DNA from: Pengzhenrongella frigida
GTDB taxonomy: Bacteria > Actinomycetota > Actinomycetes > Actinomycetales > Cellulomonadaceae
Reading direction: 5' to 3'
DNA: 50,366 nucleotides
Assembly (NCBI RefSeq): GCF_004168625.1
Contig: NZ_SDWW01000035.1
Location: forward strand, 1-50,366
Part shown: positions 1 to 50,366 of the stretch, piece by piece
How the letters are laid out: each line of letters begins with the position of its first letter
Position numbering within the stretch: the stretch's first letter is position 1
Made by a program: the position numbers and the translations under genes
Notes under the pieces: model-generated
Seen by the model: the letters and a program-made list of their open reading frames with translations, nothing else
Database searches by the model: none
What the model was told of the DNA's origin: nothing

Positions 1-72
1 GCCCAGCTCCTGATCGACAACGACTTCTACCGCGAGGTCAACGAGATCACCCGCCGCCAGCCCCGCAGCTGA
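1..72 (+). CDS. C-terminal end of an unidentified protein (partial)
   Basis: The window opens inside a plus-strand reading frame that ends at a TGA. Only 23 residues remain (AQLLIDNDFYREV then a short basic tail). They are too few to name a family. The gene converges on the sugar transferase to its right, so it may belong to an exopolysaccharide locus left of the window, but that is only context. Confidence 0.5.
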   Translation, partial: AQLLIDNDFYREVNEITRRQPRS

Positions 73-140
73 CCGGGATCGCGTCGGGAGTTGACCGCCC
101 GGCCACGTGCGAACGGTCGCCCGCTGCTGGCCTGCGCACT

Positions 141-1670
141 TCAGTAGGCTCCGGAGCCACCCAGGACGGCACGTCCGGTCTTCCACAGGATCATCAGGTC
201 CATCGTGATCGACCAGTTGTCCACATACCGCAGGTCCAGGTGGATCGACTCCTCCCAACTCAGGGACGCACGGCCGCTGACCTGCCACAGCCCGGTGAGG
301 CCCGGCCGCACATGGAGCCGACGAAGCACACGGTCGCGGTAGCCGTCGACCTCTTCCGGGAGCGGCGGCCGGGGACCGACCAGCGACATGTCCCCCGTGA
401 CCACGTTGAGCAGCTGGGGAAGCTCGTCGATCGAGTAGCGCCGCAGAACCTTCCCGACCCGGGTCACCCGCGGGTCGTCCAGCATCTTGAACATGAGGCC
501 GTCGCGGTCGGAGTGCTCGAGCAGCGCAGTCCGCCGCGCTTCGGCGTCCACGTACATGCTCCGCAGCTTCCACATCGTGAACTTCGTGCCATCGACGCCG
601 ACCCGCTGCTGCTTGAAGAACGCGGGGCCTGGACTCGTGGCACGGACGGCCACTGCGGCGGCTGCGATCACGGGGGACGCCGCGAGCAAGATCAGCCCGC
701 CGAGCACTCGGTCGAGGACGGACTTCGCGATCATCCGGCGCCGCGGGGAGGCCGTCTCGACCTCGAGCAGTGACAGCCCGGCGGTCGGACGCAGCGACAC
801 GCGCGGGCCGAGGACCTCGACCAGCCCCGGGGCAACCACGAGCTGTGCGCCGACGCGGCCCAGCGCCCACGACAGGCGGCGCAGCGGCTCGCCGGACAGT
901 TCACCACCCGCGACGATCACCACCTCGGCGGCGTGGTCGTAGGCGACCTGCGGGATGTCGGCGAGCGCCCCAAGGGTGCGCAGGCCCACCTGGGGCGCCG
1001 TGTCAGTGACCGACGGGAGGCAGATGCCGATCACCTGGTAGCCGTGGTGCGGCGCCGCTCTGAGATTGCGCACGACGCCTTCGACCGACGCCGGGTCTCC
1101 GACGACGAGCGTGCGCGACATCGACTCACCAGCGGAGCGGCGCCTGTGCAGCGCCTGCCGCAGGAGGTGCCGCCCGACGAATGCGCCGAGCACCAGGAGG
1201 ACGAGCTGGGACGCCACGAGGACCCGGGGAACTTCCAGCTCCAGGGCGACCGCGACCAAGGCGATCGCGGCGAGGGCCAGGCCACCAGCCCGCAGCACCG
1301 CCTGGAACTCTCCCGGACCGTCGCCGAGCACCCGGCGGTCGTAGCCCCGTGCGACAGCGACCATGCCCAGGAACGCGACGAGCACGCCCACCCCCCAGGC
1401 GACGCTGCTCAGGGAGAGGGCGGATGTCGCGGCCAAGGTCAGCCCGATGACCCCGATGCCCACCACGAGGTCCATGCTGGCAACCGACCGCGCGTACCCC
1501 ACCGCCTGGTCACGCCAGCGGACGCCCGACTCCTCTGAGCCAGCCAGCGGACGCGGTCGGGCGACGAACGGCTGGGCTGATGCCCACGAGAGGTGCGTTC
1601 CGGACGCCGTGCGTCGACGGTCCGCTTCACCGGGATCGCCGAGTGACTCTCGATCATCAAGCAGCGTCAT
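141..1670 (-). CDS. Polyprenyl-phosphate sugar-phosphate transferase (WcaJ/WbaP-like), exopolysaccharide initiation
   Basis: This 509-residue membrane enzyme should load the first sugar-1-phosphate from a nucleotide sugar onto undecaprenyl phosphate, starting a repeat unit of a surface polysaccharide. The N-terminal half holds several hydrophobic helices (about residues 65-175) and a nucleotide-binding-like middle domain. The C-terminal third is a typical bacterial sugar transferase domain: a membrane re-entrant segment after KSVLDRVLGG, then KQQRVG, FTMWKLRSM, DELPQLLNV, SLVGPRPP and RPGLTGLWQVSGR, with the conserved closing DLRYVDNWS. Length and motif order fit the WbaP/WcaJ family; the sugar cannot be told. 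The ATG start has no strong ribosome-binding site. About 170 bp without a gene separate it from pth. Confidence 0.93.
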   Translation of the reverse strand: MTLLDDRESLGDPGEADRRRTASGTHLSWASAQPFVARPRPLAGSEESGVRWRDQAVGYARSVASMDLVVGIGVIGLTLAATSALSLSSVAWGVGVLVAFLGMVAVARGYDRRVLGDGPGEFQAVLRAGGLALAAIALVAVALELEVPRVLVASQLVLLVLGAFVGRHLLRQALHRRRSAGESMSRTLVVGDPASVEGVVRNLRAAPHHGYQVIGICLPSVTDTAPQVGLRTLGALADIPQVAYDHAAEVVIVAGGELSGEPLRRLSWALGRVGAQLVVAPGLVEVLGPRVSLRPTAGLSLLEVETASPRRRMIAKSVLDRVLGGLILLAASPVIAAAAVAVRATSPGPAFFKQQRVGVDGTKFTMWKLRSMYVDAEARRTALLEHSDRDGLMFKMLDDPRVTRVGKVLRRYSIDELPQLLNVVTGDMSLVGPRPPLPEEVDGYRDRVLRRLHVRPGLTGLWQVSGRASLSWEESIHLDLRYVDNWSITMDLMILWKTGRAVLGGSGAY

Positions 1671-1841
1671 GGTGGTCCCATCGGGTGTTCGGCTTGTCTC
1701 AGCCCAACGCTAGGCGGGACTTCGTGCCGGTAGGGACCGGTATGCCCGATTTCACCCACTCGGCGGCGAATTCTTACACGAGTGGATCAACCGTCGGCAG
1801 GAGACAAGGCGAGCTTCGGGCCAGCATCGCCGACGACCGGG

Positions 1842-2453
1842 CTAGGCGTTCTTCGTGTGGACCGTGAGCTGAGCCTTTTCGAGGCCCTGGGTGACCACGA
1901 GCTCGGTCGCGTCGGCCGCGGCATCGATGAGCCAGGGCAGCTCCTTGCGCTCCGCCGCAGCGAAGTCCCTGAGCACGTAGTCGGCCGCTTCCATCCGACC
2001 GGGCGGACGCCCCACGCCGACGCGCACGCGGACGTAGTCCTTCGTGCCGAGCGCCTTGGTGATGTCCCGGAGCCCGTTGTGGCCACCCTCGCCGCCGCCC
2101 GTCTTCAGCCGGAGGTCCGCGAACGGGATGTCGATCTCGTCGTGCACGACGACGACGTGATCCGCGTCGACGCCGTAGTACTGCGCGAGGCCCGCAACCG
2201 GGCCGCCGGAGACGTTCATGTAGGTCGACGGCTTCGCCAGCACGACCCGCGGACCGGGCACACCACCCGGGAGCATCCCGAGGCGCGCCTCCGCGGTGGC
2301 AGCGCGTGCCCCGCCGATGGCGCGCGCGGAGAAGGTCTCTCCCGCGCGACGGGCGAGCTCGTCGAGCACCATCTGCCCGACGTTGTGCCGGTTGCCGGCG
2401 TAGTCGGGTCCGGGGTTGCCGAGCCCGACCACGAGCCAGAGCCCGTCAGACAT
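1842..2453 (-). CDS. pth: Peptidyl-tRNA hydrolase
   Basis: This 203-residue cytosolic esterase frees peptides from peptidyl-tRNA released by stalled ribosomes. The hallmarks are the opening VGLGNPG, the NRHNVG segment carrying the conserved Asn and catalytic His, the AKPSTYMN loop, HDE in the central strand, and [12 protein letters not shown] with the second conserved Asn. Length is normal for Pth. A good ribosome-binding site (GGAAGGA) precedes the ATG. It lies downstream of rplY, but a strong hairpin separates the two. The pth-rplY-prs-glmU order is common in actinobacteria. Confidence 0.97.
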
Positions 2454-2491
2454 CGTGCGTCCTTCCGTTGCGGACAGGGGGACCGAACGCC

Positions 2492-2529
2492 GCAGCGCCC
2501 GGCACCGAGGTGACGGTACCGGGCGCTGC
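2492..2529 (-). terminator. Hairpin terminator between rplY and pth
   Basis: GCAGCGCCCGG is repeated inverted as CCGGGCGCTGC (11 perfect pairs). Inside, ACCG and CGGT extend the stem around an AGGTGA loop. It lies about 30 bp after the rplY stop and before pth. There is no clear U-tract, as is common in GC-rich actinobacteria. It probably ends or attenuates rplY transcripts. Confidence 0.7.
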
Positions 2530-2560
2530 AGGTCGGTCTACGACCGAGGTTCGAGCAGGA

Positions 2561-3187
2561 TCACACTGCCGGGGCAGCCTCAGCGGCCGCAGCGGAGGCG
2601 GCGGCCTGGACGGCAGCAACCTCGGCGTCGGCAGCCTCGTCAGCGGCCGAGCTCTGCGGGACGGCGATGGTCACGACGATGCCCTCGGCGGACTCGGCGA
2701 GCGTGGTGCCCTCCGGAAGGACCAGGTCGGCGACGCGGATCTGCGTACCGGCCTCGAGGCCCTCGATCGACACCTCGATGGCGCTGGGGAGGTTGGTCGC
2801 GTCGGCCTCGACCGCGATGCGCTGCATCTCGACGAAGTGGATGGTGCCCGGGAACGCCTCGCCGACGATCTTGACGGGGACCTCGACGGAGACCTTCTCG
2901 CCCTTCGCGACGATGAGCAGGTCGATGTGCTCGATGACGTCCTTGACCGGGTCGCGCTGGATGTCCTTGGCGATGGCGAGGTGGGCCTTGCCATCGAAGT
3001 CGATCGAGAACAGCGCGTTGGTGCGCTTGAGCGCGAGCATCGTCAGGTGGCCCGGCAGGGACACGTGCAGCGGGGCCTCGCCGTGCCCGTACAGGACGGC
3101 GGGGATCAGGCCGGCACGGCGGGTGCGACGGGCTGCGCCCTTGCCGAAGTCGGTGCGGGCTTCGGCGCTGAGCTTGATCTCGGACAT
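2561..3187 (-). CDS. rplY: 50S ribosomal protein L25, long Ctc form
   Basis: This 208-residue protein binds 5S rRNA in the large subunit. It has the L25 N-terminal barrel (MSEIKLSAEARTDFGKGAAR, PAVLYGHGE) and the additional beta domain of the long Ctc form (VSVEVPVKIVGEA, IEVSIEGLEAG, RVADLVLPEGT). It ends in a low-complexity Ala/Glu tail of about 30 residues, also common in actinobacterial L25. GGGAG precedes the ATG. The gap to prs (263 bp) holds no gene. It contains an 8-bp inverted repeat (CCCTCGCC...GGCGAGGG at 3354-3361 and 3385-3392) and a palindrome just after prs. Confidence 0.96.
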   Translation of the reverse strand: MSEIKLSAEARTDFGKGAARRTRRAGLIPAVLYGHGEAPLHVSLPGHLTMLALKRTNALFSIDFDGKAHLAIAKDIQRDPVKDVIEHIDLLIVAKGEKVSVEVPVKIVGEAFPGTIHFVEMQRIAVEADATNLPSAIEVSIEGLEAGTQIRVADLVLPEGTTLAESAEGIVVTIAVPQSSAADEAADAEVAAVQAAASAAAAEAAPAV

Positions 3188-3421
3188 GGTGACTCCCAGA
3201 AGACGAGGTGCGTGAAACTCGGGTGCTTGCTGACTGCCTAGCTACAGTGCGCAGATGTATGGCCTCGACGCGGGGCGCAGGACGGGCACGCGGAGGCGAC
3301 CGCCTTGTCGATCACGGGATCGAGCGGATCAGAGAATCCTGACCGTCCGACCTCCCTCGCCGAGGCAACCTGAGAAGTCTACCTGGCGAGGGGACCGGTG
3401 CGAAACACGGTCGCCGAGAGA

Positions 3422-3437
3422 CGGCGTCGCGACGCCG
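3422..3437. terminator. Palindrome after prs, possible terminator
   Basis: CGGCGTCGCGACGCCG is a perfect 16-bp palindrome 13 bp after the prs stop codon. Position and GC-rich pairing fit a terminator for glmU-prs. There is no U-tract, and an operator role is not excluded. Confidence 0.35.
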
Positions 3438-3450
3438 ATCAGAGGCCGGC

Positions 3451-4431
3451 TCAGGCCTGACCGTCGAAGAGCGAGGTCACCGACCCGTCGTCGAACACCT
3501 CGCGGATCGCGCGGGCGATCAGCGGGGCGATGGACAGCACGGTGAGCTTGGGGAACCGGTGCTCGTCGGGGATGGGCAGCGTGTCGGAGACGACGACCTC
3601 GGAGATGCGCGAGTTCTTCAACCGGTCGACGGCGGGCCCGGACAGCACCGCGTGCGTCGAGGCCACGATGACCTCACCCGCACCGTTGTCGAACAGCGCG
3701 TCGGCCGCCTGCACGATGGTGCCGCCGGTGTCGATCATGTCGTCGACGATCACGCACGTGCGGCCCTTGACCTGACCGACGAGCTCGTGGACCTTCGTCT
3801 GGTTCGGGACGGACGGGTCGCGCCGCTTGTGGATGATCGCGAGCGGGGCACCGAGACGGTCGGCCCACTGGTCGGCGAGGCGCACGCGCCCGGCGTCGGG
3901 CGAGACCACGGTGAGCTTGCTCGAGTCGACCCGGCCGCGCACGTAGTTGGCGAGCAGCGGAAGCGCCATCAGGTGGTCGACGGGGCCGTCGAAGAAGCCC
4001 TGGATCTGCGAGGTGTGCAGGTCCACGCTCATCAGCCGGTCGGCGCCGGCGGTCTTGAACAGGTCGGCCATCAGGCGGGCCGAGATCGGCTCGCGACCGC
4101 GGTGCTTCTTGTCCTGCCGGGCGTACCCGTAGAACGGCACGATCACGGTGATGGTCTTCGCGGACGCGCGCTTGAGCGCATCCACCATGATCAGCTGCTC
4201 CATGATCCAGACGTTGATCGGCGCCGCGTGGCTCTGCAGCACGAACGCGTCGGCGCCCCGGACGGACTCCCCGTACCGGACGTAGATCTCCCCGTTGGCG
4301 AAGTCGTACGCGGTCGTGGGGATCAGCTCGCTGCCGAGCTGCTCCGACACCGCGGCCGCAAGATCAGGGTGGGCACGTCCCGACACGAGGACCAGACGCT
4401 TCTCGTGCTCGTGCGCGGCAATCCCGGTCAT
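3451..4431 (-). CDS. prs: Ribose-phosphate pyrophosphokinase (PRPP synthetase)
   Basis: This 326-residue cytosolic enzyme makes PRPP from ribose 5-phosphate and ATP for nucleotide, His/Trp, NAD and arabinose-donor synthesis. Visible motifs are LVSGRAHPDLA at the N-terminus, GYARQDKKHRGREPISA, the DLHTSQIQGFFD segment, and the PRPP loop VIVDDMIDTGGT. Length matches class I enzymes. The stop of glmU overlaps the start: TGATG lets the ATG share a base with the glmU TGA, and a GTG one codon earlier is an alternative. The overlap indicates translational coupling with glmU. Confidence 0.97.
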   Translation of the reverse strand: MTGIAAHEHEKRLVLVSGRAHPDLAAAVSEQLGSELIPTTAYDFANGEIYVRYGESVRGADAFVLQSHAAPINVWIMEQLIMVDALKRASAKTITVIVPFYGYARQDKKHRGREPISARLMADLFKTAGADRLMSVDLHTSQIQGFFDGPVDHLMALPLLANYVRGRVDSSKLTVVSPDAGRVRLADQWADRLGAPLAIIHKRRDPSVPNQTKVHELVGQVKGRTCVIVDDMIDTGGTIVQAADALFDNGAGEVIVASTHAVLSGPAVDRLKNSRISEVVVSDTLPIPDEHRFPKLTVLSIAPLIARAIREVFDDGSVTSLFDGQA

Positions 4432-6077
4432 CACTGGAGATCCTTCTCGGTCGCGGCGGGCGCGGTCTGCGGAGGGCGGACCACTGGTTGGGGCAACGTG
4501 GGCGGTGGGGTCGGGGGCGTGGCCTGGGCGGCCTCGCCGGCGCGGGCGCGCTCGGCACGGGCCTGCGGCGACAGCGAGTCGTCGCCGCCGCGCTCAGCCA
4601 ACGCCTTCGCGGCGGCCTCCGCCGCGGGAGTTCCCGACCGGCTGCGCAGGACCCAGCCCTCGATGTTGCGCTGCGCGCCGCTGTTCACCGCGAGGGCGCC
4701 CGGCGGCACGTTGCGCCGGATGACCGAGCCCGCACCGGTGTACGCGCCGTCGCCGACGACGACCGGAGCGACGAACATGTTGTCCGAGCCGGTCCGCGCG
4801 TGCGACCCGATCGTCGTGTGGTGCTTGGAGACCCCGTCGTAGTTGACGAACACCGAGGACGCCCCGATGTTGGTCTGCTCCCCGATCGTGGCGTCGCCGA
4901 CGTAGGTCAGGTGCGGCACCTTCGAGCCGGCCCCGATCACGGCGTTCTTCGTCTCGACGAAGGTCCCGATCTTGCCCTTCTCGCCGAGCACCGTCCCGGG
5001 TCGCAGGTAGGAGAACGGACCGACGAGGGCACCGGCGCCGATCACGGCGCTCGAGCCGTGCGTCCGCACGACGGTCGCCCGCGCACCGATCTGGACGTCC
5101 GTCAGGGTCGTGTCCGGCCCGACGACGGCGCCCGTGGCGACCCGGGTCGTTCCGAACAGCTGGGTGCCGGGCAGCAGCGTGACGTCCTGCGCGAGCTCGA
5201 CGTCGACGTCGATCCAGGTCGTGGCGGGGTCGACGATCGTGACGCCCGCGAGCATCCAGTCGTCGAGGATCCGTCGATTGAGCTCGGCCCGCAGCGTGGC
5301 GAGCTGGGTGCGGTCGTTGACGCCCTCGACCTGCAGCGGGTCGTCCGTGCGCACGGCCCGGACGGCGCCGCCGTCGGCGTGGGTGATCGCGAGCACGTCG
5401 GTCAGGTAGACCTCGCCCTGCGCGTTGTCGCGCCCCAACCGGCCGAGCGCGCTGCGCAGCGCCGCGGCGTCGAAGACGTACACCGACGTGTTGATCTCCG
5501 TGATCGCCCGCTGGGCGTCCGTGGCGTCCTTCTGCTCGACGATCGCGACCACGTCCCCCGTGCCGGGCTCGCGCACGATCCGGCCGTAGCCGGTCGGGTC
5601 GACGACCTCGGTGGTGAGGACCGTGATCGCGTTCCCGTCGGCGGTGTGGGCCGCGAGCAGCTCCGCGAGCGTCGCGCCGTCGAGCAGGGGCACGTCCCCC
5701 GCGATGACCACCACGGCGCCGTCGACCACGGCATCGGTCGGCTCGGCGGGCGTCTCGAGGCGCGCCAGGTCGGCGTGCGCGGCGGCGTCCAGGATCGACA
5801 GCCCGCACTGGACGGCCCGGCCGGTGCCGGGGATGTCGTCCTGGTCGGCGATCAGCGCGTCGGGGTCGAGGCCGCGGACGTGCTCGGCGACCAGGTCGCG
5901 GCCGTGGCGCACGACGACGACGACCCGTTTGGGCTCCAGCTCACGGGCTGCGGCCAGGGCGTGGCCGAGCATGGATCGCCCGGCCAGGGTGTGCAGAACT
6001 TTCGGAACGGCGGACCGCATGCGCGTTCCCTCGCCTGCGGCGAGGACGATGACGGCTGCGGGGCACAGGGCGGTCAC
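4431..6077 (-). CDS. glmU: Bifunctional GlcNAc-1-phosphate uridyltransferase / GlcN-1-P acetyltransferase
   Basis: It makes UDP-GlcNAc, the precursor of peptidoglycan and amino-sugar polymers, in the cytosol. The first about 250 residues are the nucleotidyltransferase domain ([56 protein letters not shown]). The rest is the left-handed beta-helix acetyltransferase with hexapeptide repeats, [16 protein letters not shown] and [14 protein letters not shown]. At 548 residues it is about 90 longer than the E. coli protein because of a Pro/Ala-rich C-terminal tail that looks disordered. The start is GTG with GGGAG about nine bases upstream. Coupled to prs. Confidence 0.97.
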
Positions 6078-6191
6078 GACTGAAGGACTCCCAGCGAATC
6101 TGCCCGAGAAAAGCCCCCGGGGGCGCGGATATGTCGCTGCGTCACTCTACCGCCGCACGGCACCCCCCAGGTCCGACGGCGGCTCGCTGCG

Positions 6192-6263
6192 CTCCGCCCC
6201 CAGGATTCGAACCTGGACTGCAAGGCTCCAAAGGCCTGCGTGCTGCCGTTACACCAAGGCGGA
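6192..6263 (-). tRNA. tRNA-Gln (anticodon TTG)
   Basis: The 72-nt minus-strand gene folds as a cloverleaf. Acceptor TCCGCCT pairs with GGGCGGA (last pair T-G), D-stem GTGT/GCAC, anticodon loop CTTTGGA giving TTG, T-arm CCAGG-TTCGAAT-CCTGG, discriminator G. CCA is not encoded. The outermost anticodon-stem pair is a C-U mismatch. It sits between glmU and the TetR gene. Confidence 0.93.
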
Positions 6264-6325
6264 TCGGCCACGCCGAGCGCAGCAGAGCACACAGTCTGCC
6301 AGGCCAAACACGGCATGATGGCCCC

Positions 6326-6982
6326 GTGGCATCCGAGAGCAAGCGACCCCCCCGGGCCCGAATGACGGGCAAGGAGCGTCGGGAGCAGCTTCTCGCCGTC
6401 TCCCGCAAGCTGTTCGCGGAGAAGGGGTTCGAGGGCACGAGCGTCGAGGAGATCGCGGCGCGCGCCCAGGTGTCCAAGCCCGTCGTCTACGAGCACTTCG
6501 GTGGCAAGGAGGGCATCTACGCGGTCGTCGTCGACCGGGAGATCGAGATGCTCACCGGTGCGCTGACGGATGCCCTGATGCTCGGCGGGCACCCCAAGGC
6601 GGTCCTCGAGCGCACCGCGCTGGCCCTGCTGACCTATATCGAGTCGAACACCGACGGGTTCCGCATCCTGGTCCGCGACTCGCCCGTGGCGCAGGCGACC
6701 GGGACGTTCTCGTCCCTGATCGGCGACGTCGCCACGCAGGTCGAGCACCTTCTCGGGGAGCAGTTCAAGCGGCAGAACCTCGACCCGAAGACGGCCCCGA
6801 TCTACGCGCGGATGCTCGTCGGGATGGTGGCCCTCACCGGCCAGCACTGGCTCGACACCCGCAGCCCGGCGAAGACCGACGTCGCGGCGCACCTCGTGAA
6901 CCTCGCCTGGAACGGCCTGAGCGGGCTCGAGCGCAAGCCCACCCTCGGACGCCGGACGGACGAGTCGGGGACGAAGGGCTGA
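6326..6982 (+). CDS. TetR/AcrR-family transcriptional regulator
   Basis: A 218-residue one-component repressor. The N-terminal helix-turn-helix is clear: KERREQLLAVSRKLFAEKGF, TSVEEIAARAQVSKPVVYEHFGGKEG. The C-terminal ligand-binding half is all-helical and includes ARMLVGMVALTGQHWLD. The frame is open further upstream, through the tRNA, so the start must be internal: GTG at 6326 (VASESKRPPRAR) or ATG at 6362. No Shine-Dalgarno precedes the GTG, so leaderless translation is possible. A TetR gene beside glmU is a conserved actinobacterial arrangement. Ligand and targets are unknown. Confidence 0.9.
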   Translation: MASESKRPPRARMTGKERREQLLAVSRKLFAEKGFEGTSVEEIAARAQVSKPVVYEHFGGKEGIYAVVVDREIEMLTGALTDALMLGGHPKAVLERTALALLTYIESNTDGFRILVRDSPVAQATGTFSSLIGDVATQVEHLLGEQFKRQNLDPKTAPIYARMLVGMVALTGQHWLDTRSPAKTDVAAHLVNLAWNGLSGLERKPTLGRRTDESGTKG

Positions 6983-7032
6983 GGTCGCACGCCGGACCGC
7001 CCAGGCCCGGGCCCGCCCCGAACGCAAACTAT

Positions 7033-7044
7033 CTCGACGTCGAG
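7033..7044. promoter_or_regulatory. Palindromic operator upstream of the MarR gene
   Basis: CTCGACGTCGAG is a perfect 12-bp palindrome ending 13 bp before the MarR start codon, inside an AT-rich patch (TAT and TAA flanks) in otherwise GC-rich DNA. MarR regulators usually bind such palindromes in their own promoters, so this is likely the autoregulatory site. Assignment is by position and symmetry only. Confidence 0.55.
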
Positions 7045-7057
7045 TAACCTGGCGAAC

Positions 7058-7582
7058 ATGCCAGCGGCCCCGGACGTGCACCTGCCCCGGGGTGAGGACG
7101 AGGTCGACCGGATCGTCGCCGCGTGGCACCGCGAGCGCCCCGACCTCGACATCGAGCCGCTGACGGTCTTCTCCCGCGTGACGCGGCTGGCCCGCCACCT
7201 CGACCTGGCGCGGCGCGGATCCTTCGCCCGGCACGACCTGGAGCCCTGGGAGTTCGACGTCCTGTCGGCCCTGCGACGGTCCGGCGCGCCGTACCGGCTC
7301 TCCCCCGGGGTGCTGCTCACCCAGACCCTGGTGACCTCCGGGACGATGACCAACCGGATCGACCGGCTCGCCGAGCACGGCCTCGTCCAGCGGCTGCCGG
7401 CGCCCGGCGACCGTCGCGGGGTGCTCGTCCAGCTCACCGATCGCGGTCTCGCCCAGGTCGATGCGGCGATGGCCGAGCTGCTCGACGTCGAGCGCGCCCT
7501 GCTGGCCGACCTCTCCGCGGAAGACCGGACCCGCCTGGCGCAGCTGCTGCACGACGTCGTGGCGCCGTTCGACGCCCTCTGA
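7058..7582 (+). CDS. MarR-family transcriptional regulator
   Basis: A 174-residue dimeric winged-helix regulator. Seen: an N-terminal helical part, EPWEFDVLSALRRSG, a recognition helix region LVTSGTMTNRIDRLAEHGLV, and the wing QRLPAPGDRRGVLVQLTDRG with the conserved D-x-R-R/G pattern. A helical C-terminus forms the dimer interface. It faces the convergent ABC-F gene with a 55-bp gap. The palindrome just upstream suggests self-repression. The ligand is unknown. Confidence 0.92.
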   Translation: MPAAPDVHLPRGEDEVDRIVAAWHRERPDLDIEPLTVFSRVTRLARHLDLARRGSFARHDLEPWEFDVLSALRRSGAPYRLSPGVLLTQTLVTSGTMTNRIDRLAEHGLVQRLPAPGDRRGVLVQLTDRGLAQVDAAMAELLDVERALLADLSAEDRTRLAQLLHDVVAPFDAL

Positions 7583-7637
7583 CCTCGTACCTGCCGGCCC
7601 TCCTGCCGACCTCGCTACCTACCGACCTCGCACCTGC

Positions 7638-9479
<1,842 letters not shown>

Positions 9480-9539
9480 CGAATCATTTCGTCGAGAAGG
9501 GGTGGGTGGGCGGACCGGGCGCCGGGCGCCCGGTCGAAG

Positions 9540-10511
9540 TCAGTCGGAGTCGTCGGTCCCGCCGACGGCCGCGCTGCCGCGGGTGGTCTGGATGACCCGG
9601 GCGCCGGGCACCGGCCCGACGGCGGTCATGACCTCGTCGGCGACCCCGGCGGCCGTCATGGCCGCGGCGATCACGAGCGCGTGCTGGCGGCTGCGGGCGA
9701 GGGCCGCCACGGTGGGTCCCGAGCCGGAGACGAGCACGCCGAGCGCACCGGCATCCTGCGCGACCGCCAGCGGTTCGGCGAGGGAGGGGGCGAGCTCGAG
9801 CGCGGCGTGCTGCAGGTCGTTGTGCAGGGCCCGTCCGAGCGCGTGCGGATCCCCGGCCCGCAGCGCCTGCATGAGCGCACGGTCGGCCTCCGGCTCGAGC
9901 CCGGTCGCCCCCGCGATGAGCTCGTCGAAGACCCCGAAGACCCGCGCCGTCGACAGCCCCTGCTCCCGGACCGCGAACGCCCAGTGATACTCGCCGCGAC
10001 TCATCGCGGGCGCCAGCAGGTGACCGCGACCGGTGCCGATCGCGGTGTGGCCGATCAGCGGGAAGGGCACGTCCGAGCCGAGCTGCGCGGCGAGCTCGAC
10101 GAGCTCCTCCCGGGGCAGCCCGGTTCCCCACAGCGCGTCGCACGCGACCAGTGCCGCGGCCGCGTCCGCCGAACCCCCAGCCATCCCGCCCGCGACCGGG
10201 ACGGCCTTGTGCAGGTGCAGGTGCACGCCCGCCTCGATGCCGGTGTGCGCGGCGAGCAGCTGGGCCGCGAGCAGCGCGAGGTTGGTCATGTCGGTCGGCA
10301 CGCGGTCGGCGTGCTGACCCGAGACGGTCACCCGCAGGTCGTTCGACGGGCGCGCGACCACCTCTTCGAAGAGCGAGACCGCCTGGAACACCGTCGCCAG
10401 GGGGTGGAAGCCGTCGGACTCGCGCGCACCGACGCGGAGCGACAGGTTGACCTTGCCGGGCGCACGTACTCGCACCTCACGGTCTGCGCGGGGCGGACTG
10501 GCGGGAATCAC
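9540..10511 (-). CDS. ispE: 4-diphosphocytidyl-2-C-methyl-D-erythritol kinase
   Basis: A 323-residue GHMP kinase of the MEP isoprenoid pathway; it phosphorylates CDP-ME. Motifs: [13 protein letters not shown] near the N-terminus, the ATP loop [17 protein letters not shown], and the C-terminal [11 protein letters not shown]. The gene starts at a GTG that overlaps the rsmA stop (GTGA), so translation is coupled. It is part of the conserved rpfB-rsmA-ispE order and feeds undecaprenyl phosphate for wall synthesis. Confidence 0.96.
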
Positions 10512-11461
10512 GCCTCCACTGTGCCAGGTTCGCGGCTCGGGTCGCCTTCGGAGCCCGCCGGCGCTGCGCCGTCGGTCGGGTCGACGGTCTCGGCGATGGC
10601 CTGGGCGATGCGAGCGAAGTCCTCGATCGCGAGCCGCTCCCCGCGCGCCTGGGGATCCACCCCCGCCGCGGTGAGCACCTGGACGGCCCGCTCGGGCGAG
10701 CCCGCGAGCGAGGCGAGGGCCGAGCGCAGCATCTTGCGTCGCTGCGCGAAGGCCGCATCCACGACCGCGAAGACCTCCTGCCGGGAGGCGGTCGTGGCGG
10801 GCGGCTCGCGCCGCTCGAGGGCGACGAGCGCGGAGTCGACGTTCGGCACCGGCCAGAACACGCTGCGCGAGACGGTCGACGTGCGCCGGGCCGAGGCGTA
10901 CCAGGCCGCCTTGGCGGAGGGCACCCCGTACGTCCTGCTCCCGGGCGGGGCGGCCAGACGATCGGCCACCTCGGCCTGGACCATGACCACGACCCGCTCG
11001 AGGCTCTCGAACCGCTCGAGGAACGTGAGCAGCACCGGTACCGAGACGTTGTACGGCAGGTTCGCCACCAGGGCGGTGGGCGGCGGCCCCGGCAGCTCGG
11101 TCACGTTCAGCGCGTTCGCGAGCACGACGTCGAGCCGGTCGCAGGTGCCGTCCTCGCGGGCGAGGCCGGGCAGGTGGGCCGCGACCGTGGCCGGCAGCTC
11201 GCGGGCGAGCAGCGGATCGATCTCGACCGCCACGACGGACGCGCCCGCCTCGAGCAGTCCCAGGGTCAACGAGCCGAGCCCGGGGCCGACCTCGACCACA
11301 CGCTCGCCCGGTGACACGCGCGCCGAGCGGACGATCTTGCGCACGGTGCCGCCGTCGATCACGAAGTTCTGGCCGAGCGTCTTGGTCGGGCGAAGGCCCA
11401 GGCGCCCCGCCAGGTCCCGGATCTCGGCCGGGCCCAGCAGGGCGCCTGGGATGTCAGTCAT
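10508..11461 (-). CDS. rsmA: 16S rRNA dimethyladenosine transferase (KsgA)
   Basis: It dimethylates the two adjacent adenosines near the 3' end of 16S rRNA during small-subunit maturation. Seen: [13 protein letters not shown], the SAM loop [23 protein letters not shown], and catalytic motif NLPYNVSVP. The C-terminal helical domain is present. The ATG chosen ([10 protein letters not shown]) gives 317 residues; an in-frame GTG 21 bp upstream is the alternative. It is coupled to ispE by a 4-bp overlap and follows rpfB. Confidence 0.96.
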
Positions 11462-11524
11462 GGTCAACGAGCCTAGGGCCACGACCGGAGTGCTCCCGGA
11501 CCGCGCCCGTCCGCAGGCGTTTCC

Positions 11525-12763
11525 TCAGCTGAACAGCCGCGGGCCGCAGTGCGGCCACTGGCCGGCACCCGAGCGGTTGTAAAGCATCTTGGCGCGCATG
11601 GTCTGCTCGTCGGCCGGGGCCGCCGAGGGCAGCCCCGAACCGCCGACCGAGCCCCAGGTCGACACCGAGAACTGGTACAGGCCGTGGTACGCGCCGCTGG
11701 CCGAGACGGCCGTCGGGCGGCCACCGGACTCGCACGCGGCGAGGGCAGCCCAGTTGAGCGAGTCAGCGCTGCCGCCGACGTTCGGGTCGGCCGCGGCGCC
11801 GCTGCTGGCTGCCGGGGCCGGGGTGGCCACGACCACCGGGCGCACCTTGGTGCCGACGCTCACGATCTGGCCGACGGGTGCGGCCACGACGGCGTCCGAG
11901 ATCAGCTCGCGAGCGGTCTCGACGCCGTCGACGGTGGTGATCCGGTTGACGATCGTGCGCTGCCCCTCGACGCCCACGGTCGTGACCTTCTTCTGCCCGA
12001 CGTAGCGGGCCGGGTCTGGCTGGTCGACCGACTCGAACGCGATCGGCTGGCTCTCGGCGACATCCGCGACGACGACCCGGGACACCACGATCGTGACGGC
12101 GCCGGTGGTCGAGTCCTGCACCGAGACGCGGTCGTACTCCGTCAGCACGACCCCGAGCTCGTCCAGCACCGCGGCGAGCCCGAGCGAGCCGTCGCGGGCG
12201 GTGAGAATCTGCCCGTCCACGGCGACGTCGACCGGCCCATCGAGCGTGAGCTCGATCGGCAGGGCCGCACGGCCGCCGGCGGCGGAGCGGCTGGCCACGA
12301 GGCGGACGTCCGCACCGCGGCTGGCCAGGGTGGTGAGGGCCTCGTCGGCGCTCAGCGCCGTGGTCCAGACCTCGGTCTGGACGCCGTCCACCTGCACGTC
12401 GACGCGCTTCGCGTACCGGACGACGATCTCGGAGCCGTCGGTCAGCGCGCTCGAGGTCTCGGGGGCGACCGTGTCGCGCTCACCGACCTCGATGTCGTTC
12501 TTCTCGAGGAAGCCCTCGACGCTGCCGGCGTACGTCGTCACGCGGGTGACCTTGCCGTCGACGTCGAGCGTGATGGTCTTGTTGGCCGCGCCGAAGGCGA
12601 CCGTGCCGCCGGCGACGACGGCCGCCGAGGCGACCAGTGCGGCGATGGCGAAGCCGCGACGGCCTCGCGGGGCGCCGGGGCGGTCAGCCCGCGCGGCGCG
12701 ATGGGTGCGATGGGATCGGAGAGGGGCGGACAGGGCGGAGGTGAACGAGGTGATGGGGTGCAC
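11525..12763 (-). CDS. rpfB: Resuscitation-promoting factor RpfB
   Basis: A 412-residue exported muralytic enzyme that cleaves peptidoglycan and promotes regrowth from dormancy. Residues 36-58 are a signal/anchor helix. DUF348 ubiquitin-like repeats begin near 62, 120 and 177, a G5 domain spans about 232-310, and a short Ala/Pro linker leads to the Rpf catalytic domain (336-412). That domain has the catalytic Glu345 in LAACESGG, the YHGLYQFSVSTW core and the closing WPHCG. This is the full RpfB architecture of mycobacteria. It starts at GTG without a recognisable ribosome-binding site, after a long structured leader, and heads the rsmA-ispE operon. Confidence 0.95.
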   Translation of the reverse strand: MHPITSFTSALSAPLRSHRTHRAARADRPGAPRGRRGFAIAALVASAAVVAGGTVAFGAANKTITLDVDGKVTRVTTYAGSVEGFLEKNDIEVGERDTVAPETSSALTDGSEIVVRYAKRVDVQVDGVQTEVWTTALSADEALTTLASRGADVRLVASRSAAGGRAALPIELTLDGPVDVAVDGQILTARDGSLGLAAVLDELGVVLTEYDRVSVQDSTTGAVTIVVSRVVVADVAESQPIAFESVDQPDPARYVGQKKVTTVGVEGQRTIVNRITTVDGVETARELISDAVVAAPVGQIVSVGTKVRPVVVATPAPAASSGAAADPNVGGSADSLNWAALAACESGGRPTAVSASGAYHGLYQFSVSTWGSVGGSGLPSAAPADEQTMRAKMLYNRSGAGQWPHCGPRLFS

Positions 12764-13002
12764 GCGGATCCAGTCGTCGAGCTACCCGGGCACGTGGGAT
12801 GGGCCACGCCCACTAGGAGCGCACAGCGTCCGGACGACGAGTCGCCACGAATGGTTCTCTCCCGTGTACCGGGTCGAACCTGCTGGGCCCGGATCCCCGA
12901 TCCGGCCGTCATGGCACGGGGCTGAAGGGCCCCGAACCAGGTGTCAGGCGACGCGAGGCCCGCATAGCATGCGGGCCAATACCACCAGTGCGACACGCCA
13001 AA
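12764..13002 (-). ncRNA. Structured 5' leader of the rpfB operon, candidate RNA switch
   Basis: About 240 nt between the MtrA-like box and the rpfB start carry no ORF but several compact hairpins. GGCCCGCAT/ATGCGGGCC has nine pairs and a 3-nt loop (12957-12977). CGGGGC/GCCCCG has a 6-nt loop (12917-12934). CCGGATC/GATCCGG has a 3-nt loop (12889-12905). An RNA switch controlling the rpfB-ksgA-ispE operon has been reported in M. tuberculosis. I could not match this leader to the c-di-AMP (ydaO) riboswitch consensus. The transcription start is not known, so the extent is inferred. Confidence 0.45.
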
Positions 13003-13018
13003 GTAACCGATTCGTGAC
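13003..13018. promoter_or_regulatory. MtrA-like direct-repeat box upstream of rpfB
   Basis: GTAACCGATTCGTGAC reads GTAAC-N6-GTGAC, two pentamers one helical turn apart. A 15/16 identical copy lies upstream of the neighbouring G5/lysozyme gene. rpf genes are known targets of the response regulator MtrA, whose sites are described as GTNAC-type direct repeats. The MtrA assignment is inference. Confidence 0.55.
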
Positions 13019-13059
13019 CTTCGTGCCAATCGGCGAATCAGTTCCAGCCCTCGGCTGTG

Positions 13060-14310
13060 TCAGTACCAGCCCTTGGCGGTGAAGGACTGCCAGGCCCCGC
13101 ACGGGGTCCCGTAGCGGCCGCCGATGTAGTTCAGACCCCAGGTGATCTGGGTCGCCGGGTTGGTGCGCCAGTCGTCGGCGACGGTCGCCATCTTCGAGCC
13201 CGGCAGGGCCTGCGGGATGCCGTAGGCGCCGCTCGAGGTGTTCTCGGCGGAGACGTTCCAGTGGCTCTCGTGGTTCCAGAGCTCGACCAGGCAGGAGAAC
13301 TCGTCGTCGCCCCACCCGCGGGCCGCAGCGAGCTCCTTGCCGATGGCCTGCGCGCTGCCGGGGGTCACCGATGGGGCATCGGGGACGACCCGCGTGCCGA
13401 CCGTGACGACCTGTTCGACGGGCGCATGCAGGACGACCTCGGCGATCACGGTGCGCGCGACCTCGGCGCCGCCGAGCGAATCGGTCGCGAAGGTGATCTG
13501 ACGCTCGCCGGCCCGGCCGGTCGTCGTCACCTTGCGGGTACCGGCGGCGATCGAGTCGTCCTCGACGATGCGTTCGGTGAACGGCATCACCTCGCTCGTG
13601 GTGCCGCTGCCCTGGGCGGCGCGCGTGACGAGGACCACGAGCCCGTCCACCGAGGTCGCGGCCAGGGGCACGGACACCTGATCGCCGTCGGCGAGCACGA
13701 GCCCGATCTCCTTGAGCGCCTCGCGGACGGTCGGGGCGCTCGTGAGTCCGTCGATGACCTGACCGTCGACGGCCAGGTGGATCGTCTTGAGCGTCGACAC
13801 GCGCAGCACGGCGCCGCGCCCGAGCGTGGCGGACCGCGACGCGGACAGACGCGCACCGTCGCCGCGGACCCCGAGGTCGGCCACGGCCTCGCCCACGGTG
13901 AGTGCGGTGGTCCATACCGTGCGGTCCTCGCCGTCGAGCGCCACGGTGATCTCGCGACCATGCCGCACGACGATCTCACCGCCGTCGGCGATCGCGTCGG
14001 CGAGCGCGGGGGCGACGAGGTCTCCCTCGCCGACGTCGATCCCGGCGCCGGCCAGGACGTCGTCGACCGTGCGCCCGAAGGCGCTGACCTGGCGGGCTGC
14101 GCCGTCGACGTCGACCGAGACGGACTTGTGCATGACCGCGAACGCGCTGCTGCCGCCGGCGACCAGGGCGAGGACCACGCCCTGCGCGGCCAACCGGCTC
14201 GCGCGTTCGGCCGGGCGCCAGGCGAGCAGTCGCGCGAGGGGCGAGCGGGGACCGGCACCGAGGCCGACGAGTGCGCTCTCGCGCCCCTCGGCGATAGTCC
14301 GGTCCGGCAC
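13060..14310 (-). CDS. G5/DUF348 protein with C-terminal lysozyme-like domain (RpfB paralogue)
   Basis: A 416-residue exported cell-wall protein. A transmembrane/signal helix (about 42-60) is followed by three DUF348 repeats (from 61, 119 and 175) and a G5 domain (about 238-308), the same scaffold as RpfB next door. The catalytic module differs: residues 335-416 form a compact lysozyme/transglycosylase fold with the probable acid Glu348 in WNHESHW, then SGAYGIPQALPGSKM and YIGGRYG, resembling aggregation-promoting-factor C-termini. Upstream in-frame codons exist to 14502, but GTG at 14310 has GAAGG in place and leaves the MtrA-like box outside the gene. It lies between tatD and rpfB. Confidence 0.88.
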   Translation of the reverse strand: MPDRTIAEGRESALVGLGAGPRSPLARLLAWRPAERASRLAAQGVVLALVAGGSSAFAVMHKSVSVDVDGAARQVSAFGRTVDDVLAGAGIDVGEGDLVAPALADAIADGGEIVVRHGREITVALDGEDRTVWTTALTVGEAVADLGVRGDGARLSASRSATLGRGAVLRVSTLKTIHLAVDGQVIDGLTSAPTVREALKEIGLVLADGDQVSVPLAATSVDGLVVLVTRAAQGSGTTSEVMPFTERIVEDDSIAAGTRKVTTTGRAGERQITFATDSLGGAEVARTVIAEVVLHAPVEQVVTVGTRVVPDAPSVTPGSAQAIGKELAAARGWGDDEFSCLVELWNHESHWNVSAENTSSGAYGIPQALPGSKMATVADDWRTNPATQITWGLNYIGGRYGTPCGAWQSFTAKGWY

Positions 14311-14410
14311 GCGATCGCACCCTTCGTTGGTTCTGGCTCGGGGACTGCGGGGAACTGCGCCTTGCAGGTGGTCACGGGTGCTGCCTCTCGGCGGCAACCG
14401 GCGCTCGACC

Positions 14411-14426
14411 GTAACCGATCCGTGAC
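14411..14426. promoter_or_regulatory. MtrA-like direct-repeat box upstream of the G5/lysozyme gene
   Basis: GTAACCGATCCGTGAC matches the box upstream of rpfB at 15 of 16 positions, about 100 bp before the GTG start. A GTTAAC follows 7 bp later on the plus strand. The pair implies shared control of both wall-cleaving proteins. Confidence 0.55.
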
Positions 14427-14544
14427 CAGGACCGTTAACCGGGCCGGCTGCGGTGTGGATGACGATTCGGGGCAATTCGCCCGGCCGACGGCGCTCGGCC
14501 ACCCGTCCGGCGCAATCGTCCGCAATCGTCCCGTCCGACCAACC

Positions 14545-15462
14545 TCACCAGGATCCGTAGACCTCGGTGGACGTCGCGGCGAGCGTGCGGCACATCTGGT
14601 CCAGGTCGACGCCCCGGACCTCCGCGACGGTGCGGACGGTCAGCGGCAGGAGGTACGGGGCGTTGGGTCGACCGCGGTACGGGTGCGGGGTCAGATAGGG
14701 CGCATCGGTCTCGACCAGCACCTGCCCGAGCGGCACCTCGCGGAGCGCATCGCGCAGCGCGGCGTTGTTCGGGATCGTGACCGGGCCGGCGAACGAGAGG
14801 TACCAGCCCTGCGCCGCGCAGAACCGCGCCATCTCGGCGTCCCCCGAGAAGCAGTGGAAGACGGTGCGCTCGGGCGCCCCGTCGCGCGCGAGGACGTCGA
14901 GGACGTCGGCGTGCGCGTCCCGGTCGTGGATCTGCACCGCCAGGCCGAGCTCCTTCGCGAGGGCGAGGTGGGCCCGGAACGCGGCGACCTGGGCGACGCG
15001 ACCGTCCGGGCCGCAGCGGAAGTAGTCGAGCCCGGTCTCGGAGATCACCCGGATGCGGTCGTTGGCCCGCGCGAGATCGGCGATCTCGGTGATCGCCGCA
15101 TCGAGCCCCCGGGCGTGCTCGGGCCGCGCCTGCGGGGCGAGCCCGTCCGGGCCGACGTCGCGCGCGCCGGCGAACAGCGTCGCCTCGTTCGGGTGGATGG
15201 CGATCCCGCCCAGCAGCTCCGGGTGCACCCGCACGACCTGATCGGTCCACCGGGCCGCGGCGAGGTCGCACCCGATCTGCACCATCCGGGGCACCCCGAC
15301 AGCGGCTGCGCGGGCGAGCTGTTCCGCGAGGGTCGGGGCGGTCTCCCCCGACGGGAGCTCGGCGGCCGAGTCGAGGTGCGTGTGGTTGTCCACGACGTCG
15401 GCCGGCAGCCGTTCGGGCGCCTCCGGCCAGCTCCGGTCCCGCGCCCGCCGACTCACCGGCAC
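14545..15462 (-). CDS. tatD: TatD-family metal-dependent hydrolase
   Basis: A 305-residue TIM-barrel protein of the TatD DNase family. Metal-binding motifs are visible: DNHTHLD at the N-terminus, IAIHPNEA, SETGLDYFR, VQIHDRDAH, FHCFSGD and a late ETDAPYL. Members have 3'-5' exonuclease activity on DNA/RNA. The start is GTG, and another GTG lies two codons later. It sits 22 bp after metG and before the G5 genes, the metG-tatD-rpfB-ksgA order seen in many actinobacteria. Confidence 0.94.
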   Translation of the reverse strand: MPVSRRARDRSWPEAPERLPADVVDNHTHLDSAAELPSGETAPTLAEQLARAAAVGVPRMVQIGCDLAAARWTDQVVRVHPELLGGIAIHPNEATLFAGARDVGPDGLAPQARPEHARGLDAAITEIADLARANDRIRVISETGLDYFRCGPDGRVAQVAAFRAHLALAKELGLAVQIHDRDAHADVLDVLARDGAPERTVFHCFSGDAEMARFCAAQGWYLSFAGPVTIPNNAALRDALREVPLGQVLVETDAPYLTPHPYRGRPNAPYLLPLTVRTVAEVRGVDLDQMCRTLAATSTEVYGSW

Positions 15463-15484
15463 CGCCCGCCGGCGCGAGGGTCGG

Positions 15485-17173
15485 TCACGTCAGGGGCTCT
15501 TGGGGGTCTTCCAGCCGGGGGAAGAGGGCGGCACCCTTCGTGATCGGGGTGCCCGCCGGAAGCTGGCCGAACACGCCCGCGGCGGAGACCTGCTGCTCGG
15601 CCAGCGGACCGAGCGGACCCTGCGCGCCGAGCAGCGTCCACAGCTCGGCGGCGGCCTTCGGCGTGACCGGGTTGAGCAGCACGGCGAGCGCGCGCAGGGC
15701 TTCGGCAGAGGTGACCAGGATGGTGGCGAGGCGACCGCCCTGGCGGAAGGCGCCGGCGTCGGGCAGCCCTGCGGAACTCTCCCGCTCTGCTGCGCCTTCC
15801 CGCTCTGCTGCGCCTTCCCTCTCTGAGGGATCCTTCGCCACCTGCCACGGTGCCTGCTCCGTGATGTACCCGTTGGTCGCCTCGACGATGGTCCAGACGG
15901 CGTTGATCACCTCGTGCAGGGCCATCCGGTCGATCGCGTCCTCGGCGTCGGCCACCGCCTTCGCCGCGACGTCGGCCAGGGCGAGCTCCCCCGGCCCGGG
16001 CTCCCCGGCGGCCGGCAGCGCGCCGCCGAAGTACTTGGCGACCATCGCCGCGACGCGGGAGGCGAGGTTGCCGAACCCGTTCGCGAGCTCGGCGTTGTAC
16101 CGCGCCGAGAGGTCCTCCCAGGAGAACGAGCCGTCCTGGCCGAACGGGATCGCCCGCAGGAAGTAGTACCGGAACGCGTCGGAGCCGAAGTGGTCGATGA
16201 TCTGGCTCGGCGCGATGCCGGTCAGCTTCGACTTGCTCATCTTCTCGCCGCCCACGAGCAGCCAGCCGTGCGCGAAGACCTGCTTGGGCAGCGGGAGCCC
16301 GGCGGCCATCAGCATGGCCGGCCAGATCACCGCGTGGAACCGCAGGATGTCCTTGCCGACGAGGTGCACGCTCGCGGGCCAGGTCCGCTCGAACCGCTCG
16401 CGCTCGGCCGGGTCGTCGCTGCCGTAGCCGACGGCGGTCGCGTAGTTGAGCAGCGCGTCGAACCAGACGTAGAGCACGTGGGTGGTGTCCCACGGGATCG
16501 GGATGCCCCAGTCGAACGTGTTGCGCGAGATCGACAGGTCCTGCAGGCCCTGCTTGACGAACGCGAGCACCTCGTTGCGCGCGCTCGGCGGCTGCACGAA
16601 GGTCGGGTTGGCCTCGTAGAAGTCGAGCAGCTTCTGGGTGTACTCGCTCATCTTGAAGAAGTAGTTCTGCTCGGCCAGCATCTCCACGGGCCGGCCGTGG
16701 AGGGCGCAGACGAGCTCGCCCTCGTACTCGCCGGTGCCCGGGACCAGATCGCCCGGGAGCTTGTACTCCTCGCAGCCGACGCAGTACGGACCCTCGTACG
16801 ACCCGGCGTAGATCTCGCCCTTGTCGTGCAGGTCCTGGATGAACGTCTGGACCCGGGTCGTGTGCCGGTCCTGCGTGGTGCGGATGAAGTCGTCGTTGCG
16901 GACGTCGAGCACGCCCAGGACGGGCTTCCAGGACGCCTCGACGAGCCGGTCCGCCCAGGCCTGCGGGCTCACGCCGTTGGCCTCGGCGGTGCGCATGACC
17001 TTCTGCCCGTGCTCGTCCGTGCCGGTCAGGAACCAGACCGGCTCCTGCCGCTGCCGGTGCCAGCGCGTGACCATGTCCGCGGCCACCGTCGTGTACGCGT
17101 GCCCGATGTGTGGGGCGTCGTTCACGTAGTAGATGGGCGTGGTCAGGTAGAAGGGCTTGCGGGGATCGGGCAT
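15485..17173 (-). CDS. metG: Methionyl-tRNA synthetase
   Basis: A 562-residue class I synthetase that charges initiator and elongator tRNA-Met. HIGH is intact at residues 22-25 (APHIGHAYTT), TGTDEHGQKV follows, CVGC marks the connective-peptide knuckle, and the MSKSK loop lies near residue 312. The helical anticodon-binding domain follows. Near residues 445-465 there is an odd insertion encoded by 18-bp tandem repeats (15781-15816) that reads REGAAE twice and then RESSAG. The C-terminal tRNA-binding appendage of some MetGs is absent. Confidence 0.97.
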   Translation of the reverse strand: MPDPRKPFYLTTPIYYVNDAPHIGHAYTTVAADMVTRWHRQRQEPVWFLTGTDEHGQKVMRTAEANGVSPQAWADRLVEASWKPVLGVLDVRNDDFIRTTQDRHTTRVQTFIQDLHDKGEIYAGSYEGPYCVGCEEYKLPGDLVPGTGEYEGELVCALHGRPVEMLAEQNYFFKMSEYTQKLLDFYEANPTFVQPPSARNEVLAFVKQGLQDLSISRNTFDWGIPIPWDTTHVLYVWFDALLNYATAVGYGSDDPAERERFERTWPASVHLVGKDILRFHAVIWPAMLMAAGLPLPKQVFAHGWLLVGGEKMSKSKLTGIAPSQIIDHFGSDAFRYYFLRAIPFGQDGSFSWEDLSARYNAELANGFGNLASRVAAMVAKYFGGALPAAGEPGPGELALADVAAKAVADAEDAIDRMALHEVINAVWTIVEATNGYITEQAPWQVAKDPSEREGAAEREGAAERESSAGLPDAGAFRQGGRLATILVTSAEALRALAVLLNPVTPKAAAELWTLLGAQGPLGPLAEQQVSAAGVFGQLPAGTPITKGAALFPRLEDPQEPLT

Positions 17174-17339
17174 GGGGTCATCGTAGGGCTGGCCGGACAG
17201 CAGGCCGCCCCGGGTGTCGCAGGGCGGGCAGGAGGGCCGGACGGCGGTCCGGCGGGCGGCAAGGCGGGCTGCTGGGCTGGCGGCGGGCGGGCGGGCGGGG
17301 GCGGGCGGGTCGTCCGGCCGGCGGCCGGGGCGGCGGGCG

Positions 17340-18632
17340 TCAGCCGACGGTGACCCGCACGATGCGATCGTCGCCCGGTCGGGGGTCGCCGCGACCGTCG
17401 GTGTTGTTCGTCATGACCCAGAGCGACCCGTCCGGCGCCACCACGACGGCCCGCAGCCGGCCGAGCTCGCCCGCGAGCAGCGCCTGGGGGCGGCCGACGC
17501 CGTCGGCCGTCAGGGGCGCACGCCAGAGCCGGGCGCCCCGCAGGCCGGCGAGGTAGACCCCCTCCGAGGTGACGGCGAGGCCGCTCGGCGAGGCGTCCGA
17601 CGTCGGCCAGGTGATGAGCGGGTCGGTGAAGCCGCGGTCGGTGCCGCCGGTGCCCTCGACCACCGGCCAGCCGTAGTTCGCGCCCGGCACGATCGCGTTG
17701 AGCTCGTCGAACGTGTTCTGGCCGAACTCGGCGGCGAACATGCGGCCGTCCGGCGCCCAGCCCAGGCCCTGCACGTTCCGGTGCCCGAGCGTCCACACCG
17801 GCGAGCCGGGGGCCGGGTTGCCGGGGGCCGGGTCGCCGTCGGCCGTGATGCGCAGGATCTTGCCGCCGAGGTTCGCCGGGTCCTGCGCGTTCGCGGGGGT
17901 CGCCGCGTCGCCGGTGGTGACATACAGGAAGCCGTCGGGACCGAACGCGAGCCGACCGCCGTCGTGGTTGGCAGCCTTGGGGATGCCGTCAAGGACGGGC
18001 TGGAGCGCTCCGAGCGTGTCGCCCGCGAGGGTGGCTCGGACGACCTCGTTGCCGTCCGCGACGGTGCGGTAGAGGTAGACCTCGCCGGCGTGCGGTCCCC
18101 CGGCGGGGGCGATCGCGATGCCGAGCAGGCCCGCTTCGCCGTCGGGCATGGTCGTCGCCGCGAGGTCGGCTGCGCCCGGTCCGTCGACGCGCGTCACGTC
18201 GCCCGCCGGGCCGACGACGACCACCCGCGCCTCGTCGCGAAGCGTCACCAGCGCGGCCCCGTCGGGGCGGAAGGCCAACCCCCAGGGGGCGTCCAACCCG
18301 GTCGCGACGTCGGTCGCGCTCGTGACGTCGACGGTCGGGATCTCGACGACGGCTGGCGGCGTCGGGGCAGCGGTCGCGGTCGGAGCTGCCGGGCTGGCGG
18401 GGGTGGCCGTCGGCGAGTCCTGCGAACCGGCCGTGGTGCCCGCTCGGGGGGCCTCGCCGGTGCCGACGCAGCCCGCGAGCGCGACACACCCCGCGACGAC
18501 GGCACCAAAGCCGGCTGCGCGCCAGGGCCGTCGCCCGGCCCCGCCCGCACGCACGGCTCCAGGCCGATCTGCCCGCCCGCCGGGAGCGTCCCCGCCAGCG
18601 GCGCCGCCCACCATCCTCGGGACGATCCCCAT
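17340..18632 (-). CDS. PQQ-dependent glucose/sorbosone-type sugar dehydrogenase, lipoprotein
   Basis: A secreted beta-propeller quinoprotein of the GSDH family. After an Arg-rich stretch and hydrophobic helix, the lipobox LAGC predicts a lipid-anchored surface protein. The mature part has AWGLAFRPDG-like first-blade residues (LDAPWGLAFRPDG), GLLGIAIAP, NHDGGRLAFGPDGFLYVTTGD, AAEFGQNTFDELN and YGWPVVEG, all family landmarks including the PQQ-site region. The ATG at 18632 has a good GGAGG six bases upstream; an ATG at 18665 (no ribosome-binding site) and GTG at 18554 are alternatives. Substrate unknown. The 166 bp after it, up to metG, is extremely G-rich and gene-free. Confidence 0.88.
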   Translation of the reverse strand: MGIVPRMVGGAAGGDAPGGRADRPGAVRAGGAGRRPWRAAGFGAVVAGCVALAGCVGTGEAPRAGTTAGSQDSPTATPASPAAPTATAAPTPPAVVEIPTVDVTSATDVATGLDAPWGLAFRPDGAALVTLRDEARVVVVGPAGDVTRVDGPGAADLAATTMPDGEAGLLGIAIAPAGGPHAGEVYLYRTVADGNEVVRATLAGDTLGALQPVLDGIPKAANHDGGRLAFGPDGFLYVTTGDAATPANAQDPANLGGKILRITADGDPAPGNPAPGSPVWTLGHRNVQGLGWAPDGRMFAAEFGQNTFDELNAIVPGANYGWPVVEGTGGTDRGFTDPLITWPTSDASPSGLAVTSEGVYLAGLRGARLWRAPLTADGVGRPQALLAGELGRLRAVVVAPDGSLWVMTNNTDGRGDPRPGDDRIVRVTVG

Positions 18633-18660
18633 CTGCCCCCTCCGCCGCCGTTCTGTCGAA

Positions 18661-18702
18661 GTCATGCTGCCAACGTCATGCTGCCAAAGTCATGCTGCCG
18701 CA
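18661..18702. repeat. Three tandem copies of a 14-bp repeat
   Basis: GTCATGCTGCCAAC, GTCATGCTGCCAAA and GTCATGCTGCCGCA follow each other without spacers at the 5' end of the sugar dehydrogenase gene. On the minus strand each copy carries an ATG, in three different frames; only the one at 18665 is in frame with the gene. It may be a slipped-strand repeat in the leader. Confidence 0.8.
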
Positions 18703-18795
18703 GTTCGGCACCTGCCCAAAGCGATGCCCACAGCCGCGCCTGGTGCGAGTGCGGCGCACGAGGCCACTGGGACTCCACTCTGGACACTGACTGAC

Positions 18796-19665
18796 TCATT
18801 CGCCACTGGCGCGGCTGTCAGCACCGGCGAGGGTCGCGAGAACGGCGCGCACCACGATCTGCGGATCACGGACCACGTCTTCGAACGTGAACCGAAGCAC
18901 GACGTACCCCTGCCGCACCAGCTCCCGGTCCCGGCGCCGGTCCTCCCGGTACTCGGCGCGGCCGGAATGGTAGGCGAACCCGTCCAGCTCGACGACGATC
19001 CGGCCCGCGACCAGGAGGTCGACCCACCCGACGCCCAGGATCCTGACGGCTGGCTCGGCCGACAGGCCCGCTCGGGTGAGAGCGAGGCGGGCAAGGGTCT
19101 CCGTCAGGGACTGGCTCCGCCCGTCCGCCTGGCGGAGCGCGGTCAACGCCCGAACCCGCAGAGGGCCACGCACGTGAGCGGCGATCTGGTCCACCGTGAC
19201 CCGCCGGGCCGCGAGCGCTGAGTCGATCGTCACCAGGGCCGCATCCGAAGGGACGCACGTCAGCATGCGAGCGAGCGTGTGTGCCACCGCTGCGACCGGT
19301 CCGCGCGCGTCCTGCGCCAGCTCGCTCCCATCCTCGCGATGGAGCACGGCGGGCCAGGCTTTCCGAACCCGGGAGGGTGTGCGGCCCCTCGAGCGGGGGA
19401 CGGACAGGTGCGGGGCGGGCGGGACCGTGAGCACCGTGAAGCCGTACAACACAGCGGCGGTCACACAGGTCACCCGTGCCCGGTGCACGCAGGCCGAGAC
19501 GAGAGTCGCGTCTACACCGGCGCACGCGTAGACGCCCTGCGCAACCCGCACGACCTCCCCCACCTGCACCGATCGGGCGAGCTGTCTCGCTTCAGCGGAG
19601 GTCGCGGCGAGGTCAGACCAGCGCGCGACCCCTCCACGGCTCATCAGATTCTCGAGTGGGTCCAT
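18796..19665 (-). CDS. AbiEi-antitoxin-like N-terminus with DUF559 endonuclease-like C-terminus
   Basis: A 289-residue protein. The N-terminal part (about 5-100) resembles the winged helix of type IV AbiEi antitoxins (GGVARWSDL, VVRVAQGVYA, VLYGFTVL). The C-terminal 90 residues are a DUF559/Vsr-like PD-(D/E)XK fold with a plausible intact active site: Asp216 in GWVDLL and Glu226-x-Asp228 in VVELDGFAYH, then RDRELVRQGYVVLRFT. No AbiEii nucleotidyltransferase toxin lies next to it, so it is not a classical AbiE pair. Such stand-alone fusions are frequent in actinobacteria and have no settled function. The ATG start is chosen by homology of the N-terminus; a GTG lies 15 bp upstream. Confidence 0.83.
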   Translation of the reverse strand: MDPLENLMSRGGVARWSDLAATSAEARQLARSVQVGEVVRVAQGVYACAGVDATLVSACVHRARVTCVTAAVLYGFTVLTVPPAPHLSVPRSRGRTPSRVRKAWPAVLHREDGSELAQDARGPVAAVAHTLARMLTCVPSDAALVTIDSALAARRVTVDQIAAHVRGPLRVRALTALRQADGRSQSLTETLARLALTRAGLSAEPAVRILGVGWVDLLVAGRIVVELDGFAYHSGRAEYREDRRRDRELVRQGYVVLRFTFEDVVRDPQIVVRAVLATLAGADSRASGE

Positions 19666-20191
19666 GGCCGAGAGGCTCACCCCACAACCGGCCAGCCGGC
19701 CCGAGGCAGACGGCCGGGTGTGGAGAGCCGTGCGCAACCCCAGACCGGGGACGGGTCAGGACCGGGAGACGCGCCGGCCCGACACGCACACGGGAACGGG
19801 GCGGGTCCGGCAGACGAGCTGGCCCGACACGCGAGCGGGAACGGGTCGGGACCGGCAGACGGGCCAGTTCCACCCGTGCACGGGAACGGGTCGGGACCGG
19901 CAGACGAGCTGGCCCGACCCGCGCGCGGAGACGGGACGCGAGTCGGGCCGACTGGCGGGGTGTCGGAGCACGGAATGCGGCCGAGGCGCGGTCCGGACAG
20001 CCGCACCTGTGACGGGTGGTGCTCGAGGACCTCACTGGGGCGCCCCACTTTCCCCACCGGTCACGTGAGCACCACGCGCGGCTGTCCGCACCGGAGACGG
20101 GACGGTTCGGGGCGGGGGGGCGGGGCGGGGCACCGGGGACGGCGGGCGGGGCGGGGCGGCCCGGAGGAGGAGGGCGGGTTGTGGGGGGGGG
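19666..20191. other. Gene-free stretch with a minisatellite and a G-rich tract
   Basis: About 526 bp between the DUF559 gene and the aminotransferase. All six frames are open over much of it, but the translations are low-complexity and follow the repeat period, so I see no gene. It holds the 45-bp tandem repeats (19751-19930). Then, from about 20095 to 20190, it has a run of G-rich blocks (plus strand) capable of G-quadruplex formation just after the aminotransferase stop. Confidence 0.7.
19751..19930. repeat. Four tandem 45-bp repeats (minisatellite)
   Basis: Units begin at 19751, 19796, 19841 and 19886. Each starts ACGGGTCGGGACCGGCAGAC or a close variant and continues into a GAGCTGGCCCGAC-like segment and a CGGGA end. 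The third unit diverges in the middle. A decayed fifth copy follows. Because 45 is a multiple of three, open frames pass through, but no coding signal supports them. Confidence 0.88.
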
Positions 20192-21376
20192 CTACTCGAG
20201 GCGGGTGAGGCCCTTGCGTAGGCCGCGGACGGCCTGGGCGATCCGCTGCTCGTTCTCGATCAGGGCGAATCGCACGTACTCGTCGCCGCCCGGGCCGAAC
20301 CCCAGGCCCGGTGAGACGGCCACGTCGCACTGCTGGACCAGATGCGTCGCGAACTCGATCGACCCCATGTCCCGGTAGGGCTCCGGGATCCGCGCCCACA
20401 CGAACATCGTGCCCCGCGGCCGGTGGACCTCCCAGCCGATCCGGTCCAGCCCGTCCACCATCGCGTTGCGGCGGGACTCGTACACCGCGTTCACCTCGGC
20501 CGGGAACTGCCCCGCTTCCTGGAGCACGACGGTCGCCGCGATCTGGATCGGCTGGAACGTCCCGTAGTCGAGGTAGCTCTTCAGCTTGGCGAGCGCGGCC
20601 ACCACGTCCGGCCGGCCCGCGAGGAACGCCACGCGCCAGCCGGCCATCGAGAACGACTTGGTCATCGAGTACAGCTCGACGGCCACGTCCTTGGCGCCGA
20701 CGCACTGCAGGATCGACGGCGGCCGCCAGCCGTCGAAGGACACGTCCGCATACGCGAAGTCGTGCACCAGCACCACGTCCCGCTCGCGGGCCCAGTCCAC
20801 CAGCCGCTGCAGGTCGGCGAGCTCGACGGTGGTCGTGGTCGGGTTGTGCGGGAACGAGAGCACCACGACGCGCGGCCGCGGCCACCCGAGCTCCCAGGAC
20901 TCCATCACCCGGTCGATGTACCCCGAGCCGCCGGTCCCGCCGCCGATCGGGACCTGCCGCGTGTCGGCGCCGGCGAGGTACGGACCCCAGATGTGGATCG
21001 GGTAGCTCGGCGTCGGCACGATCGCCGCGTCACCCGGCTGGAGCAGCACCCACATGAGGTGGCTGAACCCCTCCTTCGCCCCGATCGTCGAGAGCACCTC
21101 GGTGTCGGGGTCCAGCACGACGCCGAACGAGCGCAGGTAGTGGTCCGCGAGCGCCTGGCGCAGCTTGGGGATGCCGCGGGACGCCGAGTAGCGGTGGTTG
21201 CGCGAGTTTCGGGCCGCCTCGCCCAGCTTCTCGACAGCGATCGCGGGCGACGGCAGGTCCGGATTCCCGAACCCGAGGTCGACGACGTCGCGACCGGCAC
21301 GACGGGCCTCGAGCTTGATCCCGTCGATGATCGTGAACACGTAGGGCGGCAGGCCGGGGATGCGTCGGAACTCCAT
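20192..21376 (-). CDS. Class I/II PLP-dependent aminotransferase (AlaA/AlaC-like)
   Basis: A 394-residue fold-type I enzyme. Landmarks are the N-terminal RIPGLPPYVF, VVDLGFGNPDLPSP, YSASRGIPKLRQA, the PLP-binding PTPSYPIHIWG, SFPHNPTTTTVE, DFAYADVSFDG and the Schiff-base lysine in SMTKSFSMAGWRVAFL. The closing Arg region is VRFALIENEQRI. This pattern is that of glutamate-pyruvate (alanine) transaminases of the AlaC group, sometimes labelled LL-DAP aminotransferase-like, so the substrate call is moderate. It is divergent from pncA over an 80-bp gap. Confidence 0.9.
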   Translation of the reverse strand: MEFRRIPGLPPYVFTIIDGIKLEARRAGRDVVDLGFGNPDLPSPAIAVEKLGEAARNSRNHRYSASRGIPKLRQALADHYLRSFGVVLDPDTEVLSTIGAKEGFSHLMWVLLQPGDAAIVPTPSYPIHIWGPYLAGADTRQVPIGGGTGGSGYIDRVMESWELGWPRPRVVVLSFPHNPTTTTVELADLQRLVDWARERDVVLVHDFAYADVSFDGWRPPSILQCVGAKDVAVELYSMTKSFSMAGWRVAFLAGRPDVVAALAKLKSYLDYGTFQPIQIAATVVLQEAGQFPAEVNAVYESRRNAMVDGLDRIGWEVHRPRGTMFVWARIPEPYRDMGSIEFATHLVQQCDVAVSPGLGFGPGGDEYVRFALIENEQRIAQAVRGLRKGLTRLE

Positions 21377-21456
21377 GACCGAACGCTAGTCGCCCGCGGG
21401 AAGTCCCGACCGCCTCGCGGCGTTCTCACTGTGAACGACGCCGAGAAGAGGAACCC

Positions 21457-22083
21457 ATGCCCCCCACGACGCACCCCGGTTCCGGTTCCGGACGAGAGGC
21501 GACCCATCGGGCCCTGCTGGTGGTCGACGTGCAGCCGACGTTCTGCGAGGGCGGATCGCTCCCGGTCGACGGCGGCCACGACGTCGCGGCTCGCATCGCC
21601 GACTACGTGAAGGCGAACCGCGACCGCTACGACCTGGTCGTGACGACGCAGGACTGGCATGTCGACCCCGGCACCCACTTCGCCCGCCCGCCGGCGGTCC
21701 CCGACTTCGTCGACACCTGGCCCCCGCACGGCATCGCCGGCACCCCGGAAGCCGAGCTGCACCCCGCGCTCGCGGACCTGCACCCCGACGCGAGCGTCAA
21801 GAAGGGCGCGTACGTCGCCGCCTACTCGGGCTTCGAAGGGGTCGACGACGTGAGCCGGTCGTTGCGGATCATCCTGACCGACGCCGCGATCACCGACGTC
21901 GACGTGGTCGGCCTGGCGGAGTCGCACTGCGTCCGGGAGACCACGATCGACGCGCTCCACCTCGGGCTGCGGGCGCGCGTGCTGACCGACCTGACCGCGC
22001 CGGTGAGCCCGGCGCAGGGTGCTGCCGCGCGCGCGGACATGGCGTCGGCCGGCGCAACCCTGGTGCCGTCGACGGCGCTCTGA
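21457..22083 (+). CDS. pncA: Nicotinamidase
   Basis: A 208-residue isochorismatase-fold enzyme that deamidates nicotinamide to nicotinate in NAD salvage. The catalytic triad is visible as Asp24 (VVDVQPTF), Lys115 or 116 (SVKKGAYVAAYSGFE) and Cys158 (ESHCVRET). Metal ligands are Asp66, His68 and His74 (QDWHVDPGTHF). The C-terminus has the expected LTAPVSP segment. GAAGAGG precedes the ATG. It converges on rsmI, 36 bp apart. Confidence 0.95.
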   Translation: MPPTTHPGSGSGREATHRALLVVDVQPTFCEGGSLPVDGGHDVAARIADYVKANRDRYDLVVTTQDWHVDPGTHFARPPAVPDFVDTWPPHGIAGTPEAELHPALADLHPDASVKKGAYVAAYSGFEGVDDVSRSLRIILTDAAITDVDVVGLAESHCVRETTIDALHLGLRARVLTDLTAPVSPAQGAAARADMASAGATLVPSTAL

Positions 22084-22119
22084 CCTGCGGACCGATCGTC
22101 GGCGCGGTCCCGACGGGAC

Positions 22120-22989
22120 TCAGTTCCCGGCGGGCCGTGTGCTCCCGACGGGCCGCGAGCGCTGCGCGATCGCAGCGGCGTACAGCTCGCGCTTGCCGAC
22201 GCCGGCCGCCTCGGCGACCTCCGCGACGGCTTCCTTGAGACGCTCGCCGTTGTCGGCCCGGGTGAGGACCTCCGCGACGACGTCGGCGACCGACGCCGTG
22301 CGGGTCGGCGCCCCACCGACCACGACCGAGATCTCGCCGAGCACCTCTCGCGCCGCCGCCCAGGCCGCGAGCTCGCCGAGCGGGAGCCGGACGACCTCCT
22401 CGTAGGTCTTGGTCAGCTCGCGGCACACCGCCGCGGGCCGGTCGGACCCGAACCCTGCGGCCATCGCGACGAGCGTGTCCGCGAGCCGGCGCGGGGACTC
22501 GAAGAAGATCATGGTGCGGCGTTCGCCGGCGAGGTCGGCGAACGCCCGGCTGCGCTCGCCGGACTTGCGCGGCGGGAACCCCTCGAAGCAGAAGCGGTCG
22601 GTCGGCAGCCCTGACAGCGCCAGGGCGGTGAGGACGGCGCTCGGTCCGGGCGCGGCCGTGACGGGCAGCCCCGCCTCGACCGCCGCGCCCACGACGCGGA
22701 ACCCCGGGTCCGAGACGGTCGGCATGCCGGCGTCGGTGACGACCAGCACCGTCCCGCCGCCGCGCACGACGTCGAGCAGCTCGCCGGCCCGTGCGACCTC
22801 GTTGTGCTCGTGGAAGCTGACGACCCGCCCGCCGATCTTCACCCCCATGCGTGCCGCGAGCGCGTGCAGGCGCCGGGTGTCCTCCGCGGCGACCACGTCG
22901 GCCTCGGCCAGCAGGCGGCGCAGGCGGAGCGAGGCGTCCTCGACGTCGCCGATCGGAGTCGCGGCAAGGACAAGGCGGCCAGCGGTCAT
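22120..22989 (-). CDS. rsmI: 16S rRNA (cytidine1402-2'-O)-methyltransferase
   Basis: A 289-residue SAM enzyme that 2'-O-methylates C1402 of 16S rRNA. Seen: LVLAATPIGDVEDASLR, VVAAEDTRRLHAL, VSFHEHNE, VVTDAGMPTVSDPGFR, AAPGPSAVLTALALSGLP, FEGFPPRKSGER and a C-terminal helical region with KREL. The frame is open far upstream opposite pmt, but family alignment fixes the ATG (MTAGRLVLAATP). It is divergent from pmt over 69 bp, an arrangement also found in mycobacteria. Confidence 0.96.
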   Translation of the reverse strand: MTAGRLVLAATPIGDVEDASLRLRRLLAEADVVAAEDTRRLHALAARMGVKIGGRVVSFHEHNEVARAGELLDVVRGGGTVLVVTDAGMPTVSDPGFRVVGAAVEAGLPVTAAPGPSAVLTALALSGLPTDRFCFEGFPPRKSGERSRAFADLAGERRTMIFFESPRRLADTLVAMAAGFGSDRPAAVCRELTKTYEEVVRLPLGELAAWAAAREVLGEISVVVGGAPTRTASVADVVAEVLTRADNGERLKEAVAEVAEAAGVGKRELYAAAIAQRSRPVGSTRPAGN

Positions 22990-23058
22990 GGGCCTGAGTT
23001 TCCCATGCGCACCGCCGGGGAGGCGCACGCGCCCGGGTCGCCCACCTACGATGACGGC

Positions 23059-24777
23059 GTGACGATCAGCCCAGGGGCCGGCGGCGAGACCGGTCGTTCC
23101 CCTCATGGACGTCACCTGGCGGTCCACCCGGTGCAGCACCCCGATGGCGAGACGTCCACCGAGCCGGCCGAGCTGACCGAACTCCCCGAACCCCCGGAAC
23201 CCCCCGAGCCCACCGAGACGCGCCTGCTGCGCCGCCTGCTCGGGGACGCGACGCTCCGCCTCGGCACGACCCGCACCGACCGGCTCTGGGGCTGGCTCGG
23301 ACCGGCGCTCGTCACCGTCCTGGCGGCGTTGGCCCGGTTCCCGAACCTGGGCCGCCCGCACAAGCTCGTCTTCGACGAGACCTACTACGTCAAGCAGGCG
23401 TACACGCTGCTGCGGGTCGGCTACGAGGCCCGCTGGGGCACCGATCCGAACCCGGCGTTCGAGGCCGGCGACGTCGACACGTACCTGTCCCGTGCGGATT
23501 ACGTCGTGCACCCGCCGGTCGGCAAGTGGATGATCGCCCTCGGCATGGAGGTCACCGGACCGACCAGCTCGGTCGGCTGGCGCCTGTCGGCCGCCGTCGT
23601 CGGCACGCTGAGCGTCTTCATGCTGGCCCGCATCGCCCGCCGCCTGTTCGCCTCGACCCTGCTCGGCACGATCGCGGGCGGGCTGCTCGCGGTCGACGGC
23701 GAGGCGATCGTGCACTCGCGCACCGGCCTGCTCGACGCCTTCGTGATGTTCTTCGCGCTGGCGGCGTTCGGCGCGCTCCTGATCGATCGCGAGCAGGCCC
23801 GACGGCGGCTGGCGCACCTCGTCGCGGGCCGACTCGACTCGGGCGGCGCGCTGACCGGGTGGGGTCCGGGTCTGTCGATCCGCTGGTGGCAGGTCGTGGC
23901 GGGGGTCCTGCTCGGGCTGGCGATCGGCACCAAGTGGTCGGGCCTGTACTTCCTGGCGGTGTTCGGGCTGCTCACGGTGGCCTGGGACGTGTCTGCTCGG
24001 CGTGCGGTCGGCGTCCGGCAATGGCTCCCGGCCGGGATCCTGCGCGACGGCGTGCCCGCCGCCCTGACCCTGGTCCCCCTGGCGGCCGTGACCTACCTGG
24101 CGAGCTGGTTCAGCTGGTTCCGGTCCCCGGGGGCGTACCTGCGCGACTGGGCGGCCACCCACCCCGGCGAGGGCGTGGCCTGGCTGCCGGAGTCGCTGCG
24201 CTCGCTGTGGAAGTACCACGGAGACATGTGGGAGTTCCACAACAACCTGGCGACCGCGCACTCGTACGCGGCGCACCCGCTCGGCTGGCCCGTGCAGTGG
24301 CGGCCGACGTCGTTCTTCTACGAGACTCCCGTACCGGCGAACGCGGCCTGCGGCTCCGACCGCTGCTCGCAGGCGATCACCGCGCTCGGCAACCCGATCC
24401 TGTGGTGGGGCGCGACCGTGGCCATCGTGGCGGTGGTGTGGTGGCTGGTGCGCACCCGCGACTGGCGCGCCGGTGCGGCCCTGTCCGGCATCGTCGCCGG
24501 CTGGTTGCCGTGGTTCGCGTACGCGCACCGCACGATCTTCACGTTCTACTCGATCGCGTTCCTCCCGTGGATGGTCCTCACGCTCACGTACGCGATCGGA
24601 AAGGTCCTCGGCAATGCGAGCGACGCCCCCGCCCGCCGCCGCCGCGGCGTCCGCTGGGTGGCCGGCTACCTCACGCTGGTGCTCGTGGTGAGTGCGTTCT
24701 TCTACCCGGTGTGGACCGCGCAGGTGGTGCCGTACTGGTTCTGGCGGCTGCACATGTGGTTCTCGACCTGGGTGTGA
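23059..24777 (+). CDS. pmt: Dolichyl/polyprenyl-phosphate-mannose protein O-mannosyltransferase (PMT)
   Basis: A 572-residue polytopic membrane GT39 enzyme that transfers mannose from polyprenyl-phosphomannose to Ser/Thr of exported proteins. An N-terminal cytosolic stretch includes a Pro-Glu-rich segment (LPEPPEPPEPTE). The first periplasmic loop has the catalytic Asp-Glu in LVFDETYYVKQAYTLL. About ten further hydrophobic helices follow, with FYSIAFLPWMVLTLTYAIG near the end and VPYWFWRLHMWF as the closing PMT signature. The start is GTG by homology. Likely substrates include lipoproteins and secreted enzymes such as those nearby. Confidence 0.94.
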   Translation: MTISPGAGGETGRSPHGRHLAVHPVQHPDGETSTEPAELTELPEPPEPPEPTETRLLRRLLGDATLRLGTTRTDRLWGWLGPALVTVLAALARFPNLGRPHKLVFDETYYVKQAYTLLRVGYEARWGTDPNPAFEAGDVDTYLSRADYVVHPPVGKWMIALGMEVTGPTSSVGWRLSAAVVGTLSVFMLARIARRLFASTLLGTIAGGLLAVDGEAIVHSRTGLLDAFVMFFALAAFGALLIDREQARRRLAHLVAGRLDSGGALTGWGPGLSIRWWQVVAGVLLGLAIGTKWSGLYFLAVFGLLTVAWDVSARRAVGVRQWLPAGILRDGVPAALTLVPLAAVTYLASWFSWFRSPGAYLRDWAATHPGEGVAWLPESLRSLWKYHGDMWEFHNNLATAHSYAAHPLGWPVQWRPTSFFYETPVPANAACGSDRCSQAITALGNPILWWGATVAIVAVVWWLVRTRDWRAGAALSGIVAGWLPWFAYAHRTIFTFYSIAFLPWMVLTLTYAIGKVLGNASDAPARRRRGVRWVAGYLTLVLVVSAFFYPVWTAQVVPYWFWRLHMWFSTWV

Positions 24778-24780
24778 CGG

Positions 24781-26262
24781 CTACCAGTCGACCTGCGGGC
24801 TGCGGTACCAGGCGAGCCCGGCGTGGTCCCACAAGGCGGCCTGTCCGGCCACCCGGGTCCGGAAGCCCTCCCAGTCCCGGCTGTCGGCCGGCGACCAGGC
24901 CACCTCGGCGACCGCCGCCAGCCGCGGCAGCAGCATGCCGAACAGGTCGTCGCCGGTCGTGATCGTCTCGGTCCAGACCGCGGCCTCCACGCCGAGGATC
25001 GACCCCGCCGGCAGCCCCGGGATCAGGTCCTCGGGCTCCCACTCGTAGGCGTCGCGCAGCTCGATGTGCCCGGCCCACTCGAGGCCGAGCTCGGTGGCGG
25101 CGTCGTACTTCATGTCGAGGTACACCTTCGAGCCGGGCGAGAGCAGCAGCGTGGCCCCCGCGAGGGCCGCCGCCACGAACGGCTCGGTGGCCACCCGCGT
25201 GTCCCAGTACTGCACGACGGCGCCCGGGTCGAGCGGCGCGCCGACGATCTCCTGCCAGCCGACGACCTTCTTGCCGGCCGCGTGCGCGATGTCCTGCGCC
25301 GTGCGCACGAACCAGGCGTACTCCGGCGCGCCGAGGCCGAAGACCTCGTCGCCGCCGATGTGCAGGTACTCCCCCGGCGTCATCGCCGCGAGGTCGGTGA
25401 ACACGTCCGTGAGGAAGCGTGCCGTCGCGGGCAGGTCCGGGTCCAGCTGGCTGAAGCCCACCTCGATGCCCGTGTACGCGCTGGTGGCCTCGCCGGTCGG
25501 GGTGAGCTCGCCGTACGCGTGCAGCGCCGCATTGATGTGCCCGGGCATGTCGATCTCGGGCACGATCGTGATGTGCCGCGCCGCCGCGTAGGCCACCAGG
25601 GTCGCGTAGTCCTCGGCGGTGTAGAACCCGCCCGCGCCCCCGCCGACCTCGCCCTGCCCGGAGAGCTCGGTGAGCAGCGGGCGCGACGGCAGCGCGATCC
25701 GCCACCCCTGGTCGTCCGTGAGGTGCAGGTGCAGCACGTTGAGCTTGTAGTCGCCCATCACGCTCAGCACCGCCTTGACCAGGTCGACGCTCAGGAAGTG
25801 CCGCACGACGTCCAGGCTCAGCCCCCGCCAGGCGTACCGGGGCCCGTCCTCGATGACCACCGCGGGCACCTCGAGCACGCCGTCCGCGCCGCGCACGCCG
25901 AGCTGGCGCAGGGTGGTCAGCCCACGCAGCAGGCCGGCCGGCGTCGGCGCCGTGATCTCGATCCGGACGTCGGTCACGGTCAGTGCGTACCGCTCGGCCG
26001 CCTCCGCGCCCGCCGGACCAGCCTGCGGGTCGAGTGCGAAGGCGATGACCTGCCCCTCGCCGTCGGCCCCCATCACCAGGTCGATCGGGTGACCGACCCG
26101 GCGCCCGACGAGGTCCGCCGCGAGCACCCCGAGCGAGATCTCCTCGGGGGTGTCCCCCGTCACGAGCCGCAGACCGGGTCCGAAGCGGAAGGCCGGCCCG
26201 TCGACCCGGACGAGAGAAGAGGGCACGGGGACGAGGGCGATCGAGTCGGGCACGGTGACCAT
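24781..26262 (-). CDS. Beta-N-acetylhexosaminidase, GH20
   Basis: A 493-residue glycosidase removing terminal GlcNAc/GalNAc. An N-terminal GH20b domain (residues about 1-140) precedes the TIM barrel beginning WRGLSLDVVRHFL. The catalytic Asp-Glu pair is in YLHIGGDEVFG, with HLTDDQGWRI and VPEIDMPGH as further subsite motifs and VVGWQEI and VQYWDT later. No signal peptide or membrane helix is seen, so it probably acts inside on imported GlcNAc oligosaccharides or wall turnover products. The start ATG at 26262 is preferred; an upstream start at 26325 would overlap the MarR gene. Confidence 0.93.
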   Translation of the reverse strand: MVTVPDSIALVPVPSSLVRVDGPAFRFGPGLRLVTGDTPEEISLGVLAADLVGRRVGHPIDLVMGADGEGQVIAFALDPQAGPAGAEAAERYALTVTDVRIEITAPTPAGLLRGLTTLRQLGVRGADGVLEVPAVVIEDGPRYAWRGLSLDVVRHFLSVDLVKAVLSVMGDYKLNVLHLHLTDDQGWRIALPSRPLLTELSGQGEVGGGAGGFYTAEDYATLVAYAAARHITIVPEIDMPGHINAALHAYGELTPTGEATSAYTGIEVGFSQLDPDLPATARFLTDVFTDLAAMTPGEYLHIGGDEVFGLGAPEYAWFVRTAQDIAHAAGKKVVGWQEIVGAPLDPGAVVQYWDTRVATEPFVAAALAGATLLLSPGSKVYLDMKYDAATELGLEWAGHIELRDAYEWEPEDLIPGLPAGSILGVEAAVWTETITTGDDLFGMLLPRLAAVAEVAWSPADSRDWEGFRTRVAGQAALWDHAGLAWYRSPQVDW

Positions 26263-26312
26263 TCTGGCGAGGTTTCGGTCCGGGGTCGGGCGGGCCGGCA
26301 CGTGGACGGTGC

Positions 26313-26837
26313 TCAGGATCCGCACTCGTCGGGGACGACCGGGCCGGTCCGCGGGAGGGCCCGTTGGCGCTGGTCGACCGCCTCGAGGCCGGCGGAGATC
26401 GCGAGCGCGATCACGCGGAGCAGTTCGACCTGGTCGGGTCGCAGCGGGTCGAAGACCCCCGCATGCACCGCCTCGACATGGCCGGGGGCCGCAGCCACCA
26501 GGACGTCGAAGCCGACGTCGGTCAGGACGGCCACGTAGCCGCGCCCGTCGGTCGGGTGCCGCTCACGACGCACCCAGCCGGCCTCCTCGAGCCGGGCGAC
26601 CGCGTGGGAGGTCCGGGAGGCGGAGGCGTTCAGCAGGCCCGCGAGCTCACTCATCCGCAGCGACCTGCCCTCGGCTTCGGAGAGCATCGCGAGGACCAGG
26701 TAGTACGCGTGCGGCATCCCCGAGGTGTGCTGGAGCTGGCGGTCGAGCACGGCCTGCAGGGTCCCGCTCATGGTGATCAGCGCGCGCCACGCACTCTGCT
26801 GCTCGTCGGTCAGCCAACGGGTCTGGGTCACTGCCAC
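26313..26837 (-). CDS. MarR-family transcriptional regulator
   Basis: A 174-residue winged-helix regulator. Seen: YYLVLAMLSEAEGRSLRMSELAGLLNASASRTSHAVARLEEAG, read here as helix-turn-helix, and the wing VRRERHPTDGRGYVAVLTDVG. The frame extends upstream, but GTG at 26837 or 26831 fits the family N-terminus (TRWLTDEQQ). It is immediately upstream of the GH20 gene on the same strand and divergent from the PhoD-like gene across 146 bp, so either could be its target. Ligand unknown. Confidence 0.88.
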   Translation of the reverse strand: MAVTQTRWLTDEQQSAWRALITMSGTLQAVLDRQLQHTSGMPHAYYLVLAMLSEAEGRSLRMSELAGLLNASASRTSHAVARLEEAGWVRRERHPTDGRGYVAVLTDVGFDVLVAAAPGHVEAVHAGVFDPLRPDQVELLRVIALAISAGLEAVDQRQRALPRTGPVVPDECGS

Positions 26838-26983
26838 ATCGTAGAGCCGCGGACCCTGCGCGCCCTGCCGAAGCACGCCTGGGTCTGCGCGGAGCATCCC
26901 TGGGCTCGGAGGGCACCGGCTGCTTACAGTGGAAGTGACGACGATCCCTTCGCCCGTGCGTTCGCCCGCGAGAGGAGTGAACC

Positions 26984-28504
26984 GTGACCCCCAGCCACGA
27001 CGACGAGAGCGCAGCCGCCCGATCCGGGCCGCGTCCCGACCCGATCCCCGGCACCCCGAACCCGGACAGCCCCAGCCCGAGCCCGAGCGGCCCCCGCGCC
27101 CCGAGCCGGCGCCCGACGCCGAGACGCCTCGGCTGGGCGCTCGTCGCGGGGGTCGCCGCACTCGGGCTGGGCGCCGCCCTGGTGGTGGGCCTGGGCAACG
27201 ATCCGGAGGCGGCGCCAGCGACGACGGCAACCCCGGCGGCCTCCGCCCGGGCCCTGCGAGGCGCCGCCGTCGCCCCGGGAGTCGCCGCGGCGTCCGACGC
27301 GACCCTCATCTACGCCGTCGTCGGGGCACCGACCACCGCGGGCTTCACCGTGTCGACCAAGACCGCCGGTGCCGTCTCCGTGCGGCTGGTGGTCTCGCCG
27401 GATCCCACCCTCGCGACGGGCACGGTGTACGGCGCCCCCGCGGTCCCCGACGCGGACGGCTGGGGCAAGCCGTCGGTCACCGGACTGGCGCCCGGTACCG
27501 CGTACTTCTACGCCGTCGAGCTGACGGACGCCGCCGGCGCGACCACGACCACGGACGTGCAGGGCGCCCCGGCGACGCTCGCCGGCGGACCGGCGTCGTT
27601 CACCGTGGCGTTCGGCTCGTGCCTCAAGCTCGGCGCCGACGACGAGGTGGCGTTCACCCATCTCCTGGCGCGGTCCCCCGACCTGTTCTTCCACCTGGGC
27701 GACTTCCACTACGCGGACAACTCCTCGACGTCGCAGGCCTCGCACCTGGCCGATCTGGAGGACCAGCTGGCCGGCAACCCCGCCCTGCGGTCGGTCCTGG
27801 CCGCCGTGCCCACGCTGGCGATCAAGTCGGACCACGACGCCGGCGGCGGCAACGACGCGGGGCCCGGCCCGTACACCGCCCCCAACCGGGCCGCGTACCA
27901 GCAGATGTTCGCGACCCCGCCGCTGACCGATCCGGCGGCCCTGTACTGGTCGTTCACGACGGGGCGGGTGAAGTTCATCTTCACCGACCACCGCTACCCA
28001 CGGACGGCGACCTCGATGATGGGGGCGGCGCAGGAGGCATGGTTCAAGAACGAGCTCACCACCCCGGAACCCGTCAAGGTGTGGGTGCAGGACTCGACCT
28101 GGAACACGCGCGCGGACCCCGAGCCCGGTGGGGACAAGTGGTCCGACTACCCCGCCGAGCACGCCGCGCTCGGGAGCTTCATCGCCGACTCGGCCGTCGG
28201 GAAGGTCATCTCGCTGCACGGCGACCAGCACGCCCTCGCCGCCGACGACGGCTCCCACAACGACTGGGGCGGGTTCCCGACGTTCTCCGCCGGCCCGTTC
28301 CGGCAGGCGGCGTCCCACAAGGGCGGGCCCTGGTCGGACGGTCGCTACCCGAAGTCGACCGGCTCGGTCGTCCAGCAGTACGCGGTGCTGTCGGTCACCG
28401 ACACCGGCTCGAGCCTCGACGTGACGGTCACCGGGTACGACTCCGACGACGAGGCCCGGGTGAGCCTGACCGTGACGGTCGACGCGCCGGTTGCCGTGGG
28501 CTGA
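26984..28504 (+). CDS. PhoD-like alkaline phosphatase/phosphodiesterase
   Basis: A 506-residue exported metallophosphoesterase. A disordered Pro/Ser-rich N-terminus precedes one hydrophobic helix (GWALVAGVAALGLGAALVVGL), then a fibronectin-like N-terminal domain and the PhoD catalytic domain with AFGSCLK, FHLGDFHYAD, IKSDHDAGGGND, FIFTDHRYPR and SLHGDQHALA supplying Asp/His/Asn metal ligands. The sequence lacks an obvious twin-arginine, unlike classical PhoD. AGGAG precedes the GTG start. It probably releases phosphate from surface or environmental phosphodiesters; substrate not determined. Confidence 0.87.
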   Translation: MTPSHDDESAAARSGPRPDPIPGTPNPDSPSPSPSGPRAPSRRPTPRRLGWALVAGVAALGLGAALVVGLGNDPEAAPATTATPAASARALRGAAVAPGVAAASDATLIYAVVGAPTTAGFTVSTKTAGAVSVRLVVSPDPTLATGTVYGAPAVPDADGWGKPSVTGLAPGTAYFYAVELTDAAGATTTTDVQGAPATLAGGPASFTVAFGSCLKLGADDEVAFTHLLARSPDLFFHLGDFHYADNSSTSQASHLADLEDQLAGNPALRSVLAAVPTLAIKSDHDAGGGNDAGPGPYTAPNRAAYQQMFATPPLTDPAALYWSFTTGRVKFIFTDHRYPRTATSMMGAAQEAWFKNELTTPEPVKVWVQDSTWNTRADPEPGGDKWSDYPAEHAALGSFIADSAVGKVISLHGDQHALAADDGSHNDWGGFPTFSAGPFRQAASHKGGPWSDGRYPKSTGSVVQQYAVLSVTDTGSSLDVTVTGYDSDDEARVSLTVTVDAPVAVG

Positions 28505-28525
28505 ACCTGGACCGGGCGCACCGCC

Positions 28526-28573
28526 GTGCGTCCGGACCGCGGTGCGCCCGGACCGCGGTGCGTCCGGACCGGG
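28526..28573. repeat. Three tandem copies of a 16-bp repeat
   Basis: GTGCGTCCGGACCGCG, GTGCGCCCGGACCGCG and GTGCGTCCGGACCGGG follow each other in the 133-bp gap between the PhoD-like stop and the GH13 start. Each unit contains TCCGGA-type dyad symmetry. It could be a terminator array, an operator array or slippage product. Confidence 0.85.
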
Positions 28574-28637
28574 CGCCGGGCGTGGGACGATCGGGCACCG
28601 CCTGGTGCGTCCGGGTCAGATCTTGCGAGGAGCCAAC

Positions 28638-29948
28638 ATGTCGGCCTGGGCCGACCACGCCATCTGGTGGCACATCTACCCGCTCGGCTTCACCGGGGCG
28701 CCGCCCGCCGCGCTCCCCCCGGGCGCTTCGGTGGCGCACCGGCTGGACCACCTGACCGCGTGGCTGGACTACGTCGTCGAGCTCGGCGCGAACGGACTCC
28801 TGCTCGGCCCGATCTTCGCGTCCGAGACCCACGGCTACGACACGACCGACTACCTGCGGATCGATCCGCGGCTCGGCGACGACGCCGACTGGGACGCCCT
28901 CGTGCTCGCCGCGCACGGCCGCGGCCTGCGCCTCATGCTCGACGGCGTCTTCAACCACGTCGGGCGCAGCCACCCGCGGTTCGTCGCGGCGCTGGCCGAC
29001 GGCCCCGACTCCGCCGCCGGCCGCTGGTTCCACTGGCACCCCGACGAGTCCGGCACGCTCGTCCCGCAGGTCTTCGAGGGGCACGACGCGCTGGTCACCC
29101 TCAACCACACCAACCCCGAGGTGGCCGCGCACGTCGCCCACGTGATGGGGCACTGGCTCGACCGCGGCGCGGACGCGTGGCGCCTGGATGCGGCGTACGC
29201 CGTCCCGGCGGACTTCTGGCGCCAGGTCCTGCCCGCCGTCCGCGCGACCCATCCCGATGTCTGGGTCGTGGGCGAGATGATCCACGGCGACTACGCGGAG
29301 TACGTCGCGGCCGCCGGCATCGACTCGGTCACGCAGTACGAGCTCTGGAAGGCCCTGTGGAGCTCGGTGCTCGACGGGAACTTCTTCGAGCTCGCCTGGG
29401 CGCTCGAGCGGCACGACGCGTTCGCCGCGGCGTTCCTGCCGCTGACGTTCGTCGGCAACCACGACGTCACGCGGATCGCGAGCCGGATCACCGACCCCCG
29501 GCACATCACGCACACCGCCGCCGTGCTGTTCCTCGTCGCGGGCGCGCCCGCGGTGTACTCCGGCGACGAGCAGGGCTACCGCGGGATCAAGGAGGAGCGC
29601 TTCGGGGGCGACGACGCCATCCGCCTGACCTTCCCGGCCACCCCCGCGGGCCTCGCCCCCGAGGGCTGGTCGGTGTACCGCGAGCACCAGCGGCTCATCG
29701 CCCTGCGTCGCAACCACCCGTGGCTCACGCACGCGCGGACCACGGTGCTGCACGTGGCGAACGACCAGCTCGTGCTCGCGGCCGACTCGCCCACCGGCGA
29801 CGACCGGCTGGTGCTCGCCCTGAACCTGGGCGACGAGCCGTTCGCCCCGCCGGTGGCGCTGGGCGGCAGGCTCCTGACCTCGGGCGACGACCCTCCCGAG
29901 AGCGCGGACCGGGTACCTGCCCACGGCTGGGCGGTCCACCGCGGCTGA
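28638..29948 (+). CDS. GH13 alpha-amylase-family glycoside hydrolase
   Basis: A 436-residue (beta/alpha)8 enzyme acting on alpha-glucans or alpha-glucosides. Conserved regions are DGVFNHVG, the nucleophile Asp184 in AWRLDAAY, the acid/base Glu213 in VVGEMIHGD, and Asp276 in FVGNHDVTR; the C-terminal beta domain is short. No signal peptide, so cytosolic. GCGAGGAG lies eight bases before the ATG. The compact size and missing domains do not identify the exact specificity (amylase, maltogenic or sucrose-related all possible). Confidence 0.92.
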   Translation: MSAWADHAIWWHIYPLGFTGAPPAALPPGASVAHRLDHLTAWLDYVVELGANGLLLGPIFASETHGYDTTDYLRIDPRLGDDADWDALVLAAHGRGLRLMLDGVFNHVGRSHPRFVAALADGPDSAAGRWFHWHPDESGTLVPQVFEGHDALVTLNHTNPEVAAHVAHVMGHWLDRGADAWRLDAAYAVPADFWRQVLPAVRATHPDVWVVGEMIHGDYAEYVAAAGIDSVTQYELWKALWSSVLDGNFFELAWALERHDAFAAAFLPLTFVGNHDVTRIASRITDPRHITHTAAVLFLVAGAPAVYSGDEQGYRGIKEERFGGDDAIRLTFPATPAGLAPEGWSVYREHQRLIALRRNHPWLTHARTTVLHVANDQLVLAADSPTGDDRLVLALNLGDEPFAPPVALGGRLLTSGDDPPESADRVPAHGWAVHRG

Positions 29949-29965
29949 TCCCGCGTCGGGTACGC

Positions 29966-30009
29966 AAAAGGGCGGTCGATCTGCAGTGACGCAGATCAAC
30001 CGCCCTTTT
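29966..30009. terminator. Bidirectional terminator between GH13 and tRNA-Ala
   Basis: An inverted repeat with 18 of 19 paired positions around AGTGAC: the left arm starts AAAAGGGCGG, the right arm ends CCGCCCTTTT. The A-run on one side and T-run on the other make it an intrinsic terminator for both the GH13 gene and the convergent tRNA. Confidence 0.92.
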
Positions 30010-30011
30010 CC

Positions 30012-30087
<76 letters not shown>

Positions 30088-30160
30088 CCAAGCGGGGTAA
30101 AGATTAGCACCCACGGAGCGGAAACCGAGAAATCGGGTTCAGATCACCGCGAGCGGCCAC

Positions 30161-31249
30161 TCATCCGGCGGCCCGGCGACGCGCGAGGATCGCGTCCAGG
30201 TCGAGCGGGGCACTCTCCGGCGCGAGCGGTGGGGCGACGGCGTCCGTGACCTGCGAGGCGGCGACGTCGCCGTCGGCGGCGGCGGCGGGTTCGGCGAGGT
30301 CCTGGGTCGGCTGCGCGGCCGATGCCGCCGGCATCTCCGGTTCGGAGATGACCAACGGGATGGGTTCGCGGCGGGGCGCGGCGGCCTTCGTCGTGTACGT
30401 CGGGCGGGGCACGGGCACCGGGGACCAGCCGGCCGGTTCGGACTCGGGTGCGGCAGCCTCGGTCGATCCGCCGTCGGCGTCGGCCACGGGAGCGCTCGCC
30501 ACGGCGCCGGCTGAGCCGCCCGCCTCGGCGTCGTCGGCCGGCGCGGTCGCGTCGTCGCGGATGCGGGCGATGACCTGGGTCGGCGCGTCGGACGGGTGCA
30601 GCGCCCGGCCGGTGACCGGTGCGTTCGCAGCTCGAGCCGCACCGCCGGTGGCGCTTCGCTGGCGCTCCCAGGCGGCGTCGGCCACCTGGCCCTGCACCAC
30701 GGCGCGACGGCCGAGCACGAGGACGCCCGTGAGTGCGACCGTGGGCGCGATCGCCGCGACGACCGCGACGGCGGTCAGGCCGACGACGACCCAGCCCGCC
30801 ACGCTCATCACGAGCAGCGAGAGCGTCAGCACGCCACGACGACGCGCGGCGGCTCCGCGTCGCGCGAGGCTGGCCGCCCGGTGGGCACGGCGCTGGGCCG
30901 CACGCCTCGCGGCGTCGGCGCTGATCCTGTCCTGCGTCCCGTGCGGTCGATCCACGATCCTGCCTTCCGTCACCGCGACAACCCCGAGGTTCTGCACCGG
31001 TATCCCCCGGCAAGGAGTGAGCAGCGACGAACGTCTCTCGACGCTCGTGCCGCAGTCCGTCCGCGCCTCGCTCACGCGCGGGTCCCGGCCCGGCCGGCCG
31101 GTCACCGCGAGCACGCGCAACGCCCCGGAGAACCTGTCTTCGGCACGCGACTCGAGCAGCTGTTGCCGGTGCCGCAACCGATGCGGCACCAGGTAGGCGA
31201 TCCAGAGGACGGCCGCCGCGAGGGCGACTACTCCTGCTGGATCTCGCAC
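30161..31249 (-). CDS. sepX: SepX/GlpR-like membrane protein of the division machinery
   Basis: A 362-residue protein with an N-terminal membrane helix ending in IAYLVPHRLRHRQQ, a basic cytosolic stretch, two further hydrophobic segments (about 136-180, ending LVLGRRAVV) and a long Ala/Pro/Asp-rich disordered tail. The N-terminal helix followed by YLVP and basic residues, the later membrane pair and the position downstream of galU-glp-rimJ match SepX (Streptomyces) / GlpR (Corynebacterium), the receptor for the MoeA-like protein Glp at the septum. The sequence is otherwise poorly conserved, so the call rests largely on layout. The start is GTG. Confidence 0.68.
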   Translation of the reverse strand: MRDPAGVVALAAAVLWIAYLVPHRLRHRQQLLESRAEDRFSGALRVLAVTGRPGRDPRVSEARTDCGTSVERRSSLLTPCRGIPVQNLGVVAVTEGRIVDRPHGTQDRISADAARRAAQRRAHRAASLARRGAAARRRGVLTLSLLVMSVAGWVVVGLTAVAVVAAIAPTVALTGVLVLGRRAVVQGQVADAAWERQRSATGGAARAANAPVTGRALHPSDAPTQVIARIRDDATAPADDAEAGGSAGAVASAPVADADGGSTEAAAPESEPAGWSPVPVPRPTYTTKAAAPRREPIPLVISEPEMPAASAAQPTQDLAEPAAAADGDVAASQVTDAVAPPLAPESAPLDLDAILARRRAAG

Positions 31250-31323
31250 CCTTCGACGTTAGGCGAGTCGCGTGCGACGCCGCCGCAGCCCGCGCGGCGT
31301 GTCGGCGGGCGACCGCACGGGTT

Positions 31324-31935
31324 TCAGCCCTCGGGCGGGTTCGCCGGCCCCGCGTGCCACCGCGCGAGCAGCCCGCCGGGCACGTCCTCGGTCGTCAGCG
31401 CGAACGACCGGTGGTCGCGCCACGAGCCCGCGATGTGCAGGTAGCGCCGCCGAAGACCCTCGTCGCGAAAGCCGAGCTTCTCCACGACGCGCAGGCTGGG
31501 CCCGTTCTCGGTCCGGATGTTGATCTCCATCCGGTGCAGCCCGAGCTCCTGGAAGCAGTGGTCGGTGGCCAGCGCGACGGCGGTCGGGGTCACCCCGCGC
31601 CCGGCGACGTGCTGCGAGACCCAGTAGCCGATCGTCGCCGAGCACAGCGACCCGTACGTGATGCCGGAGACGGTCAGCTGGCCGACGAGCGCGCCGTCGA
31701 GGTCGACCGCGAACGGCAGGGTGGTCCCCTGCCGCGCCTGGACCGCCAGGGTGTGGACGAAGTTGCCGAACGTCGGCGCGGGGCCGACGACCGGGACCGG
31801 CGAGGACGCCTCCCACGGCGCGAGCCAGGCCGAGTTGGCGGCGCGGAGCGCGAGCCACACCCGCCCGTCGCGGCGGCGCAGGGGTCGCAGCCGCACGCCT
31901 GAGTCGGTGAGGACCGCGGGCCACCCGGTCGCCAT
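31324..31935 (-). CDS. rimJ: GNAT N-acetyltransferase, RimJ/RimL type
   Basis: A 203-residue acetyltransferase of the ribosomal-protein-alanine N-acetyltransferase group. Seen: VRLRPLRRRDGRVWLALR at the N-terminus, the substrate strand GSLCSATIGYWVSQHVAGRGVTPTAV with the acetyl-CoA loop around QHVAGRG, and LHRMEINIRTENGPSLRVVEKLGFRDEGLRRRYLHI, the classic RimJ C-terminal motif. It starts 1 bp after the glp stop, so the two are probably cotranslated. The acetylated protein is unknown. Confidence 0.9.
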   Translation of the reverse strand: MATGWPAVLTDSGVRLRPLRRRDGRVWLALRAANSAWLAPWEASSPVPVVGPAPTFGNFVHTLAVQARQGTTLPFAVDLDGALVGQLTVSGITYGSLCSATIGYWVSQHVAGRGVTPTAVALATDHCFQELGLHRMEINIRTENGPSLRVVEKLGFRDEGLRRRYLHIAGSWRDHRSFALTTEDVPGGLLARWHAGPANPPEG

Positions 31936-31936
31936 C

Positions 31937-33166
31937 TCAGCCCTCGAGGACGAGGCAGTGGACCCGGTCGCCGGCCTGGACGGCTACGTCGCGCTCGGGC
32001 ACGACGGCGAGCGCGTTCGCGCGCGAGAGCGCGACGACCGAGAGCTCACCCGGCTCGCCGAGCGGCGTCACGCGATAGCCGCCGTCCGGGCTCCCGGCGA
32101 GGATCGCCGGCACGAACTGACGCTGCCCCGCCGGGGACGGCCACCCGGCCGTGGCCACGGCCGGGACCGAGGACCGGAACAGCTCCGCGCGGCCGGAGAT
32201 CGCCCGGAGCACCGGGCGGACGAACACCTCGTACGAGATGTACGCCGCGACCGGGTGCCCGGGCAGCGCGAAGATCGGCACCCCGGGGTGGTGGTCGTCG
32301 CCCCCGACGCGCCCGTAGCCCTGCAGCCGACCCGGAGTCATCGCGACATGGTCGAAGCGCACCGTCCCGAGAGACGCGAGCACGTCCTTGACGGTGTCCG
32401 AGGCGGACTCGCTCAGCCCGCCGGTCGTGATGAGCAGGTCGGCGCGGACCAGCTGGTCCTGGATGACCTCACGCAAGGCGGCACGGTCGTCACCCACGAC
32501 CCCGATCCGGATCGCGTGCGCACCCGTGTCGCCCACGGCGCTCACCAGCGCGGGACCGTTCGCGTCATGCACCATGCCGTCGAGCGGAGCCGCGCCCGGG
32601 GCGGTCAGCTCGTCGCCGATCGAGAGCACGACGACGCGCGGCGACGGGTGCACCGTCACCCGGCCCCGCCCGAGCGCGGCCGCCAGGGCGACCTGGCGGG
32701 GCCCGAGCCGGGTCCCGGCCGCGAGCACGACGTCGCCGCCCCGGGCGTCCACGCCTTCGCGGCGGACATGCTCACCGGGCACGGTCGGGCGCGGCACGAG
32801 CACCCGGGCCGTGCCGCGGTCGGTCTGGTCGAGCGGGACGACGGCGTCGGCTCCCCGCGGCAGCGGCGCACCCGAGGCGATGCCGACCGCGTACCCGGAC
32901 ACGAGGCGCAGCGGCGCAGCGGCGCCCACGTGCACGTCGTGAACCACCGGGAGGTGCAGCGGCAGCCCGTGGCCGGCGGCGGCCGTGTCGGCGGACGCCA
33001 CGGCGTAGCCGTCCTGCGCGGCGAGCGCGAACGGCGGCAGGTCGTGCGCGGCGACGACGTCGACCGCGAGGATGCAGCCGACGGCGTCGGCCAGCACGAC
33101 CTCGAGCGGCGCGACCGGGCCGACGGCCGCGAGCACCGCCGCCAGCTGGTCCTGGACCGATCTCAC
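31937..33166 (-). CDS. glp: MoeA-like gephyrin-type protein (Glp)
   Basis: A 409-residue MoeA-fold protein: domains I/II (LPPFALAAQDGYAVAS, IASGAPLPRGADAVVPLD), the catalytic-type MPT-binding domain III (VLSIGDELTAPGAAPLDG, NGPALVSAVGDTGAHA, LITTGGLSESASDTVKDVL, VAMTPGRLQGYG, IFALPGHPVAAYISYEVFV) and beta-barrel IV. Classical MoeA inserts molybdate into molybdopterin. The galU-glp-rimJ-glpR neighbourhood, with no other Moco genes here, points to the Glp paralogue that binds FtsZ in corynebacteria; a Moco role is not excluded. It overlaps galU by 4 bp (GTGA). Confidence 0.88.
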   Translation of the reverse strand: MRSVQDQLAAVLAAVGPVAPLEVVLADAVGCILAVDVVAAHDLPPFALAAQDGYAVASADTAAAGHGLPLHLPVVHDVHVGAAAPLRLVSGYAVGIASGAPLPRGADAVVPLDQTDRGTARVLVPRPTVPGEHVRREGVDARGGDVVLAAGTRLGPRQVALAAALGRGRVTVHPSPRVVVLSIGDELTAPGAAPLDGMVHDANGPALVSAVGDTGAHAIRIGVVGDDRAALREVIQDQLVRADLLITTGGLSESASDTVKDVLASLGTVRFDHVAMTPGRLQGYGRVGGDDHHPGVPIFALPGHPVAAYISYEVFVRPVLRAISGRAELFRSSVPAVATAGWPSPAGQRQFVPAILAGSPDGGYRVTPLGEPGELSVVALSRANALAVVPERDVAVQAGDRVHCLVLEG

Positions 33167-34062
33167 GCCGGCAGGCTCGGAACGTACTCCGCCAACCAGC
33201 GGCGGAACTCGGGGCCGAGGTCGGGTCGGTCGGCGGCGATCCGCACGACGGCCTTGAGGTAGTCGAGCCGGTCGCCGGTGTCGTAGCGGCGCCCGCGGAA
33301 GATCACGCCGTACACGCCGCCGCCCTGCTCGACCGGCATGCCGGCGAGGGTCGCGAGGGCGTCGGTGAGCTGGATCTCGCCGCCGCGGCCGGGCGCGGTG
33401 TCCTCGAGCACGCGGAACACCGCGGGGTTCAGCACATAGCGTCCGATGATCGCGAGGTTGCTCGGCGCGTCGGCGGTGTCGGGCTTCTCGACGAGCCCGG
33501 TGATCCGGACCTCGTCGGACCCGCCGCCCTCGAGCGGCTCGGCCGCGGCGCAGCCGTACAGGTGGATCTGGTCGGGGTCGACCTCGAGCAGCGCGATCAC
33601 CGACCCGCCCGTGCGCTCCTGGAGCGCCACCATCGCAGGCAGGATCGGGTCGCGACGGTCGATCAGGTCGTCGCCCAGCAGGACGGCGAACGCCTCGTCG
33701 CCGACGTGGCGCTTCGCGCAGAGGACCGCGTGGCCGAGCCCCTTGGGCTGCCGCTGCCGCACGAAGTGCACATCGGCGAGGTCGGTCGAGGCCCGGACGA
33801 GCGCGAGCCGTTCGGTGTCACCCTTCGCCTCGAGCGAGGCCTCGAGCTCGGGTGCGGCGTCGAAGTGGTCGGCCAGGGAGCGCTTGCTGCGGCCGGTGAT
33901 CATGAGGATGTCGTCCAGGCCGGCCGCGACCGCCTCCTCCACCACGTATTGGATCGCGGGCTTGTCCACCACCGGGAGCATCTCTTTCGGAGTGGACTTC
34001 GTCGCCGGCAGGAATCGGGTTCCGAGACCTGCGGCCGGGATGACTGCCTTGTAGATCGCCAT
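33163..34062 (-). CDS. galU: UTP-glucose-1-phosphate uridylyltransferase
   Basis: A 299-residue nucleotidyltransferase making UDP-glucose for glycans and storage sugars. Motifs: AVIPAAGLGTRFLPATKSTPKEMLPVVDKPAIQ in the N-terminal loop, QPKGLGHAVLCAK, LLGDDLID, GLVEKP and GRYVLNPAVF. Length is typical. It heads the galU-glp-rimJ-sepX group and is divergent from the 5-formyl-THF cyclo-ligase across 132 bp. It could supply the GT2 synthase later in the window, but GlmU could equally do so with UDP-GlcNAc. Confidence 0.97.
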   Translation of the reverse strand: MAIYKAVIPAAGLGTRFLPATKSTPKEMLPVVDKPAIQYVVEEAVAAGLDDILMITGRSKRSLADHFDAAPELEASLEAKGDTERLALVRASTDLADVHFVRQRQPKGLGHAVLCAKRHVGDEAFAVLLGDDLIDRRDPILPAMVALQERTGGSVIALLEVDPDQIHLYGCAAAEPLEGGGSDEVRITGLVEKPDTADAPSNLAIIGRYVLNPAVFRVLEDTAPGRGGEIQLTDALATLAGMPVEQGGGVYGVIFRGRRYDTGDRLDYLKAVVRIAADRPDLGPEFRRWLAEYVPSLPA

Positions 34063-34194
34063 GGCCGAAAGGTTATCCGCCCGACGGCGGTCCGCCGCGC
34101 TGCCCGACCCGATTCGACCCCGTTCGCGTACGTCCGCACCCGCCGGTGTTCGTCGCGCGCCCCGCCCGCGAGCGGGGTGCGAGACACTGGGGGC

Positions 34195-34845
34195 ATGAGC
34201 ACCGCCGCCCAGCCCTATCCCCCTGCCCTCGGAGTCATCGAGCCTGAGGACGCAAAAGACACAATGCGGACGGCAATACGCTCAGCCCGGCAGCAGCGTT
34301 CCGAACGTCGCCGCCAGGAGGCCGCGCAGGCGTTCGCCGATGTGCTCGAGACGATGCCCGAGCTGCGCGCGGCCCGTTGCGTCGCCGCCTACGTCGCTCG
34401 ACCCTTCGAGCCGAGCACCGGTCCCCTGCTCGAGCTGCTCGCCGATCGCGGGGTCCGGGTCCTGCTCCCGGTGCTCGGCACCGGGCTGCAACGCGACTGG
34501 GCCGCGTACAACGGCGCCGACGACCTGCAGCAGCGGGCACCGGGCCGCCCGCGCGAACCCGGTACGGCGGGGCTCGGTGCCGAGGCGCTGCAGTCGGCCG
34601 ACGTGATCGTCGCGCCCGCGCTCGCCGTCGACACCTCCGGCGCCCGCCTCGGGCAGGGCGGTGGGTGGTACGACCGCGCCCTGGAGCACGCGCGCCCCGG
34701 GACCCCGGTGATCGCGATGGTGTTCGCCGAAGAGGTCTACGACGCGGGCACGCGCCCGCTGCCGCGCCAGCCGCACGACCGGTTGGTCGACGCGGTCGCC
34801 ACGCCCGAGGGCTGGCGCTGGCTCAGGCTCCAGACCGCAGAGTGA
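34195..34845 (+). CDS. 5-formyltetrahydrofolate cyclo-ligase
   Basis: A 216-residue ATP-dependent enzyme converting 5-formyl-THF to 5,10-methenyl-THF. Seen: the basic N-terminal helix KDTMRTAIRSARQQ, YVARPFEPSTGPLLELL, RVLLPVLG, DVIVAPALAVDTSGARLGQGGGWYDRAL (the folate/ATP loop GxGGGxYD) and the closing PHDRLVDAVATPEG. The frame continues upstream opposite galU, but ATG at 34195 fits the family. Its 3' end overlaps the convergent acylase gene by 23 bp. Confidence 0.93.
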   Translation: MSTAAQPYPPALGVIEPEDAKDTMRTAIRSARQQRSERRRQEAAQAFADVLETMPELRAARCVAAYVARPFEPSTGPLLELLADRGVRVLLPVLGTGLQRDWAAYNGADDLQQRAPGRPREPGTAGLGAEALQSADVIVAPALAVDTSGARLGQGGGWYDRALEHARPGTPVIAMVFAEEVYDAGTRPLPRQPHDRLVDAVATPEGWRWLRLQTAE

Positions 34846-37432
34846 GCCGGTCGGCCGCCGACTCGTCGACGGCCGCGGCGGAGTAGGGCCACGGGTAGGT
34901 CTCGCCCCGGGCCCAGGCCCCGAACTGGTCGCTGTAGTGCGCGCTCGCCGGGTGCCCCGAGGTTCCCGTGAGCGTGACCCATGTCGAGGCGTCAAGATCG
35001 GCGAGGTCCACGACCATCCGCATCGACGGCCCCTTGGTGACCGCGAACGAGTCGGTCGCCGCGTCCCAGCTGGTGGCATTGACGATGGACGACCCGCCCG
35101 CGACGGCGATCGCGTCCGGGTTCACCAGCCGCCGGACGACCGCCGGGACGGTCGGGCCGCCGAGCGCCGCATGCTCGGGCGCGGCGGTGTGCAGCTTGCC
35201 CCAGTTCCAGTCGGACGGGTCCTTGCCGAGCTCGACCGTCAGCTCGCGGCGGGCCGAGGTGAGCGCCTGCGAGAGGATCTCGTCCCGCCCCTCGACGATG
35301 CCGACCGTGGTCCGGTCGTCCCACCACAGGTCGTCGGGCCGCTCGAGCATCCCTCGCACGACCTCGAGCCAGCGGCTGCCGCCGTCGGGCCGGGCACTGT
35401 CGGGCAGGTCGTCCCAGAAGGTGAGCTCGAGCAGGTTCGACCAGACCGACGCGAAGTACGCCGCCGCCGCCGAGTCGGTCGTCGAGTGCCCGTCCCAGCC
35501 GCGCAGCAGGTCCTGCCCGGCCCGGTCGAACGTCGTGGGGACCTTCGCCGAGAGCAGCATCGGGACGAGCATGGTCGCGTACGGGTTGGCGTCGTCGAGC
35601 TGCAGCTGGGACGTCGCCGCGCCGTCGATCGCGTCGCCGCGGGCGATCGAGGCGACCAGCACGTCGCGCACCCGCTGCGAGCGGTAGCCGAAGTCCCAGT
35701 CGCTGGTGAGGAACGGGCCCGCACCGGTGGGGGTCACGGCCTGGTTCGCGGCCACGATGAAGCCCTCCGGCGGGTCGAGCACGGCCGGCATGTCCGCCGC
35801 CTCGACGTAGCCCTGCCAGTCGTAGCGGCTGTCCCAGCCGGGTCGCGGCCAGGTGCCGTTCGAGGGGACCGGCCCGTCGGCGACCGCGGCGCGCACCGGG
35901 ATCTTGCCCGGGGCCTGGTAGCCGATGTGACCGTCGGTCGTCGCGAAGACGATGTTCTGCGAGGGCACCTCGAACAGGGTCGCGGCGGCCGCGATGTCGG
36001 CGGCCGTGCGAGCGAGGTCGATCGCGAAGACCGCGTCGGCCGTGCGGCCCGGGGTGAGCGCGGTCCAGCCCAGCGAGATCTCGTAGACCCCTTGGGGGGC
36101 GCCGTCGGGCAGGGGCGCGACCCGGGCGCTGTTCACCTCGGGCAGCACGCCCGAGATGATCGGTCCGTGCCCGGTCGAACGGACGGTCACCTCGACGTCG
36201 TCGGCGCCGTTGACCTTGATCGTCTCGGTCCGGGTGGTGACGTCGCGGCGCTCGCCCTCGCGCAGGTACTGCTCCCCCGAGGTGCGCTCGAGGAAGAAGT
36301 CGGTGACGTCGGCGCCCAGGTTCGTGATGCCCCAGGCGAGCGCGTCGTTGTGGCCGATGACGACGCCGGGGAAGCCTGCGAACGAGAAGCCGGTGACGTC
36401 GAACGGGCAGCCGTCGTCGACGACGGCGCAGTGCAGCCCCACCTGCGACCAGACCCCGGGGGCGGAGATCGCCAGGTGCGGGTCGTTCGCGAGGATCGGC
36501 AGGCCGGACGCCGTGTGCTCGCCGGCGACCACCCAGGAGTTGGAGCCGACACCCTCACCCTCACCGAGCAGGTGCGGCACGGCGGCGAGCGCATCCTTCG
36601 CGGAGGTGAGCGCATCCTGCAGAGCGTCGGACGCCAGGCCCTGGCCGGACAGGTCACCCGCGGACAGGTCACCGGCCGAGAGGTCGCCCGGGGCGGAATC
36701 GGCCACCGGCGCAGCGGTCGGCGCCGCCGAGGCGAGGATCGGGGCGTTCACCTCCTGCCGGTAGGCGGGGAACAGCTCGTCGACCCGGGCGATGTCCCGC
36801 ACGGAGGCGAAGCTGGTCGCGCGGTCGAGCTCGTCGTCGTAGTTGCCCCGCAGGTCCCATGCCATCGCCTTGAGCCAGGCCAGCGAGTCGATCGGGTCCC
36901 ACGGCTCCGGCTCCGCGACGTCGACCTGGAGCCCGAGCACGGTGTACTCGATCCCGAGCGTGTCGGGGTTGCGGGTCTCGAGGTAGGCGTTGACGCCGTC
37001 GGCGTAGGCCTGGAGGTACTCCCGCGTGCTGGGCAGGAGCAGATCCCACTCCTGCTCGGCGACCCGGCGCCAGCCGAAGGTCCGGATGACCGTGTCTGCC
37101 TCGAGGGCGTCCGCGTTCTCACCGACCAGCTCCGAGATCCGGCCAGCCGTGACGTGGCGGCGGTAGTCCATCTCGAAGAAACGGTCCTGGGCGTGCACGA
37201 ATCCCTGGGCGCGGAAGAGGTCGGCGGACGTCTCGGCGGTGATCTGCGGCACGCCCCGGGCGTCGCGCACGACGTCGACGTCGGCTGTCAGGCCCGGCAG
37301 GTCGAGCGTGCCGCCGACCTGCGGCAGCGGGCGGCGGACCACCACGAGAGCCAGCACGGACGTGGCGATGAGAGCAAGGACCACGACGCCGGCGACGACG
37401 AGGATGAGGCGGACGGCTCGACGGCGGGGCAC
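34823..37432 (-). CDS. Penicillin-acylase-family Ntn hydrolase, membrane anchored
   Basis: An 869-residue self-processing amidase. An N-terminal helix (LILVVAGVVVLALIATSVLALVV) anchors or exports it. The alpha chain runs from about 50 to 285 (QITAETSADLFRAQGFVHAQDRFFEMD is the family start). A linker with SAGDL repeats precedes the N-terminal nucleophile Ser299 in GSNSWVV. The beta chain has LANDPHLAISAPGVW, GFSFAGFPGVVIGHND and GITNLGADVTDFF. Family members cleave beta-lactam side chains, acyl-homoserine lactones or other N-acyl compounds; substrate unknown here. GTG at 37432 is chosen over upstream frames because the helix follows directly. It interrupts an order where ligase and fmdB are neighbours in mycobacteria. 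Confidence 0.9.
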   Translation of the reverse strand: MPRRRAVRLILVVAGVVVLALIATSVLALVVVRRPLPQVGGTLDLPGLTADVDVVRDARGVPQITAETSADLFRAQGFVHAQDRFFEMDYRRHVTAGRISELVGENADALEADTVIRTFGWRRVAEQEWDLLLPSTREYLQAYADGVNAYLETRNPDTLGIEYTVLGLQVDVAEPEPWDPIDSLAWLKAMAWDLRGNYDDELDRATSFASVRDIARVDELFPAYRQEVNAPILASAAPTAAPVADSAPGDLSAGDLSAGDLSGQGLASDALQDALTSAKDALAAVPHLLGEGEGVGSNSWVVAGEHTASGLPILANDPHLAISAPGVWSQVGLHCAVVDDGCPFDVTGFSFAGFPGVVIGHNDALAWGITNLGADVTDFFLERTSGEQYLREGERRDVTTRTETIKVNGADDVEVTVRSTGHGPIISGVLPEVNSARVAPLPDGAPQGVYEISLGWTALTPGRTADAVFAIDLARTAADIAAAATLFEVPSQNIVFATTDGHIGYQAPGKIPVRAAVADGPVPSNGTWPRPGWDSRYDWQGYVEAADMPAVLDPPEGFIVAANQAVTPTGAGPFLTSDWDFGYRSQRVRDVLVASIARGDAIDGAATSQLQLDDANPYATMLVPMLLSAKVPTTFDRAGQDLLRGWDGHSTTDSAAAAYFASVWSNLLELTFWDDLPDSARPDGGSRWLEVVRGMLERPDDLWWDDRTTVGIVEGRDEILSQALTSARRELTVELGKDPSDWNWGKLHTAAPEHAALGGPTVPAVVRRLVNPDAIAVAGGSSIVNATSWDAATDSFAVTKGPSMRMVVDLADLDASTWVTLTGTSGHPASAHYSDQFGAWARGETYPWPYSAAAVDESAADRLTLRSGA

Positions 37433-37539
37433 GCAGCGAGAATAGCCCGTCGGTCGCGGGGCCCGACGGCGTCCTGCGTCGGGGCGGCGCCGGGCCTGCC
37501 CGGGCCCTCGGATCCACCCTGCGCGCAGACGACGTACGA

Positions 37540-37566
37540 TTGGCACTTGAACCAGGAGAGTGCCAG
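37540..37566. promoter_or_regulatory. CIRCE-like HrcA operator upstream of the FmdB gene
   Basis: TTGGCACTT-N9-GAGTGCCAG matches the CIRCE consensus TTAGCACTC-N9-GAGTGCTAA at 14 of 18 arm positions with exact spacing; the arms pair at seven of nine. A TACGAT hexamer (37535-37540) that could be the -10 touches its left edge. It sits 36 bp before the GTG start, the place expected for heat-shock repression by HrcA. Confidence 0.75.
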
Positions 37567-37602
37567 CGGTCGCTGGCGCTGACGGAGCAAGGAGGATCAA
37601 TC

Positions 37603-38025
37603 GTGCCCACCTATGCCTACGCGTGCACCGCGTGCGACCACCGGTTCGAGGCGCAGCAGTCCTTCACCGATTCTTCGCTGACCGTCTGCCCCGAGTGCGA
37701 GGGGCGCCTGCGCAAGGTGTTCCCGAGCGTCGGAGTGGTGTTCAAGGGCTCCGGGTTCTACCGCAACGACTCGCGGTCGAGCAACCACGGCAAGATCCCG
37801 GCGAGCTCCACCGCCTCGCACGGCGACTCCGGCTCGTCGGGTTCCGGCTCGAGCGACTCCGGCAGTGCGAGCAGCTCGAGCGAGTCGAGCAGCAGCCGGG
37901 CCGCGGCGTCGGCTGCACCCGCGGCGGCCTCGAGCACCGCCTCCTCGGGCGGCAGCACGGGTTCCGGCAGCAAGGGCTCCGGCAGCAAGGTCGCCGCGAG
38001 CTCGGGCGCCACGACGTCCAAGTAG
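37603..38025 (+). CDS. FmdB-family zinc-ribbon protein, Ruc-like
   Basis: A 140-residue protein with an N-terminal zinc ribbon (Cys8, Cys11, Cys29, Cys32 in YACTAC and VCPEC) ending in VVFKGSGFYRND, followed by about 75 residues almost entirely Ser, Gly and Ala, surely disordered. A zinc ribbon plus disordered tail is the layout of M. tuberculosis Rv0991c (Ruc), described as a heat-inducible, redox-regulated chaperone. The CIRCE-like operator and perfect ribosome-binding site AAGGAGG support a stress-induced role. The chaperone function here is inferred from the relative. Confidence 0.88.
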   Translation: MPTYAYACTACDHRFEAQQSFTDSSLTVCPECEGRLRKVFPSVGVVFKGSGFYRNDSRSSNHGKIPASSTASHGDSGSSGSGSSDSGSASSSSESSSSRAAASAAPAAASSTASSGGSTGSGSKGSGSKVAASSGATTSK

Positions 38026-38199
38026 CACCGCCTTCGGGTAGCACCGCCTTCAAGTAGCACCGCCTCGAGGTGGCACCTCCTCCACCTCGGTCGGCGCTCG
38101 GGCGGGCGCCCGACCCGCGGGTCGGCGACCGTCGCGTCCGTGCACAACCCGTTCCCGGCGGTCCTGCCTACCGGTCGACGTCGTCCTACCGTCGCGACC

Positions 38200-38991
38200 A
38201 TGCCCCGCCTCCCTGCCCGTGTGCCGGCCGCCGGATCGATCCGCGTCTCCGGCCGTGTCTACGGCCGTGGCCAGCCCGACAGCGGCCCGCGTGACCGGCA
38301 CCGGACCCCGGGGGTCCGATGGCGCCTGCTCGCCTGGCGGGTGCGCTTCCCGGTCGCGGCGGCCCTGCTCGCGCTGGCAGCGACGCTCGTCATCGCCGAG
38401 CTCCGCCCGGCGCCGGCCGTCACCGTCCCGGTCGCCGTCGCCGGGCGCGAGCTCGCACCCGGGGTGCCCCTGGCGGCCGCCGACCTGCGGGTCGTGCGCA
38501 TGCCGCCCGCACTGGTGCCGAGCGGAGCCCACCCGAGCGTGGACACCGTCGTCGGGCAGCGGCTCGTCGTCGGTGCCCCGGCCGGGCTGCCGATCGTCCA
38601 CGGGCTGCTCGCGGGCGATCGGCTCGCCACCGCGGGGCCGGCCGGGACGGTGGTCGCTCCCGTCCGGCTGGCCGACCCCGCGGTCGCCGCCCTGCTCCGG
38701 CCCGGCGACCGGATCGACCTCCTGGCGGCGGCGGGCACCGCTGATGGGGAGCCAGCCGTGCACCAGCTCGCCACACGCGCCATCGTGCTGGCCGATCCCG
38801 GCTCCGACTCCGCGAGCGCGGGGGCTTCAGCGGGCCAGGACGCGGGGGCGGGTGCGATCGGGGGGCTGCTCGGTGGCGGCGCCGACCCGGGCACCGGGGC
38901 GCTGACGCTGGTGGCGGTGACCCCGGCCGAGGCGGCCGCGCTCGCCGGAGCGGTGGGCTGGGCGAACCTGAGCGCGGTCGTCGTGGAGTGA
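38200..38991 (+). CDS. SAF-domain membrane protein (CpaB/RcpC-like)
   Basis: A 263-residue protein with a basic N-terminus, one membrane helix (FPVAAALLALAATLVIAELRP) and an extracytoplasmic SAF domain (VPVAVAGRELAPGVPLAAADLRVVRMP). A C-terminal RcpC-like part follows (GDRIDLLAAAG, TLVAVTPAEAAALAGAVGWANLSAVVVE) with a low-complexity Ala/Gly insert. CpaB proteins work in Flp/Tad pilus assembly, but no pilus genes are in the window. A SAF protein near mscL and fmdB is common in actinobacteria. ATG at 38200 is preferred; 38140 is an in-frame alternative. Confidence 0.82.
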   Translation: MPRLPARVPAAGSIRVSGRVYGRGQPDSGPRDRHRTPGVRWRLLAWRVRFPVAAALLALAATLVIAELRPAPAVTVPVAVAGRELAPGVPLAAADLRVVRMPPALVPSGAHPSVDTVVGQRLVVGAPAGLPIVHGLLAGDRLATAGPAGTVVAPVRLADPAVAALLRPGDRIDLLAAAGTADGEPAVHQLATRAIVLADPGSDSASAGASAGQDAGAGAIGGLLGGGADPGTGALTLVAVTPAEAAALAGAVGWANLSAVVVE

Positions 38992-39069
38992 GGTCGCGGT
39001 CGAACGGACCGCCGCACGAGCCGTGCGAGGATCTGTCCCGATCTGACCACCGACTGGAAGGGGACTCCG

Positions 39070-39483
39070 ATGCGATCGGTCCTTGAGGGGTTCAAGAACT
39101 TCATCATGCGTGGCAACGTGGTCGAGCTGGCGGTCGCCATCGTGATCGGCGCCGCGTTCACCGCGCTGATCAACTCGATCGTCACCGGGATGTTCACGCC
39201 GCTGATCGCCGCGATCCTCGGCAGCGCCGACCTCAGCCAGGCCGGGATGTTCGAGATCAACGGCGCGATCTTCATGCCGGGCCTGGTGCTCGACGGGCTG
39301 ATCAAGTTCCTCGTGATCGCCGCGGCCGTGTACTTCGTGATCGTGCTCCCGCTCAACAAGCTGGCCGAGCGCCGCAACCGGGGTGTCGAGCCCGAGGTCG
39401 CCGCGATCGCCACGGACACGCTGCTCCTGCAGGAGATCCGCGACCTGCTCGCCGCGCAGCAGGGCTCCGGCCCGCGGCACTGA
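39070..39483 (+). CDS. mscL: Large-conductance mechanosensitive channel
   Basis: A 137-residue channel subunit that opens under membrane tension to release solutes on osmotic downshock. Seen: the amphipathic N-terminus GFKNFIMRGNVVELAVAIVIGAAFTALINSIV (TM1 with the Gly/Ala pore-lining pattern), the periplasmic loop, TM2 (FLVIAAAVYFVIVLPLNKL) and the C-terminal helix LLLQEIRDLLA. Length is standard. AAGGGG precedes the ATG. Confidence 0.97.
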   Translation: MRSVLEGFKNFIMRGNVVELAVAIVIGAAFTALINSIVTGMFTPLIAAILGSADLSQAGMFEINGAIFMPGLVLDGLIKFLVIAAAVYFVIVLPLNKLAERRNRGVEPEVAAIATDTLLLQEIRDLLAAQQGSGPRH

Positions 39484-39490
39484 GCACCGG

Positions 39491-39527
39491 CCGCAGGACC
39501 CGCGGGCGGCGGCCCGCGGTTCTGCGG
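39491..39527. terminator. Hairpin between convergent mscL and small ORF
   Basis: CCGCAGGACCCGCGGGC and its near-complement GCCCGCGGTTCTGCGG form a long stem with a small loop, one mismatch and one bulge. It lies 8 bp after the mscL stop and 5 bp before the stop of the convergent small gene, so it can serve both. Confidence 0.75.
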
Positions 39528-39532
39528 TGCGT

Positions 39533-39742
39533 TCACCAGTGCGGCGGGACGTCCCGTCGCAGGCGGTCGTCGTTCGAGGAGTCACCGCTGGACTCGTGCC
39601 AGCCGACGTCGGTGTCGTCTGTGCTCTGCCCGGGCGTCGCGTCCCCCACGCCCGGCCGCACGACCCGTCGGCGCTTGCGCCGCCCCGGACCCGGCGCATC
39701 GGTGGGGGTGGCCGGATCGGGGGGGACATCGTTGCGGGGCAC
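39533..39742 (-). CDS. Small hydrophilic protein of unknown function
   Basis: 69 residues from a GTG start: a Pro-rich beginning, a basic patch (GRRKRRRVVRPG), then an acidic segment TDVGWHESSGDSSNDDRLRRD ending in VPPHW. The TDVGW...DRLRRDxPPHW pattern looks like a small conserved actinobacterial protein family I have seen without function, which is why I accept it over overlapping frames. It lies between the terminator and the helicase-like gene on the same strand. Confidence 0.6.
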   Translation of the reverse strand: MPRNDVPPDPATPTDAPGPGRRKRRRVVRPGVGDATPGQSTDDTDVGWHESSGDSSNDDRLRRDVPPHW

Positions 39743-39837
39743 GGTTCGCCAGGGTACGTCGTTCGGTCATGCGGCCGTGCGGTCAGCGGCGGCCGTGCGG
39801 TTGACGGAGCCCGTGCGGTCGGTGCGGGTGGGCCGGT

Positions 39838-42800
39838 CTACGGGAGGATCCGGCGCACCGCGCTGGCGATCGCCGTGTCCACGCGAGCCCCGCGGCGGGC
39901 GATGCCCAGCTCGGAGCGCAGCGCGGCCGCGAGCTGCAGATGGTCACGCACCACCGAGTCGGACACGATCCAGCTCAGCAGGTCGTCCAGCTCGTCGTCG
40001 CCGTAGGCGCTGATCGGCAGCCCGGGCACGACCGGCGGGCGCGGCCGGCTGGGGAACGGCAGGGTCGGCTGCTCGTGGCCGACGGCGTGCGCACGCTCTG
40101 CCTCGGGATGCTCCACCGGTCCCGCCGTGGGCAGGTTGACCGGTTGCGCGGCGCGGGCGCGGGCCGCGACCCGGGCGAGCACGGTGCGCGCGATCGCGTC
40201 CGCCTCCCCCTGCGGGTCGAGGAACGCGGCCGCAGACCAGACCTGCGCCACCGACCAGCCGAGCCGCTCCAGTCGCCGGGCGCGCTGACGGTCGCGCACC
40301 CGCACGCTGGGCTCGGCGACGTAGTCGGCGTCGTCGGTCAGCACCGCGACGATGAGCTCACCGGGCAGGTCGGGGTGGCCGACCGCCAACGGGATCCGCG
40401 ACCCGCCGGCCACGCCGTAGTCGATCTCCACGAGCAGGCCCGCGCGCCACAGCCGTTCGGCCAGGTCCATCACGAGGCGGTCCGGGCTGGTCGGGTCCGG
40501 GGCACGCAGTGCGATCCCGGTCTCGTCCCGGCCCCGCGCGGAGGCGAAGGCGAGCACGTCCGCGAGCAGGCGGGCGCCGGGGGCGCGCAGCCGCTCGGGG
40601 TCCAGCTCCGGCGCACCGAAGCAAGACACCACCACGAGCCGGTGCCGGGTCGCCCCGAGCGCGTCGAGCAGCAGGGCCGCGCCGCCCGGTCCGCTCAACG
40701 GGCCGAATCCGTGCAGCACCCGACCGTGGGGAGTCTTGCCGAACCCGATCGAGAAGATGATCGCCTCGCGCCGCAGCCCGGCCACGCCCGCGAGGTCGGC
40801 GACCACGAACGGCTCGGTCCGCCGGGAATCGAAGAACGTCGCGAGCGACGGGTTGTCGCGGACCTCGGCGAGCACCGCCTCGCGCACCCGGTTGGCATGG
40901 GTCGGCGAGGACGTGATGACCGCGAGGGACTCCTCGGGGCGGGTCAGGGCGTGGGTGATGGCGAGCTCGACGACGTGCTCGACCTCCGCCCGGGTGCTGT
41001 CCACCGCACCCGTCTCCGAGTCGGGCATCCCCGAACCATCGACCAGGTCGAGCCGGACGAGCGGTGCCGCCGCCGGCAGCGGGGTCGCCTCGAGCACGCC
41101 CGCGTAGCCGTGCTCGGCGAGGAACGCGGTCAGGTACGGGTCGCGGCGGGTGGAGTCGGCCCGCAGCGCGACCTCGGGGAGCACGGCGGCCAACTCGCGC
41201 ACCGCGGTACCGGACGCGCACCGCGCATCGCCGACGACGACGACCTGGCGACCGCGCACGAGCGCCGCCAGGGCGACCTCGAGCGGCAGGTGCTGGACGG
41301 CGTCGAGCACGACGAGGTCGACGGTGCGGGTCGCGGGCAGCAGCTGCGGCACGAGCATCGGCGACGCCGTGAGCACCGGGCGCAGCCGCCGGACGAGGTC
41401 CGGGTAGCGCTCGATGGTCTGGCGCAGGCTGGTCAGTCGCTCCTCGACCAGCTCGGCGAACAGCGACTCGGCCTGCTCGCGGTGGGTGTGCAGGGTGGTG
41501 GAGATGTGGCCGACGACGGCGGAGCGCACCGGCGCCGAGAGGCTGGCGACCTGCTCGAGGTCGAGGCGGCGGAACTCCGCGGCGAGCGCCGACAGCGCCG
41601 CGCCGTCGTACCCGGCGAGGGCCGGGTCCGCGCGCAGCAGCTCGTCGAAGACGGTGCTCCACCACGCCAGGTCGAGCTCGGCGCCGACCAGCTCGGAGCC
41701 CATCCGCCGGCGGGCGAGGTCGTCGAGCAGCGGGTCCAGGCCGGCCGCACGCAACGTGCGCACGAGTGCGGTGCGCTCGGGCAGCACCTCGAGTGCGGAC
41801 CGGTCGGCGAGCAGCCGCCGCAGCCGGTCGGTGAGCTCGGGGAGCGGCGCGTTCGCGAGCCCGCCGCCGCCCGGCGTGGTCGCCAGGGCGGCCTCGAGGC
41901 TGGCGAGGTCGTCCGCCACGAGCCGGTACTCGGCCTCGATGCCGGAGAGCCCCTCGGGCAGCCGTGGCCAGCCGCCGCCGGGGCAGTGCGCCTGCCAGAT
42001 CTCGCGCTGGTGCTGCACCTCGACGAGCGCGGCGTGCAGGTCGGGGACGGGCCGGCCGGGCCGCGCCATGTCCTTGGCCTGCTTGCGCAGGCGCCGGCGG
42101 TGCATCCGGCCCATCGGCTGGTCGTGCTCGACCCGCCAGGCCTTGGTCGCGGTCGCCGCCACGAGGTCCGCGGCCGTGCGCTCGAAGATCATCGGCTGGA
42201 AGACGTCCAGCGCGCCGCGGATCCCGCCGAGCATCCACAGCTGCTCGCCCCAGGCGGCCACCGTCGTCGCGGTCGTCAACCCGGTGGCGACGGCGACCTC
42301 CTCGGCGCGGCCGGCGAGGACCGGCAGGCTCTGGTTCACGAGGCGCTCGATCCGCGCCAGCGCGTCGTCGGCGGCCTCGGTCGTGATCAGGTCGGCGCCG
42401 AACCACGGCGTCTCGGCCGGACGCAGGGAGAAGGCCCCGAGCGCCGCCGCCCGGGCGAGGCCCACGGCGAGGGTCTCGCGCCGCTCGACGTCAAGACCCC
42501 GGGCGACCTCGGGCGTCAGCCGCGCGGTGGTCTGCGGCGCCGGACGCGTCGCGGTGAGCCGGGCGAGGGCCTGCAGGGCGTCATAGGCCGACGCACCCCA
42601 CGGCTCGCGGGCCTGGTGCAGCGCGCTGACGTAGCCGCTGAGCCGGTCGCGCTGGGCGACGAGGTTCCGGCGCAGCGCGTCGACCCGGTGCGGATCGATC
42701 GTGGTCTGCTCCAGCGTCATGGCGCCGAGGAGCCGGCGCGCGACGGCGGCGCGCCAGTCGGCGTCGGGCGCGACGTCGAGCACCAGGTCACCGAGACCCA

Positions 42801-44007
42801 GTTCCCCCAGCCGCGCGGTCAGCGCCGTCGCGCCCCGCCGGTGGCCCGGGACGTACAGCACGCTGCGGCCGTTCGCCGCGGCGTCGGCGACGACGGCGGC
42901 CAACGTCCCGGTCGCGTCGCAGCCGGCGGGGGCGTCGATGAACAGGTGGCTGCCGCCGGCGAGGAGGTCGAGGATGTGGCGCTGGACCGGGTCCAGATCC
43001 CCGACGCCGCGCTCGGTGGCCGGATCGTGGTCGCCGCGCACCCGCTCGGGCAGCGGTCGGGCCAGCAGCTCCAACGCCGCGTCGTCGCCGGCGAGCGCCG
43101 CGATGACGTCGTGCCGCGCCAGCGTGGCCGAGTTCTGGTCCAGGTCCTCGACCAGCACCTGTCCGGGGTGGACGAACGTGCCGACCAGCAGCCGCTCGGT
43201 GAGCGTGAAGTCCTCCAGGACGGCGGAGCCGAGCGCGGCCAGCCGTTCGAGCGCCGGGCGCGGGTTGAACCCCGAGCCCGTGAACGCACCGCGGGCGAGC
43301 GCGACGGGGTCGAGCAGCGCACCGCGCCCGCGCAACGCGCGGGCCAGGATCGGGTTGAGCTCGAGGGACGGTTCGAGGCTCAGCTCGTAGTCGCTCGCGC
43401 CGCTGCCCTTCGCGTGCAGCCCGACCGGTCGCAGCAGCACCGGCGCGCGCACCGTCCGGGGGCTGGCGGTGGTCGCGTCGGCCGGGGTCCCGTCGCCCGG
43501 GGTCTCGTCGGTCGAATCCGGGTGGTCGTGCGCCGGGCGGGTCCGGGTCACGGCGGCGAGGGCGCCGACGTCGTCGGTCGCGACGTCGGGCGAGGTCCGC
43601 TCGGTCCAGGTCGCGACCCCGATCGCCAGGTAGGTGGGGGCGATCCCGTATCGCTGGGCGTACTCCTCCGCGCGCGCTCCGACCGCCCGTGCGCGGCGCT
43701 TGGCGGTCGCGAGCGCCGCACCCTCCCGGACCAGGTTGGACAGGCGGGTGTCGCGACCGGCGAACAGCTGCGCGATGCCCGACGGATGGGCTGCGGACAG
43801 GTCGAGGGCGGCATCGCCCAGCAGCTCGACGTTGGCGAGGGACGAGCCCCCGGCGGCCTCGACGAGCGAGGAGCGCCACGAGGCGACGGCGGCGGCCACG
43901 AGCTCGGCGGTGGTGGGCGGGACGACCGCGACGGGCTGGTTGCCAGCCGGGGCGGCAGGCTCCGGAGCGCCGGACGGTGTGCCTGCGGAGGATGCGGGAA
44001 CAGTCAC
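39838..44007 (-). CDS. DUF4011/superfamily 1 helicase-like protein with degenerate motor and nuclease motifs
   Basis: A 1389-residue protein laid out like DUF4011 helicases: N-terminal DUF4011-like part (about 35-135, LDLSAAHPSGIAQL), motor domain 1 (about 335-920), motor domain 2 (about 950-1130) and a C-terminal DUF559-type nuclease fold (about 1180-1260). The key residues are gone. The P-loop is APAGCDAT at 359-366 instead of GxxGxGK[ST]. Walker B is DAVQ at 902-905 instead of DEAxQ. Motif III reads GDARCAS, and motif VI has lost its arginines (LLDALGATRHR). In the nuclease, the catalytic Asp is Pro1206 and the Glu is Leu1223. The frame is nonetheless intact, suggesting a maintained non-enzymatic role. 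Confidence 0.82.
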   Translation of the reverse strand: MTVPASSAGTPSGAPEPAAPAGNQPVAVVPPTTAELVAAAVASWRSSLVEAAGGSSLANVELLGDAALDLSAAHPSGIAQLFAGRDTRLSNLVREGAALATAKRRARAVGARAEEYAQRYGIAPTYLAIGVATWTERTSPDVATDDVGALAAVTRTRPAHDHPDSTDETPGDGTPADATTASPRTVRAPVLLRPVGLHAKGSGASDYELSLEPSLELNPILARALRGRGALLDPVALARGAFTGSGFNPRPALERLAALGSAVLEDFTLTERLLVGTFVHPGQVLVEDLDQNSATLARHDVIAALAGDDAALELLARPLPERVRGDHDPATERGVGDLDPVQRHILDLLAGGSHLFIDAPAGCDATGTLAAVVADAAANGRSVLYVPGHRRGATALTARLGELGLGDLVLDVAPDADWRAAVARRLLGAMTLEQTTIDPHRVDALRRNLVAQRDRLSGYVSALHQAREPWGASAYDALQALARLTATRPAPQTTARLTPEVARGLDVERRETLAVGLARAAALGAFSLRPAETPWFGADLITTEAADDALARIERLVNQSLPVLAGRAEEVAVATGLTTATTVAAWGEQLWMLGGIRGALDVFQPMIFERTAADLVAATATKAWRVEHDQPMGRMHRRRLRKQAKDMARPGRPVPDLHAALVEVQHQREIWQAHCPGGGWPRLPEGLSGIEAEYRLVADDLASLEAALATTPGGGGLANAPLPELTDRLRRLLADRSALEVLPERTALVRTLRAAGLDPLLDDLARRRMGSELVGAELDLAWWSTVFDELLRADPALAGYDGAALSALAAEFRRLDLEQVASLSAPVRSAVVGHISTTLHTHREQAESLFAELVEERLTSLRQTIERYPDLVRRLRPVLTASPMLVPQLLPATRTVDLVVLDAVQHLPLEVALAALVRGRQVVVVGDARCASGTAVRELAAVLPEVALRADSTRRDPYLTAFLAEHGYAGVLEATPLPAAAPLVRLDLVDGSGMPDSETGAVDSTRAEVEHVVELAITHALTRPEESLAVITSSPTHANRVREAVLAEVRDNPSLATFFDSRRTEPFVVADLAGVAGLRREAIIFSIGFGKTPHGRVLHGFGPLSGPGGAALLLDALGATRHRLVVVSCFGAPELDPERLRAPGARLLADVLAFASARGRDETGIALRAPDPTSPDRLVMDLAERLWRAGLLVEIDYGVAGGSRIPLAVGHPDLPGELIVAVLTDDADYVAEPSVRVRDRQRARRLERLGWSVAQVWSAAAFLDPQGEADAIARTVLARVAARARAAQPVNLPTAGPVEHPEAERAHAVGHEQPTLPFPSRPRPPVVPGLPISAYGDDELDDLLSWIVSDSVVRDHLQLAAALRSELGIARRGARVDTAIASAVRRILP

Positions 44008-44104
44008 CCTGGGAACGCTAACCGGCTATCGCCCCTACCAGTGCATGGCACGCCGTGAGGCCAGAAATCGTTCGGGTCGTCGCGCTCCGCAACACAAAAT
44101 GAAA

Positions 44105-44145
44105 GACAGTGCGCACCGCGCAGGGGGCCGGCGATGCGCACTGTC
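44105..44145. promoter_or_regulatory. Inverted repeat in the leader of the helicase-like gene
   Basis: GACAGTGCGCA and TGCGCACTGTC are perfect 11-bp complements separated by 19 nt of G-rich sequence, in the 265-bp gene-free gap upstream of the helicase-like gene. It could form an RNA hairpin in the 5' leader or bind a dimeric protein. The surrounding stretch is noticeably less GC-rich than the genes. Confidence 0.6.
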
Positions 44146-44235
44146 AGGATTAATTCTGCGGCCCCGTACGGGCTCAGGTCAAATTGCCCCACGACCCGCC
44201 GGGGAGCACCCGTCAGCACCTGGGCGAGATCACTT

Positions 44236-44257
44236 AAACGTACTGATCAGTACGTTT
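44236..44257. promoter_or_regulatory. Perfect 22-bp palindrome, TetR-type operator candidate
   Basis: The half-site AAACGTACTGA is followed by its exact complement, making 22 perfectly symmetric bases centred on GATC. It resembles operators of TetR-family repressors. It lies 15 bp after the GH18 stop and 229 bp before the helicase-like start. As RNA it would form a 9-bp stem with a GATC loop followed by TTTAA, so weak termination of the GH18 operon is a second possibility. No TetR gene is adjacent. Confidence 0.65.
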
Positions 44258-44272
44258 GTCCGGGCCGCCGGC

Positions 44273-45823
44273 TCAGCTCGGTTGGACGAGGACCCACGGG
44301 GAACCGCCCGCCACGGACTCCCCGGGCGTCTGCCCCTGGGACCACCACTTGGCCTCGTACGGCACCAGGTCGAGCTGGACCCTGGTGCCGGCGAGGTAGG
44401 CCGTGGTCGCGTCCCACTGCGGGTAGCTCCCCGCCGGGAGGGTGGGCAGCGGAGCGGGGGTGTCGCCGGGCAGCACCGGGCCGATCAGCGTCCAGGGAGA
44501 GTCCTCGGCGGCCGCCACCGGGGTGTCCGGCGCGAAGCCGCTGGTCCAGTACCGGGCCTGGAAGACCTGGCCGTGCCACACGGTCTTGGTCCCCGCCGGG
44601 TAGGTGCCCAACGCGTCCCAGATCGGGAAGGGGCTGTGTGCCGGGTCGTCGACGACGGCCGTCACTGTCGGCGTCGCCGCCTCGTCGTCCTCCGACGCAG
44701 AGGGCGACGGGGCCGGCGAGAACGGGGCGGCGGTCAGGTCGGCCGAGAGCACGACGGCGAACCGCTGCGCCCCCTGGTCGACCCCGCTGCACGACGTCTG
44801 CACGACCGACAGCACCGACGGCAGCGGCGGGCCGCAGGTGGCGTCCCGGTTGAGCGACCACATGGACAGCGCGCCCACGCCGTTGGTGCGGGCGAACTCG
44901 TTGAGCACGCCGGCGTCGGCGAGCGTGAACCGCTCCGAGATGACGTCGTTCTGGCCGATCATCGGGGTGATGCCGACCTTGCCCCAGGCGTCGCCGATGC
45001 TCAGGGCCTGGCCGGCCCGCGCGAAGGCGGCGCGCACCTGGGTGTGCAGCGCGGTCGCAGACCGGACGACGACGTCGGAGTAGGGCTCGCCCGGCGTCGT
45101 GCCGGAGTTGAAGTCCATGGTCATGCCGTTCACGCCCGCGAGCTCGACGCCCGCGGAGAGCATCCCGGCCACGACCGCCTCGCCGGGGCCGGTGAGCCCG
45201 GTCGGCGCCACCGGCAGCGTCAGCCAGACGGCCAGGCTGCGGCCGTCGTCGGCCGCCCGGTCCTGGACGTCCTTGATCGCGACGGCTCGCCGCTCCGCTC
45301 CCGCGGTGTCGTCGAGCGCGGCGCCCTCGATGTCCAGGTCGATGCTGGTGAGCTCGTACCGGTCCACGACCGCCTCGTAGGCGCGGCTGAGCGCCGTCGG
45401 GCTGGTGCACCTGATGGCGAGCTCGTCGCCGCGCTGCCCGCCGAACGAGACCCGGGCGTCGCCCCCGGTGAGCCGCAGCTGCGACATCCGGCGGTCCAGC
45501 TCGAGCTCGGAGGCGGCCGCGTCGAGGGTGTACACCCCGCCCCACATGGGGGTGCAGTCGTCGTCGGCCCCGGCCGTGACGAAGGACAGGATGACGTTCG
45601 ACTGGGCAGGCCCGGCCGGGGTCTCGAACGGGTAGGCGGGCGTCACCGTCACGTCCACGTAGGCGGCGAAGACCGACGGTCCGGGCGTCGCGGGAGTCGT
45701 GACGACGGCCGAGACGGCCCGGACTCCCGTCCAGCCGATCGCGGTGGCGCAGAGCAGGACGACGCCGACCCGGAGGAAGGAGACCCGCATCCGAGGACGC
45801 GGTGCAGCGGTGGTCAAGGTCAT
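44273..45823 (-). CDS. Exported GH18 protein with two C-terminal CBM5/12-like modules
   Basis: A 516-residue type-II membrane or secreted protein: signal/anchor helix at about 13-40, a GH18 barrel (about 50-350) and two carbohydrate-binding modules (about 398-448 and 468-515: YPQWDATTAYLAGTRVQ, AKWWSQGQTPG) joined by Pro/Ser linkers. The chitinase active-site motif DLDIE is intact with Glu166 as acid. GH18 enzymes cut beta-1,4-GlcNAc linkages with substrate assistance. AGAGG precedes ATG 45823; an earlier in-frame ATG at 45943 would overlap the upstream gene. It lies 85 bp after the GT2 synthase, so it probably trims or releases the polymer that enzyme makes. Confidence 0.87.
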   Translation of the reverse strand: MTLTTAAPRPRMRVSFLRVGVVLLCATAIGWTGVRAVSAVVTTPATPGPSVFAAYVDVTVTPAYPFETPAGPAQSNVILSFVTAGADDDCTPMWGGVYTLDAAASELELDRRMSQLRLTGGDARVSFGGQRGDELAIRCTSPTALSRAYEAVVDRYELTSIDLDIEGAALDDTAGAERRAVAIKDVQDRAADDGRSLAVWLTLPVAPTGLTGPGEAVVAGMLSAGVELAGVNGMTMDFNSGTTPGEPYSDVVVRSATALHTQVRAAFARAGQALSIGDAWGKVGITPMIGQNDVISERFTLADAGVLNEFARTNGVGALSMWSLNRDATCGPPLPSVLSVVQTSCSGVDQGAQRFAVVLSADLTAAPFSPAPSPSASEDDEAATPTVTAVVDDPAHSPFPIWDALGTYPAGTKTVWHGQVFQARYWTSGFAPDTPVAAAEDSPWTLIGPVLPGDTPAPLPTLPAGSYPQWDATTAYLAGTRVQLDLVPYEAKWWSQGQTPGESVAGGSPWVLVQPS

Positions 45824-45908
45824 CGGGAGCCTCTTGCGGTCGAGGTGCGTGGTAGCAGGCAGGGGGTCGCGGGGCGGCCGACGCCGGGGCGGGCCGCCGG
45901 GGTGCAGC

Positions 45909-48380
45909 TCATGAGGTCCGCTGGTGTGCGCGGGTGTCACCACGGCGTGGTGCCGGGGCGGCGGTGACCGCGATGCTCGACGGCCCCTGGGTGGCGCCGG
46001 TCTGGTCGGGGCCGAAGTAGAGGACCGACTCCCAGTCGGGATCGGCCGTCGCGACCACGACCGGCTTGCGCGGCCCGCGCACGCGGGCCGGGACCCGCAC
46101 CCAGGCCACGGTCCCGAGGATCACGTCCACGATCGAGTTGCGCACCCCGATGAAGGCGACGATGGCGTAGCAGGTGAGCGTGCCGTTGAACGCGGCGAAG
46201 GCGGCGTTGGTCCAGTTCTCCGTGCGGATGTCGTTCGCGAGCGTGTAGAAGCAGTACGCGGCGATGAGGTACGCGGCCAGCACGTACAGCGCGGGCGCCG
46301 ACGTGCGGTTCTTGACCTTCGGGGTGCGCGCGAACGCGATCTTGGACTTGGCCGCGGCCTGCTGCAACGACTTCAGGGTGCCGGCAAGGTTGACCGGCAG
46401 CAGGATCAGGTTGAACGCGTACACCCGCAGGATGTCCGACCGCTTGTAGCCGAGCCGGCGGAAGTCCGAGGCCATCGCGATGAAGTACGGCAGGGCCGCC
46501 GCCAGGATGATCGGGCTGAGCAGCTGGTCGTCGAACGGGAACACGAGCAGGAACACCAGCCCGACGCTCGCCCAGCAGATCGAGGCCATGTAGTTGAACC
46601 GCAGCGCGACCGCCGCCCGGGGCACGCGGTGCCCGGCCTTGCGCTCACGTCGGACCAGCCGCGCGAACTTCGGCGCGATCAGCAGCCCGCCGTTGGCCCA
46701 CCGGGCGCGCTGCACCACGAGGGAGCCGAAGTCGGGCGGGGTGGCGCTGTAGCTCAGCCGCTCGGGGTAGTTGAACAGGGTCCAGCCGTGTGCGACCAGG
46801 TCGATGCTCGACTCGGTGTCCTCGATGACGGTGCGGTCCTGCACGTACCGGCGGACCTCCTGCCCGGCGACGAACGAGACCTCGACGATGTCGTCCAGCG
46901 CGGGCTTGCGGATCACGGCGTTGGCACCCACCCAGAACGTGGCCCCGAAGTAGGTCATGCCCTGGTGGACGATGTGCTGGATGTCGGTCGTGGCGCCGGC
47001 GATCCGCTCGAGGCGGGTGCTGGCGCCCCGGAACGCGGCGTACGGGGTCTGGATGACCGCGATGCGCTCGTTGCCGGGGAGCTCAAGGTGGTAGACGAGG
47101 CGCAGGCAGTACTCACGCAGCAGCACGCTGTCGGCGTCGAGCGTGAGCAGGTAGTCGCTGTCGGGGATCAGGAACGAGTCGTCGGCCTCGGTGTCCCGCA
47201 GGACGAGCCCCAACCGGGTCTCGACCTGGCGGACCCGGCGGCCCATGAGCCCGATGTAGGCGTTGAGGTTCATGGCCTTGTTCGCGTCGTGCGGCAGGTG
47301 CGCGTACGCCTTGCGCTCGAAGGACGAGAGGTCCGCGTCGAAGGTCCACACCAGCCGGCGCCACAGCTGGCTCAACCGCTCGGCGGGCACCGCGGCGCGC
47401 TGGTCGAGCGCGGCGAACAGCGCCCGGGCCGTGATCTCGAGGTCGCCCGCGAGCCCACCGAGGACCTCGTCGGCCACGAAGTCGTCGGAGTTGGACGTGC
47501 GCGGACTGGCGGCCGCCTGGTCACGGAGCCACCGGCCCGCCCAGGCGAAGTCGATCGCGAGGGCGCGGATCTGGTCCGTCGTGCTCGCGCCACCGGCCGG
47601 CGCCAGCGCCTCGTGCAGGGCCAGGGAGGCGCTGAACCGTTCGAACGGTCCCCGCAGCAGGGCGTTGATCTCGCCCGGGAGCGCCCGGCAGCCGGCCAGG
47701 CTCGCGATCGCGTCCGGGTCGGTCGGCGTCGGCGGGTCGTCCAGCAGCAGCACGATCCGCATGCCGGGGTACTCCTGGAGGGCGGCCGAGAGCAGGGTCG
47801 ACCGCACGACGGCCGGGTCCTCGCAGTAGGACGGGACCAGCACGGTCAGTGAGGGGCGCGAGTTCGTCATGAAGGCATCGATCTCGGCGCGGGGCACGCG
47901 GACGTGCCCCCGGGACCGGTACAGGGCACCCTGCCGCGCGAGCAGGTACATGAACGACGAGAAGGTGAGCAGGCTCATCACGACGACGTAGGCGATCGTC
48001 TGCGCGAGGAACCGGCTGTCGTGCAGCCCGTTGTCGATGAACTGCGAGATCACCGTCCGGGCGAGGTACACCACCCAGGCCACCGCGGTCGCGGTCAGGG
48101 CGAATCCGCCGAGCCAGGTGGCGGCGTTCCCCGCGGGCTTCTCCATGATGGGCAGGGGCGGCTTGGGGCGCTCCGCACCCCACTGCCGGCGGGGCCGCTT
48201 CGACGACGCGGGCGACGAGGCCTTGCCCAGCGGCGCGCCGGCCTCGACCGCCGTCACGACGAGACCGTCCGGCGACACCTGCTGCGGAATCCCGGCGCTG
48301 ACCCGGTCCGGCGCACGGTCACGCGAGCCGGCGGCACCCGAAAGTGGTGCGTCGGAGCCGTGGGAGTGTTCGACCTTCAC
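45909..48380 (-). CDS. Processive family 2 glycosyltransferase, cellulose/chitin-synthase-like
   Basis: An 823-residue membrane synthase. A disordered basic N-terminus (1-85) precedes two TM helices (about 88-110 and 127-148), a cytosolic GT-A domain and about five C-terminal helices. The catalytic series is complete: Asp214-Asp215 (LLLDDPP), DAD 415-417 (TLDADS), Glu520-Asp521 (VIEDTES) and QRARW 557-561, the mark of processive enzymes. Unusually, about 200 residues separate the first Asp motif from DAD because of a mostly helical insert. Polymer identity (glucan, chitin-like or poly-GlcNAc) is open. No PilZ domain is seen. The start is GTG after AGGGG, divergent from the DUF2804 gene. Confidence 0.88.
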   Translation of the reverse strand: MKVEHSHGSDAPLSGAAGSRDRAPDRVSAGIPQQVSPDGLVVTAVEAGAPLGKASSPASSKRPRRQWGAERPKPPLPIMEKPAGNAATWLGGFALTATAVAWVVYLARTVISQFIDNGLHDSRFLAQTIAYVVVMSLLTFSSFMYLLARQGALYRSRGHVRVPRAEIDAFMTNSRPSLTVLVPSYCEDPAVVRSTLLSAALQEYPGMRIVLLLDDPPTPTDPDAIASLAGCRALPGEINALLRGPFERFSASLALHEALAPAGGASTTDQIRALAIDFAWAGRWLRDQAAASPRTSNSDDFVADEVLGGLAGDLEITARALFAALDQRAAVPAERLSQLWRRLVWTFDADLSSFERKAYAHLPHDANKAMNLNAYIGLMGRRVRQVETRLGLVLRDTEADDSFLIPDSDYLLTLDADSVLLREYCLRLVYHLELPGNERIAVIQTPYAAFRGASTRLERIAGATTDIQHIVHQGMTYFGATFWVGANAVIRKPALDDIVEVSFVAGQEVRRYVQDRTVIEDTESSIDLVAHGWTLFNYPERLSYSATPPDFGSLVVQRARWANGGLLIAPKFARLVRRERKAGHRVPRAAVALRFNYMASICWASVGLVFLLVFPFDDQLLSPIILAAALPYFIAMASDFRRLGYKRSDILRVYAFNLILLPVNLAGTLKSLQQAAAKSKIAFARTPKVKNRTSAPALYVLAAYLIAAYCFYTLANDIRTENWTNAAFAAFNGTLTCYAIVAFIGVRNSIVDVILGTVAWVRVPARVRGPRKPVVVATADPDWESVLYFGPDQTGATQGPSSIAVTAAPAPRRGDTRAHQRTS

Positions 48381-48524
48381 CTGTTAACCCCTGTTGTTCG
48401 TGGACGGACGAACCCCACATCGGCACCGCGCGGCGATGCATGAGTGGTGGGGCTGGTCGGATCCCGGACAATCCGTGCGATTCACCGGAGCCCCCTCGGC
48501 CCCGCGCCTCACTAGGCTCGCGCC

Positions 48525-49547
48525 ATGACCCGCCCCGCCGCCGTCGTCGTCGACGCGCACGAGATCAGCCGACCGGTGGAGCTGCAGCACCCGGACGGCA
48601 CGCTCGATGCGGCCGCCGTCGGCTGGACCCGCACCCCGCTGCACCGCACCGACCGGGTGGGCCAGGTGGCCCGGCGCTGGGGCCGGGCCAAGCGCTGGGA
48701 GTACTGGGCGCTGATCACCCCCACGCACGTCGTCGGCCTGACCGTCAGCTCGCTGGACTACGCCGGCCTCACCCAGGTGTGGGTGCTCGATCGAGCGTCC
48801 GGCGAGCAGGCCGACGAGGTCGTCGTCGTCCCGCTGGCCCGCGGCACCCGCCTGCCCGGGACCTACGGCGCCGGGCCCGCGAGCGCCCGCACCGCTCGGG
48901 CCGCGGTGCGGTTCACCGAGACCCCCGCCGGGACCCGGCTGCGCGCCGCCACCGCCCGCGTGCGTCTCGACGTGCTCGTCCCGCTGCCGGCGGGCCACGA
49001 ACGGCTCGGGGTCGTCGTGCCGTGGGACGACCGGACCTTCCAGTACACGCTCAAGGACGTCGGCCGCCGGGTCGCCGGGCAGCTGCGGGTCGACGGGGTG
49101 ACCCACGAGCTCGAGTCCGGCTGGGCGACGCTCGACCACGGTCGCGGCTACTGGCCGCGCGAGCTCGCCTGGAACTGGGGCTTCGGGGCCGGCGTGGTCG
49201 ACGGGCGCACGATCGGGCTGCAGCTCGGCGGCCGCTGGACCGACGGCACCGGCTCGACCGAGAACGCCCTGGTGGTCGACGGACGACTGCACAAGATCCG
49301 CGAGGACCTGGCCTGGTCGTGGACCCCCGGTCGGTGGACCGACCCGTGGCACGTGCGGGGGGACGGGGCCGACCTCACGTTCACCCCGTTCTTCGATCGG
49401 GTGTCGCTGACCGACCTGCGCCTGGTGCGCTCCTCGACCCACCAGTGCTTCGGCACCTGGACGGGCTGGGTGCTCGACGAGAACGGCGGCCGGCAGCGGG
49501 TCGACGGCATCGAGGGCTCCGCGGAGGACGTCGAGCAGCGCTGGTAG
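48525..49547 (+). CDS. DUF2804 domain-containing protein
   Basis: A 340-residue soluble protein matching the DUF2804 layout: ELQHPDGTLDAAAVGWTRTPLHR at the start, WGRAKRWEYWALIT, VPWDDRTFQYTLKD, HGRGYWPRELAWNWGFGAG and the C-terminal WHVRGDGADLTFTPFFDR. Repeated Trp-rich beta segments suggest a lipocalin-like barrel pair. No catalytic function is established for the family. It is divergent from the GT2 gene over 144 bp. Confidence 0.85.
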   Translation: MTRPAAVVVDAHEISRPVELQHPDGTLDAAAVGWTRTPLHRTDRVGQVARRWGRAKRWEYWALITPTHVVGLTVSSLDYAGLTQVWVLDRASGEQADEVVVVPLARGTRLPGTYGAGPASARTARAAVRFTETPAGTRLRAATARVRLDVLVPLPAGHERLGVVVPWDDRTFQYTLKDVGRRVAGQLRVDGVTHELESGWATLDHGRGYWPRELAWNWGFGAGVVDGRTIGLQLGGRWTDGTGSTENALVVDGRLHKIREDLAWSWTPGRWTDPWHVRGDGADLTFTPFFDRVSLTDLRLVRSSTHQCFGTWTGWVLDENGGRQRVDGIEGSAEDVEQRW

Positions 49548-49582
49548 CTCCCGCCGCCCGCCGCCCGCGCTAGCCTGCTGAC

Positions 49583-49986
49583 GTGGTCGATCGCTACCGC
49601 TCCGTGCAGGAGTTCCTCGACGCCCAGCCCGGTGACCGCCTCCCGGTGACCGCCTCCCGGTGATCGACGCCCTGCGCGCCCTCGTGCTCGAGGCCAACCC
49701 CGCCGTCCACGAGCACATCAAATGGAACTCCCCCAGCTACGTGCTCGACGGGGTCGACCAAGCCACCATCAGCGCCCAGGGCAAGGACGGCGTCCGCCTC
49801 GTGCTGCACCGCGGCGCGACGACCGCCGAGACCACCGGGGCCCCGACCGCCTTCACCGGCGACCCGCACGGCCTGCTCACCTGGCACTCCGACATCCGGG
49901 CGAGCCTGCTGGTGCGCGACCTCGCCGACCTCACGGCGAATCGCGCTGCCGCGGTCGACGTCGTGCGCGCCTGGCTCGTCTCGTGA
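49583..49986 (+). pseudogene. DUF1801 protein gene split by a 14-bp tandem duplication
   Basis: The first frame (GTG 49583) reads VVDRYRSVQEFLDAQPGDRLPV, a normal DUF1801 N-terminus, then shifts and stops at 49661-49663. The rest (IDALRALVLEANPAVHEHIKWNSPSYV to the stop at 49984-49986) continues in another frame. The cause is visible: GGTGACCGCCTCCC occurs twice in tandem (49631-49644, 49645-49658). Removing one copy restores a single frame. The downstream half begins with GTG overlapping the upstream stop (GTGA), so a coupled two-piece product remains possible. Confidence 0.85.
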
Positions 49987-49998
49987 CGACGAGCGCGG

Positions 49999-50014
49999 CG
50001 TTCCCGCGGGAACG
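49999..50014. promoter_or_regulatory. Perfect 16-bp palindrome
   Basis: CGTTCCCGCGGGAACG is fully symmetric, 13 bp after the DUF1801 stop and 38 bp before the next ATG. It could be an operator for the following gene or a short terminator stem without a loop. Confidence 0.45.
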
Positions 50015-50051
50015 TCCCTGACGAACGGCACGCCCTGAGTACTCTCCGGAC

Positions 50052-50366
50052 ATGTCCCGGGCGAGCCACAGGGGTTTCGTCGTCGTCTCCCTGGCCACCA
50101 GCGTGGCCGCGTTCATGCTCCTCGCTCAGGGAGTCGTCGACCTCTCGTCATCGAGGGGACCGTCGAGGCGCGGGGCGTTGCCCGCACGGGCGCTGTGCTC
50201 GTCAACCTCGGGGTAGCGCTGGCAGTGGCGAACGGGGCGCCCGCCGTCGTGGTCATGCGGTCACGTTGGCACGTCGTGGCCTGTCGCGCCCCTACGGGTC
50301 AGGATGAGTTGAGGCCGGTGGTTCATAGCAAGTCCGCCAGCGTGGGGCGTGAACCAGGAGTTCATC
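50052..50366 (+). pseudogene. Small membrane-protein gene, apparently frameshifted and cut by the window end
   Basis: ATG 50052 opens a frame with a clear membrane helix (FVVVSLATSVAAFMLLAQGVV) that soon turns into Ser/Arg-rich sequence and stops at a TAG near 50214. From about 50147 a different frame is open to the window end and encodes a second hydrophobic stretch (AVLVNLGVALAVANGAPAVVV). A one-base frameshift in a two-helix membrane protein explains both, but a sequencing error or two unrelated frames cannot be excluded. Confidence 0.35.

Follow-up and report, generated by a model that had tools for sequence, protein, structure and literature searches.

Genes at the locus

The window analysed here is a stretch of 50,366 nucleotides from Pengzhenrongella frigida (contig NZ_SDWW01000035.1). 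On its minus strand lies an open reading frame (39838..44007) that begins with GTG and encodes a protein of 1389 residues, here called the pseudo-helicase. Its convergent neighbour encodes MscL (39070..39483, plus strand; Pfam PF01741), and beyond it are the genes for a SAF-domain protein (38140..38991, plus), an FmdB-type zinc ribbon protein (Zn_ribbon_8; 37612..38025, plus) and a penicillin-amidase family protein (34823..37600, minus). The first three served as syntenic markers, the last at part of the loci. FmdB, MscL or SAF was present at 39 of the 49 flanked loci examined, and the flanking genes on the MscL side have the look of housekeeping genes. The four window genes upstream of the pseudo-helicase had no matches at these 49 loci and so supplied no candidate partner. 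Orthologues with intact motifs were found at the same FmdB–MscL locus in two other families, and in all eight intact orthologues of the order FmdB and MscL stand beside the gene.

A mobile origin was considered and rejected. Although 316 plasmid records matched, they were mostly from Klebsiella, and in 14 further matches listed coverage of the query is about 35%; among the matches listed, the only plasmid match covering more than 80% was an Actinomyces oris replicon on which the gene has its usual chromosomal neighbours. Phage records gave one weak match to the window protein. An active DUF4011 paralogue as partner was likewise rejected, as the genome has a single DUF4011 copy at E 0.001; second copies with their own locus occur in at least 2 of 121 family genomes among the matches listed, both of them intact. 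Elsewhere in the analysis, the genome also showed two UvrD_C/PDDEXK_1 genes next to each other, a pair that looks AdnAB-like.

Domain organization and descent

The gene has a G+C content of 76%, and a frame of 1372 codons on the opposite strand (39940-44058) is likewise open, so the uninterrupted 4.2-kb frame is in itself little evidence of coding. The coding status of 39838-44007 is based on homology, on the G+C content of the three codon positions (0.80/0.54/0.95) and on dN/dS values well below 1.

Residues 25-225 (43333..43935, minus) resemble DUF4011 and score below the Pfam cut-off (PF13195, 17.5 bits against a gathering score of 22.2), whereas the intact orthologues L083 and L073 score above it (29.0 and 29.3 bits). 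Near the C-terminus, residues 1182-1273 (40189..40464, minus) form an MTES_1575 domain of the REase fold (PF18741, 48.2 bits; gathering score 38.2). A large insert separates motifs I and II (residues 441-880; 41368..42687, minus). The C-terminal tail (residues 1325-1388; 39844..40035, minus) is conserved among close relatives and gave separate matches in four genomes of the same genus (residues 1279-1388, 1278-1388, 1258-1388 and 1311-1388). There was no Pfam match in the window protein besides MTES_1575 and the weak DUF4011, and none to the AAA domains; a PDB sequence search returned two matches only, with E values of 0.29 and 0.34, which were taken as chance.

L083 and L073, which share a tree and a locus with the window gene, exceed the Pfam cut-offs for AAA_11/AAA_12 as well as for DUF4011, and the closest sequences to L083 are SMUBP-2, UPF1 and DNA2. 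The window protein is thus orthologous to AAA_11/AAA_12 proteins, the mark of UPF1-like SF1 fold and descent. Judged by these relationships, its forebear was a UPF1-like SF1 helicase that bore an MTES_1575 nuclease domain at the C-terminus, which bears out the DUF4011-type SF1 helicase-nuclease of the original prediction.

Erosion of the ATPase and nuclease centres

We compared the helicase motifs, all on the minus strand, with those of the intact orthologues. The P-loop GPPGTGKSQT has become APAGCDATGT (remnant APAGCDAT, residues 359-366; 42910..42933), with Ala365 in place of the catalytic Lys, and the pattern GxxGxGK[ST] is absent throughout the protein. In the motif Ia remnant (GRSVLYVPGHRR, residues 380-396; 42820..42870) Lys389 of the intact copies is replaced. 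Walker B, FDEASQ in the orthologues, reads LDAVQH (remnant DAVQHLP, residues 902-908; 41284..41304), with Ala903 instead of Glu, and in motif III GDERQLPP is replaced by GDARCAS (residues 926-932; 41212..41232), with Cys at the Gln position. The WHYRS of intact motif IV is lost (His951, Ser954; residues 949-957, 41137..41163), QGDERDAI of motif V appears as VAGLRREAI (remnant GVAGLRREA, residues 1074-1082; 40762..40788), and NVAITRAR of motif VI as LDALGATR (remnant LDALGATRHR, residues 1114-1123; 40639..40668), with Ala at the Arg finger. Of the residues expected in an active UPF1-like SF1 helicase, the P-loop Lys, the Glu of the Walker B Asp-Glu pair, the motif III Gln and the Arg finger are thus all missing from the window protein. 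As a control, these four residues were all present in 10 of 10 paralogues. An alternative Lys that might rescue the ATPase was sought in the sequence; the whole protein holds six, none of them near the P-loop.

In the nuclease domain, Pro1206 occupies the position of the catalytic Asp and Leu1223 that of the Glu, while Asp1225 is retained. All nine readable paralogues keep the catalytic Asp, but four of the nine, with intact ATPase motifs, have Leu or Met at the Glu position. Leu1223 alone is therefore not enough to call the nuclease dead, and the case for loss is carried chiefly by Pro1206; Pro was found at this position in 37 of 37 readable copies of family f1. Nuclease activity has probably been lost, as far as sequence can tell. 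The erosion of both centres claimed in the original prediction was thus confirmed against the intact orthologues for the P-loop, Walker B and motifs III, V and VI, and by alignment for Pro1206 and Leu1223, the former being the stronger mark.

Prevalence and extent of the loss

Each of the 113 good genomes in the family sample had a matching homologue (119 of all 121 family genomes), and so did 141 of 143 good genomes of the order sample. The latter comprised 149 genomes, of which 138 were read; three were without a match and eight had weak or fragmentary matches that were left unread. The P-loop Lys was kept in 8 of the 138 read genomes of this even sample, with one copy truncated there. Among 183 aligned homologues it was kept in nine; eight of these belong to the 171 from the order, and the 42 from the window's family include none, so the substitutions recur clade-wide. 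Partial loci (L111-L118), rows with identical cores and six duplicate genes were left out of this alignment, as were the columns that added rows would have introduced (mafft keeplength); some aligned rows are fragments, and in L065 the Lys position is empty.

The 174 copies missing the P-loop Lys are called dead here, in distinction from the nine intact copies; the Lys is lost throughout the dead set by definition. Of 162 positions invariant in the intact copies, 12 were retained in fewer than 10% of the dead copies, and ten of these 12 lie in the P-loop, Ia, Walker B, IV, VI or the nuclease, whereas 83 were retained in more than 75%. The dead copies still carry the Walker B Glu in 2 cases, the motif III Gln in 4, the Arg finger in 69, the nuclease Glu in 44 and Asp1225 in 169. 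The degree of erosion in the P-loop, Walker B, motifs III and IV, Arg finger and nuclease varies between lineages: in L119 and L122 the Lys alone is missing out of four scored ATPase residues, and L131, L193 and L196 have a dead ATPase yet retain the nuclease Asp, Glu and Asp. Retention in dead copies was highest, among the regions compared, in the large insert (mean 80% over 36 invariant positions), where Trp535, Ala618, Arg637, Leu661 and Arg767 are strongly retained; the 25 invariant positions of the DUF4011-like region had a mean of 73%.

Selection on the dead copies

The dead copies are under purifying selection. In 19 chosen dead pairs dN/dS was 0.06-0.29, not near 1, and in two intact pairs it was 0.26 and 0.29; the pairs were hand-picked, some sharing a sequence, and the stop-to-stop frames include short upstream stretches. 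The claim that selection holds the gene is therefore upheld by dN/dS, although the open frame from which it was originally drawn does not bear it out. No internal stops were seen in the family matches listed, and 180 of 183 aligned frames reach 1150 codons or more, with contig-end fragments among the three that do not. The gene is split over two frames at one of 69 loci (L180), and a genome as small as about 0.8 Mb (G170) still has it. Root-to-tip distances were 1.17-2.72 for dead lineages and 0.49-1.63 for intact ones; since the dead lineages evolve faster, constraint is partly relaxed. Clade-wide recurrence of the substitutions, together with dN/dS, rules out a fresh pseudogene. The same two observations point naturally to a non-catalytic role, and the protein kept by selection probably has a non-enzymatic job.

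Number of losses

A rooted tree built without the motif columns placed the dead copies in clades of 160, 11 and 3 tips, and a quick IQ-TREE analysis of 55 rows, many of odd composition and one on a long branch, agreed in giving three dead clades. Forcing a single dead clade cost 50.9 lnL units (AU p=0.037), a marginal rejection of a single loss for a group chosen after the trees had been seen. In an earlier midpoint-rooted tree that included the motif columns, L100 joined the intact L099, which would mean one extra loss. The gene copies of two families (f5 and f17) branch outside the dead families. On the rooted trees the dead copies fall into at least two separate groups, most simply three. 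Because intact orthologues occupy the same FmdB–MscL locus in two other families, the common ancestor was probably an active enzyme.

Discussion

The best family matches of the window protein are the DUF4011 helicase-nucleases ProA and PDC-S37, the top-scoring stretch taking in the second half of the helicase together with the nuclease and C-terminus. It scored 330.4 bits against the anti-phage ProA model (NF058533, 1903 positions; curated cut-off 1500), where a 1000-aa piece of L083 reached 629.6 bits, 173.2 bits against anti-phage Hhe (NF042953; curated cut-off 2000), and 347 bits (E 6.6e-104) against PDC-S37, a PADLOC candidate defence model without a stated cut-off. In contrast to ProA, its catalytic residues are missing and it is a core gene of its order; Hhe is alike in being DUF4011-type by the name of its model and differs by the dead catalytic centres of the window protein. 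The accessible part of Anantharaman et al. (2013, PMC3710099) describes MTES_1575 proteins in which an SF-I helicase is fused to a Vsr-like MTES_1575-type REase; the giant proteins there also have HEPN, transglutaminase and wHTH domains, whereas the window protein has no further Pfam matches. The cDHS1 defence hotspot of Pseudomonas aeruginosa is flanked, according to the accessible text of PMC10250203, by a large, conserved core DUF4011 gene, a likeness by description only. Searching the literature, largely without full texts, we found three papers that mention DUF4011 but none naming PDC-S37, and among the papers listed there was none on the pseudo-helicase gene.

An analogue in working is offered by RecC and AddB. 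As the accessible portions of PMC1185551 and PMC4824097 have it, both have a helicase fold that lacks most motifs, and RecC also a nuclease-like domain devoid of catalytic features, retained to read Chi or to guide the DNA. They differ in their UvrD-like architecture, as against the UPF1-like descent of the window protein, and in belonging to an established complex in which the partner is active. We consider it likely, with a probability of about 0.6, that a core helicase-nuclease was repeatedly turned into a pseudoenzyme and retained in a structural or binding capacity, in which it may work as RecC or AddB does. The ancestor, a UPF1-like SF1 helicase joined to an MTES_1575 nuclease, would have sat at a largely fixed locus beside mscL, and a second, structural or binding role would already have been present before catalysis was lost. 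That role, carried by the DUF4011 region together with the large insert and the fold as a whole, would be the target of present selection. Its most likely form would be a pseudo-helicase scaffold holding DNA or a partner protein, comparable to the inactivated domains in RecC and AddB. Erosion of the DNA-contact motifs Ia and IV weakens the case for a scaffold that binds DNA; the nucleic-acid binding without hydrolysis put forward in the original prediction is a possibility on which the loss of Lys389 and of the motif IV His and Ser bears as well. We give even odds to the proposal that the protein performs, throughout the order, a catalysis-independent housekeeping task on the helicase-nuclease fold that is older than the catalytic loss. 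A task of that age would explain why separate lineages could do without the ATPase and nuclease centres and yet retain the gene almost everywhere.

Catalysis might instead persist through other residues, with nucleotide bound without the P-loop Lys or cleavage by Asp1225 and its neighbours. The frequent retention of Asp1225, the nuclease Glu and the Arg finger would fit this, as would the complete nuclease triads of L131, L193 and L196 and the dispensability of the Glu suggested by the paralogues. We regard it as unlikely, given the near-complete loss of the Walker B Glu and motif III Gln, the lack of a Lys near the P-loop in sequence and the uniform Pro in family f1.

About as unlikely is an anti-phage decoy or guard, a reading that takes up the decoy of the original prediction: the dead helicase would bait phage inhibitors of host helicase-nucleases or act as a sensor triggering another effector. 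Its distant kinship to ProA, Hhe and PDC-S37 is in its favour; unlike mobile defence genes, however, the gene is near-universal in the order sample, has conserved neighbours at most loci, with a housekeeping look on the MscL side, and is kept in the 0.8-Mb genome, and its ProA and Hhe scores are far below the cut-offs. Since intact orthologues stand at the same locus, no recruited defence gene is needed, and neither term, defence-type or decoy, is supported by these data.

It is rather improbable that the intact copies are later in-situ replacements in a few families and that the common ancestor was perhaps already dead. The number of losses was assessed by gene trees only, with a marginal AU value, which leaves some room for this; but the ATPase is intact in the outgroup paralogues, all eight intact copies lie at the same locus, the branches of five of the eight are the shortest in their clade, at 0.49-0.77 (1.2-1.63 for the remaining three), and in L119 and L122 three of the four scored ATPase residues are still in place. 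A functionless pseudogene in slow decay, to which the faster dead lineages and the split L180 gene might point, is very improbable in view of the dN/dS values, the matches in nearly all good genomes and the long frames.

These findings bear on annotation. One deposited Actinomyces oris orthologue is annotated just 'DNA helicase', yet most members read here are no ATPases by the usual rules, and loose model matches mean that counts of defence genes could take in pseudoenzymes. A near-universal gene with repeated catalytic loss and intact sister copies makes a natural series for work on non-catalytic helicase-nucleases, one with members in bacteria as unlike each other as Cellulomonas and the actinomycetes of the mouth.

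Catalytic motifs of the protein

Intact copies of the helicase-nuclease gene (P-loop Lys kept) stand at this locus in sister families, and dead copies (Lys missing) form separate groups under purifying selection. We compared the window protein (39838-44007, minus strand; 1389 residues), a putative pseudo-helicase/pseudo-nuclease, with the intact orthologues L083 and L073, in both of which AAA_11, AAA_12, DUF4011 and MTES_1575 all scored above the Pfam cut-offs. By sequence, the solved structures nearest to L083 are the UPF1-like SF1 helicases SMUBP-2, UPF1 and DNA2. In the window protein the MTES_1575 REase (residues 1182-1273) was the sole Pfam domain above cut-off and DUF4011 fell below threshold; judged by these profiles, what it has lost can be read from the domains scored in L083 and L073. 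Against NCBIfam and PADLOC models the protein matched ProA, Hhe and PDC-S37 distantly, with the ProA and Hhe scores far under the curated cut-offs.

Every substitution listed in the original prediction was borne out by comparison with intact orthologues. The P-loop Lys is replaced by Ala365, the Walker B Glu by Ala903, the motif III Gln by Cys, the Arg finger by Ala, and the nuclease Asp and Glu by Pro1206 and Leu1223. In addition, motif Ia Lys389 and motif IV HYRS are gone. No alternative Lys that would restore the site emerged: the protein has six Lys in all, and a P-loop pattern occurs nowhere in it.

The claim of an eroded nuclease site holds for Pro1206 and is weaker for Leu1223. Among nine readable paralogues with an intact ATPase, the Asp is kept in all nine and the Glu position is Leu or Met in four (L210, L211, L217 and L218), and the argument for an inactive nuclease therefore leans more on Pro1206 than on Leu1223. 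From these sequences, the Glu may be dispensable, or the four nucleases may be altered too.

Distribution and neighbourhood

The gene is present in one copy in its own genome. In the family sample a match was found in 119 of 121 genomes (113/113 good genomes), with no internal stops among the matches listed. The order sample, which we infer to be GTDB Actinomycetales, gave matches in 146 of 149 genomes (141/143 good genomes), although matching does not by itself establish orthology and a few of the matches are weak. Among the order matches listed, 14 (including five from family f20) had internal stops in the matched span; 13 of these 14 nevertheless yielded a single frame of 1192-1342 codons, and their stops therefore fall outside that frame. 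At a further locus, L180, the gene is split over two frames. The class sample matched in 28 of 148 genomes, 10 of which belong to the order. Named carriers include Cellulomonas, Sanguibacter, Actinotalea and Actinomyces oris, whose copy, annotated 'DNA helicase', has dead motifs and lies near mscL, a SAF protein, 5-FCL and glp. In A. oris WVU627 the helicase neighbourhood with glp, 5-FCL, SAF and mscL (L219) is on a 415-kb record labelled 'plasmid unnamed1' (NZ_CP116225.1), probably a chromosome part or chromid. G170, whose genome is about 0.8 Mb in size, retains the gene with the P-loop entirely gone.

Recurrence of the substitutions among homologues, proposed as a check, was found: the P-loop Lys is missing in 174 of 183 aligned homologues (one truncated at that site), including 42/42 in the window's family, and kept in nine. 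In the order sample, 138 of 149 genomes were read and eight keep it. By family read, Lys-keeping copies make up 2/2 in f5, 6/9 in f17, 1/1 in f45 and none elsewhere. All seven scored sites are intact in eight of the nine; in the ninth, L123, the motif III Gln and nuclease Glu are changed.

FmdB and MscL are neighbours of all eight Lys-keeping copies of the order, as in the window, and also of the three dead f17 copies. Synteny as a check on orthology covers the 49 loci whose flanks were examined: 39 have FmdB, MscL or SAF, and 10, including the f45 copy L128, have none of them. The P-loop, Walker B Glu, motif III Gln and Arg finger are all intact in ten paralogues taken from elsewhere. Two of these are second copies in genomes of the window's family (L215 in G114, L216 in G101); they are DUF4011-type helicase-nucleases with every scored ATPase and nuclease residue intact, and are 32-36% identical to the window protein in its matched pieces. 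Upstream of the gene (44273-48380, minus strand), overlapping frames encode a family-2 glycosyltransferase and a protein ending in CBM_5_12, which may form a single polysaccharide transcription unit.

History of loss

In a FastTree tree rooted on the long paralogues, with the motif columns left out, the dead copies fell into three clades of 160, 11 and 3 tips. A quick IQ-TREE run with a mixture model (55 of 193 rows) agreed, with three state changes, although the program flagged unusual composition in 22 rows and one long branch. Constraining all dead rows together cost 50.9 log-likelihood units (AU p 0.037), and a single dead clade is thus marginally rejected. An earlier midpoint-rooted tree including the motif columns would imply one additional loss.

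Of the 174 dead copies, 2 keep the Walker B Glu, 4 the motif III Gln, 9 the nuclease Asp, 44 the nuclease Glu, 69 the Arg finger and 169 the second nuclease Asp. These per-site counts suggest stepwise erosion. In L119 and L122 the Lys is the only loss among the four scored ATPase residues. L193, L196 and L131 have a dead ATPase and keep the nuclease Asp, Glu and Asp, from which nuclease activity may have outlived the helicase in some lineages.

Selection on the dead copies

The open frame had been taken as a sign that selection holds the gene. Open length alone is weak evidence, because an antisense frame of 1372 codons (39940-44058, plus strand) is also open in this gene of 76% G+C; it merely shadows a GC-rich gene and cautions against reading open length as coding evidence. 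Continuing purifying selection was nevertheless upheld by dN/dS, estimated by the simple Nei-Gojobori method on GC-rich genes: 19 chosen pairs of dead copies gave 0.06-0.29, and two pairs of intact copies gave 0.26 and 0.29. Branch lengths from the common node were 1.17-2.72 for dead lineages and 0.49-1.63 for intact ones, and constraint is therefore partly relaxed, though far from gone.

The nine intact copies do not vary at 162 positions; 83 of these persist in over three quarters of the dead copies, and 12 persist in less than one tenth. All but two of the 12 (Asn55 and Pro186, window-protein numbering) belong to the P-loop, motif Ia, Walker B, motif IV, motif VI or the nuclease. Averaged by region, retention runs from 0.52-0.56 in the first RecA half, the least retained part, up to 0.80 in the insert that separates motifs I and II, the best retained.

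Possible role

The present genome has a pair of adjacent UvrD_C/PDDEXK_1 genes, which looks AdnAB-like. The closest working analogue of the window protein is the RecC/AddB pair, by analogy and not by membership, because those proteins are UvrD-like and work in a known complex, whereas the intact orthologue L083 is UPF1-like by its nearest structures, and the AdnAB-like pair is already in the genome. According to two papers, the inactivated helicase domains of RecC and AddB are thought to read Chi, and an inactivated nuclease-like domain of RecC serves as a hoop for single-stranded DNA (PMC1185551; PMC4824097). The ancestor of the window protein would have been an active enzyme, and its dead descendants would have a binding or scaffolding role independent of ATP or cleavage, for which the conserved insert, more so than the ATPase core, might be the place to look for a partner site.
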